Positions 1 to 64,000 of a stretch of DNA of 64,000 nucleotides are shown here, one piece after another. The notes under the pieces were generated by a model. It saw nothing but the letters and a program-made list of their open reading frames with translations, was not told where the DNA came from and searched no databases. The DNA lies in the NCBI RefSeq assembly GCF_036227605.1, contig NZ_CP109487.1:2108001-2172000 (forward strand), read 5' to 3'. Positions within the stretch are counted from its first letter, which is position 1. Each line of letters starts with the position of its first letter. Origin of the DNA: Streptomyces sp. NBC_01439 (GTDB lineage Bacteria; Actinomycetota; Actinomycetes; Streptomycetales; Streptomycetaceae). A program made the translations under genes and the position numbers.

Positions 1-1
1 G

Positions 2-1045
2 GAGGCCCGCCGCGCGCTGGCCGTCGTACGCGTCCTGGAGCAGCACCCGTTGGGGGTGCGGGCCGGCCAGCTCGCGCGGGAGTCGGGCCTCGCGGAGGCG
101 GAACTGCGCCCCCTCCTGGCGATGCTGTGCGAGGAGGAGTACGCGTACCGGCCGGGGGCGGGGGTGTACGGGCGCGGCCCGGCCCTGGACCGGCTCGCCG
201 CCCCCGGCGGCCACGGCCTGGCCGGGCAACTCCAGCGCACCCTGGCCCTGGCCCGGGACAGCGCGGGCGCCGCGGTGTACCTCAGCCGGTACGCGGGGGG
301 CGAGGTCCACATCACGCAGATGGCGGCCGGGCCGGCGACCCCGCCGGTGCAGGAGTGGGTCGACTTCCGGGACGCCGCGCACGCCAGTGCGGTCGGCAAG
401 TGCCTGCTGACCCAACTCGACCACGAGCGCCGCGCCGACCACGTGGCCCGGCACCGGCCGGCCCGGCTCACTGCGCAGACCATCACCGACAGCCGGGCCC
501 TGTTCACGGCGCTGGACGCGGTGGCTCCGGGCGCGCCCGTCTTCGATCTGCTCGAATACTCCCCGGGGGTCGTCTGCTCGGCCGTTCCGCTCGCCATGGG
601 CGGCGCCGCGGGGAGCCTGGCGCTGTCCCTGCCTGCGTCCCATGCCCACCGGCTGCGCTCGGCCACCGAAGCGCTGCGGCGCAAGGCCGTACCGGTCCTC
701 CTCGCCCTGCTCCTGACCGGCGCGATCCCCCCGGACCCGGTGGCCGCGCCCGCCGCCGAACCCGGCTGCGCACCCGAACGGCCCGAGCCCCGGCCGATGC
801 GGGCTCCGGTCACTCCGGAGACCCTGCGCCACCTCCGGCTGCTCTTCCGCACCCCGCTCACCGGAGGGTCGGCCGCGGCGGCGGGCGGCCCGCACCTCGT
901 CAGCGACACCACGACCGCGGCGGCCTACCTCTTCGAGGCCGCCCCGGCCGGCGAGACCCCCCGCCTGTCCCTCCCGCACACCTTCACCTCGGTGACCCCG
1001 GGCAGCCTGACCCGCCCGACGGGCCTGGTGGTCCTGGGTACGTGA
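2..1045 (+). CDS. IclR-family transcriptional regulator, 5' end outside window
   Basis: The frame is open from base 2, so the true start lies upstream of the window; a TTG at 50 is internal. The first visible ~40 codons look like the helix-turn-helix of IclR regulators (GVRAGQLARESGL). They are followed by the effector-binding domain, with a typical AHASAVGKCLL stretch and a later GVVCSAVPL strand. After that domain (about residue 235 of the visible part) there is a proline/alanine-rich extension of about 110 residues with no recognised fold, which is longer than usual for the family. IclR proteins bind small ligands and usually repress nearby catabolic genes; the target is not visible here. 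The family call is fairly firm, the ligand unknown. Confidence 0.75.
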   Translation, partial: EARRALAVVRVLEQHPLGVRAGQLARESGLAEAELRPLLAMLCEEEYAYRPGAGVYGRGPALDRLAAPGGHGLAGQLQRTLALARDSAGAAVYLSRYAGGEVHITQMAAGPATPPVQEWVDFRDAAHASAVGKCLLTQLDHERRADHVARHRPARLTAQTITDSRALFTALDAVAPGAPVFDLLEYSPGVVCSAVPLAMGGAAGSLALSLPASHAHRLRSATEALRRKAVPVLLALLLTGAIPPDPVAAPAAEPGCAPERPEPRPMRAPVTPETLRHLRLLFRTPLTGGSAAAAGGPHLVSDTTTAAAYLFEAAPAGETPRLSLPHTFTSVTPGSLTRPTGLVVLGT

Positions 1046-1085
1046 CGACGGGGCGGCCGGCTCCGCCGCCCGGCCGGCAAGGCGC

Positions 1086-1562
1086 TCACGAGGGCTTCCG
1101 GCGCCCGAGGCCGAGTTCTTCGCAGCGGCGCTCGTACTCTGCCTCCGCGGCGGCGTCGTGGAAATCGACCTTGTGCCAGCGTTCGGGGTCGTAGCCTTCG
1201 CAGTCGCGCCAGACCTGGAGGCCGTCGCAGAGGGCGTTCCAGTTCTCGCGGATCTTGTCGAGGCGCCATTCGTCCCGGGCGCTGAGCACGGCCTCGGGCG
1301 GCGGCGCCCACACGAGGACCGTCGTGGGGCCCCGCCTGGTGCGGTAGGGCCTCCAGAACGGCGCCCGGATGTCCCACTCCAGCTGCAGCACGGCGCTGGA
1401 CAGCATCCGGGCCAGCGCATCGGCCGCCCGGTGCTCGTCGGTGCCCGGATCGTGGCCGGCCTCCAGGGCCTCCAGCTTCGGGTGGAGGAAATCGAAGACC
1501 TCCCAGAGGTCGTCCTCCGTGATGTCGCAGGCGTACTGCAGCGGCGCCCGTTCCGTGTCCAT
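1086..1562 (-). CDS. hypothetical protein, 158 aa
   Basis: This is a small, acidic, soluble protein rich in Trp, Asp and Glu, with no signal peptide or membrane segment. I do not recognise the family. The ATG at 1562 is chosen because a GGGGGCGAC stretch lies directly before it. A longer frame starts near 1646 but would run through the tRNA-linked hairpin and part of the tRNA gene, so it is rejected. The gene lies downstream of tRNA-Leu(GAG) on the same strand, separated from it by a terminator hairpin, so it probably has its own promoter or depends on read-through. The regular amphipathic composition supports real coding; the function is unknown. Confidence 0.6.
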   Translation of the reverse strand: MDTERAPLQYACDITEDDLWEVFDFLHPKLEALEAGHDPGTDEHRAADALARMLSSAVLQLEWDIRAPFWRPYRTRRGPTTVLVWAPPPEAVLSARDEWRLDKIRENWNALCDGLQVWRDCEGYDPERWHKVDFHDAAAEAEYERRCEELGLGRRKPS

Positions 1563-1580
1563 GTCGCCCCCGGGAAAACA

Positions 1581-1613
1581 GCAGGAGCCCCACACTATGT
1601 GTGGGGCTCCTGC
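1581..1613 (-). terminator. perfect 15-bp hairpin behind tRNA-Leu
   Basis: Arms 1581-1595 and 1599-1613 are perfect inverted complements around a 3-base TAT loop. On the minus strand, the direction of the tRNA, the hairpin is followed by TGTTTTCC, so it reads as a factor-independent terminator for the tRNA-Leu transcript. It sits about 20 bases upstream of the ATG at 1562, so it could also insulate that gene. Confidence 0.8.
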
Positions 1614-1620
1614 TTCTTGT

Positions 1621-1704
1621 GTCCGAGGGGGGACTTGAACCCCCACGCCCGATAAAGGGCACTAGCACCTCAAGCTAGCGCGTCTGCCATTCCGCCACCC
1701 GGAC
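1621..1704 (-). tRNA. tRNA-Leu (anticodon GAG)
   Basis: The minus strand folds into a class II tRNA of 84 nt. The acceptor stem pairs GTCCGGG with CCTCGGAC-type ends, and the anticodon stem CTAGC/GCTAG carries a TTGAGGT loop, giving anticodon GAG (codon CUC). A variable arm of leucine type and the T-loop GGTTCAAGTCC follow. The CCA end is not encoded; the next bases are ACAAG. This is not the bldA tRNA, which reads UUA. A possible -10 (TATTGT, minus strand, 1748-1743) lies about 40 bases upstream. No duplicated 3' end, as left by an integrated element, is seen nearby. Confidence 0.93.
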
Positions 1705-1994
1705 TAGGTGGTCGGCCCCGGTTTCCCGCGGCGACATGGACAACAATAGCAAAGGATCGGCGGGGTTCCGACCACTTATCCGGGCGGTGATCCTCCGCCA
1801 CGCCGGGCTGACCTGCACGCATGCACCGAAGGCCTTAGCAAGACGGATCGTCTCGCCACGGCCGGGGCGGCGCCCGGGTCCCAGTGGTGGGGAGATCGGA
1901 CGCTTCGCGTCCACTTCTGGATGCCGATACCGGCTGGACAGCGGGGGGAGTCGGGCGGTCGGATGGCTGCGCACACGTCCGGGGGGAGCCGCGC

Positions 1995-3176
1995 ATGGAA
2001 TCCGAGCACCGCGTCAGCACGTTGGAGCTGTTCTTCGACCTCGTCTTCGTCTTCACCATCACGCAGTTGACAGTGCTTCTGGCGGACGACCTGAGCCTGC
2101 GGGGCGCGGGGCAGGTGGTGCTGATCTTCACCGTCCTGTTCTGGATGTACGGGGGCTACGCGCACCTGACCAACCAAGTGCCGCCGGACCGGACGGTCCG
2201 ACGGGTGCTGCTGATGCTGGCCATGGGGGCGTTCATGGTGTGCGCCCTGGCCGTGCCCACGGCCTTCGGGGCGGGCGGCGTCGCCTTCGGCCTGGGGTAC
2301 CTGCTGGTCGTCCTGGTCCACGGCGCGCTGTTCACGCAGGCGCACGGGCGCGGGGTGCTGTGGTTCGCGCTGCCCAACGTGCTGTGCGCCCTGGCGGTGA
2401 CGGCCGCCGGGTTCTTCGACGGGCTGCCGGCCTGGGGGCTGTGGCTGCTGGCGCTGCTGCTGCAGTTCGTGACGCCGATGATCGTGCAACGGGTCACGGC
2501 GAGCGGGGCCGCTGCAGAGCCTGAGGCGCCCGAGCAGACGGTCGGCGACCAGCTCGGCGGGATGAACGCGGCGCACCTGGTGGAGCGACACGGTCTGCTG
2601 CTGATCATCGTCTTCGGCGAGTCCGTGATCGCGATCGGCATCGGGGTGGGCTCGCTGCCCCTGTCCGCCGGCATCGCGGGCGGCGCCTTCCTGGCGCTCG
2701 CGATCGCGTCGGCGATGTGGTGGATGTACTTCGTGCGCGACGAGGGCCGGGCCGAGGAGGTCTTCGCACAGACCCCGCCGGAGCGGCGTTTCAAGCTGGC
2801 AATGGCCGCGTACTACTACGCGTTCCTGCCCGTACTCCTGGGCATCGCCGTCTTCGCGGCCGGTGTGAAGAAGACGATCGGGCACCTCGGGGAGCACCTG
2901 CACACCGGCCCGGCGGTCGCGCTGGCCGGCGGGGTCGCCCTCTACCTGGCCGGGAACCTGGTCTTCCGTGCGGTGCTGGGCATCGGGCCGGCCCGCTACC
3001 GCGCGACGGCACTGGTGCTCGCGCTCGCCACCGTGCCCGTGGGAACCGGCTGGACGGGGGCCGGCCAGCTGGTGGCCCTGTCGGTCGTCCTGGTCGGCGC
3101 GGTGGTGGCCGAGGGCGGCCGCTCCCCCGCCGCACAGGCACGGGGAACGGCCGCCGAAGCCGTCACGGGCAGCTGA
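1995..3176 (+). CDS. low-temperature-requirement A (LtrA) family membrane protein
   Basis: The protein has 393 residues and opens with RVSTLELFFDLVFVF, the hallmark of LtrA proteins, followed by about ten to eleven hydrophobic segments and an ERHGLLLIIVFGESV motif near the middle, also typical of the family. The biochemical role of LtrA is not established; the name comes from a Listeria mutant unable to grow in the cold. The ATG at 1995 is chosen over upstream in-frame starts because GGGGGGAGCC precedes it and the homologous N-terminus begins here. The gene is convergent with the KAS III gene and overlaps its end by 14 bases. Confidence 0.88.
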   Translation: MESEHRVSTLELFFDLVFVFTITQLTVLLADDLSLRGAGQVVLIFTVLFWMYGGYAHLTNQVPPDRTVRRVLLMLAMGAFMVCALAVPTAFGAGGVAFGLGYLLVVLVHGALFTQAHGRGVLWFALPNVLCALAVTAAGFFDGLPAWGLWLLALLLQFVTPMIVQRVTASGAAAEPEAPEQTVGDQLGGMNAAHLVERHGLLLIIVFGESVIAIGIGVGSLPLSAGIAGGAFLALAIASAMWWMYFVRDEGRAEEVFAQTPPERRFKLAMAAYYYAFLPVLLGIAVFAAGVKKTIGHLGEHLHTGPAVALAGGVALYLAGNLVFRAVLGIGPARYRATALVLALATVPVGTGWTGAGQLVALSVVLVGAVVAEGGRSPAAQARGTAAEAVTGS

Positions 3177-4104
3177 TGACCTGGCCCGCGTAGGAGAGGT
3201 TGCCGCCGAAGCCGAAGAGGAGGACCGGGGCGCCGGAGGGGATCTCCCCGCGCTGGACCAGCTTCGACAGGGCCATCGGAATGCTGGCGGCCGAGGTGTT
3301 GCCGGACTCGATGACATCGCGGGCGACGACCGCGTTGACGGCGCCGATCTTCGCTGCGAGGGGCTCGATGATCCGCAGGTTCGCCTGGTGGAGGACGACC
3401 GCGGCCAGTTCCTCCGGGGTGACTCCGGCCTTCTCGCACACCTTGCGGGCGAGCGGCGGGAGCTGGCTGGTGGTCCAGCGGTAGACCGACTGGCCCTCCT
3501 GGGCGAAGACCGGCGGCGAGCCCTCGATCCGAACCGCGTTGCCCATTTCCGGGATCGAACCCCACAAGACCGGGCCGATGCCCGGCTCCTCGCAGGCCTC
3601 GACGACGGCCGCGCCCGCTCCGTCGCCGGTGAGCACGCAGGTGGTGCGGTCGGTCCAGTCGGTGATCTCGGTCATCTTGTCGGCACCGATGACCAGCGCG
3701 CGGGTGGCGGAGCCGGCCCGGATGGCGTGGTCGGCGGTGGCCAGGGCATGGGTGAAGCCCGAGCAGACGACGTTGATGTCCATCACGGCGGGGCCGCCGC
3801 CCATGCCCAGCTTGGCGGCGACGCGCGCGGCCATGTTGGGCGAACGGTCGATCGCGGTCGACGTGGCGACCAGCACCAGGTCGATGTCGTCCGGGGTCAG
3901 GCCGGCGCCGGCCAGCGCCTTGCCCGCAGCCTGGTAGGCCAGCTCGTCCACCGGTTCGTCCGGGCCGGCCATGTGGCGCGTGCGGATGCCGACGCGGGAC
4001 CGGATCCACTCGTCGGTGGTGTCGACCATGGCCGCGAGGTCCTCGTTGGTGAGCACCTTCGCGGGCTGGTAGTGCCCGAGCGCCACCACGCGTGAACCGG
4101 TCAT
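3163..4104 (-). CDS. beta-ketoacyl-ACP synthase III (FabH-like)
   Basis: This 313-residue thiolase-fold protein has the FabH catalytic triad in order: Cys114 in VVCSGF, His239 in LHQANLRI and Asn269 in ESGNTSA. FabH condenses an acyl-CoA starter with malonyl-ACP in the cytoplasm to begin fatty acid synthesis. The main Streptomyces fabH lies in a fabD-fabH-acpP-fabF cluster. Here there are no other fab genes, so this is more likely a paralogue for a special starter unit, or an FabH-like acyltransferase. The ATG at 4104 starts the conserved [14 protein letters not shown]; a longer in-frame extension to 4542 has no family match. The enzyme class is firm, the substrate unknown. Confidence 0.88.
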
Positions 4105-4321
4105 GGGCAGGGTCCCCCCTTGTACGGAAGTCAGGATCACCCAGCTTTGCCTGCTACTGGTGGGTACGCGTGCGCGTGACCCGACAGGATTCAGGCACCG
4201 GATTTTGGAGCTTCCCGAGGATCCACCTGCCGGGAGCGTCGCGGGAAGCGGAACCGGGACAATGAGCTCGTCGGGAACCGGCGAGCACAGAGGCGAGAAC
4301 AGAAGGGGTGGGCTGATCACC

Positions 4322-5149
4322 ATGGGACGGGTCACCGAGCGCCGTCGCGTCGTCCGGATCCGGAACGGCGGGGCGGGCATCCGGCCGGACACACTGGTGG
4401 CCGAGGAGCCGCTGGAGATACGACTGAACGGCAAACCGCTGGCCATCACGATGCGCACGCCGGGCGACGACTTCGCCCTGGCGGTGGGCTTCCTGGTCAG
4501 TGAGGGCGTGCTGGGCGCCGCCTCGGACGTGCAGGCCGTCACCTACTGCGAGGGGGCGACCCAGGAGGGTTCGAACACCTACAACGTGGTGAACGTCCAG
4601 CTGGCCGCCGGGGTCCCGGTGCCGGACATCACGCTGGAGCGGAACGTCTACACCACCTCCTCCTGCGGCCTGTGCGGGAAGGCCAGCCTGGACGCGGTCC
4701 GTACGGCGACCCGTTTCCCGGGGATCGCCGCCGATCCGGTACGGGTGCCCGCGGAGGTCCTCAGCGCGATGCCGGACCGGCTGCGCGAGGCCCAGAAGGT
4801 CTTCGACCGTACGGGCGGACTACACGCGGCCGGGCTGTTCACGGCGCAGGGCGAGCTGCTCGACCTGCGGGAGGACGTCGGCCGGCACAACGCGGTGGAC
4901 AAGATCGTGGGCCGGGCGTACCAGTCCGGGCGGCTCCCCCTCGCCGGCGCGGTCCTGCTGGTGTCGGGCCGGGCCTCCTTCGAGCTGGTGCAGAAGGCCG
5001 TGATGGCGGGCATCCCGGTGCTGGCGGCCGTCTCGGCGCCGTCCTCGCTGGCTGTGGACCTGGCCCTGGAGTCGGGGATGACGCTGGTGGGCTTCCTGCG
5101 GGGGCCAGACATGAACATCTACGCGGGCGAGGAGCGGATCACCCTGTAG
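4322..5149 (+). CDS. fdhD: FdhD sulfurtransferase for formate dehydrogenase maturation
   Basis: FdhD carries sulfur from IscS-type desulfurases to the molybdenum cofactor of formate dehydrogenase. The 275-residue protein shows the family signatures: [14 protein letters not shown] near the N-terminus, the CGLCGK pair of sulfur-carrying cysteines near residue 118, [23 protein letters not shown], and [12 protein letters not shown] near the C-terminus. The ATG at 4322 follows AGAAGGGGTGGGC. No formate dehydrogenase gene is seen in the window, so its client must be elsewhere. It is divergent from the KAS III gene across a 217-bp gap in which I see no clear promoter, and its end overlaps the converging membrane protein gene by 11 bases. 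Confidence 0.93.
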
Positions 5150-5615
5150 GGGTACGCCGGAACAGTTCCCTGCCGTGTTCGTGCCCGCCGAGGAACGAGG
5201 CCACCACGTCGCTGCCGTCCCCCGGGGTGCCGCCTTTGCCGCTGCCGTGGAGCGTGAACCAACCGTCGCACGCCTGTACCGCGGGCGTTCCCTCGACGGT
5301 GGACTTGATCAGGATCAGGATCCCCGGATCTTCGTCCGAGTGGCGCTCGATGGTCCAGCTGCCCTCGCCGGTGAACGTGGCCGCCTGCTGGCTCCGAAGG
5401 CACTTCCAGCCCGTGAGGTCCGTGAGGCGGGCCCGGCCGTCGGCCAGGACCTCGACCCGCCCTCCGCGGTCGCCCTGCCACGTGCCGGTGACGTCCTGCG
5501 CCGTCAGCGGCACGGAGGGTTTGGCGTCTCTCAAGTCGAGGGACAGGGCCAGCCAGATCACCACAGCGACCAGCAGGCCGAACAACACGAGCACCGCGCG
5601 CGCGAGGTTCTGCAT
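5139..5615 (-). CDS. hypothetical membrane-anchored protein, 158 aa
   Basis: One N-terminal hydrophobic segment (residues about 5-25) is followed by an extracytoplasmic domain with the pattern [15 protein letters not shown]...GRARLT and two cysteines that may pair. The style matches the small Streptomyces proteins whose exported part is a short beta-barrel-like domain, but I cannot name the family. The ATG at 5615 overlaps the TGA of the upstream ferredoxin gene region (stop 5617-5619, start 5613-5615), so the two are probably co-transcribed and coupled. The end overlaps fdhD by 11 bases in convergent orientation. Confidence 0.65.
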
Positions 5616-5616
5616 G

Positions 5617-6051
5617 TCAGCGCCCCCGGCGGACGCGGCGCGAGGATTCCTTGGCCGGCTTCGGGGCCGGGGGATCGATGCGGTGGAGGCCCAGGGTGGG
5701 CGGGAGCGGGGTGGTGCCGGGGCCCCCGGATTCGGCCCAGGCGATGATCTCGTCCGTCGCGGTGTCGTCCAGGGCCCAGCCGAACCAGGTCGCGCGGGCG
5801 CCGCGGCGGCGGGCCTCGGTGGTGGGCTGGACCACGATGACGTTGGCCCGGGCGCAGGGACCGAGGCAGTCGCTCGTACGGACGGCCAGGCGGCCCCCGG
5901 AGGCGGCGGCGGCCTCGCGCAGCCGGGCGAGCTGACCGGCGTGGTCGGAGCCGGGGTTCTTGCGGGGGTCACCGCAACAGCAGCCGCGGCAGACCACCAG
6001 CGTGCAGGGGCGTTCGGCGTGCGCGGCGAGCGGGCGTATCCAGGTCACCAC
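5617..6051 (-). CDS. thioredoxin-like [2Fe-2S] ferredoxin-domain protein
   Basis: The 144-residue protein has a cysteine-rich N-terminal region (PCTLVVCRGCCCG) and a later DCLGPCARAN. This matches the ligand spacing of thioredoxin-like [2Fe-2S] ferredoxins, where two cysteines come from the first loop and two from the CLGPC loop. Such small proteins carry electrons to partners not identifiable here. The Arg/Lys/Pro-rich last 20 residues look unstructured. The start is a GTG at 6051. The TGA is followed directly by the next gene's ATG, and the symporter gene ends 7 bases before it on the same strand, so all three probably form one operon. Confidence 0.75.
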   Translation of the reverse strand: MVTWIRPLAAHAERPCTLVVCRGCCCGDPRKNPGSDHAGQLARLREAAAASGGRLAVRTSDCLGPCARANVIVVQPTTEARRRGARATWFGWALDDTATDEIIAWAESGGPGTTPLPPTLGLHRIDPPAPKPAKESSRRVRRGR

Positions 6052-6057
6052 CGAACG

Positions 6058-7101
6058 TTAACGGGCCCGGGGCGCGGGCCGTTCGAGCGCGGGCGAGACG
6101 TCCGCCACACGGTCGGCGGCGAGTTCGGGCAGCGGGTCCCGGGAGCGGCGCCGGGCGATGACCGCGCAGACCATCAGCTGCATCTGGTGGAAGAGCATCA
6201 GCGGGAGCACGGCGAGGGCGGCATGGGCCCCGAACAGCACGCTGGCCATGGGGAGTCCGGCGGCCAGGCTCTTCTTCGACCCGGCGAACTGGATGGCGAT
6301 GCGGTCCGCGCGGCCGAAGCCGAGGCGGGCCGCGCCGTACCAGGTGACGAGGAGCATGACGGCGAGGAGCACGGCCTCCACGAGCATCAGGGCGGCGAGC
6401 CGCGGGAGGCTCACCCGGTGCCAGATGCCCGCGACCACGCCCGCGCTGAAGGCGGCGTAGACGACAAGGAGGATCGAGCCGCGGTCGACGTGGCCGAGGA
6501 CCTGCTTGTGGCGGACGAGGAAGCCGCCGACCCGGGGGCGCAGGGCCTGTCCGAGGAGGAAGGGCAGCAGGAGCTGGAGGGTGATCTTCAGGAGGGAGTC
6601 GAGGGAGAAGCCGCCGCCCGCGCCGCCGCCGAGCAGGGCGGCGGCGAGGAGGGGGGTGAGGACGATGCCGGCCAGGCTGGAGAAGGAGCCCGCGCAGATC
6701 GCGGCGGGGACGTTGCCGCGGGCGATCGAGGTGAAGGCGATGGAGGACTGCACGGTCGAGGGGACCAGGCAGAGGAAGAGCAGGCCGTCGTAGAGCGGGG
6801 CGGTGAGCAGGCCGGGGACCAGGACGCGGGCGGCGAGGCCGAGGAGCGGGAAGAGTACGAAGGTGGCGGCGAGCACGGTGAGGTGGAGCCGCCAGTGGCG
6901 CAGGCCGTCGAGGGCCTCGCGGGTGGAGAGCCGGGCGCCGTAGAGGAAGAAGAGCAGGGCCACGGCCGCGGTGGAGGCGAGGTCGGCGGCGGTGGCGGCC
7001 GGGCCGCGGGCGGGGAGCAGGGCGGCGAGTCCCACGGTGGCGAGCAGGGCCAGGACGTACGGGTCCAGGGGCAGCCGGGCGGGGAGGTGCGGGCGGCGCA
7101 T
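6058..7101 (-). CDS. bile acid:sodium symporter-type (SBF-like) membrane transporter
   Basis: The protein has 347 residues and about ten hydrophobic segments. Motifs typical of the SBF-like family include FFLYGARLSTREAL, LVPSTVQSSIAFTSIARGN in the crossover region, and FAGSKKSLAAGLPMA near the C-terminus. Family members move organic anions or metabolites with Na+; the substrate here is not known. Its start at 7101 faces a divergent LysR gene across 128 bases that contain a good palindrome, so this transporter is the natural target of that regulator. It is the first gene of a probable three-gene minus-strand operon with the ferredoxin and the small membrane protein. Confidence 0.85.
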   Translation of the reverse strand: MRRPHLPARLPLDPYVLALLATVGLAALLPARGPAATAADLASTAAVALLFFLYGARLSTREALDGLRHWRLHLTVLAATFVLFPLLGLAARVLVPGLLTAPLYDGLLFLCLVPSTVQSSIAFTSIARGNVPAAICAGSFSSLAGIVLTPLLAAALLGGGAGGGFSLDSLLKITLQLLLPFLLGQALRPRVGGFLVRHKQVLGHVDRGSILLVVYAAFSAGVVAGIWHRVSLPRLAALMLVEAVLLAVMLLVTWYGAARLGFGRADRIAIQFAGSKKSLAAGLPMASVLFGAHAALAVLPLMLFHQMQLMVCAVIARRRSRDPLPELAADRVADVSPALERPAPRAR

Positions 7102-7195
7102 GCGGGGGTGCTCACTTGCTGTCGGGGCGGGGGCTCCCCCTCATCGTCGGCGGTGGGCGTTCATCGGGAAACCCGCACACCGCACTCACTGCCAT

Positions 7196-7215
7196 CGCGT
7201 TCCGTGATGAACGCG
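7196..7215. promoter_or_regulatory. palindrome between divergent transporter and LysR genes
   Basis: CGCGTTC (7196-7202) and GAACGCG (7209-7215) form a perfect 7-bp inverted repeat with a 6-base spacer, ending 14 bases before the lysR ATG. It is placed where an autoregulatory LysR site would be. The spacing is not a strict T-N11-A box. A TAGCGT at 7218-7223, seven bases before the ATG, could be the -10 of a leaderless transcript. Confidence 0.5.
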
Positions 7216-7229
7216 GCTAGCGTGGCGGC

Positions 7230-8081
7230 ATGTACGACCCCGTCCAGTTGCGGACCTTCCTCACGGTGGCCCAGACGCTCAGCTTCACGCAGGCCGCGGG
7301 GCGGCTCGGCGTGGGTCAGTCCACGGTCAGCCAGCACGTGCGGCGACTGGAGGAGGCGACGGGGCGCCTGCTGTTCGTCCGGGACACGCACAGCGTGGGG
7401 CTGACGGAGGACGGCGAAGCACTGCTCGGCTTCGCGCGGACGATCCTGGAGGCGAACGAGCGGGCGGCGGCCTTCTTCGCGGGGACGCGGCTGCGCGGGC
7501 GGCTGCGGTTCGGGGCCTCCGAGGACTTCGTGCTGACGCGCCTTCCGGAGATCCTCGAAGGGTTCCGGCACGAGCACCCCGAGGTGGATCTGGAGCTGTC
7601 GGTGGAGCTCTCGGGAACGCTGCACGAGCGGCTGGACGCGGGCCGTCTCGACCTGGTGCTGGCGAAGCGGCGGGGGCCGGGGGACGAGCGGGGCCGGCTC
7701 GTGTGGCGGGACCGGATGGTGTGGATCGGCGCGGAAGGGCTGCGGGTGGACCCGGAGCGCCCTGTTCCGTTGATTGTCTTCCCGCCGCCGGGCATCACCC
7801 GCGCCCGGGCGCTGGAGGTGCTGGAGCAGGAGGGGCGGGCGTGGCGGATCGCGTGCACGAGCGGAAGCCTGAGCGGTCTGATCGCGGCGGCCCGGGCCGG
7901 GCTCGGCGTGATGGCGCACACCCGGGGGCTGATCCCGCCGGGCCTGGTGCGGGTCGGCGGCCTGCCGGAGCTCGGGCCGGTGGAGTTCGCCCTGCTGCGC
8001 GGGCCGCGTCCGTCGGCCGCGGCCGAGGCGCTGGCGGCGGCGGTCCTGTCCGGCGCGGACCGGCTCACCCGCACCGGCTGA
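7230..8081 (+). CDS. LysR-family transcriptional regulator
   Basis: The 283-residue protein has the LysR N-terminal winged helix (residues 4-62: LRTFLTVAQTLSFTQAAGRLGVGQSTVSQHVRRLE), a linker helix, and a periplasmic-binding-protein-like effector domain starting near residue 88. It would bind DNA as a dimer or tetramer and respond to a small molecule. It is transcribed away from the SBF-type transporter, and by the usual LysR logic probably controls it and itself through the palindrome at 7196-7215. The ATG at 7230 has no good ribosome site but a TAGCGT hexamer 7 bases upstream, as in leaderless actinobacterial genes. Confidence 0.9.
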   Translation: MYDPVQLRTFLTVAQTLSFTQAAGRLGVGQSTVSQHVRRLEEATGRLLFVRDTHSVGLTEDGEALLGFARTILEANERAAAFFAGTRLRGRLRFGASEDFVLTRLPEILEGFRHEHPEVDLELSVELSGTLHERLDAGRLDLVLAKRRGPGDERGRLVWRDRMVWIGAEGLRVDPERPVPLIVFPPPGITRARALEVLEQEGRAWRIACTSGSLSGLIAAARAGLGVMAHTRGLIPPGLVRVGGLPELGPVEFALLRGPRPSAAAEALAAAVLSGADRLTRTG

Positions 8082-8297
8082 CCGCCCGCACCGGCGGCCG
8101 GCTGGTCGTCGGACCCGCCGTATCGGCCCCGCCGTATCGGACCGGTCGTCGAACAACCCGCCCGCACCCTCTGGCCCGCACGTCAACGGCGTGAACACCG
8201 TGATCGCTGGGGAGGTCTTGTGGAGGTATCCGAAGGCCGGTCACCCTCTGTTGACCGTGCGGTACGTTCACCGCGGCGCGCGGAGAGGAGCGGGGCC

Positions 8298-10121
8298 TTG
8301 CGCGAGATCACCGTCCCACCGGTCGTCACGGGCGCACCCGTCGGCGGCCTGGCCGACATCGTCTTCCAGCACGCCCGCGAGGAGCCGGACCGGGTGGTGC
8401 TCGGCCGGAAGACCGACGGGGTCTGGCGGGACGTGACGTCCCGGGAGCTGGCCGCCGAGGTGCTCGCGCTCGCCCGCGGACTGCTGGCCCAGGGGGTGCG
8501 GTTCGGCGACCGGGTCGCCGTCATGTCCCGCACCCGGTACGAGTGGACCCTCTTCGACTTCGCCCTGTGGGCGATCGGCGCCCAGCCCGTCCCGGTGTAT
8601 CCGACGTCCTCTGCCGATCAGGTGCACTGGATCCTCTTCGACTCCGACTGCACGGCCTGCGTGGTCGAGGACGAGGACCAGGCCATGACGGTCGGATCGG
8701 TCATCGACCGGCTCCCCCACCTGCGTCGGCTGTGGCAGCTCGACGCCGGGGCCGTGGACGAGATCGTCGCCGACGGCCGCGGGGTCGCCGAGGGCGTCGT
8801 GCACCGTCATCGGGGTGCCGTGACGCCCGGCGCGACCGCCACCGTCATCTACACCTCTGGGACGACGGGCCGGCCGAAGGGGTGCGTGCTCACGCACGCC
8901 AACTTCATGTACGAGACCGACACCCTGGTCAGCCGCTGGGAGTCGGTCTTCCGGGCCCGGCAGGGCGAGGAGCCGTCCACCCTGCTCTTCCTGCCGCTGG
9001 CGCACGTGTTCGGGCGGATGGTGGAGGTGGCCGCCGTCCGGGCCCGGGTGAAGCTGGGCCACCAACCGGCACTGGCGGCGGCCGAGTTGCTGCCGGACCT
9101 GGCCGCCTTCCGACCGACCTTCGTGCTGGGGGTCCCGCACGTCTTCGAGAAGGTCTTCGCGGGCGCCCGCCGCAAGGCGGAGGCGGAGGGGCGTACGGGC
9201 CCCTTCGACCGGGCGGTGGAGACGGCCGTGCGGTACGCGGAGGCGCGCGAGCGCAAGGCCTTCGGCGCCGGGCCGGGGCCCTCGGCCGCGCTGCGCATGG
9301 AGCACCAGCTCTTCGACCGGCTCGTCTACGGAAAGGTCCGCGAGGCCATGGGCGGCCGGGTGCGGCACGCCATGTCGGGCGGGTCGGCGATGTCCCGCCG
9401 CCTGGGGCTGTTCCTCGACGGTGCCGGTATCACGGTGTTCGAGGGGTACGGGCTAACCGAGTCGTGCGCGGCGGCCACCGCGAACCCGCCCGGTGCGACC
9501 AAGTACGGCACGGTGGGGCGACCGATCCCGGGCAGTACGGTGCACATCGCGGACGACGGGGAGGTCTGGCTGCACGGCAGCCACATCTTCTCCGGGTACC
9601 TCAACGACCCCCGGGCCACGGAAGCGGTCCTGCGCGGCGGCTGGCTGGCCACCGGCGACCTGGGCCGGCTGGACGCGGACGGGTACCTGACCATCACCGG
9701 GCGCAAGAAGGACATCCTGGTGACCTCCAACGGCAAGAGCGTCGCGCCCGCCGCGCTGGAGGAGCGGGTCCGTTCCCATCCGCTGGTGTCGCAGTGCGTG
9801 CTGGTGGGCAACGACCGGCCGTACATCGCGGCGCTGCTCACCCTGGACATGGACGGGATCGCCCACTGGCTGTCGATGCGCGGCCGGCCGCAGTTGCCGG
9901 CGGCGCAGCTGGTGGGTGACCCCGAGTTGACGGCGGAGGTGCGCCGGGCGGTGGTGGCCGCGAACACCCTGGTCTCACAGGCGGAGGCGATCCGCACCTT
10001 CCGGGTGCTGGGTGAGCAGTTCACGGAGGAGCGGGGTCTGCTGACCCCCTCGCTGAAGCTCAAGCGCCGGGCGATCGAGAAGGCGTACGCAAAGGAGGTC
10101 GCGGCCCTGTACTCCTCCTGA
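8298..10121 (+). CDS. AMP-forming long-chain acyl-CoA synthetase
   Basis: This adenylate-forming enzyme activates a carboxylic acid to its CoA thioester. It shows the A3 phosphate loop YTSGTTGRPKG (about residue 190), the YGLTES motif (A5, about 385), TGDLGRLDADGYL (A7/A8) and ITGRKKDILVTSNGKSV with the A10 lysine region after it. The length (607 aa) fits the FadD15/long-chain group. The TTG at 8298 is preferred because GAGAGGAG lies 7 bases before it and the conserved N-terminus (REITVPPVVTG) starts there; a GTG at 8220 is a possible longer start. The neighbouring Liv-type transporter suggests that imported acids are its substrate; that link is inferred. Confidence 0.88.
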   Translation: MREITVPPVVTGAPVGGLADIVFQHAREEPDRVVLGRKTDGVWRDVTSRELAAEVLALARGLLAQGVRFGDRVAVMSRTRYEWTLFDFALWAIGAQPVPVYPTSSADQVHWILFDSDCTACVVEDEDQAMTVGSVIDRLPHLRRLWQLDAGAVDEIVADGRGVAEGVVHRHRGAVTPGATATVIYTSGTTGRPKGCVLTHANFMYETDTLVSRWESVFRARQGEEPSTLLFLPLAHVFGRMVEVAAVRARVKLGHQPALAAAELLPDLAAFRPTFVLGVPHVFEKVFAGARRKAEAEGRTGPFDRAVETAVRYAEARERKAFGAGPGPSAALRMEHQLFDRLVYGKVREAMGGRVRHAMSGGSAMSRRLGLFLDGAGITVFEGYGLTESCAAATANPPGATKYGTVGRPIPGSTVHIADDGEVWLHGSHIFSGYLNDPRATEAVLRGGWLATGDLGRLDADGYLTITGRKKDILVTSNGKSVAPAALEERVRSHPLVSQCVLVGNDRPYIAALLTLDMDGIAHWLSMRGRPQLPAAQLVGDPELTAEVRRAVVAANTLVSQAEAIRTFRVLGEQFTEERGLLTPSLKLKRRAIEKAYAKEVAALYSS

Positions 10122-10221
10122 GCCTGGTCCGGCCGGGGGCGGTCGCGGCGCAGGTCCGGGCCGTCCGCCGGGTGCCTTTACCCCACAACTGACGGGCCGC
10201 CATTTCTACTCGTCGACATCA

Positions 10222-10250
10222 TTGACGATCCGTCAGGTCCCGCACAGAAT
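10222..10250 (+). promoter_or_regulatory. promoter with overlapping TGACG palindrome before the Liv operon
   Basis: TTGACG (10222-10227) and CAGAAT (10245-10250) are separated by 17 bases, a good match to HrdB-type spacing, and lie 32 bases before the ATG at 10282. The -35 is covered by the palindrome TGACG-ATC-CGTCA (10223-10235), a likely repressor operator. TetR-type operators of this form occur before acyl-CoA genes in actinomycetes, but the assignment here is inference. Confidence 0.55.
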
Positions 10251-10281
10251 GCGGGGATTCCAACCGGAGGGGATCCCCGAC

Positions 10282-11550
10282 ATGTTGCGACCGATCCGCA
10301 CCCTGGCCGCCGCGGCGGCGGCTCTCGCACTCGTCTCCGCCTGCAACTCCGCCTCCACCGGCGGCGCGTCCCCCGGCAAGCCGGGCGAGGCGCCCGGCAA
10401 CTCCCGCGGGGTGAGCGACACCTCGATCAAGGTCGGCGGGATCGTGTCGATGACCAGCGCCAGCGGCTACAGCAAGAAGGACACCGACCTCGGCGCCAAG
10501 GCCCGCTACCTCCGGGCCAACGCCGAGGGCGGGATCAACGGACGCAAGATCGACTACCTCGGCGCGGAGGACGACGGCCAGGACCCCGCCAAGAACCTGG
10601 CCGCGGCCCGCAAACTCGTCCAACAGGACAAGGTCTTCGCCGTCTCCCCCATGAGCTCGGTGACCTTCTCCGGGGCCGACTTCCTGGAGCAGGAGAAGGT
10701 CCCCACCTTCGGCTGGGGCACCCTGCCCGCCTTCTGCGGACCCCAGCACATCTACGGCTTCAACGGCTGCCTGGTTCCCACCCCCGGCGGCACCCTCAAC
10801 CAGACCTGGCCCGAGGGCATCGGCCAGATCCTCGGCGGGGCCCGGGGCAAATCGGTCGCGATCATCGCCAACGACAGCGACGCCGGCAAGTTCGGCATCC
10901 GGACCTTCCAGCAGGGCTTCACCAGTGCCGGGTTCGAGGTCTCCTACGCCAAGGCCTCCGTGCCCGCCACCGCCGTCCCGAGCGACTGGTCCGCGTACGT
11001 GAAGGAGATCCTCGCCGCCAACGGCGGCAAGGCGCCGGACGCCGTCGTCTCCGTCATGCAGACCCCGAACAACATCGGCCTGTTCACCGCGCTCAAGCGC
11101 AGCGGCTACCAGGGGCTGCTCTCCGACCCGACCGACTACGACCCCGGGCTGCTCGCCAAAGACGCCACCAAGCAGGCCCTCGACGGGGTGCACGTGCTGC
11201 TGCAGTTCCAGCCCTTCGAGTCGACCGATCCGAAGATGGCGCAGTTCAAGGCCGACATCAAGGCGGCCGCGGGCGGCCAGGAAGTACCCCTGAGCATGCA
11301 CATGCTCACCGGGTACATGTCGGCCGACCTCTTCCTCGCCATCGCGCAGAAGGCCGGAAAGGAGCTGACCGTCGAGTCCTTCCAGGCCGCCGCACGGGGC
11401 TTCTCCGACACCGGCACGCTCGTCGGCGACCGCGCGGAGCCCAAGGGACAGAAGGACAGCTTCGGCTGCGGGGCACTCGTACAGCTGAAGAACGGCGCGT
11501 ACGAGGTCTCCGTACCGTTCAAGTGCTACGAACCCATCCCCTTCAAGTAG
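10282..11550 (+). CDS. substrate-binding lipoprotein of a Liv-type ABC importer
   Basis: This 422-residue exported protein starts with MLRPIR, a hydrophobic stretch and the lipobox LVSAC (Cys21), so it should be anchored outside the membrane. The mature part begins VSDTSIKVGGIVSMT and has the two-lobed type I periplasmic binding fold of the branched-chain amino acid group (PF13458-like). The ATG at 10282 follows CCGGAGGGG. It is followed after 9 bases by the permease fusion and then LivG. Binding proteins of this group take amino acids, amides, urea or aromatic and aliphatic acids; the adjacent acyl-CoA synthetase favours an organic acid. The ligand cannot be read from sequence. Confidence 0.87.
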   Translation: MLRPIRTLAAAAAALALVSACNSASTGGASPGKPGEAPGNSRGVSDTSIKVGGIVSMTSASGYSKKDTDLGAKARYLRANAEGGINGRKIDYLGAEDDGQDPAKNLAAARKLVQQDKVFAVSPMSSVTFSGADFLEQEKVPTFGWGTLPAFCGPQHIYGFNGCLVPTPGGTLNQTWPEGIGQILGGARGKSVAIIANDSDAGKFGIRTFQQGFTSAGFEVSYAKASVPATAVPSDWSAYVKEILAANGGKAPDAVVSVMQTPNNIGLFTALKRSGYQGLLSDPTDYDPGLLAKDATKQALDGVHVLLQFQPFESTDPKMAQFKADIKAAAGGQEVPLSMHMLTGYMSADLFLAIAQKAGKELTVESFQAAARGFSDTGTLVGDRAEPKGQKDSFGCGALVQLKNGAYEVSVPFKCYEPIPFK

Positions 11551-11559
11551 GGCCGCGAC

Positions 11560-14289
11560 ATGGGGGATCTGCTCGTCTTCGTACTGAGCGGTCTGGTCTC
11601 CGGCGCCCTGTACGCACTGCTCGCCACCGGGCTGGTGTTGTCGTACTCGGCGTCCGGACTGTTCAACTTCGCGCACGGGGCCACCGCCTACCTGTGCGCG
11701 CTCACCTTCTACGAGCTGCACTCGGGGTGGGGCTGGCCCGCCGTCCCGGCCGCCCTGCTGGTGGTCTGCGTCCTGGCCCCCGGTCTCGGCTGGGGGCTGG
11801 ACCGGCTGATGTTCCGAAGGCTCGCCCGGGTCGGCGAGACCGCGCAGATCGTGGCCACCATCGGGCTGCTGGTGGCGCTGCCGGCCGCCGGGCTGTGGCT
11901 GGTCGAACTGCTGGCCGGGGCGGGCGCGCCGGTGAAGCCGGCGGAGAACCAGTTCGGGCTGCCGGGAGTGGGGCCCAGCCCCGCGCGGTCCTGGCAGCTC
12001 GCGGACGGCGTCGGCATCGACTCCGACCAACTGATCACCTGGGTGGTGACGGCCGTGGTGGCGGTGGCCCTGTGGGTGCTGATGCGGCACACGCGGCTTG
12101 GGTTGCAGCTGCGGGCCGCCGTCGACAACCGCTCGCTGACCGAACTGCGCGGCATCAGTGCCGACCGGCTGTCGTCGGTGGCCTGGATGATCGCGTCGGG
12201 CCTGGCGGGCCTCGCGGGGGTGCTGGCGACCCCGCTGCTCGGGCTGTCGGCGCACGACTTCACCCTCTTCCTGTTCGTGTCGGCCACGGCGGCGGTCATC
12301 GGGCGGTTCGCTTCCGTGCCGCTCGCCTTCGCGGGCGGACTCGGGCTGGGAGTGCTGCAGAACCTGGTGGCCGGATACGCGTCCTTCGCGGAGTCCGTCA
12401 CCGGCTTCCGGACGGCCGTACCCTTCCTGATCCTGTTCGGCGGACTGCTGGTGCTGACCCGTACGGCGCGCACGGCGGGGGTCGCGGCCGTGGACGCGCC
12501 GCCGATCGACCATCTGGCCGGGGCCCCGTGGGGGCGACGGTGGGGGGTGTGGGCCGCGGGTGCGGCAACGCTGAGCGTGGCGCTCTACACCGTGACCACC
12601 CCCTTCTGGAGCGGGCTACTGGCGCAGGGGCTGGCCATCGCGCTCGTGTTCATGTCCTTCACGGTGGTGACCGGACTCGGGGCGATGGTGTCGCTGGCGC
12701 AGGGCACCTTCGTGACCGGCGCCGCACTCGTGGCCGGGCTGCTCATGAGCCGGGGCTGGCCCTTCGTGGCCGCGCTGGCGGTGGGCACCTGCGCGGCGGC
12801 CCTGTTGGGGGCGCTCGTCGCACTGCCGGCACTGCGGCTGGGGGGCAGGTCCCTGGCCCTGGCCACGCTGGCGCTGGCCTTCCTGGCCGATCAGGTGCTG
12901 TTCCAGCTGCGCTGGCTGCGCAACGGCGATGCGGGATGGTCGATCCCGCGACCGGTGTTCGGACCGGTGGACCTCTCCGACGACCGGGCGCTGGCGGTCG
13001 CCCTGGTGGTGCTGGTCGCGGTGGTGGCGGCCGGGCTGACCGCGCTGCGCAACTCCCCGTCGGGGCGGGCGATGCTGGCGGTACGGTCGGCCCCGGCGGC
13101 GGCGGTCGCCTCGGGGGTCTCCGTACTGCGCACGAAACTGCTGCTGTTCACCCTGTCGGCGGGGCTGGCCGGGTTCGGGGGCGTGCTGTACGCGTCGTAC
13201 AACACCCGGATCACGGCGACGGACTTCACGGCGATGACCGGGCTGGTGTGGCTGGCGGTGGTCGTGGCGGCGGGTGTGCGCAGGCCCCAGTACGCGGTGG
13301 TGGCAGGGCTGGTGTTCGCCGTCGCTCCACCGCTGCTGGCGGACCACGTGACGGCGTCGGCGCACCTGCCGGTGATCCTCTTCGGGCTGGCGGGCCTGGC
13401 TCTGGCCAATGATCCGGACGGGTACTGCGCGGCGGTGCCGGTGCGGCTGGCGCGGCGGCGCGCGGCGGGGCCACCGCCCCGGACCCCCGTGCAGCCGGGC
13501 TCGACGGAACGGCCCGCCACCGCTTCCCGGGGCTCCGCCCCGGACCCGACGGGGGCTCCGCCCCCGGACCCCCGCGCCTCGAATGCCGGCGGGGCTGAAT
13601 GTGCCCTGGAGCTGCGGGGCGTCACCGCCGGGTACGACGGCGGGCTCGTGCTGCACGGAGTCGACCTCACCGTCCGCGCGGGCGAGATCCTCGCCGTGCT
13701 CGGGCCGAACGGGGCCGGGAAGAGCACCGCCTGCCGGGTCGCCGCCGGGCTGCTGCCGGTCGGGGCCGGGGCGGTGTACGTGGGCGGGCGGGACGCGACC
13801 CGGGACGGGCCCGTGCGCCGGTCGCGGGCCGGGGTGCTGCTCGCTCCCGAGGGACGCGGGATCTTCCCCGCGCTCACCATCGAGGAGAACCTGGCCCTGT
13901 ACCTGCACGACGCCGACGCCCGGGCCGCCGTCTACGCACGCTTCCCGCGGCTCGCGGAGCGGCGCGCGATCCCCGCCGGAGCGCTCTCGGGCGGGGAGCA
14001 GCAGATGCTGGCCCTGGCTCCACTGCTCCAGCAGCCGCCCGCGGTGCTGATCGCCGACGAACCTTCGCTCGGGCTCGCCCCGCGCGTGGTGGAGGAGGTG
14101 TACGCACTGCTCACCGAGCTCCGCGCCGCGGGAACGGCGCTGCTCCTGGTGGAGGAGAAGGCGGCCGAGATCCTCGGGATCGCCGACACCGTGGCCTACC
14201 TCTCCCAGGGCCGGGTCTCCTGGTGCGGGCCCCGGGCCGAGGTGGAGGCGGACCGGCTCACCGAGGCCTACCTGGGGATGGCGACATGA
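11560..14289 (+). CDS. three-domain Liv ABC transporter protein: LivH-like permease + LivM-like permease + LivF-like ATPase
   Basis: In most bacteria these three parts are separate genes. Here one 909-residue frame holds a LivH-type permease (about 1-300), a LivM-type permease (about 335-630) and a LivF-type ATPase (about 682-909). The ATPase has Walker A GPNGAGKST at 715, signature LSGGEQQ at 809, Walker B AVLIADEPS around 833, and the LivF-type phrase LLAPEGRGIFPALT. Between permease and ATPase lies a Pro/Ala/Arg-rich linker (about 630-680) encoded by what looks like a common Streptomyces intergenic repeat. No in-frame start with a ribosome site precedes the ATPase, so it is probably translated only as the fusion. 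ATGA overlaps the LivG start at 14286. Confidence 0.88.
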   Translation: MGDLLVFVLSGLVSGALYALLATGLVLSYSASGLFNFAHGATAYLCALTFYELHSGWGWPAVPAALLVVCVLAPGLGWGLDRLMFRRLARVGETAQIVATIGLLVALPAAGLWLVELLAGAGAPVKPAENQFGLPGVGPSPARSWQLADGVGIDSDQLITWVVTAVVAVALWVLMRHTRLGLQLRAAVDNRSLTELRGISADRLSSVAWMIASGLAGLAGVLATPLLGLSAHDFTLFLFVSATAAVIGRFASVPLAFAGGLGLGVLQNLVAGYASFAESVTGFRTAVPFLILFGGLLVLTRTARTAGVAAVDAPPIDHLAGAPWGRRWGVWAAGAATLSVALYTVTTPFWSGLLAQGLAIALVFMSFTVVTGLGAMVSLAQGTFVTGAALVAGLLMSRGWPFVAALAVGTCAAALLGALVALPALRLGGRSLALATLALAFLADQVLFQLRWLRNGDAGWSIPRPVFGPVDLSDDRALAVALVVLVAVVAAGLTALRNSPSGRAMLAVRSAPAAAVASGVSVLRTKLLLFTLSAGLAGFGGVLYASYNTRITATDFTAMTGLVWLAVVVAAGVRRPQYAVVAGLVFAVAPPLLADHVTASAHLPVILFGLAGLALANDPDGYCAAVPVRLARRRAAGPPPRTPVQPGSTERPATASRGSAPDPTGAPPPDPRASNAGGAECALELRGVTAGYDGGLVLHGVDLTVRAGEILAVLGPNGAGKSTACRVAAGLLPVGAGAVYVGGRDATRDGPVRRSRAGVLLAPEGRGIFPALTIEENLALYLHDADARAAVYARFPRLAERRAIPAGALSGGEQQMLALAPLLQQPPAVLIADEPSLGLAPRVVEEVYALLTELRAAGTALLLVEEKAAEILGIADTVAYLSQGRVSWCGPRAEVEADRLTEAYLGMAT
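13522..13599 (+). repeat. intergenic-type GC repeat read through as protein linker
   Basis: The stretch contains two CGGGGCTCCGCCCC-like hairpin cores in a row, then CCCCGCGCCTCGAATGCCGGCGGGGCTGAA split over 13571-13599. This matches, from memory, a dispersed element often found between Streptomyces genes. Here it lies inside an open frame and encodes linker residues of about 655-680 of the Liv fusion. The repeat identity rests on recall and needs a genome-wide search. Confidence 0.55.
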
Positions 14290-15062
14290 GCGGGGGCGGG
14301 TACGTACTCGAGGCCCGCGGGGTCGGTGTGCGCTTCGGCGGCGTCCGGGCGCTGGCCGGGGTGGACCTCGGGGTGCGCGCGGGCGAGGTGTGCGGGCTGA
14401 TCGGGCCGAACGGCGCCGGGAAGACCACGCTGTTCGACGTGTTGTCCGGGATCCGCCGCCCCGACCAGGGGCGGATGCTGCTCGACGGGGTGGACGTCAC
14501 CCGCCGCTCCCCCGTCTGGCGGGCCCGGCACGGGATACGCCGGACGTTCCAGCGGCAGCAGTTATTCGGGCAGCTGAGCGTGGCCGACAACGTGCTGGTG
14601 GCGCAGGAGTGGCAGGGCGGCGGGGGCGGGCCGGCCGCCGATCTCCTCGCCCTGCCGGCCCGGCGGGCCCGGGAGCGCGAGCGCCGGGCCCGCGGCCAGC
14701 GGGTGCTGGCCGACTGCGGGATCGGCGCGCTCGGGGCCTCGTACGCCGGCGGGCTGCCCGTCGGGCAGGCCCGGATGGTGGAGCTGGCCCGTGCGGTGGC
14801 CGATCCGCCCCGGGTGCTGCTGCTGGACGAGCCGGCGTCGGGCATGTCCGCGCCCGAGCGCGGCCGGCTCGCGGAGGTCGTGCGTGCGCTGGCGGAGCGG
14901 GAGGGCTGCGCGGTGCTGCTGGTCGAGCACAACGTGGCCTTCGTGATGGAGCTGTGCGCGCGGGTCGTCGTCCTGGACCTGGGGACGGTGCTGGCCGAGG
15001 GCACTGCGGCCGAGGTCAGGGCGAACCCGCTGGTGCGGGAGGCGTACCTCGGGACCTCATGA
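14286..15062 (+). CDS. LivG-type ABC transporter ATP-binding protein (contains a TTA codon)
   Basis: The 258-residue ATPase is the second nucleotide-binding subunit of the Liv importer. Walker A is GPNGAGKTT (40-48), Walker B VLLLDEPASG (Asp181-Glu182) is followed by the LivG-type MSAPE, and the H-loop is in LVEHN. The signature is GLPVGQARMVE (156-166) rather than LSGGQ, a weak version that may still work with the canonical partner site in the fusion ATPase. Codon 93 (14562-14564) is TTA in QQLFGQ, so translation should need the bldA tRNA. The ATG overlaps the fusion's stop (ATGA), which implies coupling. A hairpin at 15096-15125 ends the operon. Confidence 0.9.
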   Translation: MSGGGYVLEARGVGVRFGGVRALAGVDLGVRAGEVCGLIGPNGAGKTTLFDVLSGIRRPDQGRMLLDGVDVTRRSPVWRARHGIRRTFQRQQLFGQLSVADNVLVAQEWQGGGGGPAADLLALPARRARERERRARGQRVLADCGIGALGASYAGGLPVGQARMVELARAVADPPRVLLLDEPASGMSAPERGRLAEVVRALAEREGCAVLLVEHNVAFVMELCARVVVLDLGTVLAEGTAAEVRANPLVREAYLGTS

Positions 15063-15095
15063 GGACGCGCACGAAAACATTGGCGGGAATACGTC

Positions 15096-15125
15096 GCACG
15101 AGGGGCCGGTTATCGCCCCTCGTGC
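15096..15125 (+). terminator. hairpin ending the Liv operon
   Basis: GCACGAGGGGC (15096-15106) and GCCCCTCGTGC (15115-15125) form a perfect 11-bp stem with an 8-base loop, 34 bases after the livG stop. There is no clear U-run, which is common for Streptomyces terminators. Confidence 0.7.
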
Positions 15126-15187
15126 AGCGCTCCACCACCATCGCCGCATCAACGCACCAACGCTCCGACGTGAGGGAACGACCAGAC

Positions 15188-16036
15188 GTGAACCAGGTCC
15201 CCGCCATCAAGCTCAACAACGGCACGCTCATGCCCCAGCTCGGCTACGGCGTCTGGCAGGTGCCGGACGCGGAGGCGGAACGCGCCGTCGGGACGGCCCT
15301 GGAGGCCGGTTACCGCAGCATCGACACGGCCGCCATCTACGGCAACGAGGCGGGCACCGGCAAGGCCGTCGCCGCCTCCGGGCTGGCGCGCGAGGAGCTG
15401 TTCGTCACCACCAAGCTGTGGAACGGCCGGAAGCAGGAGTGGGGCCGTGACCAAGTGCTGCGCGCCTTCGACGATTCCCTGGCCAAGCTGCGCCTGGACC
15501 ACGTCGACCTGTACCTGATCCACTGGCCGCGGCCGATGCGCGACGACTTCGCCGCCATCTGGAAGACCTTCGAGGAGATCGCGGCGAGCGGCCGCGCCAA
15601 GGCGGTCGGCGTGTCGAACTTCCGCCCGGCCGACCTGGAGCGCATCGCCGCCGAGAGCGAGCTGGTCCCGGCCGTGAACCAGGTCGAGCTGCACCCGCTC
15701 TTCCCGCAGGCCGAACTGCGCGCCGTGCACGCCGGGCGCGGGATCGCCACCGAGGCCTGGTCCCCGCTGGGCCAGGGCAAGGAGCTGCTGACCCTCCCGG
15801 CCGTGGCCGCGATCGCCGCCGCGTACGGGCGCAGTGCTGCGCAGGTGGTACTGCGCTGGCACCTCCAGCACGGGAACATCGTGATCCCGAAGTCGGTGAC
15901 CCCCGCGCGCATCCGGGAGAACCTGGACGTGTTCGGCTTCGAGCTGGCGGCCGCGGACATGGCGGCGCTGGACGCTCTGGGCGCGGGCGCGGCGGGCCGG
16001 CGGATCGGGCCGGACCCTGCCGAGTTCGACGTGTGA
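15188..16036 (+). CDS. aldo/keto reductase (2,5-diketo-D-gluconate reductase type)
   Basis: The 282-residue NADPH-dependent reductase has the full AKR tetrad: Asp46 (RSIDTAAIY), Tyr51, Lys76 (VTTKLW) and His112 (LIHWP). It also has the cofactor motifs GVSNF, NQVELHPL and IPKSVTPARIREN near the C-terminus. These enzymes reduce sugar or small carbonyl compounds in the cytoplasm; the physiological substrate is not set by sequence. The GTG at 15188 starts VNQVPAIKLNNG, with GAGGGAAC upstream. A GTG at 15170 is also in frame. It follows the Liv operon's terminator and appears to be transcribed separately. Confidence 0.9.
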   Translation: MNQVPAIKLNNGTLMPQLGYGVWQVPDAEAERAVGTALEAGYRSIDTAAIYGNEAGTGKAVAASGLAREELFVTTKLWNGRKQEWGRDQVLRAFDDSLAKLRLDHVDLYLIHWPRPMRDDFAAIWKTFEEIAASGRAKAVGVSNFRPADLERIAAESELVPAVNQVELHPLFPQAELRAVHAGRGIATEAWSPLGQGKELLTLPAVAAIAAAYGRSAAQVVLRWHLQHGNIVIPKSVTPARIRENLDVFGFELAAADMAALDALGAGAAGRRIGPDPAEFDV

Positions 16037-16100
16037 CGCGATCCGGGTTCGGGTTCGGGGTCCGAGTCCGCTCCCGGCTCCGGGCGGGCCTTCGCGCGGG

Positions 16101-16865
16101 TCAGACGCGTACGAAGCTGCGTATGCGGTACGTCGGCTCCGCGCGCGGGACGTCCTGGTCCGGCAGCAGTTCCAGCCGGGCCGCCAGCTCCTGTGCGGTG
16201 ATGCCGCGCGGGACGATCCGGGAGGCGTACCGGCCCGCGAGCAGGGACTTGGCGGAGCCGCGCGGGGTACGGCCCTGGCCTCGGCCGGTGAAGAGGGCCT
16301 CGCCGACCGCCAGCAGGCCCGCCCTGGCCGCGTAGGCCTCGACCTCCCCGGAGGCGTCCGAGGGGGTCGGGGTCAGGTGTGCGGCGAAGACGGCGTCGAT
16401 GTCGCTGCCGACGTCGTGCGCCGAGTCCTTGTCCACGGTGGCGAGGAAGACCCCGCCGGGCCGCAACACGCGGGCGGCCTCGGCGATCACCGCCGGCACC
16501 AGTCCCGGCTCGCGCAGCAGGTGCAGCAGCCACACCGCGCTGACCGCGTCCACGGACTGCGACCGGACCGGCAGCCGGGCGGCGTCGGCGAGGGTCACCG
16601 GGATGCCGCGCCGCACCGCGATCGCGGCCATGCCGTGGGAGGCGTCCGCGCCCAGGACCCGCAGGGCGGGGCGGCTGATCCGGCTGGTGACGATGCCGGT
16701 GCCGCAGCCGAGGTCGAGGAGGGTGCGCGCGTCGGCGGGAAGCAGCTCGAGGACGGCGGCGGCCGCGGCCTCGGCGCGCGGGACGCCGCCGCGGGTGGCG
16801 TCGTAGGCCTCGGCCTCGGCGTCGTAGTCGAGCAGGGATCTCACGGACGGTATGTGCGTGGTCAT
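16101..16865 (-). CDS. class I SAM-dependent methyltransferase
   Basis: The 254-residue protein has the Rossmann-type SAM motif LLDLGCGTGIVT (motif I, near residue 50), GADASHGM for the ribose-binding acid, VDAVSAVWLLHLL, and RVLRPGGVFLATV (motif III/IV region). It belongs to the UbiE/Methyltransf_11 style of small-molecule methyltransferases. The acceptor is unknown. Its ATG shares one base with the stop of the pterin dehydratase gene just upstream (TGATG at 16863-16867), so the two are translated as a coupled pair. Confidence 0.83.
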   Translation of the reverse strand: MTTHIPSVRSLLDYDAEAEAYDATRGGVPRAEAAAAAVLELLPADARTLLDLGCGTGIVTSRISRPALRVLGADASHGMAAIAVRRGIPVTLADAARLPVRSQSVDAVSAVWLLHLLREPGLVPAVIAEAARVLRPGGVFLATVDKDSAHDVGSDIDAVFAAHLTPTPSDASGEVEAYAARAGLLAVGEALFTGRGQGRTPRGSAKSLLAGRYASRIVPRGITAQELAARLELLPDQDVPRAEPTYRIRSFVRV

Positions 16866-17170
16866 CAGCTCGCGCCGTGGGCCGGGGCGAGGGCCTCGAC
16901 GCGTTCGGCGAGGGCGAAGTCGGACTCCGTCACCACGCCGCCCGCATCATGGCTGTTCACGGAGAGCCGGACCGTGTTGTAGCCGAGCGTCAGGTCGGAG
17001 TGGTGGTTCAACTCCTCCTGAACGGAGGAGATGTGGACGACGAGGGCGCTCGCGGCGAAGTGCGTGCCCAGCCGGTAGGTGCGGAAGATCCGGTCGTCCT
17101 CGAAGGCCCAGCCGGGGAGTTCCCGCAACCGGTCCTCGATCTCCTTCTGTGACAGCGGCTCACTCGGCAT
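16865..17170 (-). CDS. 4a-hydroxytetrahydrobiopterin (pterin-4a-carbinolamine) dehydratase
   Basis: The 101-residue protein shows the PhhB/PCD pattern: LPGWAFEDDRIFRTY near the start, ELNHHSDLTLGYNTVRLSV in the middle (the HH pair and the conserved Tyr lie in the active site) and DFALAERVEAL at the end. PCDs dehydrate the carbinolamine produced by pterin-dependent hydroxylases and can also act in molybdopterin metabolism. No aromatic amino acid hydroxylase is seen nearby. It is the first gene of a two-gene unit with the methyltransferase. The start is ATG at 17170. Confidence 0.88.
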   Translation of the reverse strand: MPSEPLSQKEIEDRLRELPGWAFEDDRIFRTYRLGTHFAASALVVHISSVQEELNHHSDLTLGYNTVRLSVNSHDAGGVVTESDFALAERVEALAPAHGAS

Positions 17171-17314
17171 GCACCGGCTCCTTTTCCCCGTGACGTGTAG
17201 TCAAGGTTCCCACAGTGCACACCGGGCCAATCCTTTCGCGCCATAGTGCGCTCGGGTGCTCCTACACCTTCCAGGTCCGGCGCACCCCCCATATGCTCCT
17301 GCGCCGAACACACT

Positions 17315-17329
17315 GTTACCTGCGGTAAC
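17315..17329. promoter_or_regulatory. GTTACC-TGC-GGTAAC palindrome before the FAD oxidoreductase
   Basis: A perfect 6-bp inverted repeat with a 3-base spacer ends 15 bases before the ATG at 17345. A related TTACC/GGTAA palindrome is at 20469-20487, on the other side of the XRE regulator at 19157. It is a candidate operator; the regulator is not proven. Confidence 0.4.
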
Positions 17330-17344
17330 GAGGGGGCATCCGTC

Positions 17345-19132
17345 ATGGCGGGCACAGGAAGTTCCAGGCGTACGTTCATCGCGGGCGCGGGCGCGGCGAC
17401 CGCCGCCGGGGCGGTCCTGGCCGGGGCCGGGGCGGCTCCTGCGGCAGCTGCCGGGGCCGGACCGGCGCCCGCCGGACGGCGCGTCGCGGTGCTCGGCGGC
17501 GGGGTGGCGGGCCTGACGGCGGCGCACGAACTCGCCGAGCGCGGATACGCCGTGACCGTGTACGAGCGGCGGGCCCTCGGCGGCAAGGCGCGCAGCATGG
17601 ACGTACCCGGCAGCGCCCGCGGCGGGCGCCGGCCGCTGCCCGCCGAGCACGGCTTCCGTTTCATCCCCGGCATCTACCACAACCTGCCCGACACCATGCG
17701 GCGCATCCCGTTCCCCGGGAACGCGGCCGGGGTGTGGGACAACCTCGTCGCTCCGCGCGAGATGATGTTCGCCCGGGCGGCCGGGCGCGAGGACCTTCGC
17801 GGACCGATCCCCTGGCCCGGGCACTCCCCCGCCGAACTGACGCCCGAGGAGATCCGGCGCGCCCTCGCCGGCATCCTGCAGACACTGGTCCGGCTCCCGC
17901 CGCACGAGACGGCGTACTTCGTCGACCGCGTGCTGGTCTTCCTGACCAGCTGCGACGAGCGGCGCGAGGAGGTCTGGGAGCGGACGCCGTGGTGGGACTT
18001 CGTGCGCGCGGAGCAGATGTCGAACGAGTACCGGCGCATCCTCGCCGTCGGCATCACCCGCAACATCGTGGCGACCAAGGCCGAGGAAGCCTCCACCCGT
18101 ACGGTCGGCACCCTCGGCGAGGCCTTCGTCCTCAACGCGCTGGGGCGCGGGGCGGACGGCCCGCCCGACCGGATCCTCAACCTGCCGACCAACGAGGCCT
18201 GGATCGACCCCTGGGAGGCCCATCTCCGTTCCCTCGGGGTGGAGTTCAGGATCGGCTGGACCGTACGGGAGGTGCGCTACGCAGGTGGCCGGGTGAGCGG
18301 GGTCGCCGTCGAGGGCCCGGACGGCGCCGGGCGGACCGTCACTGCCGACCACTACGTGAGCGCCCTGCCCGTCGAGCACGCCCGCCGCACCTGGAGCGCG
18401 GCGCTGCGGGCCGCCGATCCGATGCTGGGGCGCTGCGACAAGCTACAGACGGACTGGATGACCGGCATCCAGTTCTATCTGACCGAACGGGCCGAGCTGG
18501 TCCACGGCCACCTCAACTGCATCGATTCACCGTGGTCGTTGACGGCGATCCAGCAGGCCGAACACTGGCCGTCCCGCGACTTCCCGGCCGACTACGGCGA
18601 CGGAACGGCGGTCGACTGCCTGTCGGTGGACATCTCCGAGTGGGACGAGCCGGGCATCCTGTACGGGAAGACGGCCAAGCAGTGCACGCGCGAGGAGGCG
18701 GCGCGCGAGGTGTGGGCCCAGCTGAAGGCCTCCCTCAACGACACCGGGCGGACCCTGCTGACCGACTCCGCGCTGCACTCGTGGTTCCTGGACCCGGGCG
18801 TGGACGGGATCGGCACCCCGCACCCCACCAATCAGGACGAGCTGCTGATCCACCCGGTCGGCACCCTGCACAACCGGCCGAGCGCCGGCACCCGCATCCC
18901 GAACTTCTTCCTGAGCGGGGACTACGTCGCCGTCGACATCGACCTCGCGACGATGGAAGGGGCCAACGCCTCGGCGCGCGCGGCCGTCAACTCCCTCCTG
19001 GACCGGGACGGTTCCGACGCCCCGCGGTGCGCCGTCCATCCGATGTACCGGGCGCCGGAGCTGGAGCCCGCCAAACGGCACGACCGGTGGCGCTACCGTC
19101 TCGGCCTGCGCAACGTGTTCGACCTGGGCTGA
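17345..19132 (+). CDS. Tat-exported FAD-dependent oxidoreductase, phytoene-desaturase-like
   Basis: The protein (595 aa) begins with a twin-arginine signal: SSRRTFIAGAG followed by an Ala/Gly-rich hydrophobic stretch to about residue 45. After it comes the dinucleotide-binding motif VAVLGGGVAGLTAAHELAERG, then GGKARS and HGFRFIPGIYHN, as in amine oxidase/phytoene desaturase flavoproteins. A C-terminal FLSGDYVAVDIDLATMEGAN completes the FAD site. Family members oxidise lipids, carotenoids or hydroxysqualene; the substrate is not known. Folding with FAD before export fits the Tat route. The ATG at 17345 is preferred because the Tat signal starts there. It ends 24 bases before the regulator gene at 19157. 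Confidence 0.8.
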   Translation: MAGTGSSRRTFIAGAGAATAAGAVLAGAGAAPAAAAGAGPAPAGRRVAVLGGGVAGLTAAHELAERGYAVTVYERRALGGKARSMDVPGSARGGRRPLPAEHGFRFIPGIYHNLPDTMRRIPFPGNAAGVWDNLVAPREMMFARAAGREDLRGPIPWPGHSPAELTPEEIRRALAGILQTLVRLPPHETAYFVDRVLVFLTSCDERREEVWERTPWWDFVRAEQMSNEYRRILAVGITRNIVATKAEEASTRTVGTLGEAFVLNALGRGADGPPDRILNLPTNEAWIDPWEAHLRSLGVEFRIGWTVREVRYAGGRVSGVAVEGPDGAGRTVTADHYVSALPVEHARRTWSAALRAADPMLGRCDKLQTDWMTGIQFYLTERAELVHGHLNCIDSPWSLTAIQQAEHWPSRDFPADYGDGTAVDCLSVDISEWDEPGILYGKTAKQCTREEAAREVWAQLKASLNDTGRTLLTDSALHSWFLDPGVDGIGTPHPTNQDELLIHPVGTLHNRPSAGTRIPNFFLSGDYVAVDIDLATMEGANASARAAVNSLLDRDGSDAPRCAVHPMYRAPELEPAKRHDRWRYRLGLRNVFDLG

Positions 19133-19156
19133 CCCCTCTCAGCTAACGTCGTACGC

Positions 19157-19948
19157 ATGACGACGACGAGTGTGGGCACCTTGCTGCGCGCCTGGCGGGA
19201 GCGGCGCGGCATCAGCCAGCTGGAGCTGGCGGGCCGCGCGGACTCCTCGTCCCGGCACATCAGTTTCATCGAAACGGGCCGGTCCCGGCCGAGCGAGGAG
19301 ATGGTGCTGCGGCTCGCCGGCCATCTCGACGTACCGATGCGGGAGCGCAACTCCCTGCTGCTCGCGGCGGGTTATGCCCCGCACTACGCGCACACCGCGC
19401 TGGACGACCCGGCGATGGAGACGCTGCGCGAGGGCATCGCCCGGCTACTGGCCGGGTACGAGCCCTACCCGGCCCTGGTCGTGAACGCCGTGTACGACGT
19501 CGTCGCCGCCAACCAGGGCATCGCGATGTTGCTGGACGGGCTGCCGGAGCACCTGCTGACCCCGCCGCTGAACGCCATGCGGATCACCCTGCACCCCGAG
19601 GGCCTGGCCCCGCGGATCCACAACCTCAGGGAGTGGCGCGGGCACCTGCTGGCGCAGATGGAACGGCAGATCGCACTGGCCCGCTCCGAGCCGCTGCGCG
19701 CCCTGTACGAGGAGGTGTCGGCCTATCCGGTCGCCGAGCGCCCGGGCGGCGACAGCGCCCCGGAGGAGGCCACCCCGTACATCGCGCTGCCACTGGTCAT
19801 CGAGCACGACGGGCACCTGCTGTCCTTCGTGTCGTCCATCGCGACCTTCAACACGCCGATGGACGTGACCGTCGCCGAGCTGGCCATCGAGACGATGCTC
19901 CCGGCCGACCCGGCGACGGTGAAGTACCTGCGGTCACTGGGAGGCTGA
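19157..19948 (+). CDS. XRE-family regulator with MmyB-like ligand domain
   Basis: The 263-residue protein has an N-terminal HTH (residues 6-60: LLRAWRERRGISQLELAGRA...ISFIETGRSRPS) and a C-terminal MmyB-like domain of the PAS-like type found in many Streptomyces regulators, with NAVYDVVAAN and the LHPEGLAPRI phrase typical of this family. Such regulators often control an adjacent enzyme gene. The ATG at 19157 has TAACGT 7 bases upstream, suggesting a leaderless transcript starting in the 3' end of the oxidoreductase region. The end overlaps the converging membrane protein gene by 15 bases. Confidence 0.88.
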   Translation: MTTTSVGTLLRAWRERRGISQLELAGRADSSSRHISFIETGRSRPSEEMVLRLAGHLDVPMRERNSLLLAAGYAPHYAHTALDDPAMETLREGIARLLAGYEPYPALVVNAVYDVVAANQGIAMLLDGLPEHLLTPPLNAMRITLHPEGLAPRIHNLREWRGHLLAQMERQIALARSEPLRALYEEVSAYPVAERPGGDSAPEEATPYIALPLVIEHDGHLLSFVSSIATFNTPMDVTVAELAIETMLPADPATVKYLRSLGG

Positions 19949-20356
19949 GCCCGAGCGCAGGGCGAGCTGCTGGAGCACGGCGAAGCCGGCCACGGTGACG
20001 GCCTGCGCCGGGATCCACAGCAGCCCGGCGGTGGTGGGCTCGAACCAGAGCGCCAGCGACGCCAGGCTGAGGGCGGCCCAGACGTAGTTCGTCTCGATGA
20101 CGAGCTTCACGGGAAGGACGGGCGGCTGCCGCCGCGAGGCGAGCCATCCGACGCCGGCCCCGTACGCGACGAGGAGGATCCCGAGTTCCAGCAACAGCCC
20201 CTGCCCGACCCCGAGCAGCCTGCCGAGCGGGGCGGACAGGGCGACGTAGGCGAGTCCGTTGGCGGTGGTGACCACCGAGTCGAGGGCGAGGAACCGGCGC
20301 AGCGCGGTCTGCGGGACGCGGTTGCGGGCGAAGCCGGCGAGCGGGGTCGCGGACAT
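19934..20356 (-). CDS. small integral membrane protein, 140 aa
   Basis: Four hydrophobic segments are visible: around residues 25-47, 55-72, 88-105 and 112-130, with few charged residues between them. I do not recognise the family, though its size and spacing recall small four-helix membrane proteins that are common in actinomycetes. The ATG at 20356 is chosen because upstream residues in the longer frame are low-complexity and the sequence becomes membrane-protein-like only after it. A strong palindrome at 20469-20487 lies 113 bases upstream, in a 243-bp intergenic gap towards the mycosin gene. Confidence 0.65.
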   Translation of the reverse strand: MSATPLAGFARNRVPQTALRRFLALDSVVTTANGLAYVALSAPLGRLLGVGQGLLLELGILLVAYGAGVGWLASRRQPPVLPVKLVIETNYVWAALSLASLALWFEPTTAGLLWIPAQAVTVAGFAVLQQLALRSGSASQ

Positions 20357-20468
20357 GGGAATCAGCCTCCATCGAGGTCGAACGGCCGGGTGGGACACGG
20401 ATCCCGGGACCGAGTGCGCGGCCCCGGAACCCGATGCGCCCACTGTGCCGGGGCCCGCGAAGAGGGTC

Positions 20469-20487
20469 GATTACCCCGGAGGTAATC
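20469..20487. promoter_or_regulatory. GATTACC-N5-GGTAATC palindrome
   Basis: A perfect 7-bp inverted repeat (20469-20475 and 20481-20487) with spacer CCGGA lies in the gap upstream of the minus-strand membrane protein gene. Its half-sites (TTACC/GGTAA) are shared with the palindrome at 17315-17329, although the spacers differ (5 and 3). It is probably an operator for a local repressor. Confidence 0.45.
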
Positions 20488-20599
20488 CCAGTTGGGGCAG
20501 GCATGCGCCGTTGAGGTGTTGGTCGGCGACTCATGAGCTGCGGGTGAACAGCGGAGCACCGAGAGCCATCATGTCCGTCCGGGGCTGGCGAGCCCGGGG

Positions 20600-21790
20600 T
20601 CAACGGCGACGGCGCTTGACGATCACCGTGATGCCGAGACCGAGGCACACCGCAGCGACGGCGCCGAGTGCCGGCCACTGCCAGGAGAAGCCGGCTTTCG
20701 CAGCCGCTGATTCCGCGCGTGGCGCCGCAGCCGCTGTTTGACCGGCGCTGGGTGTGGCGGCCTTCACCGGGGCCGGGCCGTCCAAGGGGTCAACGTCAGG
20801 TGCCCCCGGGTCCCCCGCGCGATCGAGCAGCACCTTGCTGGGGCGGGGGATTCCGTAGCCGACGTAGTCGTTGCGCTTGACGCCGTCGCGGGGGGCGCCG
20901 GCGGTCTGGATGAGGACGCGGGCCACCTGGTTCGCGGTCCAGTCGGGGTGGGCCGACCAGACGAGTGCGGCGGAGGCGGAGGCCAGTGCGGTGGCGTACG
21001 AGGTACCTCCGTCCGACATGCACCAGGCGGTGTTCTCCTTGCAGCGGATCGGGGTTTTGCCACCGAAGGAGGCCAGGTCCGTGTCCTGCCCGTGGGAGGA
21101 CAACGGCATGGGGTCACCGTTGATGTCAACGGCTCCTACGCCGAGGATTCCCGGCAGTATGGCGATGGGGTTGGTGGAGTTGTTTCCCGCGCCTTCGTTA
21201 CCCATCGCGGTGAAAACAAGCACGCCCTTGCTCTGGGCGTACTCGACAGCAGGCCTGAGCTTGTCGAACGACCACCAGCCGCCGATGGACAGGTTGATGA
21301 TTTTGGCGCCGTTGTCAGCCGCGTACCGAACGCCCTTGGAGGCTTCGCCGATCGCGCCGAACGCCATGGCCGTGCCGATGCTGGTGCGGATGGGCATCAC
21401 CTTGGCGCCGGGAGCGAGGCCCCGCGGGCTGCCCGCTGAGCCGTCGCCGACGATCGCCGCGGTCATGGTGGTCCCGTGCCCGTCGAAATCGTCGTGCGGC
21501 GGGTACTTCTGGTCCGGGTGGTTGACCGGCGGCTCCATGAACGACACGCCCGGGAGGACTCGCCCCTCCAAACCCGGCACATCCTTGACGCCGCTGTCGA
21601 TGACGGCCACCGTGATGCCGGTGCCGTCCGCCACCTTCCACATCTCCTGGGCTCGCATCTTCGTGAGGTACTCCGGCAGGTCGGTATCGGCGGCAGCCGG
21701 CATCACCGTGCCCGCGCTGATCGCCCCGACTGCGACGATCATGGCCGCCGCTCTCCGCCACGACCCGTTTCGACGTATGCTGCCCCGCAT
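20600..21790 (-). CDS. mycosin-like S8 serine protease (type VII secretion-associated)
   Basis: This subtilase has 396 residues: a signal peptide (1-34, ending PAAADTD), the catalytic domain with Asp65 (VAVIDSG), His105 (DGHGT), oxyanion Asn198 (AMGNEG) and Ser264 (GGTSYAT), a Pro/Ala-rich spacer, and a C-terminal membrane helix followed by VKRRRR. The layout matches MycP mycosins, which hold the ESX/type VII secretion complex together and cut substrates at the outer face. No other ESX genes (eccB-E, esxA) are visible in the window, so it may be an orphan mycosin. ATG at 21790 follows AGAGGGG. The C-terminal helix and signal make the anchored-outside topology secure. Confidence 0.88.
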   Translation of the reverse strand: MRGSIRRNGSWRRAAAMIVAVGAISAGTVMPAAADTDLPEYLTKMRAQEMWKVADGTGITVAVIDSGVKDVPGLEGRVLPGVSFMEPPVNHPDQKYPPHDDFDGHGTTMTAAIVGDGSAGSPRGLAPGAKVMPIRTSIGTAMAFGAIGEASKGVRYAADNGAKIINLSIGGWWSFDKLRPAVEYAQSKGVLVFTAMGNEGAGNNSTNPIAILPGILGVGAVDINGDPMPLSSHGQDTDLASFGGKTPIRCKENTAWCMSDGGTSYATALASASAALVWSAHPDWTANQVARVLIQTAGAPRDGVKRNDYVGYGIPRPSKVLLDRAGDPGAPDVDPLDGPAPVKAATPSAGQTAAAAPRAESAAAKAGFSWQWPALGAVAAVCLGLGITVIVKRRRR

Positions 21791-22060
21791 TTATGCCCCT
21801 CTGTGTCCACGCGCGCTGCAATCTCGCGCGGACCCACCCCATCACACTGTCCGTCCAGGGCAGCACCTGACTCTCCGTGAACTCCGGCTCCTGTGAGGCA
21901 CGACACCCCGCCCATGTGCGGCTGGTGACACGGTTCTCCCCAGCACCTCAGCGTAGGGGTTCAGGCGCTGCCCGGTCGGGAGCTCCAGCGGGATCGAGCG
22001 CACCCCACGGGGTCACCTCATTGGTGCGCGTCACTGCGGCGTTCCGGCCTGGGCGACCCG

Positions 22061-22330
22061 TCAGATCGGCAGCGGCGCGTGCCAGCGCGTTCCGGGGTCT
22101 TCCTGCCCGTACTCGCCGGGGGAACCCGCCTGCTGCGTCGGGACACCGGTGATGCGCCCCCTGCCGACGAGGCCGCCCCCGGGCCCCGTCGCCCACATGA
22201 CGAACTCGTCGCCGGCGGCCAGGTGCGCAAGGTGCCGTCCGACGCTCCAGGAACTGAGTTCGTGGCCGTCCTGCCGGTACCTGTCGAGCTCGAACTCCTC
22301 CTGGTTGCACGCCAGAAGCCACGTCGCCAT
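22061..22330 (-). CDS. EVE-domain-like protein, short, probably truncated
   Basis: The 89-residue product starts MATWLLACNQEEFEL and has WSVGRHLAHLAAGDEFVMW and GGLVGRGRITGVP, which match the first half of EVE domains. EVE domains bind modified bases in DNA or RNA. A normal EVE protein is about 140-150 residues; this one ends at PLPI. A sequence resembling further family-like residues continues in the next frame over the following ~100 bases (VTRTNEVTPWGALD). It may therefore be a frameshifted remnant. ATG at 22330 is chosen over a GTG further up because the conserved MATWLLACN begins there. Confidence 0.5.
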   Translation of the reverse strand: MATWLLACNQEEFELDRYRQDGHELSSWSVGRHLAHLAAGDEFVMWATGPGGGLVGRGRITGVPTQQAGSPGEYGQEDPGTRWHAPLPI

Positions 22331-22870
22331 ACCCACCCCCGTTGGGTCGAGGAGATCCACCACACGAGGCTACGACAGGGCACCGACAACCCGCGGACCC
22401 CACCCGCCACGCGCACCTGCACGCCCGCCCCCGGGGATGCCGACCTTCGTGAGCTGTACGGCAGGAAACGTTGGGGGTTCCTCTGGTTCGGCCGAGGGCG
22501 GGGGGCTAGGCTTCGCGAAGTCGATTCACTCGAACACCTTGTCGACATATGGAGAATCCGCCGGTGCGAGCCGCCGCCCGACCCGATCTCGCCACCATCC
22601 GGGGTCGCACCACGGGCACACGACGTACGCAGCACCGTCACGCGGCCCGGCCGGCTGTCGCCCCGGGGCCGGAAGTCACTGGCCGACCACTTGGACGACC
22701 TCCTCGCGCGCTCGGGGCAGCTCGGAGTTCCGGGCACGAAGGGCGGGACGCCGACCGAGGGCGCCACCGCTGAGGGAGAAACACCGTGCCGCGCCGCGAC
22801 CCGCAGCCGCCGGTCGCCGCATCCCTCACGCCGATGCCCTCAGCACGGCCCTGACAGAGAGCACGCCACG
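22331..22870. other. 540 bp without a convincing gene
   Basis: Several frames are open on both strands, as usual in GC-rich DNA, but none has a ribosome site, family resemblance or consistent third-position bias that I can see. The stretch separates the EVE remnant from the divergent FAD monooxygenase gene and should hold the latter's promoter; I cannot pick out a clear one. Confidence 0.4.
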
Positions 22871-24277
22871 ATGAACCAGTCCACCCCGCCCCGCCACGCG
22901 GTCGTCATCGGCGGCAGTCTGGTCGGCCTCCTCGCGGCGGCCGTCCTCGCCGAGCACGCAACGGTCACCGTCATCGACGCCGACCCGCTGCCCGGGGGTT
23001 CGGCCCCGCGCCGTGGACTCCCGCAGGCCCGGCACACCCACCTCCTGTGGTCGGGCGGTGCCCGGGCCATCGAAGAGATCCTGCCCGGCATCACCGACGA
23101 CTGGACGAAGGCGGGTGCCATCCGCCGCAGCCTGCCCACCGACCTGGTCACCAAGACCGCCCACGGCTGGATCCCGCGCTTCGGGGAGAAGCAGTTCAAC
23201 ATCTCCTGCAGTCGCGATCTCCTCGATGCGGTGGTCCGCGCCCGGGTGACCGCTCTGCAAGGGGTCTCCACGCTCCAGCGGAGCCGCGTCCGCGCCCTGG
23301 AGGGCACGGCGTCCCGGGTCACCGGCGTGCTGGTCGACACCCCCGAGGAAGCGGGCCGACTGGTGACCGCCGACCTCGTGATCGACGCGAGCGGCCGCGG
23401 CTCGCGCGCCCGGACCTGGCTCCAGGCGCTCGGCGTCAGCGGCATCCGGCAGGCCGAGGTCGACTCGGGCCTCGTCTACGCGACGAGGATCTTCGAAGCC
23501 CCGCCCGGAGCCCACGAGATGGGCTTCCCCATCGTCAACATCCAGTCCGACCCCCGGGTGCCCGTCCCGGGCCGGACGGCCACGGTCGTGCCCATCGAGA
23601 ACGGCCAGTGGCAGGCCACCCTCTCCGGGACCCGGGGCGGCCAGCCGACCGACGACCCCGACGCGTTCATCCCGTTCGCCAAGGCCGTCCGCGACCCGAT
23701 CGTCGGTGAGCTCCTGGAGGGCCGCAAGCCCCTGACGGACGTCGCCGTCACCCAGGGCACCGCCAACCGCCGGATCTACTTCGAGAAGGCCGAGCTGCCC
23801 GACGGGTTCTTCGCCGTCGGCGACTCCGTCGCCACCTTCAACCCGCTGTACGGACAGGGCATGTCCGTCGCGGCCCAGGGCATCCTGGCCGTACGCACCC
23901 TGCTGCGGGCGAAGGGGCTGGAGCATCCCGGCATCGGCCGCGAGGCGCAGCGTGCGATCGCCCCGCAGGTCAGCACCGCCTGGGAGCTCGCCACGTCGCA
24001 GGACATCCTCTACCCGGGGGCCACCGGGATGGAGCCGCGCGCCGGCACCGGCCTGCTCAACCGGTACGTCGACCGGCTGATGACGGGAGCCACGACCGAT
24101 GAGGCGCTCACCGCCGCCCTGTTCGAGGTCATCACCATGAGCACCGCGCCCACCCACTGGATCCGCCCCTCGATGGTCTGGCACGTCCTGCGCACCTCGG
24201 ACCGGGGCGCGCTGAAGGCGCCGCCGCTCACCGCCGCCGAGCGGGCCGTCGCCGGACTCGACCCGGTCGGTGCCTGA
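22871..24277 (+). CDS. FAD-dependent monooxygenase/halogenase-fold oxidoreductase
   Basis: The 468-residue flavoprotein begins with the GxGxxG-like HAVVIGGSLVGLLAAAVLAEH and the acidic end VIDADP. It then has RRGLPQARHTHLLWSGG, VIDASGRGSR (the second FAD/NAD motif) and FFAVGDSVATFNPLYGQGMSVAAQG (third FAD motif). The same pattern occurs in Streptomyces flavin monooxygenases and halogenase-like proteins of natural-product pathways, but no pathway genes surround it. There is no export signal. The ATG at 22871 is chosen as the start of the Rossmann fold; its upstream ribosome site is weak. It converges on folD, with a hairpin at 24345-24369 between them. Confidence 0.8.
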   Translation: MNQSTPPRHAVVIGGSLVGLLAAAVLAEHATVTVIDADPLPGGSAPRRGLPQARHTHLLWSGGARAIEEILPGITDDWTKAGAIRRSLPTDLVTKTAHGWIPRFGEKQFNISCSRDLLDAVVRARVTALQGVSTLQRSRVRALEGTASRVTGVLVDTPEEAGRLVTADLVIDASGRGSRARTWLQALGVSGIRQAEVDSGLVYATRIFEAPPGAHEMGFPIVNIQSDPRVPVPGRTATVVPIENGQWQATLSGTRGGQPTDDPDAFIPFAKAVRDPIVGELLEGRKPLTDVAVTQGTANRRIYFEKAELPDGFFAVGDSVATFNPLYGQGMSVAAQGILAVRTLLRAKGLEHPGIGREAQRAIAPQVSTAWELATSQDILYPGATGMEPRAGTGLLNRYVDRLMTGATTDEALTAALFEVITMSTAPTHWIRPSMVWHVLRTSDRGALKAPPLTAAERAVAGLDPVGA

Positions 24278-24304
24278 GGCGCACGGATCCCGGACGTCCG
24301 GACC

Positions 24305-24332
24305 GGCTCCCGGCTCCCGGCTCCCGGCTCCC
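24305..24332 (+). repeat. four GGCTCCC heptamer repeats
   Basis: Four exact tandem copies of a 7-base unit lie in the gap between two converging genes, just before a terminator hairpin. They look like slippage-prone simple sequence; no coding role is seen. Confidence 0.8.
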
Positions 24333-24344
24333 GGGGAAAGCACG

Positions 24345-24369
24345 ACGCCCCGGACCGAGGCCGGGGCGT
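24345..24369. terminator. hairpin between converging FAD monooxygenase and folD genes
   Basis: ACGCCCCGG (24345-24353) pairs perfectly with CCGGGGCGT (24361-24369) around a 7-base loop, and outer GCACG/GCGTGC bases can extend the stem. Its place between two converging genes fits a two-way terminator. Confidence 0.65.
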
Positions 24370-24401
24370 GCGTGCGCGTGTGCGGGATCCGCGCGGTGGG
24401 A

Positions 24402-25298
24402 TCAGAGCTCCGCGAGGTCCAGTCCGGCCTGCGCGGCGGCCGCCTGCACGGTCTGCTCCAGCAGTACGGCGATGGTCATCGGGCCGACACCACCCGGTAC
24501 CGGCGTGATCAGCGAGGCCCGGGCGGCGGCCGACTCGAAGTGCACGTCGCCGACGTTGCCCTCGTTGTACCCGGCGTCCAGGACCACCGCGCCCGGCTTG
24601 ATGTCCTCGCCGCGGATGAACTCGGCCTTGCCGACGGCGGCGACCAGCACGTCCGCCTGGCGCACGATCGAGGGCAGGTCCTGGGTCCGCGAGTGGCAGT
24701 AGGTGACGGTGGCGTTCTGCTCCAGCAGCAGCATCCCGGCCGGCTTGCCGAGGATCGCGCTGCGGCCGACGACGACGGCGTGCTTCCCGGTCAGGTCGAC
24801 GTCGTAGGCGGCGAGCAGCCGCATGATGCCGCCGGGGGTGCAGGAGACGAAGCCCGGCAGCCCGAAGCCCATGGCGGCGAAGGAGTGCATGGTGACCCCG
24901 TCGACGTCCTTGCCCGGGGCGATGGCCTCGAAGGCGGCGCGCTCGTCGATGTGGTGCGGGACGGGGTGCTGGAGCAGGATGCCGCTGATCTCCGGGTCCT
25001 CGGACAGCGCGGTGAGGGTGGCCACCAGCTCCTCGGTGGTGGTCTCGGCCGGCAGCTCGACGTGGCGGGAGGTGATCCCGGCCTTGGCGCAGCGGTTCTG
25101 CTTCATGCGGACGTAGGTCACGGAGGCCGGGTCCTCGCCGACCAGCACGGTCGCGAGACAGGGCGCGGTGCCGGTGCGCTCCGTGATCTTCGCCGCGTGG
25201 GCGGCGGTCTGCTCCGAAATGCGGCGGGCGAGGGCCGTGCCGTCCATCAGCCGGGCGGAGCCGGTGGCAGGGGCGGTGGCAGTCTGGGCGGTCGTCAC
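24402..25298 (-). CDS. folD: bifunctional methylenetetrahydrofolate dehydrogenase / cyclohydrolase FolD
   Basis: FolD interconverts 5,10-methylene-, methenyl- and 10-formyl-tetrahydrofolate, supplying one-carbon units for purine synthesis. The 298-residue protein has the catalytic Tyr and Lys in TYVRMKQNRC, GILLQHPVPHH, PGKDVDGVT, the NADP site VVVGRSAILGKP and PGGVGPMTIA near the C-terminus. The GTG at 25298 has a strong AGGAGACCCC ribosome site. Upstream sequence in the same frame is not coding: it is a ZTP riboswitch (25325-25425), which ties expression to purine/folate status. It is divergent from a methyltransferase gene at 25486. Confidence 0.95.
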   Translation of the reverse strand: MTTAQTATAPATGSARLMDGTALARRISEQTAAHAAKITERTGTAPCLATVLVGEDPASVTYVRMKQNRCAKAGITSRHVELPAETTTEELVATLTALSEDPEISGILLQHPVPHHIDERAAFEAIAPGKDVDGVTMHSFAAMGFGLPGFVSCTPGGIMRLLAAYDVDLTGKHAVVVGRSAILGKPAGMLLLEQNATVTYCHSRTQDLPSIVRQADVLVAAVGKAEFIRGEDIKPGAVVLDAGYNEGNVGDVHFESAAARASLITPVPGGVGPMTIAVLLEQTVQAAAAQAGLDLAEL

Positions 25299-25324
25299 GG
25301 GGTCTCCTGAACGTCGCTGCGGAT

Positions 25325-25425
25325 CGCGGTTCGCCCAGGCGCGCGGCAGCCGACGTACCGGAGGTCCACGGGTACGCCGGGCCGCTCCCCGGTGGTGATC
25401 CACCCGAACGCCAGTCACGGCCCGC
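25325..25425 (-). promoter_or_regulatory. ZTP/ZMP (pfl) riboswitch before folD
   Basis: The minus-strand leader contains, in order, GGCCGTGACTGGCG, GTGGATCACCACCGGGGAGC, a variable stem and CGCGCGCCTGGGCG. These are the conserved blocks of the pfl motif, the ZTP/ZMP aptamer: the GACUGGC junction, the GGGGAGC strand and the CCUGGGC that forms the pseudoknot. The aptamer starts within about 10 bases of the predicted transcription start and ends 27 bases before the GTG. pfl RNAs often precede folD and purine genes and switch them on when ZMP/ZTP accumulates for lack of 10-formyl-THF. The expression platform is not obvious; the short distance to AGGAG suggests control of translation. Confidence 0.88.
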
Positions 25426-25430
25426 CGACC

Positions 25431-25460
25431 ACTGTAGTCGACATATCCGGTGGTTGTCGG
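25431..25460 (-). promoter_or_regulatory. probable folD promoter
   Basis: On the minus strand CCGACA (25460-25455) and TACAGT (25436-25431) are spaced by 18 bases. Transcription would start about 6-8 bases downstream, right at the beginning of the riboswitch aptamer. The -35 is only a partial match to TTGACA. Confidence 0.5.
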
Positions 25461-25485
25461 GCGTCCGACCTGGGACGATCAAGGC

Positions 25486-26247
25486 ATGACGCGTACTTTC
25501 GACCATCTTGTCGCCGAGGCCGAGTCCGTCTCCGTGGACGGCTGGGACTTCTCCTGGCTCGACGGCCGGGCCACCGAGCAGCGCCCCTCCTGGGGCTACC
25601 AGAAACTGATGAGCGAGCGCCTGGCCCAGGTCCGGTCCGCGCTGGACATCCAGACCGGCGGGGGTGAGGTCCTGGCCGGATGCGCTCCGCTGCCACCGTT
25701 GATGGTCGCCACCGAGTCCTGGCCGCCCAACATCGACAAGGCGACGCGGCTGCTGCACCCGCTGGGCGCCGTGGTGGTCGCCGACGCCGACGAGCCGCCG
25801 CTGCCCTTCGGCGACGCTGCCTTCGAGCTGGTGACCAGCCGGCACCCGGTGACCATCTGGTGGGAGGAGATCGCGCGGGTGCTGACGCCGGGCGGCAGCT
25901 ACCTCTCGCAGCAGGTAGGTCCGGCGAGCGTCTTCGAGCTCGTCGAGTACTTCCTCGGCCCGCAGCCGGAGGAGGTCCGGCGCGGCCGGCACCCCGACGA
26001 CGCGGTCGCCGACGCCACCGCGGCCGGCCTCGAAGTCCTCGATCTGCGCTCCGAACGACTGCGCACGGAGTTCCACGACATCGGAGCCGTGATCTACTTC
26101 CTACGGAAGGTGATCTGGATGGTGCCCGGCTTCACGGTCGGGCAGTACCGGGACCGGTTGCGCGAGCTCCACGAACAGATCGAACGCGAAGGTCCGTTCG
26201 TCGCTCACACCGCCCGCTTCCTCATCGAAGCCCGCAAAACGGGCTGA
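25486..26247 (+). CDS. SAM-dependent methyltransferase-like protein
   Basis: The 253-residue protein resembles class I methyltransferases: LDIQTGGGEVLAG stands where motif I (DxGxGxG) should be, VVVADADEPPLPFGDAAFELVTSRH is the acidic loop and motif II, and EIARVLTPGGSYLSQQVG is the post-II helix. The first glycine motif has an unusual QTGGGE form, also seen in a Streptomyces/actinobacterial subfamily. No acceptor is known. The ATG at 25486 has little ribosome site but a GACGAT hexamer 6-7 bases upstream, so it may be leaderless. It shares a short divergent region with folD. Confidence 0.75.
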   Translation: MTRTFDHLVAEAESVSVDGWDFSWLDGRATEQRPSWGYQKLMSERLAQVRSALDIQTGGGEVLAGCAPLPPLMVATESWPPNIDKATRLLHPLGAVVVADADEPPLPFGDAAFELVTSRHPVTIWWEEIARVLTPGGSYLSQQVGPASVFELVEYFLGPQPEEVRRGRHPDDAVADATAAGLEVLDLRSERLRTEFHDIGAVIYFLRKVIWMVPGFTVGQYRDRLRELHEQIEREGPFVAHTARFLIEARKTG

Positions 26248-26373
26248 TCTGAAGGGCGGACGGATCTGCGCCGGATCGGTTGCGCGGCCACAGCGTGGCG
26301 CAGGTCACTCAATTCAGCGCGTAACGAATCGACTCGGGCATGCGATGAACCGACAGGTGTCCTCGCGCGGCCC

Positions 26374-26400
26374 GGAATACAGACCCCCCTCCGGTCTGTT
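26374..26400 (+). promoter_or_regulatory. sigma-R type promoter of hrdB
   Basis: GGAAT (26374-26378) and GTT (26398-26400) are 19 bases apart, matching the sigma-R/SigH consensus GGAAT-N18/19-GTT. Sigma-R responds to thiol-oxidative stress, and hrdB of S. coelicolor is a known member of that regulon. The spacer contains a 7-bp inverted repeat, ACAGACC...GGTCTGT (26379-26399). The site is 61 bases before the GTG at 26461. Confidence 0.75.
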
Positions 26401-26460
26401 TCCCGAGTTCGCGCGATGATGTCCCGCCCACCCTTATCTGTTCGCAACGAGAGGCTCCTT

Positions 26461-28053
26461 GTGTCGCTCAGCCCGTCCCGTACGTTCCCTCCGGAGATCG
26501 CCGAATCCGAGGCCCTCGTCGCGCTCGTCGAGCGCGGCCGCGAGCAGGGTCACATCAACGGTGACGACGTGCGCCAGGCCTTCGAGGCCGGCCGCATCCC
26601 GGTGGACCAGTGGAAGCGGGTCCTGCGCAGCCTGAACCAGGTCCTGGACGAGGAGGGTGTCGCCCTTCACGTCAGCGCGGCGCCCGCCACCAAGGCCGCC
26701 GCCAAGAAGCCCCGCAAGGCTGCCGCCGCACCGGCCCGCACCGTGGCCAAGAAGGCCACCGCCGCGCCGCGCCCCATCGGCGCCCGCAAGACCGCGGTCA
26801 CCACCGCGGCCACGGCTGCCACCACCGCCACGGCGATATCCGCTTCGTCGGCCGCCGCGATCGGGGACGAGGCGTCGGCCGAGGCCGCCGCCGAGCCGAA
26901 GAAGCGCACGGTCAAGAAGACCGCCGCCAAGAAGACCGCCGTGAAGAAGACCGCGGCGAAGAAGACCAGCGCCAAGGACGCCGACGAGGGCGAGACCCCC
27001 GTCGTCGAGGGCGAGGACTGGGCTGCCGAGGACCTGGTCGACGAGGCCGAGGACGAGGCTCCCAAGGCCGGCGGCACCCAGGGCTTCGTCCTGTCCGACG
27101 ACGACGAGGACGACGCTCCGGCGCAGACGGTCATGGTGGCCGGCGCCACCGCCGACCCCGTCAAGGACTACCTCAAGCTCATCGGCAAGGTGCCGCTCCT
27201 CAACGCCGAGCAGGAGGTGGAGCTCGCCAAGCGCATCGAGGCGGGTCTCTTCTCCGAGTACAAGCTCGAAGAGGAGGAGGACCACAAGCCCGCCTTCAAG
27301 CGCGAGCTCGAGATCCTGGTCGAGGACGGCCGCCGGGCGAAGAACCACCTGCTGGAGGCCAACCTCCGCCTCGTGGTCTCCCTCGCCAAGCGCTACACGG
27401 GCCGCGGCATGCTCTTCCTGGACCTGATCCAGGAGGGCAACGTCGGCCTGATCCGCGCCGTGGAGAAGTTCGACTACACCAAGGGCTTCAAGTTCTCCAC
27501 GTACGCGACCTGGTGGATCCGCCAGGCGATCACGCGCGCCATGGCCGACCAGTCGCGCACGATCCGCATCCCCGTGCACATGGTCGAGATCATCAACAAG
27601 CTCGCCCGCGTGCAGCGCCAGATGCTCCAGGACCTGGGCCGCGAGCCCACCCCGGAGGAGCTGGGCAAGGAACTCGACATGACCCCCGAGAAGGTCATCG
27701 AGGTCCAGAAGTACGGCCGCGAGCCGATCTCCCTGCACACCCCCCTGGGTGAGGAGGGCGACAGCGAGTTCGGTGACCTCATCGAGGACTCCGAGGCGGT
27801 CGTCCCGGCGGACGCGGTCTCCTTCACCTTCCTCCAGGAGCAGCTCCAGTCCATCCTGGGCACGCTCTCGGAGCGCGAGGCGGGCGTGGTCTCCATGCGT
27901 TACGGCCTCAACGACGGCCAGCCGAAGACCCTGGACGAGATCGGCCGCGTGTACGGGGTCACCCGTGAGCGCATCCGCCAGATCGAGTCCAAGACCATGT
28001 CGAAGCTGCGCCACCCGTCGCGTTCGCAGGTGCTGCGCGACTACCTCGACTGA
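26461..28053 (+). CDS. hrdB: principal RNA polymerase sigma factor, HrdB type
   Basis: The 530-residue group 1 sigma factor directs RNA polymerase to housekeeping promoters. The N-terminal ~250 residues have region 1.1 ([19 protein letters not shown]...) and a long Ala/Lys-rich stretch (KKTAAKKT repeats, about 145-175), a hallmark of HrdB that HrdA, HrdC and HrdD lack. Region 1.2 ([16 protein letters not shown]), region 2 ([37 protein letters not shown]), region 3 and region 4 ([13 protein letters not shown]) follow, ending [10 protein letters not shown]. The GTG at 26461 matches HrdB; the ribosome site is GAGAGG. A sigma-R promoter precedes it, and a hairpin at 28066-28110 follows. Confidence 0.93.
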
Positions 28054-28065
28054 GTCGATCTCCTC

Positions 28066-28110
28066 CAGAACGCCCCCGCCCCGCGGCCTCCGCAGGTCGG
28101 GGGCGTTCTG
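28066..28110. terminator. 13-bp-stem hairpin between converging genes
   Basis: CAGAACGCCCCCG (28066-28078) and CGGGGGCGTTCTG (28098-28110) are perfectly complementary with a 19-base loop. It starts 12 bases after the hrdB stop and serves both hrdB and the metallopeptidase gene on the other strand. Confidence 0.85.
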
Positions 28111-28127
28111 CGTCCGGCCGGGTCAGG

Positions 28128-29951
28128 TCAGGTCAGGCGGAAGACGGGACCCTTGGGGGTGAACGGCAGGGAGGCGCCCTGGGGGATCAGGTACGCGTGT
28201 TCGCGCCGGATGCGCAGGGTGTCGCACCAGCCGTCCGTGATCACGAGCACCGGGGCCCCGGGCGGGAAGTCCTCCGCCCGTTGCAGCAGGTCGACGCCCG
28301 GCTGCAGCTCGGTACCGCCGCGCCCGCGGACCCGTACCCGGCCGGCGATCTCGGTCGGGGGCAGATAGCCCGCGTCGTACGGCGCCGCGTCGCAGAAGAC
28401 GACCCGTGCCGCCGGTACGTCCCGGGCCTCGGCGTACGAGGCGATCGCACCCAGTGCCTTGCCGAGCAGGGCGGCGTTCATCGACCCCGAGGTGTCGAGC
28501 ACCACGCCGAAGGTGCAGCGGGCGATCTCCTCGGGCGGGAAGTAGCGGCCCGCCCGCGGGATGTCCGGGGTGGATGCCTGGCGGCGCGCCGGGCGCGCGA
28601 AGCTCCGTACCGGCTCGGGGCGCGGCACGTGTTCGTCGAACCAGCGGGCGAGCCGGGCGTCCCACGGGACGGGCGGGTGGGCCAGGGCCCGGATCTCCTG
28701 GATCAGCCCGGCGGGCAGCAGGCCGCGCTCCCCGTAGGTGTGCAGGTCGAAGCCCTGGACCAGGCCGCGCCGGTAGAACTCGTCCAGATCGGTGTACGGC
28801 GCGCTGCCCGGGTGGGGCAGCGGCTCGCCCAGGATGTCCCCGCGGCCCTTGCCGCGCAGGGTGGCGAGGCGGCGCATCCGGCGCAGATCGGTGGCGATCC
28901 GGTCGTAGACCTCCTCGACGGAGAGGTCCCTCAGCTCCGGGTCGTACAGCAGCCCGGCGGGCATCTCGCCGACGCCCATCTCGACGAGCCAGCCGTTGAC
29001 CACGTAGTCGGCGGCCACGTTGTGCAGGTACGGGTCCCGGGCGCCGCGGCGCTCGCCGTGGCGCAGGGCGGCGTGCAGCATCTCGTGGGCGAGGATGAAC
29101 CGCCATTCCTCGTCCTCGAAGCTGCGCAGCGGGTTGACGTAGATCTCCCCGGCGGTGGCACTCACCGCGGCGACGTCGATGCCCTGGGCGCGGGCCAGCT
29201 CGGCGTCGGCGACGATCTTCAGGCCGCTGGCCAGGCCGCCGAGGAGCGGGTACGAGGAGACGAACCAGTTCAGCGCCCGGTCCCACGGGCGCTGTGCCAC
29301 GCGCTCCCCCGTGACCCGGTCGCGGCGCCCGCCGGCGACCTCCATGGCGGCGGAGACACTGCGGGTCAGGGCGTGCGCGAAGGCGGTCTCCCAGTCGGGG
29401 ACCGGGGTGGAGTTCCATGCGCGCCAGGTGACCAGGAGCTGGTCGGGGTGGTCGCCGGCGGTGCCGCAGAGTTCGTACGCGGCGGGGACGCCGTCCCGGC
29501 GCCAGCGCGCCGCGAGCAGTTCCTCGTCACCGCCGGGGTACTCGGCCGGGAGGTCGTCCGGGGGCCGCAGCGACGGCTGGGTCAGCAGGAATCGGTTGAC
29601 GACGGCGCAGCGGGCGGCGAGGTCGAAGCGGTCGGGCTGCACGCGCTTCTCGGCGGCCGCGGCCGGGACGTGGCCGAAGCCGAGGTGGAGCAGGGCGTGG
29701 GCGAGGGCCCAGGCCCAGGTCCGGGGCTCGACGCGCAGCCCGGAGCGGACGTGGAGGACGCCGTTCGAGTCCACGGCGACCAGGCCCGCGTCGGGTGTCC
29801 CGGGGCAATTGCGCTGCTCGCACACGCTTCCGCCGACGGCAGCGAGGGCCGGGTTCCGCTTGACCAGGGCGAGCCCCTCGGCGAATGCCTGGGCGGCGGG
29901 GTCGGGCGGGACGGCCTTCTTCGGCTTCGGCCGGGGGCGCGACACGCTCAC
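28128..29951 (-). CDS. DUF2201-type putative metallopeptidase with VWA-like domain
   Basis: The 607-residue protein has an N-terminal metallopeptidase-like region with a zinc motif HEMLHAALRH near residue 287 (HExxH), and a C-terminal VWA-like region with VVLDTSGSMNAAL near 485 and ITDGWCDT further on. Together these form the DUF2201_N/VWA-like family. Such proteins pair with a MoxR-type AAA ATPase and are thought to act as chaperone- or protease-like partners; no substrate is known. Its GTG (29951) overlaps the ATPase stop by four bases (GTGA), so the two are one translational unit. A second short HALLHLGFGH near residue 85 looks like a degenerate repeat of the zinc motif. Confidence 0.85.
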   Translation of the reverse strand: MSVSRPRPKPKKAVPPDPAAQAFAEGLALVKRNPALAAVGGSVCEQRNCPGTPDAGLVAVDSNGVLHVRSGLRVEPRTWAWALAHALLHLGFGHVPAAAAEKRVQPDRFDLAARCAVVNRFLLTQPSLRPPDDLPAEYPGGDEELLAARWRRDGVPAAYELCGTAGDHPDQLLVTWRAWNSTPVPDWETAFAHALTRSVSAAMEVAGGRRDRVTGERVAQRPWDRALNWFVSSYPLLGGLASGLKIVADAELARAQGIDVAAVSATAGEIYVNPLRSFEDEEWRFILAHEMLHAALRHGERRGARDPYLHNVAADYVVNGWLVEMGVGEMPAGLLYDPELRDLSVEEVYDRIATDLRRMRRLATLRGKGRGDILGEPLPHPGSAPYTDLDEFYRRGLVQGFDLHTYGERGLLPAGLIQEIRALAHPPVPWDARLARWFDEHVPRPEPVRSFARPARRQASTPDIPRAGRYFPPEEIARCTFGVVLDTSGSMNAALLGKALGAIASYAEARDVPAARVVFCDAAPYDAGYLPPTEIAGRVRVRGRGGTELQPGVDLLQRAEDFPPGAPVLVITDGWCDTLRIRREHAYLIPQGASLPFTPKGPVFRLT

Positions 29952-31009
29952 CGGCGGGCCTCGACCAGGCGCGGCATGTCCCGGGCGGCCTCCACGAGGA
30001 ACCAGGAGGGCAGCACGGGCAGGCCGTCGGCGTCGTCGGCGATGACGGTCTGCGCCACCTCCACGGAGATCTCGGCGAGCTGGACCAGCAGCGCCTTGGC
30101 CCGGTAGGCGGTCTGGCGCAGGGCGGGCGAGACGTGCTCGCGCTGCGCGGGCAGCTCTTTGACCAGGCGGCCCCGGAAGGCCTCGGCGAGGTAGTAGAGC
30201 AGGTCGCGGTCGGCGGGGCGGGTGGGCCAGGAGGCGTCGCCCTTCATGATCGCCTCGATGCCGAAGCTGTGCCGCACGATCTTGGCGTAGCCGCAGAAGG
30301 AGACGGCGTGCGCGGGGGTGAGGGTGCCGTGCACGATCACCTTGAGGGTCTGCTCGTCCAGTTCCGCGCCGAAGGAGTGCAGGGCGTCGGAGAGCATGTG
30401 CCAGGACCGCGGGGTGGAGAAGGGCTCTTCCGTCTTGGGCGGCTGCGACCAGAGGTGGTCGGGGCGGTCGGTGAGGTAGTCGGTGACCCAGGGGTGGATG
30501 CCGTGTTCGCCGGCCCAGACCAGCCAGTCCCCCGCCGACGCCTGGAGGTGGACGTGGGTGAGGCGGTTGACCAGCGCGGAGGCGATCGGCCGGGCCAGCG
30601 CGTTGTCGGTGGCCCGGTTGCCCGCGCCGATGACGATGGAGCCGGCCGGCAGCTCGTAGGAGCCGATCCGGCGGTCGAGGATCAGCGAGTAGAAGGCCTT
30701 CTGGACGTCCGGACTCGCGGCGTTGAGCTCGTCGAGGAAGAGGCAGTACGGCTCGTCGCGGGCGATGGCCTCCGGCGGGCAGAAGACGGACCGGCCGCCC
30801 TGGATCTGCGGTACGCCGATCAGGTCCTCGGGGGCTAGCTGGGTGCCGAGCAGGCTGACGCACTCCAGCCCCAGCGCGTCGGCGAACTTCCTGACGAGCG
30901 AGGACTTTCCGATGCCGGGAGCCCCCCAGAGGAACACCGGCCGGACGGTGGCGAGGCCGAGCAGCAGTTCGGGGATCTGGGCGGGGGTGACGGTGACGGC
31001 GGCCTGCAC
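29948..31009 (-). CDS. MoxR-type AAA+ ATPase
   Basis: The 353-residue ATPase shows Walker A GAPGIGKSSL near residue 30, LGTQLAPEDLIGVP, Walker B YCLFLDELNAAS (residue ~90), sensor-1-like IVIGAGNRATDN, and a second-region arginine in NRLTH. These are features of the MoxR/RavA group, ATPases that remodel VWA-domain partners. The partner is clearly the DUF2201/VWA protein encoded directly downstream with a GTGA overlap. The GTG at 31009 is chosen because CCGAGGAC precedes it and VQAAVTVTPAQIPELL opens the domain; longer in-frame sequence upstream is Pro/Arg-rich and unlike the family. Confidence 0.87.
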   Translation of the reverse strand: MQAAVTVTPAQIPELLLGLATVRPVFLWGAPGIGKSSLVRKFADALGLECVSLLGTQLAPEDLIGVPQIQGGRSVFCPPEAIARDEPYCLFLDELNAASPDVQKAFYSLILDRRIGSYELPAGSIVIGAGNRATDNALARPIASALVNRLTHVHLQASAGDWLVWAGEHGIHPWVTDYLTDRPDHLWSQPPKTEEPFSTPRSWHMLSDALHSFGAELDEQTLKVIVHGTLTPAHAVSFCGYAKIVRHSFGIEAIMKGDASWPTRPADRDLLYYLAEAFRGRLVKELPAQREHVSPALRQTAYRAKALLVQLAEISVEVAQTVIADDADGLPVLPSWFLVEAARDMPRLVEARR

Positions 31010-31112
31010 GGGCGTGGATGTCCTCGGGGGGTGTGGCGGATGTGTGGTGCGGCCAGTGTCGCCGCACCCCACACCCCGGGGCATCCGGTTTTCGCCCCCC
31101 GGACGCGCGCCT

Positions 31113-31556
31113 TCAGGGGGTTTCGAGGAGGTGCTTGAGCTTCGCCTCGCCCCGGGGCATCTCCTTGCGGACCATGGGCCTGACCACGAGGGGTACGAGG
31201 GCCCGGCCCAGGCCGTGGCCCTCGAAGTCGACGTCCAGGGTGAGGCGGGAGCGGGCCCCGCCGTCGAGGGGTTCGACGGTGCCGCGCACATCGGTTCGTA
31301 CCGGCCCGTCGACCCCGTGCACGTGCCAGCTCCTCGGCGGGTCGAGCTCCACGAACTCCATGGTCGTGGGGACCCGCCGGCGGCCGATCTGCCGGGTGAC
31401 GAGGATCCTCGAACCGACGTGCACGGGAAGGTCGCCGATCGGAACGGCGGACACGGCGCTGTCCTGCCACTCCGGCAGGTGCGTGGGATCCGTCAGGTAC
31501 GCGTAGACGTCCTCGGGCCTGCGGTCGATGTCGATGCTCTTCCTGAATGCGGACAC
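31113..31556 (-). CDS. SRPBCC-family (polyketide cyclase/START-like) protein
   Basis: The 147-residue single-domain protein has the helix-grip pattern: FRKSIDIDRRPEDVYAYLTDPTHLPEWQ at the start, TTMEFVELDPPRSWHV in the middle and a C-terminal helix with VRPMVRKEM...LKHLLE. The fold makes a hydrophobic pocket for lipids or polyketides, but many Streptomyces SRPBCC proteins have no known ligand. GTG at 31556 follows AAGGGG. The gene is 41 bases from the APC permease stop on the same strand. Confidence 0.85.
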   Translation of the reverse strand: MSAFRKSIDIDRRPEDVYAYLTDPTHLPEWQDSAVSAVPIGDLPVHVGSRILVTRQIGRRRVPTTMEFVELDPPRSWHVHGVDGPVRTDVRGTVEPLDGGARSRLTLDVDFEGHGLGRALVPLVVRPMVRKEMPRGEAKLKHLLETP

Positions 31557-31597
31557 GGTGACCCCTTGGCGCCCCCTGGGCGGTCCCTCTTCCCAAG

Positions 31598-32983
31598 CTA
31601 CTCCGCGGGTGACGCGGCGGCGCGGTGCTTCTTCGCGGACATGGCGGCGTAGACGAGGACGCCCGCGAAGAGGAAGAGCACGCCCTGGTAGACGGCCGCG
31701 TAGCCGGAGCCGGCGACCAGCCACATCGAGAAGCCGAAGGCGAGGGCGGCGAGGACGCCGTCGCGGGCCAGACGGCCGGGGTGGACCCGCTCGCGCTGCC
31801 CGGAGAGCAGGAAGTAGATCTGCGCGGCGGTGGCCAGCAGGTAGGGGACGGTCGCCGTGAAGGTGGTGATCAGGACCAGGCTCTCGAAGACGCCCTGGGT
31901 GCCGGCCGTGTAGTTGTAGACGGTGAGGGCGGAGGCCAGGGCGACGGTGACGACCACGCCGACGACGGGGACCCCGCGCTTCTTCGTTTCGAAGGCCTTC
32001 GGGAAGAGCCCGTCCTTGGCGGCGGCGTACGGGGTCTGCGCGCTGAGCAGGGTCCAGCCGTTGAGGGCGCCGAGCATCGAGATCACGGCGGCGCAGGCGA
32101 CCACGGTGCCGCCCCAGGTGCCGCCGAACATGGCGTTGACGGCGTCGGTGAAGGGGGCCGTGGAGGAGACCAGCCGATCGTGGGCGACCAGGCCGAAGAC
32201 GGCGACCGTGCCGAGCAGGTAGACGGTGGCGGCGCCGACGGTGCCCAGGACCGTGGCCCGGCCGACGTTGCGCGCCGGGTCGCGGACCTCGCCCGCGCTG
32301 ACGGTGGCGGACTCGACTCCCAGGTAGCTGAACAGCAGGATCGCCGCGGAGGCGGAGACCGCGCCGGCCGCGCTCTGGTCGGTGGCCCGGAAGGGGCCGA
32401 GGTTGGCGGGGTCGAAGAAGAACAGCCCGCCGACGGCCACCAGGAGCAGCGGGGCGAACTTCAGCACGGTGGCGACTACTTGCACCGCTCCGACGTAGCG
32501 GGTGCCCGCCAGGTTGGAGAGGGCCGGGAGCCACTGGACGGCGAGGGCGGCCAGGCACATGGACCACTTGTGCTCGCCCGCGGCGGGGAACAGCACCGTG
32601 AGGTAGCCGACGGCCGCGACGGCCAGCGCCGCGTTCGAGACCCAGGCGGTGATCCAGTAGCTCCAGGCGGCGAGGAAGCCGGCGAAGTCACCGAAAGCGG
32701 CGCGGGCGTAGACGTAGGGGCCGCCGGTCTGCGGGTGGCGTTCGGCGAGCCGGCCGAAGACCAGGGCGAGGGCGATCGCGCCGGCGGTGAGGACGGCGAA
32801 CGCGACGAGGCTGATGGTGCCGAAGGGGGCCACCGAGGCGGGGAGGAGGAAGATCCCGCCACCGATGATGTTGCCCATGACCAGGCAGGTCGCGACGGGC
32901 AGGCCGAAGCGGCGTGCGTGGGGGTCGCGGCCCTGCTCGGGGGGTGCGGCAGCCTCGGCGGGCAGGGTTGCGGTGCTGGTCAT
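31598..32983 (-). CDS. APC-superfamily amino acid permease (AdiC/arginine-agmatine antiporter-like)
   Basis: The 461-residue protein has twelve predicted helices. The helix-1 break GNIIGGGIFLLPAS, GPYVYARAAFGDFAGF in helix 3 and SYLGVESATVSAGEVRDP in helix 6 match the basic amino acid/polyamine antiporter group to which AdiC belongs. Such proteins exchange an amino acid for its decarboxylated amine or take up amino acids; no decarboxylase gene is nearby. The ATG at 32983 was preferred to a GTG/ATG region further up because MTSTATLPAEA fits and a GGTGGTGCGCC stretch lies before it. It ends 41 bases before the SRPBCC gene. Confidence 0.87.
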   Translation of the reverse strand: MTSTATLPAEAAAPPEQGRDPHARRFGLPVATCLVMGNIIGGGIFLLPASVAPFGTISLVAFAVLTAGAIALALVFGRLAERHPQTGGPYVYARAAFGDFAGFLAAWSYWITAWVSNAALAVAAVGYLTVLFPAAGEHKWSMCLAALAVQWLPALSNLAGTRYVGAVQVVATVLKFAPLLLVAVGGLFFFDPANLGPFRATDQSAAGAVSASAAILLFSYLGVESATVSAGEVRDPARNVGRATVLGTVGAATVYLLGTVAVFGLVAHDRLVSSTAPFTDAVNAMFGGTWGGTVVACAAVISMLGALNGWTLLSAQTPYAAAKDGLFPKAFETKKRGVPVVGVVVTVALASALTVYNYTAGTQGVFESLVLITTFTATVPYLLATAAQIYFLLSGQRERVHPGRLARDGVLAALAFGFSMWLVAGSGYAAVYQGVLFLFAGVLVYAAMSAKKHRAAASPAE

Positions 32984-33058
32984 CGGTGGTGCGCCTCGGC
33001 TTGTCTCACATGGTGGGCGGGTCGACATATGGTCGACCACCGTGCGGGACGTACCAAA

Positions 33059-35497
33059 TCAGCGGGTTTCGTCCCGCGCGGGCAACCCATCGGAAGGAAA
33101 GATTCCGCCAACTGGGGCTTCCGGCGGAGAATCCTGCGGCACCGCACGCGGGGGCCGCTCGCCCGGACCGGGCACGGGCGGCGACCCACCGGCGGGATCC
33201 GGGGGCGACCCACCGGCCAGGTCCACGGGATGCCGCTCGACCGGGTCCACGGGATGCCGCTCGACCGGGTCCGGGAGCCCAGGCCCCGGTGCTCCTCCCG
33301 GACCCTCGGCATCGGCTGGGGCGCCGCACCTCCACGACTTTGTCCCGGGGCACCCGGGGGATACCGCGGTCACCTCCCGAGCGTGCCCGGTACGCGGTCC
33401 GGCCGGCGCCTCGCGGGCCGCCGCGAGCGGCGCCGCGGGCTCCTGCGCCGATCCGCCCACCGGCGGAGCCAGGGCCGCGGCCACCGGTACCTGCGGCCCG
33501 TCCGCCTCCCGCAACCAGCACCGCAGCACGGCGTGCACCGCCTCCGCGCCGGCCAGCTCCTCCCCGGGGTCCGACAGTTCCGAGGGCCACATCAGGAACG
33601 GGTGCCCCTGCTCCCCGCCCAGCCCGCCGTGCGAGCCGATCTGTTCCTCGAAGGCGTGCACCGCGCCCGTCTGCGGGTCGTACGCCGAGTTGACCATGAC
33701 GTCCGCCACGTGCGGGAAGGCGTCGGTGCGCCGGACGGCCTCCGCCGCACCCGGGCCGAAGGGGGCCAGCAGTTCCTCGGCCTCCCCCGGGACGTCAAGC
33801 CGGGCCGCCCTTCCGTCCCGGCCCAGTACCACCCCGTCCACCAGCAGGAACCCCACGCCCGGATGGTTCGCCAAGGTGGTCAGCAGGGCGGGGTGCGCGC
33901 GCTCGACGCCCGCCCGCGACGCCCGGCCGGGGATGTCCGGGAAGGAGATCAGGCCGAGGTTGCCCGAGGCCAGCACCACCGGGTCGGAACCCGGGCCCGG
34001 GTGCGCCTCCTCGCCCTCTTCCACCGGCCGGTGGAGCGCCGCGAGCACGGCCGCCCGGGCCTCGGCCCCGCTGCGGGTACGACCGGCCCGGCGCGGGACC
34101 GGCAGCCCGCAGCCCGCCCGGACCAGGTCCCCCAGGGTCAGCCCGTACCGGCCGAGGAAGGTCTCGCCGGGGCTCTGGCCGTGGTCGGAGAGCAGCACGA
34201 TCCGGTACCGGCGCGGCGCGTGCTCGGCGACCCGGGCGATCAGCGCGAGGCTCCGGTCCAGGCGTTGCAGTACCCGGTCGGTGTCCCGGCCGCTCGGGCC
34301 CGAGTGGTGCGCGACCTCGTCGTAGGCCACCAGGTCGGCGTAGACCGCGGAGCGCCCGGCGAGCATGTCGCCGATCACGGCCGCGACGACCACGTCCCGT
34401 TCGACGACGGTCGCGAAGGCCCGGATCAGCGGGTACAGCCCGCCGCGCGACACCCGTGGCCGCTCCCCGCGGATCCGTGCCCGCAGCGACTGGACGACCT
34501 CCCGGACCGCCTCCGCCACGAAGGACACGGCCGTACGGACGGCGTTGGCCGGATCGGAGAAGTACGCGAAGTAGCCCGCGCGGGACCGGTTGGCCCGCCC
34601 CCGACGGGCCGAGACCGACAGCACCAGCGCCAACTGGTCGGCCCCGCCGCTGAACAGGTTGCCCCGGCTCGCCCCGTCCAGCGTGAGCAGTCCGCCGTCC
34701 CCGGTGCGCGCGACGGCCCGCCGCTGGAGCTCGGCGGCGCTGGTCGGCCGGTTGCAGACCATCACCTCGCCGGTCTCCTTCTCGAACCAGCGGAAGGCGG
34801 GCACGTCGAAGTTGGAGCCGTGCAGGATCCCGAGCTGGCTGGCGCCGGTCTGGCTCGACCAGTCCGTGCGCCAGGACCGGGCGCGGTGGTCGCCCTCGAG
34901 CAGGCCGGCGACGGTGGGCATCAACCCACTGCCGCACGCGCGGCGCAGCTCCTCGTACCCCACGCCGTCCAGCTGGAGCATGAGCAGGCCCGGCGGGGTC
35001 CCGGCGGCCCGGGACGGACCCGCCCTGCCCTGCCTGCGGCGGCGCCGGTCCGCGAGGCGGTAGAGCCGCCGCCGGTAGGCCTCGTCATCGCGCACGGCGA
35101 GGGCGGTGGAGGTGGCCGACGCCACGGCGGACATCACGGCGGCGACGACCACCGCGGTCTCGGGGGCCACCTCGCTGCGGCCGTCCGGGATCAGGTCGAG
35201 CGCCACCAGCAGGAGCGAGCCGTTGAGGAAGAAGACGAGCAGCCCGAGCACCAGGGCGGGCACCAGCAGCAGGGCCCGGACGAGCACCGGCCAGACCAGC
35301 GCGCTGAGCAGCCCGAAGGCCCCGGCGGCCCAGGCCGCGGTCAGCCCGATCTGCGTGATGCTGTCACCGTCGTCGGACTGGAGCCGGAAGTCCGGCAGGA
35401 TCCCGGCGAGTGCGAGCATCGTGAGGGTGGACACGGCCCAGACCAGGAGCACCCGCACCAGGGAGCTGCCCGCGGTCCGCCACCGTCCTCGCCCCAC
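33059..35497 (-). CDS. membrane-anchored alkaline-phosphatase-superfamily phosphodiesterase with holin-like N-terminus
   Basis: The 812-residue protein has three parts. Residues 1-135 hold four hydrophobic helices in the pattern of the 4-TMS phage-holin-family membrane domain. Residues about 165-640 form an alkaline phosphatase-like catalytic domain: LLMLQLDGVGYEEL (metal Asp), the nucleophile region DWSSQTGASQLGILHG, DLVAYDEVAHHSGP and VLLSDHGQSPGETF (metal Asp/His). The tail (about 690-812) is Pro/Gly-rich with tandem 8-residue repeats (DPVERHPV, AGGSPPDP). The substrate is probably a phosphodiester or phospholipid at the outer face; it is unknown. The GTG at 35497 has the strong site GGAGGTGG. 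The same architecture occurs in other Streptomyces, but the tail is probably variable. Confidence 0.85.
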   Translation of the reverse strand: MGRGRWRTAGSSLVRVLLVWAVSTLTMLALAGILPDFRLQSDDGDSITQIGLTAAWAAGAFGLLSALVWPVLVRALLLVPALVLGLLVFFLNGSLLLVALDLIPDGRSEVAPETAVVVAAVMSAVASATSTALAVRDDEAYRRRLYRLADRRRRRQGRAGPSRAAGTPPGLLMLQLDGVGYEELRRACGSGLMPTVAGLLEGDHRARSWRTDWSSQTGASQLGILHGSNFDVPAFRWFEKETGEVMVCNRPTSAAELQRRAVARTGDGGLLTLDGASRGNLFSGGADQLALVLSVSARRGRANRSRAGYFAYFSDPANAVRTAVSFVAEAVREVVQSLRARIRGERPRVSRGGLYPLIRAFATVVERDVVVAAVIGDMLAGRSAVYADLVAYDEVAHHSGPSGRDTDRVLQRLDRSLALIARVAEHAPRRYRIVLLSDHGQSPGETFLGRYGLTLGDLVRAGCGLPVPRRAGRTRSGAEARAAVLAALHRPVEEGEEAHPGPGSDPVVLASGNLGLISFPDIPGRASRAGVERAHPALLTTLANHPGVGFLLVDGVVLGRDGRAARLDVPGEAEELLAPFGPGAAEAVRRTDAFPHVADVMVNSAYDPQTGAVHAFEEQIGSHGGLGGEQGHPFLMWPSELSDPGEELAGAEAVHAVLRCWLREADGPQVPVAAALAPPVGGSAQEPAAPLAAAREAPAGPRTGHAREVTAVSPGCPGTKSWRCGAPADAEGPGGAPGPGLPDPVERHPVDPVERHPVDLAGGSPPDPAGGSPPVPGPGERPPRAVPQDSPPEAPVGGIFPSDGLPARDETR
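33181..33268 (-). repeat. 24-bp tandem repeats in the phosphodiesterase C-terminal tail
   Basis: Units at 33221-33244 and 33245-33268 are identical (GTCCACGGGATGCCGCTCGA CCGG, written in two parts), and 33181-33204 and 33205-33228 are a degenerate second pair. Each unit encodes eight residues in frame, so copy-number change would lengthen or shorten the tail without frameshift. Confidence 0.85.
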
Positions 35498-35622
35498 GCC
35501 GCCACCTCCCGCGCGCCCCGTCCGTCTTCCAGGCTCGCACAGCCCGGCGCACCCGGTCGGGGCGCGCGGGAGGTGGCGGGACGGGGCGGGTCAGGCGGCC
35601 GGTCGGGTCAGGTCAGGTCGGG

Positions 35623-36027
35623 TCAGGTGCCGTCGTAGCCGGCGGTCGGCATGGACAGCCTGCGGTGCACCTCGGCCTTCATCGCGGAGGTGTACCGGGG
35701 CTCTTCGCCCCCGGCGGTCTCCAGCCGTACGCCGCGCCGCTCGCACTCGGCGGTGAACTCCTCGACGGAGCGCAGCGCGCGGGCCAGCACCCGGTCGTTG
35801 GCAGCGACGAAGAGGTCGACCTGCCCGGTGTCGACGTCGGACCAGAGCCCGCAGTGGTCGGCGCGCAGCCCGTAGACCAGCAACTGCTTCGTCACGACGT
35901 AGCCCCGGTCGGCGGCCCAGCGCGCGCACATGGAGTGCTGGCCGCGGGTGTCCACGGCGAACGGGTCGGCGTCGAGGTCCTCGAGCGGGGCCAGGCTGGT
36001 GATCGCGGCCACGCGCAACTCTTCCAT
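35623..36027 (-). CDS. small protein resembling a serine-recombinase catalytic domain
   Basis: The 134-residue protein has the pattern CARWAADRGYVVTKQLL...VDLFVAANDRVLARALRSVEEFTAECERRGVRLET. This matches the second half of the resolvase/invertase catalytic domain (…dRLaR…eCe.rGV). There is no DNA-binding domain, and the RVS-type loop that carries the catalytic Ser is replaced by RVAAITSLAPLED, so I cannot tell if the Ser is kept. It may be a domesticated recombinase-like protein with another role. Members of this short form occur in many Streptomyces, from memory. The ATG at 36027 is followed by MEELRVAA. It is divergent from the MBL-fold gene at 36148. Confidence 0.65.
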   Translation of the reverse strand: MEELRVAAITSLAPLEDLDADPFAVDTRGQHSMCARWAADRGYVVTKQLLVYGLRADHCGLWSDVDTGQVDLFVAANDRVLARALRSVEEFTAECERRGVRLETAGGEEPRYTSAMKAEVHRRLSMPTAGYDGT

Positions 36028-36147
36028 GCCGCCGGACCCTACTCCGATACTCCGCGGTAGAGGAGGGGGCTGCCGAGATCCGCTTCCGAGCGGCCGCGCG
36101 GGGCAGACTCTAGGCTCGGGAACGGGGCGCGAGGGAGGGAGGTCCGG

Positions 36148-36924
36148 GTGCCGGTGGAGATCACCTGGTGGGGTCATGCCACGTGCACCGTCGAGGACTC
36201 CGGGGTCCGGCTGCTCACGGACCCACTGTTCGCGCGGCGGCTCGCGCACCTGCGGCGGCGGCGCGGGGCGGTGCCCCCGCCCGAGGCGTCCGTGGCCGAC
36301 GTGGTGCTGGTCTCCCATCTGCACGCCGACCACCTGCACCTGCCGTCGCTGGCGCGCCTCGCGCCCGGCACCCGGCTGCTCGTGCCGCGCGGGGCGCGCC
36401 GGGCCGTGCCGGGGCTGGCTCGGGTCGCCGGGCTGCGCGGGCTGGCCGTGACGGAGGTGGTGCCGGGCGAGGAGGTACCCGTACGGGACGGCGTGCGGAT
36501 CCGGGCGGTCGGCGCGCGGCACGACGGACGGCGGCTGCCGTTCGGGCGCCACCTCTGCCCGGCGCTCGGGTACGTGGTGCGGGGCGCGGCGCGGACCTAC
36601 TTCGCCGGGGACACCGGGCTGTTCGACACGATGGCCGAGGAGGTCGGGCCGGTGGACGTGGCCCTGCTGCCGGTCGGCGGCTGGGGACCGTACCTCGGCC
36701 CGGGGCACCTGGACGCGGGGCGGGCGGCGCGGGCGCTGGCCCGGCTGGCGCCCGCGGCGGCGGTCCCGGTGCACTACGGGACGTACTGGCCCGTCGGGCT
36801 GGACGCGGTGCGTCCGCACGAATTCCACGCCCCGGGCGAGGAGTTCGAGCGGCTCGCGCGGCAACTGGCGCCCGAGGTGACCGTACGGGTGCCGCAGCAC
36901 GGCGAACGGGTGCGGCTGCCGTGA
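36148..36924 (+). CDS. metallo-beta-lactamase-fold hydrolase (UlaG-like)
   Basis: The 258-residue protein begins with ITWWGHATCTV, a UlaG/YtnP-like opening, and has the zinc motif SHLHADHLHLP (His57, His59, Asp61, His62), the GDTG loop with YFAGDTGLFDT, and PVHYGT at the end. Zinc-dependent hydrolases of this type cleave lactones or phosphoesters; the substrate here is not known. The start is GTG at 36148 after GAGGGAGGTCCGG. Its TGA overlaps the GTG of the DedA gene (GTGA at 36921-36924), so the two are translated together. Confidence 0.87.
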   Translation: MPVEITWWGHATCTVEDSGVRLLTDPLFARRLAHLRRRRGAVPPPEASVADVVLVSHLHADHLHLPSLARLAPGTRLLVPRGARRAVPGLARVAGLRGLAVTEVVPGEEVPVRDGVRIRAVGARHDGRRLPFGRHLCPALGYVVRGAARTYFAGDTGLFDTMAEEVGPVDVALLPVGGWGPYLGPGHLDAGRAARALARLAPAAAVPVHYGTYWPVGLDAVRPHEFHAPGEEFERLARQLAPEVTVRVPQHGERVRLP

Positions 36925-37550
36925 CGTGGCGCGAGCTCGCGGCGGCAGCCGGCCAGGTACCGCCGGAGAGCACCCAGCAGGCGGTGGGGTACCCGGCGCT
37001 GTTCCTGCTGGTGGCCCTGGGTGCGCTGGTGCCCGTCATCCCGACCGGTGCGCTGGTGAGTTCGGCGGCGGTGGTGGCCTTCCACCACCAGTCGCCGCCC
37101 TACGGGGTGCTGCTGGTGTTCGCGGTGTCGGCGCTGGCGGCCTTCACCGGGGACGTGACGCTGTACTGGCTCGGGCAGCGCGGGGTGCGCTCACGGGGCG
37201 GCTCGCGCTGGCTGGAGGCGCTGCGCGGCCGGGCCGCACCGGAGCGACTGGAGCGGGCGCGAACGGGGCTGGACGAGCACGGGGTACTGGTCCTGGTCCT
37301 CTCGCGGCTGGTCCCGGCGGGCCGGATCCCGGTAATGCTGGCCTGTCTCCTGGCGCAGGTGCCGCTCCGCCGCTTCGCCCGTGGTGACGCCCCGGCCTGT
37401 GTGGCCTGGGCGGCGACGTACGCTCTGATCGGCATCCTGGGCGGCACCCTCTTCGCGGAGCCCTGGAAGGGCGTGGCCCTGGCCGTGGGCCTGGCCCTCG
37501 CGATCAGCGCGGGGCCCGCGCTCTGGCACCGCCTGCGACCGCGGCCCTGA
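36921..37550 (+). CDS. DedA-family membrane protein
   Basis: The 209-residue protein has four to five hydrophobic segments. DedA features are the N-terminal VPVIPTGALVSSAAVVAF re-entrant region, the FTGDVTLYWLGQRG motif (charged/glycine helix), and SRLVPAGRIPVMLACLLAQV, the [FS]-R-x-x-[P]-x-x-R-motif of the flippase-like family. DedA proteins move lipid carriers or phospholipids between membrane faces, from studies of UptA/DedA homologues. The GTG start at 36921 overlaps the stop of the MBL gene by four bases, which suggests a shared pathway, perhaps of lipid-linked phosphate cleavage; that is only inference. Confidence 0.85.
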   Translation: MTWRELAAAAGQVPPESTQQAVGYPALFLLVALGALVPVIPTGALVSSAAVVAFHHQSPPYGVLLVFAVSALAAFTGDVTLYWLGQRGVRSRGGSRWLEALRGRAAPERLERARTGLDEHGVLVLVLSRLVPAGRIPVMLACLLAQVPLRRFARGDAPACVAWAATYALIGILGGTLFAEPWKGVALAVGLALAISAGPALWHRLRPRP

Positions 37551-37577
37551 GCGGGCCCTCGCCTCCCCCACCGGCTC

Positions 37578-38552
<975 letters not shown>

Positions 38553-38917
38553 GACTCACCCACCTGATCCGGACGGTCGGCCGGCCCGGTGCCGTACCCC
38601 CGTCGACCCTAGGAAGCGTCGGGCGCGGGCGCGGGAGCCACGCCACCGGAGCGGCCGACGGCCACTCCAATGCCCGGGGAGGGAGGTTCGGGACGTGGGG
38701 GGGCGAGGCCGGCGCAGACCTGGTCGTGGAGGGTGGGCAGCATGGCCCGGGCGGTGGTGGCCGTCGGGCGGGAACGCTCATCACGACCGTCGCGCTCGGC
38801 CCCCGAGACGGGTGGAACCAGCCAATTTCAGCGAGGAAGTGCGTCCCCCACACCTTCCGCCGCACCCCCGACCCCTCTCCGCGGGGGCGGGATCGGGACG
38901 GGTCCGACCCGGGGGGC
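38553..38917. other. intergenic stretch without a gene
   Basis: The 365 bases between the divergent NHL propeller and MarR genes have no frame with a start, ribosome site and family resemblance. The MarR promoter region begins at its right end. Confidence 0.5.
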
Positions 38918-38948
38918 TGGACCTCAAGTGCGCTTGAGTTCATAGGGT
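38918..38948 (+). promoter_or_regulatory. MerR-type promoter with SoxR-like operator before the MarR gene
   Basis: CCTCAAG-TGCG-CTTGAG (38922-38938) fits the MerR/SoxR operator CCTCAAG-N4-CTTGAGG. It lies between TGGACC (38918-38923, -35-like) and TAGGGT (38943-38948, TAnnnT -10) at a spacing of 19 bases. Long spacing with the operator inside is the mark of MerR-family activation by DNA twisting. The next gene's ATG is at 38996. The regulator gene is not in the window. Confidence 0.65.
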
Positions 38949-38995
38949 CTTGGGAAGGGCACCAGGCTGCACCACCAACGGGGAGTTGATCCGCC

Positions 38996-39457
38996 ATGGA
39001 GTACTCGCACGATGACGCCGAACTGATCCGCCAGCCCATCGGCTACTGGAGCTGGGCCGCCTACGAGGCGGTCGTGAACCGCACCCGCGGCGCGCTCGCC
39101 GGACTCGGCACCAGCCAGCCCCAGTGGTGGATCCTCGCCCGGGTCGCCCTGGCGGGCGACGAGGTCAGGACCCGGGAGGGGGTGACCGAGACCCTGCGGG
39201 GGTACCTCGCGGTGGGCGAGGGGGCGCTGTCCGAGGAGATGGACACGGTCATCGTCCAGGGCTGGATCACCCAGGACGCCGAAGGGCGCCTGGAGATGAC
39301 CCCCGAGGGGCGAGAGTTCTTCGCCGAGGCCTCCGCCCTGCAGGGGGACCTGTGGGACGAGCGGCACGCCGGGATCTCCGACGAGGAGTACCTGATCACC
39401 CTCAAGGTGCTCCAGCGGTTCATCCACAACGTGGGCGGGCAGGCCTGGCACCACTGA
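38996..39457 (+). CDS. MarR-family winged-helix regulator
   Basis: The 153-residue protein has the MarR layout: an N-terminal dimerisation helix (YWSWAAYEAVVNRTRGALAGLG), a winged helix in the middle with QPQWWILARVAL and a wing around GWITQDAEGRLEMTPEGREFF, and a C-terminal helix ending in VGGQAWHH. It should bind palindromic DNA as a dimer and respond to a phenolic or oxidative signal. The promoter resembles a SoxR-type site (38918-38948), so the gene is likely induced by redox-active compounds. The ribosome site is GGGGAG before ATG 38996. No divergent or operonic target gene is obvious. Confidence 0.85.
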   Translation: MEYSHDDAELIRQPIGYWSWAAYEAVVNRTRGALAGLGTSQPQWWILARVALAGDEVRTREGVTETLRGYLAVGEGALSEEMDTVIVQGWITQDAEGRLEMTPEGREFFAEASALQGDLWDERHAGISDEEYLITLKVLQRFIHNVGGQAWHH

Positions 39458-39472
39458 ACCCGCCTGGCCGCG

Positions 39473-40651
39473 TCAGTCGCCGGCCCCGGTCCCGGCCCCG
39501 GTCCCGGCGCCGGTTTCGGACCCCGCCCCGGTCCCGGCTCCGGTCCCGGCCGTCTCCGGGGCCAGCGTGCGGGAGGCGCCGATCGGCAGGTCCCAGAGGT
39601 CCTCGCGCGGGAGGCCGGCCCGGTGCCAGGCGGCCAGGGTGCGGTGCAGGGGTTCCGTGACGGGTTCGGCGGAGAGGACGAAGGTGGCCCAGTGCATGGG
39701 GGCCATCCGGCGGGCGCCGAGGTCGAGGCAGGCCCGGACGGCCTCCTCCGGGTCGGCGTGGACGTCGCCGAGCCACCAGCGCGGGGCGTACGCGCCGACG
39801 GGCAGGAGGGCGAGGTCGATGCCGGGGTGACGGCGGCCGATCTCGCCGAACCAGTGCCCGTAGCCCGTGTCACCCGCGAAGTAGAGCTTCCGCGGAGCCG
39901 CACTCAGGGTGTCGGTGAGGATCCAGCCGCCCCACAGGGACCGGCAGGTGTCGATCAGCGTCCGCTTCGACCAGTGGTGGGCGGGGACGAACTCGAAGCG
40001 CACGCCGCCCAGTTCGACCGACTCCCACCAGTCGAGGTCGGTGACCCGGGTGAAGCCGCGGCGGCGGAACCAGCCGGCCAGGCCCGCCGGTACGAAGAGG
40101 GGCGTGTGCCGGGGCAGCCGCTTGAGGGTGGGTGCGTCAAGGTGGTCGTAGTGGTTGTGGCTGATCACCACCGCGTCCACCGGTGGCAGGTCCTCCCAAC
40201 GCACCCCGACCGGGGTCATCCGGGCCGGGGTGCCGAGGATCCGCCGGGACCAGACCGGGTCGGTCAGTACGGTCAGCCCGCCGGTCCGCAGTACCCAGCT
40301 GGCGTGTCCGACCCAGGTGACGCAGACGCTGCCGGGGGGCGCGGGGGGCAGCGGGCCGGGCCCGTACGGAAGGTCGGGAATGCCGCGCAGGCCCTCGGGA
40401 CCGGGCCGGAAGGCACCCTCTCGGGCGAGGCGGGCGTAGCCGCGGACCCCGGGCAGCGGGGTGGTCAGCCGGTCCACGAACGAGCGCGGCCAGCGGCGGT
40501 GTTCGCCGAGCGGGCGCGGCGCGGACGCACGCTCCGGTACCGCGGGGGCGAGGTCGGGTGCGGAGTCGGCTGAAGGGGCCGGGGCAGCAGCGGGGGCGGG
40601 GGCGGGGGAAGTAGCCGGGGCGGGGGCGGCGGTGTCCGTCCGGTCCCTCAT
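39473..40651 (-). CDS. metallo-beta-lactamase-fold hydrolase (NAPE-PLD/UlaG-like)
   Basis: The 392-residue protein has an Ala/Pro-rich N-terminus, then VTWVGHASWVLRTGG, DPVWSRRI, the zinc motif VISHNHYDHLD (about 180), VPAHHWSKR, LYFAGDTGYG and MAPMHWATF with the last zinc His. These are features of the NAPE-PLD/ROMO group of zinc phosphodiesterases and lactonases. The C-terminal tail (last 24 residues) is made of GAGTGAGS-type repeats, encoded by a GGTCCCGGCCCC-like 12-base repeat. ATG at 40651 is preceded by CGGAGACTTCCTG. The gene follows the aminotransferase-like gene by 31 bases. Confidence 0.83.
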   Translation of the reverse strand: MRDRTDTAAPAPATSPAPAPAAAPAPSADSAPDLAPAVPERASAPRPLGEHRRWPRSFVDRLTTPLPGVRGYARLAREGAFRPGPEGLRGIPDLPYGPGPLPPAPPGSVCVTWVGHASWVLRTGGLTVLTDPVWSRRILGTPARMTPVGVRWEDLPPVDAVVISHNHYDHLDAPTLKRLPRHTPLFVPAGLAGWFRRRGFTRVTDLDWWESVELGGVRFEFVPAHHWSKRTLIDTCRSLWGGWILTDTLSAAPRKLYFAGDTGYGHWFGEIGRRHPGIDLALLPVGAYAPRWWLGDVHADPEEAVRACLDLGARRMAPMHWATFVLSAEPVTEPLHRTLAAWHRAGLPREDLWDLPIGASRTLAPETAGTGAGTGAGSETGAGTGAGTGAGD

Positions 40652-40682
40652 CAGGAAGTCTCCGTTCACCGGGGTCGGGTGG

Positions 40683-41900
40683 TCAGGCCAGCCCGGCCAG
40701 GACTGATCCGAGGAGTTCGAGGGAGTCGCGCACGTGCGGGAGCCCGAGCGGATCGCGGGCGGTGAGCGTGGCCAGCCGCTCCTGCGGGGTGGCGCCCAGC
40801 AGCGGCCCGGTGGACAACCGCACGCGCAGCGCACCCAGTTCGTCGGCGAACCGCTGCCCGCCCGGCGTGGGCGCGCCGAGCCGGCCGCCGAGCCAGTCCT
40901 CCAGTTCCATCGCGTCGCCGACCCCGTGCCGGGCGAGTCCGGCGCGCAACGGGGTGAGGTCGGCGTACAGGTGCCGGCCGGCCTGCGGGGGCCGGGCCAG
41001 TGCCCCGGCCTCCGACAACCGGCGGTGAGCGGCGGCGGCCACCACCCCGTGCAGGGCGGCTGCGGCGTACGCGCGCCCGGCGACGGCGTCGGGTTCGTCG
41101 AGGGCGTGCGCGGCGGCCGCCGCGACCGGTCCGGCGACCATCGCCCCGGTGGCGGTCAGGACGTCGAGGGTACGGGCGCGCAGCCAGGTCCCGCGCGGGG
41201 TGTCGGGGAAGCGGACGACGGCGGCGGGCCAGCCGGCCGGCAACAACGCACCGGCCAGGTCGACGAGGACGGCCGCCCGTTCGGGGAGCATCTCGGCGGG
41301 GCTCAGGACCAGGGTGTCGTGGGGCCGGTGGACGGTGTCGCGCCAGCTCTCGTCGCTGACGACGAAGAGTCCGGCGGAATCGGCGGCCTCGCAGGCCTCG
41401 CGCAGCAGCTCGGGCGGCGGCACGGTCGCGGTGGGGTCGTCGGCGACCGACAGCAGCAGCACGCGCGGGTCGCCGCCCTCGGCGCGCACCCGCCGGACGG
41501 TCTCCAGCAGGGCGTAGGGGTCGGGTACTCCGCCGCACTCGGCCGGGGTCGGCACGTGGTAGGCCCGCCGTCCCAGCAGTCGGACCTGCGGGGTCCACCA
41601 GGCGGGACAGGGGCGGGGCAGCATCACGTCCCCGCCGTACGCCCCGAGCAGGGCCAGGAGCAGTGCGGGGGCTCCGGGGCCCGCGGCCACGCTCTCGGGT
41701 GAAGTGGCGAGCCCGCGCCGCCCCCAGTGCCGGCAGGCGGCCTCCCGTACGGCCTCGCCGCCGCCCGGAGGCTCGGGGGCGGCGCGTCCGGCGGCCGCGG
41801 CGAGGACGGAGACCAGCTCGGGGAGCACGGGCAGGCCGGGCTGGGGGGCCGGCGGGCCGTACCGGACCGGGCCTCGGCCCTCCGCCGCCGTGCGCTGCAT
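40683..41900 (-). CDS. fold-type I aminotransferase-like protein lacking the PLP lysine
   Basis: The 405-residue protein resembles class I/II aminotransferases: YGPPAPQPGLPVLPELVSVL at the start, ESVAAGPGAPALLLALLGAYGGDV for the cofactor phosphate loop, LPRPCPAWWTPQVRLLG, and VVSDESWRDTV for the pyridine-binding Asp. Where the Lys of SFSK...PGxRxGY should be, the sequence is VLVDLAGALLPAGWPAAVV: the Lys is Gly and the Arg is lost. It probably binds a ligand without catalysis, or uses another chemistry. ATG 41900 is chosen by spacing to GGAGGG; GTG at 41909 is possible. It is upstream of the MBL gene on the same strand. Confidence 0.7.
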   Translation of the reverse strand: MQRTAAEGRGPVRYGPPAPQPGLPVLPELVSVLAAAAGRAAPEPPGGGEAVREAACRHWGRRGLATSPESVAAGPGAPALLLALLGAYGGDVMLPRPCPAWWTPQVRLLGRRAYHVPTPAECGGVPDPYALLETVRRVRAEGGDPRVLLLSVADDPTATVPPPELLREACEAADSAGLFVVSDESWRDTVHRPHDTLVLSPAEMLPERAAVLVDLAGALLPAGWPAAVVRFPDTPRGTWLRARTLDVLTATGAMVAGPVAAAAAHALDEPDAVAGRAYAAAALHGVVAAAAHRRLSEAGALARPPQAGRHLYADLTPLRAGLARHGVGDAMELEDWLGGRLGAPTPGGQRFADELGALRVRLSTGPLLGATPQERLATLTARDPLGLPHVRDSLELLGSVLAGLA

Positions 41901-41989
41901 CCCCGCCACCGCCCTCCGCCTTCCGCGCTCGCCCTGCCACGCCCGTCACGCCCGCCACGCCACCGGCCGAGCTCGCGACGCCCCGCCAG

Positions 41990-42030
41990 ACCTGACCTTT
42001 ATACGATTATTTAAGGCCTTATGCCTGTTA
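41990..42030. other. AT-rich spacer with a palindrome
   Basis: The 40 bases around TTTATACGATTATTTAAGG are far more AT-rich than the rest of the window and contain the 10-bp palindrome TAAGGCCTTA (42012-42021). On the minus strand TATAAA lies about 100 bases before the start at 41900, so it could be a promoter, but no good -35 is seen. Confidence 0.35.
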
Positions 42031-42068
42031 TGAAGGATTCCCACCCCTCACACCTCGGCGCCCGTGCG

Positions 42069-42641
42069 TCAGCCCTCGCGACCCACCATCGCCAGGAGCC
42101 TGGCCTGCGCGTCCGCGCCCGCCGGGACCTCCACCGGCGCGGCGTACGCGCCACTGGCCGCGAGCCCGTCGGCGTACGGCATGATCTCCTTGATCGAGAA
42201 CTCAACGAGGCCGTCGGGCAGCCGGTCCCCGGCCCCGATGCCCCGGGCGAGGTCCCAGGCGTGCACGACGCAGTCGGCGGTCAGCTCCGAGCAGTACGCC
42301 GATCCGAGCGCGGGCCCGTACGACAGGCGCACGGTCCGGTCCAACGCGCCGGACGCCGCGAAGGCGGCGTGCGCGGCGGCCGAGGCCCGGTCCCAGGCCG
42401 CGACCGGGTCGTCGCCCAGCACGTCGCCGGAGAACCGGTCCGCCAACTCCTCGACGGTCCGACCCTCGGTGACCAGCGGCGGGATCCAGAGCTGCTCCGC
42501 GGTAACGTGGTTGACCAGCTCCCGCACGTTCCATTCCGTGCACGGGGTCGGCTCCCCCCACTGGTCGCCGCGGACGTCACGCACCCGTTCACCGAAGAGC
42601 CTCAGCGCCTCGGCGTGCCGTTCGAGCAGCGCGTCCGTCAT
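42069..42641 (-). CDS. TIGR03086-type DinB-like metal-binding protein
   Basis: The 190-residue protein opens with an acidic helix and has DQWGEPTPCTEWNVRELVNHVTAEQLW, whose His, together with later His, would bind a metal in the DinB/maleylpyruvate isomerase fold. A later region ADCVVHAWDLARGIGAG carries the second His and is typical of the TIGR03086 family. The role is probably thiol (mycothiol)-linked, as for other DinB-fold proteins of actinobacteria, but that is by analogy. ATG at 42641 begins the conserved MTDALLERHAEAL; the longer frame to 42761 has no family match. It is divergent from the methyltransferase gene at 42840. Confidence 0.83.
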   Translation of the reverse strand: MTDALLERHAEALRLFGERVRDVRGDQWGEPTPCTEWNVRELVNHVTAEQLWIPPLVTEGRTVEELADRFSGDVLGDDPVAAWDRASAAAHAAFAASGALDRTVRLSYGPALGSAYCSELTADCVVHAWDLARGIGAGDRLPDGLVEFSIKEIMPYADGLAASGAYAAPVEVPAGADAQARLLAMVGREG

Positions 42642-42839
42642 GACCCTCACCGCCCTCCGCCCTGCGAATGTCCCCCTGCAGCCACTCTCCTCGCACCCGC
42701 ATCGCCCTGCCACCGCCCCACCCCCTCCCCTTGGCACGCAAGACATCTGTCCATATGTCAAAACGCCAATCTCGAATGACGAACTGATCGTCTACGGTGG
42801 GAGCAACGCTTCGACGGGGAAACGAGGAGGGGTCCGACC

Positions 42840-43676
42840 ATGAACGCCGCCAGGGAAGCCGCAGCCGAGGAGACCGCCGTCTACACGCACGGCCACCACG
42901 AGTCGGTGCTGCGCTCGCACCGCTGGCGCACCGCCGAGAACTCCGCCGCGTACCTGATCGGCGAGCTGCGCGCCGGGATGCGGGTGCTGGACGTCGGCTG
43001 CGGCCCGGGCACGATCACCGCGGACCTGGCGGAGCTGGTCGCGCCGGGCGGCCACGTCACCGCCGTCGACGCCGCCGAGGACGTCCTGGTGCAGGCCAGC
43101 GCGTTCGCCGAGGAGCGCGGCCTGGGCGACGCCGTGTCCTTCGCCACCGCGGACGTCCACGCGCTGGACTTCCCGGACGACTCCTTCGACGTGGTCCACG
43201 CCCACCAGGTGCTGCAGCACGTGGGCGATCCGGTCCGGGCGCTGCGCGAGATGCGGCGGGTGTGTCGACCGGGCGGGATCGTGGCCGCGCGCGACGCCGA
43301 CTACGCGGCGATGACCTGGTACCCGGCCGCGCCGGGCCTGGACGACTGGCTGGGCCTGTACCGGCGGGTGGCCCGCGCCAACGGCGGCGAACCGGACGCG
43401 GGCCGCCACCTGCGGGCCTGGGCCCGGCGGGCCGGTTTCACGGACGTGACCTCATCGGCGACGGCCTGGTGCTTCGCCACCCCGGAGGAGACCGCCTGGT
43501 GGTCGGCCCTGTGGGCAGACCGTACGCAGGCTTCGACGTACGCCGCGGTCACAACCCGGGGCGGCCACGCGACGGCCGCGGACCTGGCGGCCGTCGCCGA
43601 CGCCTGGCACGCCTGGGGTGCGGACCCCGACGCGTGGTTCTCGGTCCTGAACGCCGAGGTCCTGTGCCGGGTCTGA
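42840..43676 (+). CDS. class I SAM-dependent methyltransferase
   Basis: The 278-residue protein has the SAM motifs VLDVGCGPGTITADLAELV (motif I), VTAVDAAEDVLVQA (acidic ribose loop), FPDDSFDVVHAHQVLQHV and REMRRVCRPGGIVAARDAD. It belongs to the UbiE-like group with a C-terminal cap, and the unusual YTHGHHESVLRSH opening is typical of a subfamily common in Streptomyces. The acceptor is unknown. ATG 42840 has the strong site GAGGAGGGG. The gap to the DinB-like gene on the other strand is 198 bases. Confidence 0.85.
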   Translation: MNAAREAAAEETAVYTHGHHESVLRSHRWRTAENSAAYLIGELRAGMRVLDVGCGPGTITADLAELVAPGGHVTAVDAAEDVLVQASAFAEERGLGDAVSFATADVHALDFPDDSFDVVHAHQVLQHVGDPVRALREMRRVCRPGGIVAARDADYAAMTWYPAAPGLDDWLGLYRRVARANGGEPDAGRHLRAWARRAGFTDVTSSATAWCFATPEETAWWSALWADRTQASTYAAVTTRGGHATAADLAAVADAWHAWGADPDAWFSVLNAEVLCRV

Positions 43677-43766
43677 CGCGGTAGGAGCTCGGCTGCGGGG
43701 ATGTCAGCGGCTTGATATAGCGTGCGCACGTCAATCAGTACGTCACGCGCACCGGGGGACACACCC

Positions 43767-44186
43767 ATGACCCATCCGCCGCAGGGACCCTCGCCCCAGC
43801 AGGAGTCCACCCAGCCGGCGACGGCGCAGTCCCGGAGCGGGGGCATCGGCGTCCGGAAGGTCCTGGGGATCGCCGGGGCCGTGGCCGTCCTCGCCGCCGT
43901 CGCCGTCGGCTACTTCCTCAGCCAGGACGGCGCCGACCGCGCCGCGGCCGGCGACTGCCTCAAGAACAACGGGGACCCGATCTTCCCCGACCTGCGCGTG
44001 GTCGACTGCGGCGACGCCGACGCCCTGTACAAGGTGGTCCGGGTGCTGCCCGACACGGTGGACACCGCCAGGTGCCAGGGGGTGTCGGACATCGGCTACG
44101 AGGAGCAGGCCGACAGGGCCCGGCACAAGTCCGGCAAGCAGTTCGTGCTCTGCCTCGACGGGATCGACGGGATCAAGAAGAAGTAG
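43767..44186 (+). CDS. LppU/SCO3897-family membrane protein
   Basis: The 139-residue protein has a Pro/Gln/Ser-rich cytoplasmic part (about residues 1-35), one membrane helix (VLGIAGAVAVLAAVAVGYFL) and an extracytoplasmic domain with four cysteines at GDCL, VDCG, ARCQ and LCLD, which probably form two disulfides. This matches the LppU/SCO3897 family, whose function is not known. ATG at 43767 is chosen because the Pro/Gln-rich start MTHPPQGP is typical of the family. The end overlaps the converging DUF5107 gene by 14 bases. Confidence 0.75.
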   Translation: MTHPPQGPSPQQESTQPATAQSRSGGIGVRKVLGIAGAVAVLAAVAVGYFLSQDGADRAAAGDCLKNNGDPIFPDLRVVDCGDADALYKVVRVLPDTVDTARCQGVSDIGYEEQADRARHKSGKQFVLCLDGIDGIKKK

Positions 44187-46146
44187 GCGGCCGCATCCGG
44201 AAGTCGTAGCGCGCGGGCAGCGGACAGTCGGTGAGGGCGGACCAGACCTCGGCAAGGGTCTCCTCGCCCTCCCGCAGGTCCGGGAGTTCGAAGCCGTCCT
44301 CGAAGACCCGGCGGGCCGCCCGCACGTGCCCCTCCGCGGCGAGGAGCCGGGCCGCGAGGAGCCGGAAGCGGCCCTGCTCGCGCAGGGCGGGCCGCAGCCG
44401 GTCCCAGACGGCGCGGGCCTGCGGAAGCCGGCCCGCCGCGAGGAGGGCGGCCATCGCCTCCTGGCCGAGCGCCGACTCCGCGGCCGTCCACGGCTCGCCG
44501 CCGCGGCTCTCCGCGGCCAGGTCGTCGAAGGCCGCCGCGAATCCGTCGGCCGCCCGCGCCGCGTCGCCCGCCAGGGCGTCCGCCACCGCCAGGCACCGCA
44601 GCAGCGGCCACCGCGAGGGGGCCAGCGCCAGCCCCCGCTCCCAACTGCGCACCGCCTGGGCCACGTCCCCGGCGTGCCACTGGGCCACGCCCAGGTGGTA
44701 CTCCGTCAGCGGATCCGCCGGGGCCGTCTCCAACATGTCCCGCCAGTGCGCGGCGACCAGGCTCGGTCCCGGCGGGACCGCTCGGCGCGGGGCCGGCAGG
44801 ACGCCCGTGCGCCAGAGTTGGAGCCACGGCTCCTGCTCCTCCCCGAGCACGTCCTGCGCGAAGGGGGTGCCCGGCAGTTCGAAGCCCCCGCACAGCAGCT
44901 CCAGCGCGCCCCAGCCGGAGCCCCGTGCCAGCCGCTCCCCCGGATCGGTGTCGGCGCGGCCGCGCCACGCCTCGTACGCCGCGTCCACGCGCTCCCGCGG
45001 CAGTACGGCGTCCAGCGCACCCTCGGCCGCGCCGCGGGCCGCCGCCCAGTCCTCGCCGTGCACCTTCGCCGGATCCGCCGACAGCGGCCCGTACGCCTCC
45101 AACCAGCTGAATTCCGCCCCGCCCTCCAGCCGTACGTGCTCCAGCTGGGTCCGGGCCAGTCCGGCCTGGATCTCCGCGTAGCCGCCGGTGCCCGGCTCGG
45201 TCAGCCACTCCTGCCAGCGCCGGCCGCCGTCGCCCGCGCCCCACACGAACAGCTTGCGGCCGCTCAGCCGAGCGGTGGAGGTCTGCACGAGCCCGTGCCC
45301 GGCGGCGTCCAGGGCGGCGATCCAGGGCCGGGCCCCGTCCTGGACCTCGTAGAAGAAGTCGGCCGGGTACTCGCCGCGCAGCGGGTACGTGCGGTCCGCG
45401 CCCTCCCACTCCGGTACGGGGACGCGGCGCAGCGCGCGCTCGTATCCGAAGTGCCAGGCCTCGTCGGCGGGGGCGAGCACCCGGGTGCCGGAGTCCTCCG
45501 GGACGGCGATGTTGGACCACCAGTACACGGGGGCGGGCCGCTCGTGCGGGTTGCGCACGCGGACGCCGACGTAGAGGAACTCCGAGTCCTCCGGCAGCCA
45601 CAGGTCCACCTGGAAGGGCAGGTCGCGCAGGCGCTCCCACTCCCACAGCCGGACCATCTCGCCCCCGTCGGGGGCCGGGACGAGTGCGGCGTGCACCGGG
45701 GCGCAGGACAGGGTGGTGTGCCCGGTCGCACCGGTGTTCCACTCGATGCCGCCGGAGAACCAGGCCCCGTTGAGCGCGAAGTTGGCGGGCTGGAACACCG
45801 GGTTGCGGTAGAGGAGTTCCCGCCCGGTCGGTAGGTGCACGAGCGAGTGGACGCGCCCGCCCAGGCCCGGGAGGACGGTCACCCGCAGGTGGTCGTTCTC
45901 GATGACGATCGACTCGAACTCCCGCTCCGCGCGCTCCCGCCCGTACCCGTCGCGGATCCGTACGGGCAGCAGTGAACGCAGTGGCTCGTAGCCGATCTGC
46001 CGCGCCATGTCGCGCGGCATCCCTTCGCGCGCACGCTCGTCCAGGGTGTGCGCCTCGTCGGGCGCGCGCAGGGCGGGCAGCGGATTGTCCGCGCCCAACG
46101 GGGCGGCGGGAAGGGTCAGTACGGCACGTCGGACGGTGGTGGCCAT
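44173..46146 (-). CDS. DUF5107-domain protein with TPR-like C-terminal half
   Basis: The 657-residue protein begins with a beta-sandwich sugar-mutarotase-like domain (DUF5107): FESIVIENDHLRVTVLPGLGGRVHSLVH, ELLYRNPVFQPANFALNGAWFSGGIEWN. The second half, after about residue 400, is alpha-helical and Ala-rich with TPR-like repeats (YHLGVAQWHAGDVAQAVRSWERGLALAP). In other bacteria DUF5107-TPR proteins are thought to act on carbohydrates; here no sugar genes are close. ATG 46146 is preferred because MATTVRRAVLTLPA is the family start. No signal peptide is visible, so it is probably cytoplasmic. Its end overlaps the LppU-like gene by 14 bases. Confidence 0.8.
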   Translation of the reverse strand: MATTVRRAVLTLPAAPLGADNPLPALRAPDEAHTLDERAREGMPRDMARQIGYEPLRSLLPVRIRDGYGRERAEREFESIVIENDHLRVTVLPGLGGRVHSLVHLPTGRELLYRNPVFQPANFALNGAWFSGGIEWNTGATGHTTLSCAPVHAALVPAPDGGEMVRLWEWERLRDLPFQVDLWLPEDSEFLYVGVRVRNPHERPAPVYWWSNIAVPEDSGTRVLAPADEAWHFGYERALRRVPVPEWEGADRTYPLRGEYPADFFYEVQDGARPWIAALDAAGHGLVQTSTARLSGRKLFVWGAGDGGRRWQEWLTEPGTGGYAEIQAGLARTQLEHVRLEGGAEFSWLEAYGPLSADPAKVHGEDWAAARGAAEGALDAVLPRERVDAAYEAWRGRADTDPGERLARGSGWGALELLCGGFELPGTPFAQDVLGEEQEPWLQLWRTGVLPAPRRAVPPGPSLVAAHWRDMLETAPADPLTEYHLGVAQWHAGDVAQAVRSWERGLALAPSRWPLLRCLAVADALAGDAARAADGFAAAFDDLAAESRGGEPWTAAESALGQEAMAALLAAGRLPQARAVWDRLRPALREQGRFRLLAARLLAAEGHVRAARRVFEDGFELPDLREGEETLAEVWSALTDCPLPARYDFRMRPPTSS

Positions 46147-46211
46147 GAAGGAAATGGAACACGCCACGGCGGCCGGTGCACAGGGGTTCCGCGGATCACC
46201 ACCGGTCAGGA

Positions 46212-47111
46212 TTACGCAAAGGCGCCCGCGACCAGGTCGGCGAGGAGGGCGCCCGCACGTCCGTCCGGATCCAGGTCCGGGTCGTAGATGGTGACGTTGA
46301 GCCCGGCACAGCGCGGCGAGCCCACCAGGACGGCGAGCAGTTCGGCGAGTTCGTCGGGGAGCAGGCCGCCGGGGTCGGGGCTGTCCACGGCCGGCATGAC
46401 GCCCGGGTCCAGCACGTCGGCGTCCAGGTGCACCCAGAACCCGGCCGTGTCCGGCGGGTGCAGCCCGTCCAGTGCCGCCCGGGCCACCGGTCCCGCGCCG
46501 CGTCGGCGGATCTCCCCGACGGTGGCGACGGAGATCCGGGCCGCGTGCAGCTCGGCGAGGTCCGGGTCGCCGTCGCGCAGTCCGAAGAGCCGTACGTCCT
46601 CGTCGCGCAGGTAGGGGCCGCGCCCCTCCAGGTCGGCGAGATCCGCCTGGCCGCGGCCGGTGGAGAGGGCCAGCTCCTCGCCGCCGGCGGCGCCGACGGG
46701 GCCGTTGACGGCCTCGTTGCCGGGGTGGCGGAAGTCGGCGGAGCCGTCGATCGCGGCGAGGCCGTAGCGCCCCAGGCGGCGCATGGCGAGGGCGGCGCCG
46801 AGCTGGATGGAGCAGTCGCCGCCGAGCACGACGGGGAACTCCCCCGCCCGCAGGTGCCGTTCGATGCGATCGGCGAGGGTGACGGTGTACGCGGCGAGGG
46901 CCTCGGCGTGGAACACGCCGTCGCCCTCCCGCCAGTCGCCGCGGTCGTAGCGGGGCGGCACCACCACCCCGCCCTCGACGGCACCAAGCCGGGCCAGCAG
47001 GCCCTGCTCACGCAGGGCTCCGGCCAGCTTGTAGACACCCGGCACGACGCCGGGCGCGGGCGGGCGCAGCCCGAGGTTGGAGGGGGCGTCGAGAAGCACG
47101 AGGGTTCGCAT
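46212..47111 (-). CDS. arginase/ureohydrolase-fold protein with altered metal ligands
   Basis: The 299-residue protein has the ureohydrolase core FPVVLGGDCSIQLG, AAIDGSADFRHPGN and WVHLDADVLDP. In true arginases the Mn ligands are GGDH, DAHxD and DxDxxDP. Here all Asp positions are kept, but the His in GGDH is Cys and the His in DAHxD is Ser. The enzyme may bind one metal or a different one, or act on a substrate other than arginine. Similar GGDCS variants exist in actinobacteria from memory. ATG 47111 begins MRTLVLLDAPSNLGL. It lies just downstream of the immunity-like pair but has a different gap (72 bp), so it is likely a separate gene. Confidence 0.83.
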   Translation of the reverse strand: MRTLVLLDAPSNLGLRPPAPGVVPGVYKLAGALREQGLLARLGAVEGGVVVPPRYDRGDWREGDGVFHAEALAAYTVTLADRIERHLRAGEFPVVLGGDCSIQLGAALAMRRLGRYGLAAIDGSADFRHPGNEAVNGPVGAAGGEELALSTGRGQADLADLEGRGPYLRDEDVRLFGLRDGDPDLAELHAARISVATVGEIRRRGAGPVARAALDGLHPPDTAGFWVHLDADVLDPGVMPAVDSPDPGGLLPDELAELLAVLVGSPRCAGLNVTIYDPDLDPDGRAGALLADLVAGAFA

Positions 47112-47183
47112 CCCCCCATCCTGTGCGATGCGCCCCCGCCGGGCCCGGCATTTCCCCGGCGCCGCTCCACCGGGCCGGCCGCG

Positions 47184-47942
47184 TCACCGGTTCCCGTAGT
47201 CCTCCACATAGGTGGCGATCAGCGCCAACAGGGCATCGGCCCGGTGGCGGTCCTCGCGCTGGTTGCGCAATGCCTCGTCGACGGCCCGCAGCCGGGCCAG
47301 GGCTGCCGGCACACCGTCCACCAGGTCGTCGACCACCGGATCGGTCACCAGGTCCAGGCACTCGGTGAACAGCCGACGGGTAGCAGGAGACGGCGGGGCG
47401 GGATCCGGATCTGCGTATCCGCTGGTCAGGTACCGCACGGGGTCGGTCAGGCTCCAGCCGACCACGACACCGCGCTGGACCAGGAGCGCTACGTCGGGTG
47501 CGATGCCGATGCGGGTCTCCAGCGGCTCGTCGAGGACGTCGAGGTCGCGCAGACAGGTCAGCACGGCGTCCCCCGGGGCGCGGCAGAAGTCCGTGGTCAC
47601 CTCCAGGCGGAAGTCCCGCACCTCGTCCGCGCGAAGACCGCCCGGGCGGACAAGGGGTTCGGCAGGGACGCGCGCGGAGTCCTCCTCGTCGACGACCCAC
47701 CTGGGCAACTGGAGCTCGGCGGCGACCAGTTCCCGGCTGAGCCGGTCGGAGCGGAGCTCGTCGGGCGTGTCCCACAGCCACTGCCCGCTGCCGAAGGTCC
47801 CGCCGCCGAACCGCTGCCCTTCCTCCACGTCCGCGTACGGCGCGACGCGCACGCAGAAGTCCCGGAAGTCGAAACGCGGGGCGATGTCCAGGGGCTCCCC
47901 CGCCACCGTCGCGGTCCAACCGTCATCGATGGTGAGTTTCAC
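47184..47942 (-). CDS. second immunity-like paralogue of the Rhs locus
   Basis: This 252-residue cytoplasmic protein has no signal peptide. It is a clear paralogue of the gene directly upstream (47939-48700): the last ~130 residues are almost identical (ALLVQxGxVVGWSLTDPVRYLT, TECLDLVTDPVVDDLVDGVPAALARLRA, RHRADALLALIATYVEDYGN), while the first ~100 differ at most positions. The GTG at 47942 overlaps the upstream stop (GTGA), so it is translated as part of the Rhs-toxin operon. I do not recognise the domain, but position after a toxin tip is typical of immunity proteins. Its diverged N-terminal half could match another toxin variant. Confidence 0.7.
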   Translation of the reverse strand: MKLTIDDGWTATVAGEPLDIAPRFDFRDFCVRVAPYADVEEGQRFGGGTFGSGQWLWDTPDELRSDRLSRELVAAELQLPRWVVDEEDSARVPAEPLVRPGGLRADEVRDFRLEVTTDFCRAPGDAVLTCLRDLDVLDEPLETRIGIAPDVALLVQRGVVVGWSLTDPVRYLTSGYADPDPAPPSPATRRLFTECLDLVTDPVVDDLVDGVPAALARLRAVDEALRNQREDRHRADALLALIATYVEDYGNR

Positions 47943-48700
47943 CCGTTCCCGTAGTCCTCCACATAGGTGGCGATCAGCGCCAGCAGGGCATCGGCCCGGT
48001 GCCGGTCCTCACGCTGCGCGCGCAGCGCCTCATCGGCGGCCCGCAGCCGCGCCAGGGCGGCCGGCACACCGTCCACCAGGTCGTCGACCACCGGATCGGT
48101 CACCAGGTCCAGGCACTCGGTGAGCAGCCGACGGGTGACAGCATGTGGCGGATTGGGGTCGGGGGCTGCGAATCCGGTGGTCAAATACCGGACCGGGTCG
48201 GTAAGGCTCCAGCCGACGACGGTGCCGTTCTGGACCAGGAGCGCCACGTCCGGCGCGATGCCGACGCAAGCGTCCAACGGCGCGTCGAGGACATCGAGGT
48301 CACGCAGACACGTCAGCACCGCATCCCCTGGAGAACGGCACAACACCGTACACGCCTCGTGTCGGAAGTCCCGGACCTCATCCGCACGCAGCCCGCCTGG
48401 ACGGAGCACGGGAAGGACGGGAACGCGTGAGGAACTTTCGCCATAAGCGGAGACGTACGGCATCTGGAACTCAGCACAGACCAGCTTCCGACTGTCCGGG
48501 CTGAACCGGAAGATGTCAGGCGTGTCCCATAGCCAGTCCTGGCTGCCGAAGGTGGACGTGAAGAAGCGCTCTCGTTCCTTCACATCCGAGTAGTGAGCGA
48601 TATCCACGGAGTCGCCTGTGAAGCGGGGAGTGAGGGGCATCGGGTCGTCTGTCACCGTGGCGGTCCAGTCGCCGTCGAAGGCCATTCGCATGCCGGACAT
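47939..48700 (-). CDS. first immunity-like protein of the Rhs locus
   Basis: This 253-residue acidic, cytoplasmic protein has its ATG (48700) four bases after the TAA of the Rhs toxin tip (48705), so the two are translationally coupled. Downstream the next paralogue overlaps it by four bases. The last 130 residues are nearly the same as in that paralogue, while residues 1-110 (TATVTDDPMPLTPRFTGDSV) are different. Its first part has slightly less GC-rich codon use (GCT TAT GGC GAA AGT) than the surroundings, as in recently acquired sequence. No immunity family can be named from memory; the call rests on gene order, size and charge. Starts at 48691 and 48685 are also in frame. Confidence 0.7.
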   Translation of the reverse strand: MSGMRMAFDGDWTATVTDDPMPLTPRFTGDSVDIAHYSDVKERERFFTSTFGSQDWLWDTPDIFRFSPDSRKLVCAEFQMPYVSAYGESSSRVPVLPVLRPGGLRADEVRDFRHEACTVLCRSPGDAVLTCLRDLDVLDAPLDACVGIAPDVALLVQNGTVVGWSLTDPVRYLTTGFAAPDPNPPHAVTRRLLTECLDLVTDPVVDDLVDGVPAALARLRAADEALRAQREDRHRADALLALIATYVEDYGNG

Positions 48701-48704
48701 CACC

Positions 48705-51420
48705 TTATCTGATCTGCTTTGCGGGAGGGTGGAATCCCTCCTTGGTAGGGATCCTGCCTTCCACGATGGCTTCATGGGTAACCGGCCCACCGGGGTCCGT
48801 AGGACTGCCGCCGAGCGCCGTCACTCCGGATCCTCCCTTGGTGCCTGACGGTCCGTACGCTGTGATCGCCTGGCCCTGGACCGGGCCGGGTCCATGAATC
48901 ACGACGACGTCCTCGCCTTGCCGGAAGATGAGCTTCAGGTTGGGCATCTGGTATACGGCGTCCGGTTGCTTCAGGATCTCCACGACCCGTTCGTCGGGGA
49001 AGTCGTGCCTGTCGCCCCCGTGGTACTTGGGATGTCTCCTGAATCCGCCGTTCTGTGCGTCCTCGATGATTTCGGCTACGACCTTGTCGGTCCGCCTTTG
49101 GGCCTTCTCCTCCTTCGTGTACTTGGGCGCCAGACCCAGCGGGTCGCATCCGCTGTGCGGGTTGCCCACGTACGCGACGGGGTTCGGGGCGGGAGCCAGC
49201 CCGAGGGGGTCCGGGGAGGTGTAGCGGCCGGTCTCGGGGTCGTAGTGACGGAAGAGGTTGTAGTGGAGGCCGGTCTCGGGGTCGTAGTACTGGCCGGGGA
49301 AGCGCAGGGGGATGTACGTGCGGCTCTCGCGGGCCCAGGCGGTGGTGCCCCACAAAGTCGCCCGGGAGCGCCAGGCGATGTCGCCGGACTCGTCGATCAG
49401 TTCGGTGGGAGTGCCGACGAGGTCCGTGGCGATGGCGAAGAAGCGGCGGTCGATCTCCTCCTGGCGGTCGTCGGCCGTGAGGATCCGCTCGGTCTGGGCC
49501 AGGGGTACGGCGCCGCGGTGGTCCCAGGTGAGGGCGATCGTGTGCGGGGTGTCGGGCTGCTGGCTGATCTGTTCGCACAGGGTCATTCCGTCCCAGGTGA
49601 ACCGGACCTCCTCGACCACGCTGTCGCCGTCCGCCGACTGGCGCTGCTTCGCGACGCGGCGGCCGAGCGGATCGTAGCGGTACCTCCACACGGTCCCGTC
49701 GGGGGTGGTCACGGAGGTGAGGCGATTCTCCGTGTCCCACGCGTACCGCCAGGTGTCCGGCTTCCGGGAGAGCCGGGTCTTCTGCCGGAGGGTGACCCGG
49801 CCGAGGGCGTCGTACTCGAAACGGACGTCTCCGGCGCGGGTGACGTTGGTACCGGTGTAGGTGCGCGATCCGGTGGCTTCGCCGCCGGGGTGGTCGGCCG
49901 GCCAGGACGCCCAGGTCTGGTTGCCGGTGTTGTCGTAGGCGTACCGCTCCGTCCAGCCCTGGGCTTGGACGGCGGTGACCCGGCCCGCCCGGTCGAGGTC
50001 GAACGTGCGGGTGCCCGACAGCCGGTCCGCGACGGATATCAGGTGGCCGTCGGCGCGGTAGCCGTAGGTGCGGCTGTTGACCGCGCGGTGCCGCCCAGCG
50101 CATCGACGCGCGCGGCCAGCCGACCCGCTCCGTCCAACTGGTAGGTGAGGGTGCGGCCGTCGAAGTCGGTCTCGGAAACTATGTTGTCAGCGGCGTCGTA
50201 CTCGTAGGTCCAAGCTCGCCCGTGCGGATCGGTGACCCGGGTGAGGCGTAGCGCGGCGTCGTGCTCGAACTCGTAGCGCGCGCCATCGGGTCCGGTGCGG
50301 GATGTCGGCAGGTCGAAGTGGGTGTACTCGAAACGGGTGATCCCACCGGAGGCGTCGGTGCGGGCGAGCAGGTTGCCCTCGCCGTCGTAGGTCCACAGCT
50401 CGGTGGCGCCGTCGGGGCCGGTGCGCCGGGCGAGCTGCCCGTCGGCGTGCCACTCCAGGTGGGTGACACCGCCCACCGGATCGGTAATGCGGACCGGCCG
50501 GCCGAGGCCGTCCCGCTCCGTGCGGGTGAGGGCACCGGCCTAGTCGGTCACCTCCACGGGCAGCCCCGCGGCGTCGCACACCACGTGGGTCGTGGCTCCT
50601 ACCGCATCGGTGAGCGAGGTGAGCCGGCCGGCCTGGTCGTAGGTGTAGCGGGTCGTGAAGCCCGCCGGGTCGGTGACCGCCGTGCGGTTTCCGCGTTCGT
50701 CGTACTCGTGGAGCATGCGGGAACCGTCGGGCCCGAAGACTTGCTCGGGCAGACCGAACGGGCCGCGCACGGTGTGCAGTTCACTTCCGTCGGGGCGGAC
50801 GGCGCGGACGAGGCGGCCCTCCTCGTCGTAGGAGAAGACGGTGGTGAGACCCAGCGGGTCGGTGCGGGACAACAGGTTGCCGCGCGGGTCGTACGCATGG
50901 CGGGTGGTGTGGCCGAGCGGGTCGGTGACGGCCAGGAGCTTGCAGCCGGGGCCGAACAGGTGGTGGGTCGCGTGCCCGTCCGGTGTGGTCAGCGTGGTGG
51001 TGTGGTGACCCCTTTCCGGGTCCGGTTCGCTGTAGGACAGGGCGATCTGGATGTGACCGGCCTCGCCGCCCTCCGCCACGACTCGGTCGCGGTCGTCGTA
51101 GACGTAGTCGTAGCGGCTTCCGTTGGAATCGATCCAGGCGGTGACGCGGCGCCGGTCATCGTAGACGAAGGCGGTGGTGGCACCTGACGGCTTGGTGACC
51201 GTGGTGAGGTTGCCGTCCTCGTAGCCGTAGTTCATCAAGGGCAGGTCGGCGCCGCCTGGGCCTGCGCCGGCCAAGGACAGGGCGGTGACCAGGCCGTCAG
51301 CGACGGACAGCGTCATGTGGTGGCCTGCCGAGTGGACCAGACCCAGCGGCACGCCGTCCTCGTCGCGGTCGATGTCGATGCTGTGACCGTTGCGTTCGGA
51401 TATGCGGGACGGTTGGACAT
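48705..51420 (-). pseudogene. Rhs/YD-repeat polymorphic toxin, decayed core with intact C-terminal toxin tip
   Basis: Continuous YD-repeat sequence (YDxxGR, TYGYRADGHL, YDPRGNLLSRTDPLG) covers about 900 codons. It has three lesions: at about 51420 the 5' part is lost and joined to a SseB-like gene; at 50540-50542 an in-frame TAG splits EVTD and AGALTRTERDG; and around 50082-50098 one base is missing, moving to a new frame at AVNSRTYGYRADG. From there to the stop at 48705 the frame is open for about 460 codons. It includes FPGQYYDPETGLHYNLFRHYDPETGRY, the DPLGLAP core end (about 49125) and a ~140-residue tip with HPKYHGGDRHDFPDE, YGPSG and GGSPTDPGGPVTHEAI. The tip's family is not named. The lesions could be sequencing errors. 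Confidence 0.78.
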
Positions 51421-51708
51421 CGGCACCACCGCGTCCAGCAGCCGCGCGCCGAGCATCGTCAGGTAGGGCCTCTCGCGGTCGCCCTCACCACGCGCCTGTG
51501 CGAACCGGAACAGTGCTTCCTCGTCCGTGAACACGTACAGCCAGCGGATCCCGCCAGAGACGGCGCTCATCACACCACCAGCGGCCTTCGCATCGGCACC
51601 GGCGTCGGCACGCGGGACGAGTAGGGCCGCGCGGCGGAACTCGCCCACTAGGCGCCTCGGATCCCCCAGGCCTGCACGGTATGCGGATATCTCTGCGGTC
51701 AGTCCCAC
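51313..51708 (-). pseudogene. SseB-like protein, 3' truncated by fusion to Rhs
   Basis: From a GTG at 51708 (GGGGAGGGG site) the frame encodes GLTAEISAYRAGLGDPRRLVGEFRRAALLVP and GGIRWLYVFTDEEALFRFAQA, then GARLLDAVVP. This is the SseB-like domain that often precedes Rhs or T7S effectors in Streptomyces. After DAVVP (about 51420) the same frame turns into meaningless sequence to a stop at 51313, while the frame beside it becomes Rhs (SRISERNGHSIDIDRDEDG). The rest of the SseB domain and the start of the Rhs core are missing, which suggests one deletion. Confidence 0.65.
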
Positions 51709-51817
51709 GACGTCGGGTCCCCTCCCCGTGATGCACACGCAAAGAGGCAACAGTAACTGGGCCGGCGCATCGCCCTGATGTCAGGCCGGGTCGTGTGGCA
51801 GCATCGGCAGGGTGATC

Positions 51818-52510
51818 ATGGACGAGACGAGGATGAGCCTGCTCCGTGGGGCCGCGCTGAACAACGCCGCCTGGTGCGACGCGGTGTGTCGTGCGCACGG
51901 GTTGTCGCCGCGGTACGACGGCGAGCAGCTCTGGTCCAGTGCGCGGCGGACTCCGCCGATGTATCCCGATGCCGTGACGCTGGAACCGGGCGTACCGGCG
52001 CGGAACGTGGTCCGGGGGGTCGACGCCGCCTCCGCCGGCTGTTCGGTGAAGGACAGCTTCGCCGACCTGGACCTGGCCGGGGACGGCTTCGAGGTGCTGT
52101 TCGAGGCGCAGTGGATCCATCGGCCCGCCGGGGCGCCGCTCCCCGAGGCGGAGGGGGAAGCGGCCGGGCTGGAGTGGTCCGAGGTCTCGGGCGCCGAGGA
52201 GCTGGCGGACTGGGAGGGCGCCGGGGGCGGCGGGCCGTTCCGGGCGGGCCTGCTCGGCGAGGGGATCGTCTTCCTGGCCGGGCGCGCGGGCAGCCGGATC
52301 GTCGCCGGGGCCGTCGTGAGCACCGGTGGGGGCGTGGTCGGCGTGTCCAACCTGTTCGGCGCCGCCTGGGCGGGTGTCCTCGGCGCGGTCGCCGACCGCT
52401 GGCCGGAGCTGGACGTGGTCGGCTACGAGCACGGGGAGGACCTGGACGCGGCGGTCCGGGCCGGGTTCACGCCCATCGGTCCGCTGCGGGTCTGGCTATT
52501 TGCCCAGTGA
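51818..52510 (+). CDS. hypothetical protein, possible GNAT-like fold, 230 aa
   Basis: The protein has a long acidic first half (NNAAWCDAVCRAHGL, YPDAVTLEPGV) and a C-terminal half with VVSTGGGVVGVSNLF, AVADRWPELDVVGYEHGEDLDAAVRAGFTPIGPLRVWL. That order of strands and the last AGFxPIGxLRV resemble the end of GNAT acetyltransferases (…GFxxxGxxx), but the acetyl-CoA loop is not clear. I would leave it as hypothetical. Start 51818 is an ATG with CAGGG upstream; GTG 51812 is possible. It is divergent from the SseB remnant. Confidence 0.6.
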   Translation: MDETRMSLLRGAALNNAAWCDAVCRAHGLSPRYDGEQLWSSARRTPPMYPDAVTLEPGVPARNVVRGVDAASAGCSVKDSFADLDLAGDGFEVLFEAQWIHRPAGAPLPEAEGEAAGLEWSEVSGAEELADWEGAGGGGPFRAGLLGEGIVFLAGRAGSRIVAGAVVSTGGGVVGVSNLFGAAWAGVLGAVADRWPELDVVGYEHGEDLDAAVRAGFTPIGPLRVWLFAQ

Positions 52511-52534
52511 TCAACTTCGGGTGAGACTGGCGTC

Positions 52535-53050
52535 GTGACATCGCATCAGACGGGCCGACTCATCGGCGCCTTATTCGGACTCGTCTTCGTCCTGGCCAAC
52601 GCCGGAGCCCTGCCCACGGCCGCCGCCGTGCCGGCGTGCGTCCTCGCGATCGCCTCGTCCGTCGGGCTCTTCGTCGCGCTGCGGCGGGTACCGGCTCCTC
52701 CGGCTGGCAGTACGACGCCGAGGCGGTTCGGGCGGAGCTTCCTCCTCGTGGTGGCCGCCGAAGTCGCCGTCGCGCTGGCCGGTTTCCTCGTCATCAACCT
52801 CGTCTTCCACGCCCCGCAGGCCGCGGTGCCCTGGCTCAGCCTGGTCGTCGGCCTGCACTTCTTCGGTCTCGCCGCCGTATGGCGCATGCCGTCGCTCCGG
52901 CCGCTGGCGGCCGCGATGGCCGCCTGTGGCGCCGCCGGTCTGGTCCTGGTCGCCGGTGGGGCCTCCCTCGCCGTCATCGCGGCCGTCGCGGGCATCGCCC
53001 CCGGCGCCCTGCTGCTCGGCTCCGTCGCCTGGAGCCTGCGCGCCCGCTAG
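52535..53050 (+). CDS. small integral membrane protein, 171 aa
   Basis: Five or so hydrophobic segments are visible: residues 8-25, 30-48, 68-90, 98-115, 125-150. The sequence is Ala/Val/Leu-rich with few charges, and no family is recognised. The GTG at 52535 is the first start, and the gene ends 4 bases inside the converging prolyl oligopeptidase gene. It is 24 bases after the preceding hypothetical gene and could be co-transcribed with it. Confidence 0.65.
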   Translation: MTSHQTGRLIGALFGLVFVLANAGALPTAAAVPACVLAIASSVGLFVALRRVPAPPAGSTTPRRFGRSFLLVVAAEVAVALAGFLVINLVFHAPQAAVPWLSLVVGLHFFGLAAVWRMPSLRPLAAAMAACGAAGLVLVAGGASLAVIAAVAGIAPGALLLGSVAWSLRAR

Positions 53051-55062
53051 CCGTCCAGTTCCAGCCGCGGCACGTCGGTACGTTCGATCCCGAACACCTG
53101 CGAGTACAGGGAGAGTTCGGCTTCCAGCGCACGGATCATGGTGTCGGCCCGCCGGAAGCCGTGGCCCTCGCCCTCGAAGGTCACGTACGCGTGCGGCACT
53201 GGCCGGTCCCGCAGGGCGTCGAGCAGCCGCTCCGCCTGGGCCGGCGGGCAGACCGGGTCCTCCAGTCCCTGGAGGAGCACGAACGGCGCCGTGATCCCGT
53301 CGGCGCGCGCCACCGGGGAACGCTCGCGGTTGAGTACGGCCAGGGTCTGCGGCGGCCCGGCCAGGCCGTCGATGTAGCGCGATTCCAGGTCGTGCGTCTC
53401 TTCGGCGAAGCCCACCAGGTCCAGCACCGGGTAGATGATCGCCGCGCACGCGTACAGGTCGGTGGCGGCCAGCGAGGCCGCCGCGGTCCAACCTCCGGCG
53501 CTGCCGCCGCGAATGGCGAGCCGGGCGGGGTCGGCGGTGCCCTCGGCGGCCAGCGAGCGGGCGACCGACGCGCAGTCCTCCACGTCCACCACACCCCACT
53601 GCTCGCGCAGCCGCTCCCGGTAGGCGCGGCCGTATCCGGTGGAGCCGCCGTAGTTCACCTCGACCACGCCGATGCCGCGCGAGGTGAAGTAGGCGATGTG
53701 CAGGTCGAGTACGGGCGGCACGTGGTCGGTGGGTCCGCCGTGCGCCCAGATCACGTACGGGGGCAGTTCGTCGGCGGCGGCCCGGACGGCCGGGTGGTGC
53801 GGCGGGTAGACGTGCGCGTGGATCTGGCGGTCGTCGGGGCCGAGGAAGGTGCGGCTCTGCGGCTCCGGGTAGTAGGCCGGGTCCACCGGGTCCGGGCGCT
53901 GCCCGCCGACCGCCCGCGCGTGCCCGGTGGCGGTGTCCAGCTCGACCACCTCGTACGCGCTGCGCGGGCTGGCGGCGACGCCGTAGACCCGGGTGCCGTG
54001 CACGGCGAGGGTGGGCTGCCAGGCGGTCCACGGCCCGGCGGCGTCCACCAGGTCGCCGCTCTCCGGGTCGAGGATGCCGAGCACCGAGGAGCCCTGCCCG
54101 TGCAGGACGGCGACGAGCCCGGTCCCCGAGCCCGCCGGGTGCGGGGTGTCCCCGGGCAGCGGGGCGAGCCAGCGCAGCCCCGGCTTCCACAGCGGGCCGC
54201 CGAACTCCTCCTCCCGCGGGCAGAGGTTGATCGCCCAGCCGGTCCGCGGGTCCACGCCGTACGGGTTCCACCAGCCGCCGCGGTCGCTGACCGCGAGGAG
54301 GGTCCCCTCGGCCGTCCACTCGACCTGGGCGACGGCCTCGTCGGGGCCGCCGAGTACGGTCCGGGCGTCGGCCAGCTGCCCGTCCCCGGTGACCTCGGCG
54401 ACCCGGAGCTCGGTACCGTCCCACGGCATCAGGGGGTGGTCCCACACCAGCCAGGCGGCCCGCCGGCCGTCCGGGGAGAGCCGGGGCCCGGTGGTGAACC
54501 GGTACCGGTCGTGCGTCAACTCCCGCACCGCGCCGCGGTTCGCGGCCGCCGAGCCGTCCAGTGGCACGGCGGCCAGCACCCGGCGCACATCGGTCGGTGC
54601 GGGCCCGGTGAACTCCTCCAGCACGCACCAGACCTCGTCGCCGCGCAGCACCGGGTCGGCCCAGCGCAGGCCGCCGCCGGTCCGGGAGACCGGGGTCAGC
54701 GGCCGCGGCTCGGGGCCGCCGGGGGCATCGGGCTCGTACGCGTACAGCCGCTGGTCGGCGAAGTGGACGAAGACCAACAGCGGTCCGCCGGTGGGCCGTT
54801 CGGCCCCAGCCCAGGGCAGGCCGCCGTACTCGGTGACGCGGCTGCGCACGTTCCACGGGGCGGGGAGTTCGGTGATCTCGGGCCCGCCGTCGGCTAGGCG
54901 GCGGCGCACCAGGGTGCGGCGGCCGGCCTCCTCGGGCCGGGGTTCGGTCCACCACACCTCGGGGCCGACCGTGCCGAGGTACTCGGGCCGCCCGTCGAGG
55001 GAGGCGGCGAGGCCGGCGTCGATGGGTGAGGGCCAGCTGCCGTAGGGCCGGGTCGTCGCCAT
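53047..55062 (-). CDS. S9 family prolyl oligopeptidase / acylaminoacyl-peptidase-like
   Basis: The 671-residue enzyme has an N-terminal propeller-like region with repeated WDGTELRVAEV, GPRLSPDGRRAAWLVWD-type blades and a C-terminal alpha/beta hydrolase. The nucleophile is in RGGSAGGWTAAA (Gly-x-Ser-x-Gly), the acid in GLEDPVCPP, and the His in GEGHGF. S9 peptidases cut short peptides in the cytoplasm. It lies directly upstream of the M20 and M55 hydrolase genes on the same strand, with 13 bases to the M20 stop, which suggests a peptide-degradation operon. ATG at 55062 is chosen over a GTG three bases before. Confidence 0.88.
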   Translation of the reverse strand: MATTRPYGSWPSPIDAGLAASLDGRPEYLGTVGPEVWWTEPRPEEAGRRTLVRRRLADGGPEITELPAPWNVRSRVTEYGGLPWAGAERPTGGPLLVFVHFADQRLYAYEPDAPGGPEPRPLTPVSRTGGGLRWADPVLRGDEVWCVLEEFTGPAPTDVRRVLAAVPLDGSAAANRGAVRELTHDRYRFTTGPRLSPDGRRAAWLVWDHPLMPWDGTELRVAEVTGDGQLADARTVLGGPDEAVAQVEWTAEGTLLAVSDRGGWWNPYGVDPRTGWAINLCPREEEFGGPLWKPGLRWLAPLPGDTPHPAGSGTGLVAVLHGQGSSVLGILDPESGDLVDAAGPWTAWQPTLAVHGTRVYGVAASPRSAYEVVELDTATGHARAVGGQRPDPVDPAYYPEPQSRTFLGPDDRQIHAHVYPPHHPAVRAAADELPPYVIWAHGGPTDHVPPVLDLHIAYFTSRGIGVVEVNYGGSTGYGRAYRERLREQWGVVDVEDCASVARSLAAEGTADPARLAIRGGSAGGWTAAASLAATDLYACAAIIYPVLDLVGFAEETHDLESRYIDGLAGPPQTLAVLNRERSPVARADGITAPFVLLQGLEDPVCPPAQAERLLDALRDRPVPHAYVTFEGEGHGFRRADTMIRALEAELSLYSQVFGIERTDVPRLELDG

Positions 55063-55075
55063 CACCGGGCCCCGT

Positions 55076-56531
<1,456 letters not shown>

Positions 56532-56539
<8 letters not shown>

Positions 56540-57365
56540 ACTGCTCCTCCACGGCCGCCGAGACGACCGTCGTGACCGCTTTGAAGGCCCGGATCCCCTC
56601 GTACATGGTTTCGCTGGTGTACGCGACCTTGCGCTCCCCGGACCGCTCCACGCCGGGGACCACCGTCGCGGACATGGCCAGGTGCGCGGCGTCGAACTCC
56701 AGCTCCACGGTGAAGGGGCCGCCGCGGACCGGATCGTGCCGTACGGCCAGCGCGGTGGCCTCCTTGGCCGCGGCCCGGATGTCGGCGGCGGTACGGGCCG
56801 GGGTGCGGCACACGGCGGCGTAGCGCGAAACGTGGTCCTTGACGGCGACGGTGGCGGCTCCGGGCGCGTATCCGGCGGCGTCCACGCAGGTCAGGTCGTC
56901 GCCGGTGACCAGGATGACGGGGACCCCGTACTCGGCGACGACGTGCGCGTTGAGCAGCCCCTCGCTGGCGCGCGTCCCGTTGACCCAGACTCCGGTGATG
57001 GAGTTGGCGAGGTAGGTGTGGGCGAGGACCCCCTCGGAGCCGGCTCCGGTGTGGTAGCCGACGAAGGCGATGCCGTCGACGTCGCCGTGCTGGACGCCCT
57101 CGACCATGGAGAGGGTCTTGTGGCGGCCGGTGATCATCTCGGCGCGGGCGTCGAGCTTCTCCAGCAGCAGGTTGCGCATGGTCCAGTGCGCCTCGTTGAT
57201 GAGGACCTGGTCGGCTCCGCCGTCGTAGAAGCCGAGTACGGCGGCGTTGACGTCGGAGGTGAACATCGCGCGGCAGCGTTCCCACTGCGGGGTTCCGGGC
57301 AGCACGTCCGCGGGCCAGGTGACGCCGGTGGCGCCTTCCATGTCGGCGGAGATGAGGATCTTCAT
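56532..57365 (-). CDS. M55 family D-aminopeptidase (DppA-like)
   Basis: The 277-residue protein has the DppA metal-site motifs: MKILISADMEGATGVTWP at the start (Asp and Glu ligands), FVGYHTGAGSEG with the catalytic His, and NGTRASEGLLNAHVVAEYGVPVILVTGDD. M55 enzymes are decameric zinc D-aminopeptidases that release D-Ala from peptides, as in wall peptide recycling. It is the first gene of the M55-M20-S9 set on the minus strand; its stop overlaps the M20 start by 8 bases. ATG 57365 begins the family-typical MKILIS. Confidence 0.88.
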
Positions 57366-57662
57366 CGGGCCCCCGGGCGGTCGGTTGCGCTCAGGGTGCC
57401 ACCCTAGCCGCCGAAGCCCCCGGTGGCCGTGGGGCTCACGCCCCGGCGCGGCGCGCGGTCCGTGGCTCCCGCCGCGCGGCCGGTCGGTGCGCGGTCCGTT
57501 GGCCGCGACCCGTAGGTCCGTCCACCCGTCGCCCCGTCGCCCCGTTTCGGTCCGCCCGTCCGCGCGTCCGCCCGTGGGCCGAGCGAGCCGCGGCCCGCGG
57601 GCGCTGCGGGTTCACCCGATCCGGTGAGGCCGCCGGCCCGGCCCCACCGTCAACGCCGTTGC
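57366..57662. other. 297 bp intergenic, nothing recognised
   Basis: The sequence between the M55 start and the end of the SRPBCC gene on the same strand is GC-rich and repetitive (CGCCCCGTCGCCCCGTTTCGG, CGTCCGCCCGTGGG-like), without a convincing gene, promoter pair or hairpin that I can point to. Confidence 0.4.
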
Positions 57663-58106
57663 TCAGCGCTCCACTTCGGTGGCCAGGTTCTCCAGCACGC
57701 TGTCGTAGATCCGGCCGAGGCCCTTGGGCGCGAAGGTGCGCTCGAAGAAGCCGCCGATGCCGCCGGCGCCGTTCCAGACGGTGGTGACCACGGCCTTGGA
57801 CTTGCCCTCACCGGCCGGGGTGACCCGCCAGGTGGTGACCATGGAGGAGTTGCGGTCCTTCTCCACCAGCTCGCCGTCGGTCGGCTCGCTGACCTCCAGC
57901 AAGCAGTCGCGCACGCGCTTGCTGGTGGCCTGGAGCTTCCAGTGCACCAGGGTGCCCTCGCCGTCGCCGCCCTCGCGCACCTCGTACTCGCTGAAGTGCT
58001 CGGGCAGCAGCTTCCCGCGGGTCCCGGTGTAGTCCGCCAGCGCGTCGAACACGGTCTCCGCGTCAGCCGCGATGATCCGCTCCGTGGTGGCCTCGACCTG
58101 CGCCAT
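57663..58106 (-). CDS. SRPBCC-family protein
   Basis: The 147-residue protein has the helix-grip fold pattern: TTERIIAADAETVFDALADYTGTRGKLLPE at the start, SEYEVREGGDGEGTLVHW, RNSSMVTTWRVTP and a C-terminal helix GRIYDSVLENLATEVER. It is a distinct paralogue of the protein encoded at 31113. The ligand is unknown. ATG at 58106 follows GGAGGAACAGCT. Confidence 0.85.
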   Translation of the reverse strand: MAQVEATTERIIAADAETVFDALADYTGTRGKLLPEHFSEYEVREGGDGEGTLVHWKLQATSKRVRDCLLEVSEPTDGELVEKDRNSSMVTTWRVTPAGEGKSKAVVTTVWNGAGGIGGFFERTFAPKGLGRIYDSVLENLATEVER

Positions 58107-58181
58107 AGCTGTTCCTCCAGCAGTTGTGTCCGCTCGTCACGGCGAAGCCAACCACCTCCGGGGCGGTGGCCCAAATCCGGG

Positions 58182-58985
58182 TCAGACGTGGCAGCGGAGC
58201 TTGACCAGGAGCGTGTCCCCGGGCAGCTCCTCCAGGTAGCCGGTCCTGGCGGTATCCCGGAGCCAGGGCAGGGGCGGGCGGTGGACGCAGGCGTCCGGGC
58301 CGTCGCACTCGCCGTGGACGGCGGGCTCGTCCTCCCCGTACCACCAACCGTCGAGGGTGAGCACGTGCTGGTGCCAGGGTGTCCCGGCGCTCTCCGCGGC
58401 GGCGAAGTCCTCCCGGCCGGTCCAGCCGACGCTCTCGGCGGCGGCCCCGTGCTGGAGGAACCCGCCGAGGTAGTACCCGCGGTGGGCCTCCAGGAGGGCG
58501 GCCACGCCCTCCCGGTAGGCGACGACCAGCGGCTGGGCGTCGAAGGCCGCCCCCGCCTCCTGGTCGGCCTCGCGCCCGGCCCGGTACTCCTCCGAGGTCG
58601 GCCAGGGCGAGTCCCACACCACACGGCGCGGCTGGGCGGGCGGGTGGCTCCGGGCGAGCTCCCGCCACAGGTCCCATGCGGCCCGGGCGATGTCCCGCGC
58701 CTCGGCCCGGATCTCGGCGAAGGCCATCGCCTCGCGGGGCCCGCCGGCGCACCAGCCGGGCACGCCGTCGTCGCGGACCTCGCGCACGATCCGCGGGTCG
58801 TCCTCGTACCCCGGCAGCAGCTGGAAGCCGTCGCGGTAGCTGCCGTTGCCGCAGATGGTCCACCCGTCCCAGATGTCCAGTTCCTCGTCCCGGGTGAAGT
58901 CGATCTCGAAGGGGGCCATCGCCTCGGCAAGCGCCTCGTCGAGCCTGGTCCGGGCCTCGCCGGGGAGGCACACCACGATCCGCAT
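58182..58985 (-). CDS. hypothetical protein, 267 aa
   Basis: The protein is soluble and acidic, rich in Trp and Glu. It starts MRIVVCLPGEARTRLDEAL and has FTRDEELDIWDGWTICGNG, LPGYEDDPRIVREVRDDG and RGYYLGGFLQHGAAAESVGWTG; its family is not recognised. Start 58985 is chosen because the region above it (to 59054) would run through the SOS box of the divergent radical SAM gene, and the protein's conserved-looking part begins at MRIVVC. Its ribosome site is weak (GGCTGGA). Confidence 0.6.
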   Translation of the reverse strand: MRIVVCLPGEARTRLDEALAEAMAPFEIDFTRDEELDIWDGWTICGNGSYRDGFQLLPGYEDDPRIVREVRDDGVPGWCAGGPREAMAFAEIRAEARDIARAAWDLWRELARSHPPAQPRRVVWDSPWPTSEEYRAGREADQEAGAAFDAQPLVVAYREGVAALLEAHRGYYLGGFLQHGAAAESVGWTGREDFAAAESAGTPWHQHVLTLDGWWYGEDEPAVHGECDGPDACVHRPPLPWLRDTARTGYLEELPGDTLLVKLRCHV

Positions 58986-59054
58986 TCCAGCCACGGCCGG
59001 AATTTCGCACACCCGCCCCGCTGCGATCAAAGGAATTTCGGTCCGCACGATCAT

Positions 59055-59070
59055 GGGAACACTTGTTCTA
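59055..59070. promoter_or_regulatory. LexA SOS box before the Rv2578c-like gene
   Basis: GGGAACACTTGTTCTA contains GAAC-ACTT-GTTC (59057-59068), the core of the actinobacterial SOS box (TCGAAC-N4-GTTCGA). It lies 36 bases before the ATG at 59105, over or just before a TATTCT -10-like hexamer (59069-59074). In mycobacteria Rv2578c is part of the SOS regulon, from memory, which fits. Confidence 0.75.
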
Positions 59071-59104
59071 TTCTCGGCGCCAGAGCTACCGAGGGAGGCG
59101 CACC

Positions 59105-60136
59105 ATGCGCTGGGAGAACCTGACCGAGGGGTCCGCGGGGCCGGCCGCGCTCTTCGGGGCCGACGCCGTCGTGACCCGGACCATCGACACCCCCGAGTTC
59201 CGGGGGATCACCTTCCACGAGGTGCGCGCCCGGTCGATCGTCAACCGCGTGCCCGGCGCCTCCCGCATGCCGTTCGAATGGACCGTGAACCCCTACCGGG
59301 GATGCAGCCACGCCTGCGTGTACTGCTTCGCCCGCAAGACGCACAGCTATCTCGACCTCGACACCGGCGTCGGCTTCGACTCCCAGATCGTCGTCAAGAC
59401 CAACGCCCCCGACCTGCTGCGCCGCGAGCTCGGCTCGCCCCGCTGGACCGGCGCGCACATCGCCATGGGCACCAACGTCGACTGCTACCAGCGCGCAGAA
59501 GGCCGCTATCGGCTGATGCCCGGGATCATCGAGGCCCTGCGCGACCGCGCCAACCCCTTCTCGATCCTCACCAAGGGCACGCTGATCCTGCGCGACCTCC
59601 CCCTGCTGCAGGAGACCGCCGAGGTCACCGAGGTCGGCATCTCGATCTCGGTCGGATTCACCGACACCGGGCTCTGGCGGACCGTCGAACCGGGCACCCC
59701 TTCCCCCGCCGCCCGGCTGGGCGCCGTACGGGCGCTCACCGATGCCGGGATCGAGTGCGGGGTGCTGATGGCCCCGGTGATCCCCTTCCTCGGGGACTCC
59801 CCGGAGCAGCTGCGGGCGACCGTACGGGCCGTGGCCGGGGCCGGCGCGACCTCCGTGACACCCCTGGTACTCCATCTGCGGCCCGGGGCGCGCGAGTGGT
59901 TCACGGCCTGGCTGGGCACCCACCACCCCCACCTGGTCCCCCGGTACGAGCGGATGTACGCGGGCGGGTCGTACGCACCCACCTGGTACCAGCGCCGGAT
60001 CACCCGCCAAGTCCACGAACTGGCGGCCGAATTCGGCATCGGCCCGGCCCGCCGGGGCGAGGCCCGCAAGATCGTCACGCCCGGGCGGCCGGACGGCTCC
60101 GCGCCCGCGGGAGCCACGCAGCTGAGCCTCCTGTGA
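59105..60136 (+). CDS. Rv2578c-family radical SAM protein
   Basis: The 343-residue protein has the radical SAM cluster motif RGCSHACVYCFAR (C-x3-C-x2-C), preceded by MPFEWTVNPY, and KTNAPDLLRRELGSP and GTNVDCYQRAEGRYRLMPG behind it, as in SplB-like/Rv2578c family enzymes. The family is related to spore photoproduct lyase; its reaction is not known. DNA-damage control is suggested by the SOS box 36 bases before the ATG. The ATG at 59105 follows GAGGGAGGCG. It is divergent from the hypothetical gene ending at 58985. Confidence 0.9.
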   Translation: MRWENLTEGSAGPAALFGADAVVTRTIDTPEFRGITFHEVRARSIVNRVPGASRMPFEWTVNPYRGCSHACVYCFARKTHSYLDLDTGVGFDSQIVVKTNAPDLLRRELGSPRWTGAHIAMGTNVDCYQRAEGRYRLMPGIIEALRDRANPFSILTKGTLILRDLPLLQETAEVTEVGISISVGFTDTGLWRTVEPGTPSPAARLGAVRALTDAGIECGVLMAPVIPFLGDSPEQLRATVRAVAGAGATSVTPLVLHLRPGAREWFTAWLGTHHPHLVPRYERMYAGGSYAPTWYQRRITRQVHELAAEFGIGPARRGEARKIVTPGRPDGSAPAGATQLSLL

Positions 60137-60248
60137 CGGCCGGCGCCGCCTGAACGGTCATCACATCGGGCCAATCGGCGACCCAATCCCGATTTCCAGG
60201 CGTGGTTTCCGGGACGATTCCGCCCAGAACCCTCGGCTGGGAGGCCCC

Positions 60249-61841
60249 ATGCTCCACCCCTTGAAGAAGCGCACCGCTGTCCTGCTGTCGATCTCCACCG
60301 TCGCCGCCACCGTCGCCACCGCCCTCGCGAGCCCGGTGACGGCCGCGCCCGCCGCCCCGGCCGATCCGGCCGCCGCGGCGCCGGCGCAGGCGGCGCTGCG
60401 CTGGACCGGCTGCACCACCCCGCGGTACCCCACGCTGCAGTGCGCGTCCCTCAAGGTGCCCCTCGACCACGCCCGTCCGGACGGGCGGCAGATCACCCTC
60501 GCCCTGACCCGTGTCCCCCACACCGGCGCCACCTCCCAGGGCCCGCTGCTGGTCAACCCGGGCGGCCCGGGCGGCAGCGGCCGCAGTCTGGCCGGGTACA
60601 TCGCCTCCGCCCTGCCCAAGGAGGTGGCCGCCCAGTACGACGTGATCGGCTTCGACCCCCGCGGCGTCGGCAAGAGCGAGCCCGCCCTGGACTGCGCGGC
60701 CGGGCACTTCAAGCCCGCGCGGCCGGACTCCGTACCCATGGACCAGGCCACCGAACGGGCCAACCTGGACCGGGTGCGCTCCTTCGCCGAGTCCTGCGGG
60801 GCCAAACACGCGGACGTGCTGCCGTACATCGACACCGTCTCGGCCGCCCGGGACATCGAGGCGCTGCGCGGCGCCCTCGGCGCGGAGCGGATCAGCTACT
60901 TCGGCTACTCGTACGGGACCTACCTGGGCGCGGTGTACGCCAAGCTGCACCCGGGCCGCGTGCACCGGCTCGTCCTGGACTCCGTGGTCGACCCCGGCGG
61001 GGTCTGGTACGAGGACAACCTCGCCCAGGACCTCGCCTTCGACGCCCGCCACAAGTCGTTCCTGGCCTGGGTGGCCCAGTACGACGCCACCTACAAGCTC
61101 GGCACCGACCCGGCGGCGGTCGAGCGGGCCTGGTACGCGATGCGGGACGCGCTGCGCGAGAGCCCGGCGGGGGGCAAGGTGGGGCCGGCGGAGCTGGAGG
61201 ACACCTTCATGCCCGGCGGGTACTACAACGGCTACTGGCCGAACCTGGCCGAGGCCTTCGCCGCGTACGCGGTGGCCAAGGACCCGAAGCCGCTGGTGGC
61301 CGCCTACGAGCGGTTCGGCGCGGTGGAGCCCTCGGCGGGCAACGGCTACAGCGTCTACACGGCGGTCCAGTGCCGGGACTCGGCGTGGCCGAAGGACTGG
61401 AACCAGTGGCGCGCGGACATGTGGCGCACCCACGCCAAGGCGCCGTTCATGACCTGGAACAACGCCTGGTACAACGCCCCGTGCGCGTTCTGGCCGGCGG
61501 AGCCCCTCGACGCCCCGGACGTGACCAACGCCGATCTCCCGCCCGCCCTGCTGCTCCAGGCGACGGAGGACGCGGCGACCCCCTTCGAGGGGGCGCTCAG
61601 CATGCGGAAGAAGCTGTCGGGTTCGGCCCTGGTGGTGGAGGAGGGCGGCGGCAACCACGGCATCGCCCTGAGCGGCAACAAGTGCTTGGACGAGAAGGTG
61701 TCGGCCTACCTGACGACCGGCAGGGCCGCGGACGCCAGCTGCCCCGCCCAGGCGGCCCCGAAGCCGACCACGGCGACCCGCGCCGTGCCCGCCTCCGCGG
61801 GCGGCGCGGCCCTGCACGGCCTGCTCGGCTTCCGGGGCTGA
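60249..61841 (+). CDS. secreted alpha/beta hydrolase (SlpD/SlpE tripeptidyl aminopeptidase type)
   Basis: The 530-residue protein starts with a Sec signal (KKRTAVLLSISTVAATVATALASPVTAAPA split over residues 6-35). It has the nucleophile motif FGYSYGTYLG, the oxyanion-region VNPGGPGGSG, Asp in ATEDAATP and His in GGNHG: the full triad of the SlpD/SlpE/Tap family. These enzymes release tripeptides from protein N-termini outside Streptomyces cells. The C-terminal end is Ala/Thr-rich with no anchor. ATG 60249 has a GGGAGGCCCC site. It is about 110 bases after the radical SAM gene and probably has its own promoter. Confidence 0.88.
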   Translation: MLHPLKKRTAVLLSISTVAATVATALASPVTAAPAAPADPAAAAPAQAALRWTGCTTPRYPTLQCASLKVPLDHARPDGRQITLALTRVPHTGATSQGPLLVNPGGPGGSGRSLAGYIASALPKEVAAQYDVIGFDPRGVGKSEPALDCAAGHFKPARPDSVPMDQATERANLDRVRSFAESCGAKHADVLPYIDTVSAARDIEALRGALGAERISYFGYSYGTYLGAVYAKLHPGRVHRLVLDSVVDPGGVWYEDNLAQDLAFDARHKSFLAWVAQYDATYKLGTDPAAVERAWYAMRDALRESPAGGKVGPAELEDTFMPGGYYNGYWPNLAEAFAAYAVAKDPKPLVAAYERFGAVEPSAGNGYSVYTAVQCRDSAWPKDWNQWRADMWRTHAKAPFMTWNNAWYNAPCAFWPAEPLDAPDVTNADLPPALLLQATEDAATPFEGALSMRKKLSGSALVVEEGGGNHGIALSGNKCLDEKVSAYLTTGRAADASCPAQAAPKPTTATRAVPASAGGAALHGLLGFRG

Positions 61842-61926
61842 CGCCCACCCGATCCACCTGTCAGCACGAAACGGGGAAGGGCAAGGGGAAGAGAAGGAGG
61901 AAGGAGAAGGGGGCAAGATCGTGTCC

Positions 61927-62345
61927 ATGACCACGACACCGTCGCACAGCAGCCACCTGACCCGTATCGCCGCACCGGAAGGGGTCGCCGCGAGCCCCCA
62001 CTACAGCCACGTCGCGTGGGGCACGGGGCGTCTCGTCGCCGTGTCCGGACAGTGCGCGCTCGACGAGCGGGGCGAGGTCGTGGGCGAGGGGGTCCGGCCG
62101 CCCAGGCCCGGCAGGTGTTCGAGAACCTGCGCCGTTGCCTGGCGGCGGCCGGGGCGACCTTCGAAGACGTCGTGAAGCTCACCTACTTCGTGACGGACGT
62201 CGCCCACCTCCCGGCGGTGCGGGAGGCCCGTGACGCGGTGATCCCGGCCGACCGGCTCCCGGCCTCCTCGGCGGTGCAGGTCTCCGCGCTGTTCCGGCCC
62301 GAACTCCTGGTCGAGATAGAGGCCTTCGCGGTCATCGCCGCATAG
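61927..62345 (+). pseudogene. RidA-family enamine/imine deaminase, frameshifted
   Basis: RidA proteins (about 130 residues) hydrolyse reactive enamines. The first half from ATG 61927 reads TRIAAPEGVAASPHYSHVAWGTGRLVAVSGQCALDERGEVVGEG, and the second half in another frame reads AAQARQVFENLRRCLAAAGATFEDVVKLTYFVTDVAHLP...DRLPASSAVQVSALFRPELLVEIEAFAVIA. The switch is at about 62092, where one base seems missing in GAGGGGGTCCGG (an A after GGGG would restore GDPAAQ). Both halves carry good RidA motifs, so the break is recent or is a sequencing error. Confidence 0.8.
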
Positions 62346-62400
62346 CGGGCCGCGATCCCCGGCCCGCGCGCCTCAGCCAGCGCGCCTCAGCCCGCGCGCC

Positions 62401-62952
62401 TCACCCCAGGTTGCGGAGCGCGGCCGTCGCCGCCACCGCCAGCCGGGGGTGGGACTGGGCGCGGGTGAGGAGTTCGCGCGCGCGGGGGTCGGCGAGCGCG
62501 CCGAGGCCCTCGATGCAGGCCAGGGCCACCCGCCAGTACGGGTCGTGCGGGTGCAGCAGCCGCGACAGGGTGGCCATCAGGGCCGGTACGGACTCGGGGG
62601 CGCGCAAGGCGGTGAGCAGCCGCACGGGCTGCAGGGCGTAGGCCGTGCGCAGGCCGTTGGTGGCGAGGGCGGCTGCCGCGCGGGCGGTGCGCGGGTCGTC
62701 CAGGACGGCCAGCGCCTCGGCGGCGGCCGCGCAGCGGGCGGGGTCCCGGTGGTTGAGGAGCAGGACGAGGGATTCGAAGGCGCGGCGGTCTCCCGCGAGG
62801 CCCAGCCGGTACGCGGCCAGTTCGCGGGCCCACAGGGGCAGCCCGGCCGACGTCAGGGAGGCGGCGAGACCGTCGGGGGCGGCCGAGAGCAACACCTCGT
62901 ACTCGGGTGACGGTCCCGCCTCGGCCCGCAGGCGCTCCAGCACGTCGTTCAC
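62401..62952 (-). CDS. HEAT-repeat protein
   Basis: The 183-residue alpha-helical protein has repeats of about 30-35 residues with alternating hydrophobic helices (WARELAAYRLGLAGDRRAFESLVLLL, AAAALATNGLRTAYALQPVRLLTAL, VPALMATLSRLLHPHDPYWRVALACIEGLGAL), as in PBS-lyase/HEAT proteins. It should be a scaffold or partner-binding protein. In many Streptomyces genomes a similar gene sits beside 3-hydroxybutyryl-CoA dehydrogenase and is sometimes misnamed adenylosuccinate lyase, from memory; that gene follows divergently here. GTG 62952 has AAGGTGGCC before it. Confidence 0.75.
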   Translation of the reverse strand: MNDVLERLRAEAGPSPEYEVLLSAAPDGLAASLTSAGLPLWARELAAYRLGLAGDRRAFESLVLLLNHRDPARCAAAAEALAVLDDPRTARAAAALATNGLRTAYALQPVRLLTALRAPESVPALMATLSRLLHPHDPYWRVALACIEGLGALADPRARELLTRAQSHPRLAVAATAALRNLG

Positions 62953-63015
62953 CCGGCCACCTTAGGGGGACACAGCGGTCGCCGCGCCGGGTTTCGGGAC
63001 ATCGGAGACAGCCCG

Positions 63016-63043
63016 TTGATCGATGATCGATGATCGGTACATT
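63016..63043 (+). promoter_or_regulatory. promoter before the hydroxyacyl-CoA dehydrogenase
   Basis: TTGATC (63016-63021) and TACATT (63038-63043) are spaced by 16 bases. The spacer is made of GATGATC repeats that form overlapping palindromes (ATCGAT, GATC), so it could also be an operator. The ATG is at 63347, so there would be a leader of about 300 bases, in which I see no gene. An alternative promoter closer to the gene is possible. Confidence 0.4.
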
Positions 63044-63346
63044 TGGGCGGTACAGGTCACATCTCCGCGCTCTGGCGGACCAGTTACCGGCGGGTTACTG
63101 TCGTTGCAACACGTACGAGGGCGGCCTGGTGACGCAGCCGCCTCGTGCCGGTCGGTTCGTTTCTCCACGGTGTGACCCCGGGACAGGGTTCCGCCGTTTC
63201 CGCCCCGGGGACCCGTTCTCCGCGGGCACCTCTCTTCGGGCCCGCTCACCCCGGTCCCTTCACCGCACGGCTCTTCCGTACGGCATCCGCGCGCGCCGTG
63301 CGCCGCGCGCCCCCCAGTCGTCACCCTCATCCACTGGAGTCCCTCG
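63044..63346. other. 303 bp leader without a gene
   Basis: Between the promoter-like pair and the dehydrogenase ATG no start, family match or strong hairpin stands out; GC-rich shadow frames are present but not convincing. Confidence 0.4.
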
Positions 63347-64000
63347 ATGGACCGTCAGTCCAGTCAGCCCACCCTCCAGACCATCGCCGTCGTCGGCCTC
63401 GGCACGATGGGCACCGGCATCGCCGAGGTCCTCGCCCGGGCCGGCCGCGAGGTCATCGGCATCGACATCAGCGAGGCCGCCGCTCAGCGGGCCCAGGCCG
63501 CACTCGCCGCGGCCACCGCCCGCTCCGTCGCCCGGGAGCGGCTCACCGAGCAGGAGCGCGGAGACGTGCTCGCCCGCTTCCGCACCTTCACCGATCTGGG
63601 CGCCGCCGCCGAGGCCGATCTGGTCATCGAGGTCGTCCCCGAGTCGTACGAGATCAAGCAGCAGGTGTTCCGCGAACTCGACGCGATCGTGCGGCCCGAC
63701 ACCATCTTGGCCACCGGCACCAACGCCCTGTCGGTGACGCGCATGGCCGCCGAGTCCCTGCGCCCCGAGCGCGTGCTGGGCCTGCACTTCTTCAACCCGG
63801 CCCCGGCGATGAAGCTGGTCGAGATCGTCTCTTGCGTTCTGACCGCCCCGCCGGCCGTCGAGGCGGTCACCGAACTGGCCCGCGAGCTCGGCAAGGAGCC
63901 GGTTCCGGTCGGCGACCGGCCCGGCTTCGTCGCCGACGGCCTGCTGTTCGGCTACCTCAACCAGGCCGCCGCCATGTACGAGGCGCGGTACGCCTCCCGC
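63347..64000 (+). CDS. 3-hydroxyacyl-CoA (3-hydroxybutyryl-CoA) dehydrogenase, 3' end outside window
   Basis: The first 218 residues are visible. The NAD site IAVVGLGTMGTGIAEVLARAG lies near residue 14, followed by DISEAAAQRAQAAL, VIEVVPESYEIKQQVF, ATGTNALSVT, VLGLHFFNPAPAMKLVEIV, and PVPVGDRPGFVADGLLFGYLNQA. These are 3-hydroxyacyl-CoA dehydrogenase motifs, used in beta-oxidation and in reductive butanoyl-CoA formation. In Streptomyces such genes feed the ethylmalonyl/butyryl-CoA route; that use is inferred from family knowledge. The ATG 63347 has TGGAG upstream. One usual residue differs: TNALSVT stands in place of TSSLSI. Confidence 0.9.
   Translation, partial: MDRQSSQPTLQTIAVVGLGTMGTGIAEVLARAGREVIGIDISEAAAQRAQAALAAATARSVARERLTEQERGDVLARFRTFTDLGAAAEADLVIEVVPESYEIKQQVFRELDAIVRPDTILATGTNALSVTRMAAESLRPERVLGLHFFNPAPAMKLVEIVSCVLTAPPAVEAVTELARELGKEPVPVGDRPGFVADGLLFGYLNQAAAMYEARYASR

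Follow-up and report, generated by a model that had tools for sequence, protein, structure and literature searches.

An Rhs toxin gene of the T7SS type broken in place beside whole immunity-like genes in a Streptomyces genome

In Salmonella and other enterobacteria, orphan rhs-CT/rhsI modules are found downstream of a functional main rhs gene and have 522 bp in common with it at 95% identity, an overlap that underlies the orphan-tip rearrangement in Salmonella (PMC3967940). The orphan Rhs immunity proteins of Serratia belong to a T6SS; an intact effector is present at the locus, and protection has been shown (PMC10539506). The T7SS immunity genes esaG and tipC, which occur in tandem, answer toxins of other families in Firmicutes, and their recombination has been tested in many strains (PMC9484751). 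A fourth described group comprises the T7SS-secreted Rhs toxins of Streptomyces ('putative T7SS-secreted protein', PF21725 + PF20148 + PF05593). The locus analysed here shares with intact members of this last group the core, the boundary at DPLGL, the family of the tip and the adjoining immunity-like gene, but roughly 670 of the 1577 residues, the signal and DUF6531 among them, have been deleted from it; it also carries a stop in the core and is not expressible as one protein.

The locus lies in a stretch of 64,000 nucleotides (the window) from Streptomyces sp. NBC_01439, whose 9.58-Mb genome is a single contig (G000) and Streptomyces-like in its protein relatives, and the pieces of its rhs gene run on the minus strand from 51406 to 48705. 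Like the enterobacterial orphan modules (PMC3967940), it has an open tip that is devoid of recognised start and export signals and is linked to an immunity gene; unlike them, it is the main gene itself that is broken, and no near-identical partner was found in the genome, where the best other core copy is 71% identical over 0.9 kb and the tip is found once. The possibility that the locus is an orphan displaced to a place behind a functional main gene was also considered and rejected, as no other RHS_repeat match was found near the locus; the window locus is the main rhs gene itself, broken in place. With the Serratia case (PMC10539506) it shares immunity genes that have no working cognate toxin and the exchange of tip-immunity units by recombination in the core, but the system is not a T6SS, an intact effector is absent, and protection, demonstrated there, is here inferred. 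With esaG and tipC (PMC9484751) it shares tandem paralogues (imm1 and imm2) with a 3' block of high similarity, of the kind that serves recombination, although recombination is seen here in one strain pair. Both the parts and their behaviour are of known kinds, Rhs tip exchange and orphan immunity (PMC3967940, PMC10539506).

Read in the direction of transcription, the first feature is the 5' remnant of an SseB-like gene (51410..51750, minus strand), recognised by alignment to the related locus L040 and by a PF07179 match under the cut-off (E = 0.0072; 17 bits versus 21 bits). It is cut by a deletion (D1) that, by comparison with L040, removed about 2292 bp and whose junction (51407..51410) has a 4-bp overlap. 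The first remaining block of YD repeats follows (50543..51406, minus strand), with 95.3% ungapped DNA identity to L040 and a core reading frame (51352-50540, minus strand) that matches RHS_repeat in six stretches (E = 3.7e-40 for 51352-50543) and ends at an in-frame TAG (50540..50542), which polarisation assigned to the lineage of the window. The second block (50087..50539, minus strand) continues in the frame of the first up to another deletion (D2; 427 bp by comparison with L040), with its junction at 50087 and a 1-bp overlap. The last block (49131..50086, minus strand) extends to DPLGL and includes the RHS-associated core motif (PF03527, E = 5.4e-9; Rhs_assc_core TIGR03696 in 49712-48708, E = 4.2e-22), and after DPLGL begins the C-terminal tip of 141 aa (48708..49130, minus strand), a predicted alpha+beta domain. 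The repeats, the core motif and a variable tip beyond DPxGL with an adjoining immunity-like gene are therefore all present, and one continuous reading frame is absent. Downstream, imm1 (47939..48691, minus strand) is a whole gene whose likely start is the ATG at 48691, with AGGTGA at 8 nt, and the start of its paralogue imm2 (47184..47942, minus strand; 70% identical protein) overlaps its stop and has GGAGG at 13 nt. An arginase-family gene (47111-46212, minus strand; PF00491) lies 3' of the two. The other flank of the island is formed by the up232 gene (51812-52507, plus strand), whose 232-aa protein has no match in Pfam or NCBIfam.

Among 27 tip-encoding loci in named genomes, one locus, L040 of Streptomyces sp. 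NBC_01214, is syntenic with the window, and its up232 and arginase genes on the two flanks are 82.9 and 99.3% identical. Between them it holds an SseB-like gene (whole, E = 3.5e-4, 21.2 bits versus a cut-off of 21), then an ORF of 188 aa, then an uninterrupted rhs gene of 1577 codons, whose product scores with all three families: PF21725 (T7SS signal, residues 12-254, E = 1.9e-79), DUF6531 (residues 401-472, E = 2.3e-19) and RHS_repeat (E = 2.2e-89). In the DNA alignment, window 54000-51407 corresponds to L040 2364-5002 and window 51410-50087 to L040 7291-8614, the latter gap-free at 95.3%, and the alignment resumes from 50087 at L040 9041. Lost to D1 are the 3' part of the SseB-like gene, the 188-aa ORF and the first ~529 residues of Rhs, and with them the T7SS signal and DUF6531, which are present in L040 and absent from the window. 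Outside the two junctions the core is 87-99% identical to L040 in 100-base windows, and the short overlaps at the junctions would be consistent with illegitimate end joining. A second block of variation lies upstream of rhs at 51869-51468, around where the SseB-like gene begins and over its body; it matches L040 at only 72-78%, whereas the sequence on either side reaches 92-95%.

The core conclusions rest on this DNA comparison and on the in-frame protein pieces, and they bear out much of a sequence-only reading of the window made beforehand, which had called for comparison with the same locus in relatives. It described a decayed gene for an Rhs polymorphic toxin, in which the tip is uninterrupted and immunity-like genes are coupled to it, and this is supported. 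Its TAG was found in frame on the minus strand (50542..50540), and the 5' truncation it proposed proved to be the deletion of ~2.29 kb that fuses the SseB-like remnant to the middle of Rhs. The frame loss that it placed at about 50082-50098 is real, but it is caused by D2 and not by one base: the sequence at 50087 continues at L040 9041, which contradicts a one-base error. From its domain content, the toxin gene cannot be made as one protein.

A DNA search with the arginase gene covered 392 genomes, from which the 16 nearest loci were taken. Only one of them (G251, probably the genome of L040) carries rhs, tip or imm at the site, and the other 15 gave no rhs, tip or imm match at E <= 1e-4. In 13 of these 15 island-less loci, a match to up232 adjoins the arginase gene (that of L075 covers only 30 residues), and two of the 15 genomes, G070 and G107, have imm genes elsewhere in the genome. 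In G063, a 92-bp DNA match to the 3' end of imm lies at the site (L063 13238-13329) with no Rhs island, so this genome probably once had the island. An acetyltransferase-like ORF, its family read from the letters, adjoins that match. The window genome itself has a T7SS EccC gene (G000:C1:3063915-3065627, 796 bits versus a cut-off of 347) and, in a genome-wide search, no match to T7SS_signal (PF21725); the same search gave two matches in each of three relatives and none in 14 standard control genomes.

The 141-aa tip belongs to no Pfam or NCBIfam family. Its structure model is confident and has a weak likeness to RNases of the colicin E5/D type. Colicin E5, colicin D, CdiA-CT and RelE are RNases of the BECR fold (PMC3482391), for which the tip is a candidate; it is probably an RNase. 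In the tip alignment (A1), H37, D74, T90, Y92 and S101 are invariant and R70 is nearly so, which makes them candidate catalytic residues only. The family comprises 150 long proteins at E <= 1e-10; among the 120 of them listed, about 110 have the T7SS signal by hand count. There are also 19 short proteins of 188-586 aa, including that of the window, and many are on contigs of 1-3 kb. One short form, in Streptomyces somaliensis (L035 9782-10435), is a tip reading frame of 218 codons that includes only ~70 residues of the core end and has an imm gene behind it.

The gene imm1 belongs to a conserved family, with 524 relatives at E <= 0.001 (120 of them listed), and both imm1 and imm2 are free of stops and frameshifts. 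An imm homologue stands directly behind the tip, starting 4-95 bp past its last codon, in 31 of 32 other loci; the 32nd (L022 of G029, a 30% tip match) gave no imm hit and is excluded from the 31. Three of the 31 run off their contig, and 23 of the remaining 28 have an open rhs frame of at least 1500 codons; the frames of the other five (757, 1073, 218, 433 and 123 codons) may owe their length to draft or contig-end effects. Across 150 genomes of the genus, the imm family was found in 17 besides the window genome (18 with it). Directly upstream of imm, 11 of the 17 have a full tip and core end, four (G077, G118, G140 and G158) a cut tip or a tip without the core end, and two (G155 and G160) no detected tip; in G155 a core end lies about 1.2 kb upstream of imm and may carry another tip. 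The imm copy of G160 and the second copy of G086 contain an internal TGA. To judge from these genomes, immunity without a complete toxin has been seen more than once, but immunity decays too. The structure model of imm1 is poor (pLDDT 53.8). In the window, a whole immunity-like gene is found with its cognate toxin broken and no second tip in the genome, and from their position imm1 and imm2 most likely protect against this tip type coming from relatives. The tip and imm families, having no Pfam or NCBIfam names, are new and come here with a clean case. A different arrangement occurs in L044 (11832-13877), where a fragmented second rhs core and a distant imm homologue (31%) lie behind an intact rhs-imm unit.

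Identity between the window and L040, measured in 100-base windows, stays at 87-99% up to about 49100 and drops to 60-70% over the tip and the 5' half of imm1. The rest of imm1 is 69-78% identical and the body of imm2 72-83%, and on the arginase side the value is 89-99%, save for the last 22 aligned bases, of which 17 match. By this pattern the tip-immunity unit at this site differs between the two strains, and the break at DPLGL indicates that tips are exchanged by recombination. The tail of imm1 (48056-47957) matches, at 94% identity, an imm fragment between the two imm genes of L040, which looks like the scar of an earlier unit, and imm1 and imm2 are 82-96% identical to each other in their last 200 bp. 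The immunity tandem thus seems to keep pieces of earlier exchanges.

The age of the decay was approached through 754 core codons, in which the differences between the window and L040 were polarised with 12 other Rhs genes as outgroup (one of them, L025, being only an 890-codon piece). The window lineage acquired 18 nonsynonymous changes, one stop and 24 synonymous changes, and the L040 lineage 20 nonsynonymous and 32 synonymous changes, with 19 further changes unclear. The ratios of nonsynonymous-plus-stop to synonymous changes are alike (19:24 versus 20:32, P-value = 0.68, Fisher test), so constraint probably still acted on the gene when most of the changes in the window arose, and the decay seems to be recent. 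If so, the tip has had little time to close, and the survival of imm may carry no meaning; no relative close enough to test selection after the breakage was found. The window tip departs from five columns common to 90% of the other tips (0-4 departures in 28 of them; 20 and 24 in the distant L020 and L021), and its terminal branch (0.327) is the second longest after that of L021. Such departures and such a branch would fit loosened constraint or merely an unsampled lineage.

The last ~460 codons are open, as had been claimed: 460 codons separate the break at 50087 from the stop codon (48707-48705), and the frame measures 493 from stop to stop. Taken as a sign of function, this openness is worth little, because other frames in the GC-rich DNA are about as open; over the tip stretch, two further frames contain no stop for 468 and 431 codons, and stop-free stretches of at least 400 codons number 60 in the 64-kb window, the tip frame included. 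Six in-frame start codons would cover the whole tip (49712, 49691, 49619, 49586, 49355 and 49169), and none of the six has a Shine-Dalgarno match of at least 4 nt within 18 nt upstream. Five of the six are start codons in the intact L040 gene as well (four identical, one GTG/ATG), where the GTG at 9509 has the match GGTGA, so the breakage gained little for internal initiation. Leaderless starts are also used in Streptomyces, and leaderless or weak starts of the tip are compatible with the Shine-Dalgarno result, which is not proof. We infer that nothing is translated from the broken toxin gene; an internal product, if any, would by its domain content have no export signal.

We consider it probable that a T7SS-type Rhs toxin gene died in place and left its immunity genes whole. 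The island between up232 and the arginase gene would once have held an exported Rhs polymorphic toxin, in the order SseB-like gene, 188-aa ORF, rhs (T7SS signal, DUF6531, YD shell and tip) and immunity genes; comparison with the syntenic intact gene shows that the toxin gene was killed by two deletions and a nonsense mutation. The genes imm1 and imm2 remain whole and most likely guard against the same tip type delivered by relatives, and tip-immunity units would be swapped among strains by recombination, their identity breaking off sharply at DPLGL. Neutral decay of the whole island, with imm genes that merely have not been hit so far and protect against nothing that matters, is unlikely but deserves to be taken seriously: the polarised changes point to recent decay, G063 retains only its 92-bp imm tail, 15 of the 16 nearest loci have no rhs, and imm copies with TGA exist. 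It sits less well with the intactness of imm1 and imm2, with the good ribosome site of imm1, and with the cut, core-less or undetected tip in front of imm in six of 17 genomes, a count that includes G155, with a possible other tip, and G160, with its TGA.

That the orphan tip is retained as a toxin reservoir for recombination onto a working Rhs core, as the sequence-only reading had suggested, is a decidedly improbable alternative. Strain-to-strain exchange at the locus is indicated by the identity break at DPLGL, so a reservoir at population level is conceivable, the core is similar enough to NBC_01214 for exchange with such strains, and other short tips of the family exist (the 218 codons of L035, the 19 short proteins). 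Within its own genome, however, the tip has no partner, there being one tip, a best core of 71% over 0.9 kb, far below the 522 bp at 95% of the Salmonella rearrangement, and no protein with the T7SS signal, and its five departures and long terminal branch fit loosened constraint or an unsampled lineage. The same reading had also proposed expression of the tip from internal starts; such expression, with the tip active within the cell and imm1 serving as its antitoxin, is very improbable, for the open 460 codons and six start codons have to be set against the lack of Shine-Dalgarno matches, where imm1 has AGGTGA, the sharing of five starts with the intact gene and the openness of the other frames. 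Least credible of all is an error of assembly or sequencing. A single TAG could be a read error, but the two deletions are clean-ended and lie in a one-contig genome, and 2.2 kb of core aligned to L040 contains no small indels.

Beyond the favoured reading of a gene that died in place, it is possible, though doubtful, that toxin loss with kept immunity is a recurrent and selected end state of Streptomyces T7SS-Rhs islands, leaving an immunity-only operon that would be read from the remaining SseB-like promoter and directed against an unnamed colicin-E5/D-like RNase family by an unnamed immunity family. Rhs toxins of this type are probably a weapon of soil bacteria against each other, and the strain looks disarmed and is perhaps shielded still, a situation of a known kind. 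Together with NBC_01214, the window genome forms a clean before-and-after pair for the swap or loss of a T7SS-Rhs tip with persisting immunity genes, and in tip and imm families that have no Pfam or NCBIfam names the pairing of toxin and immunity is directly testable.
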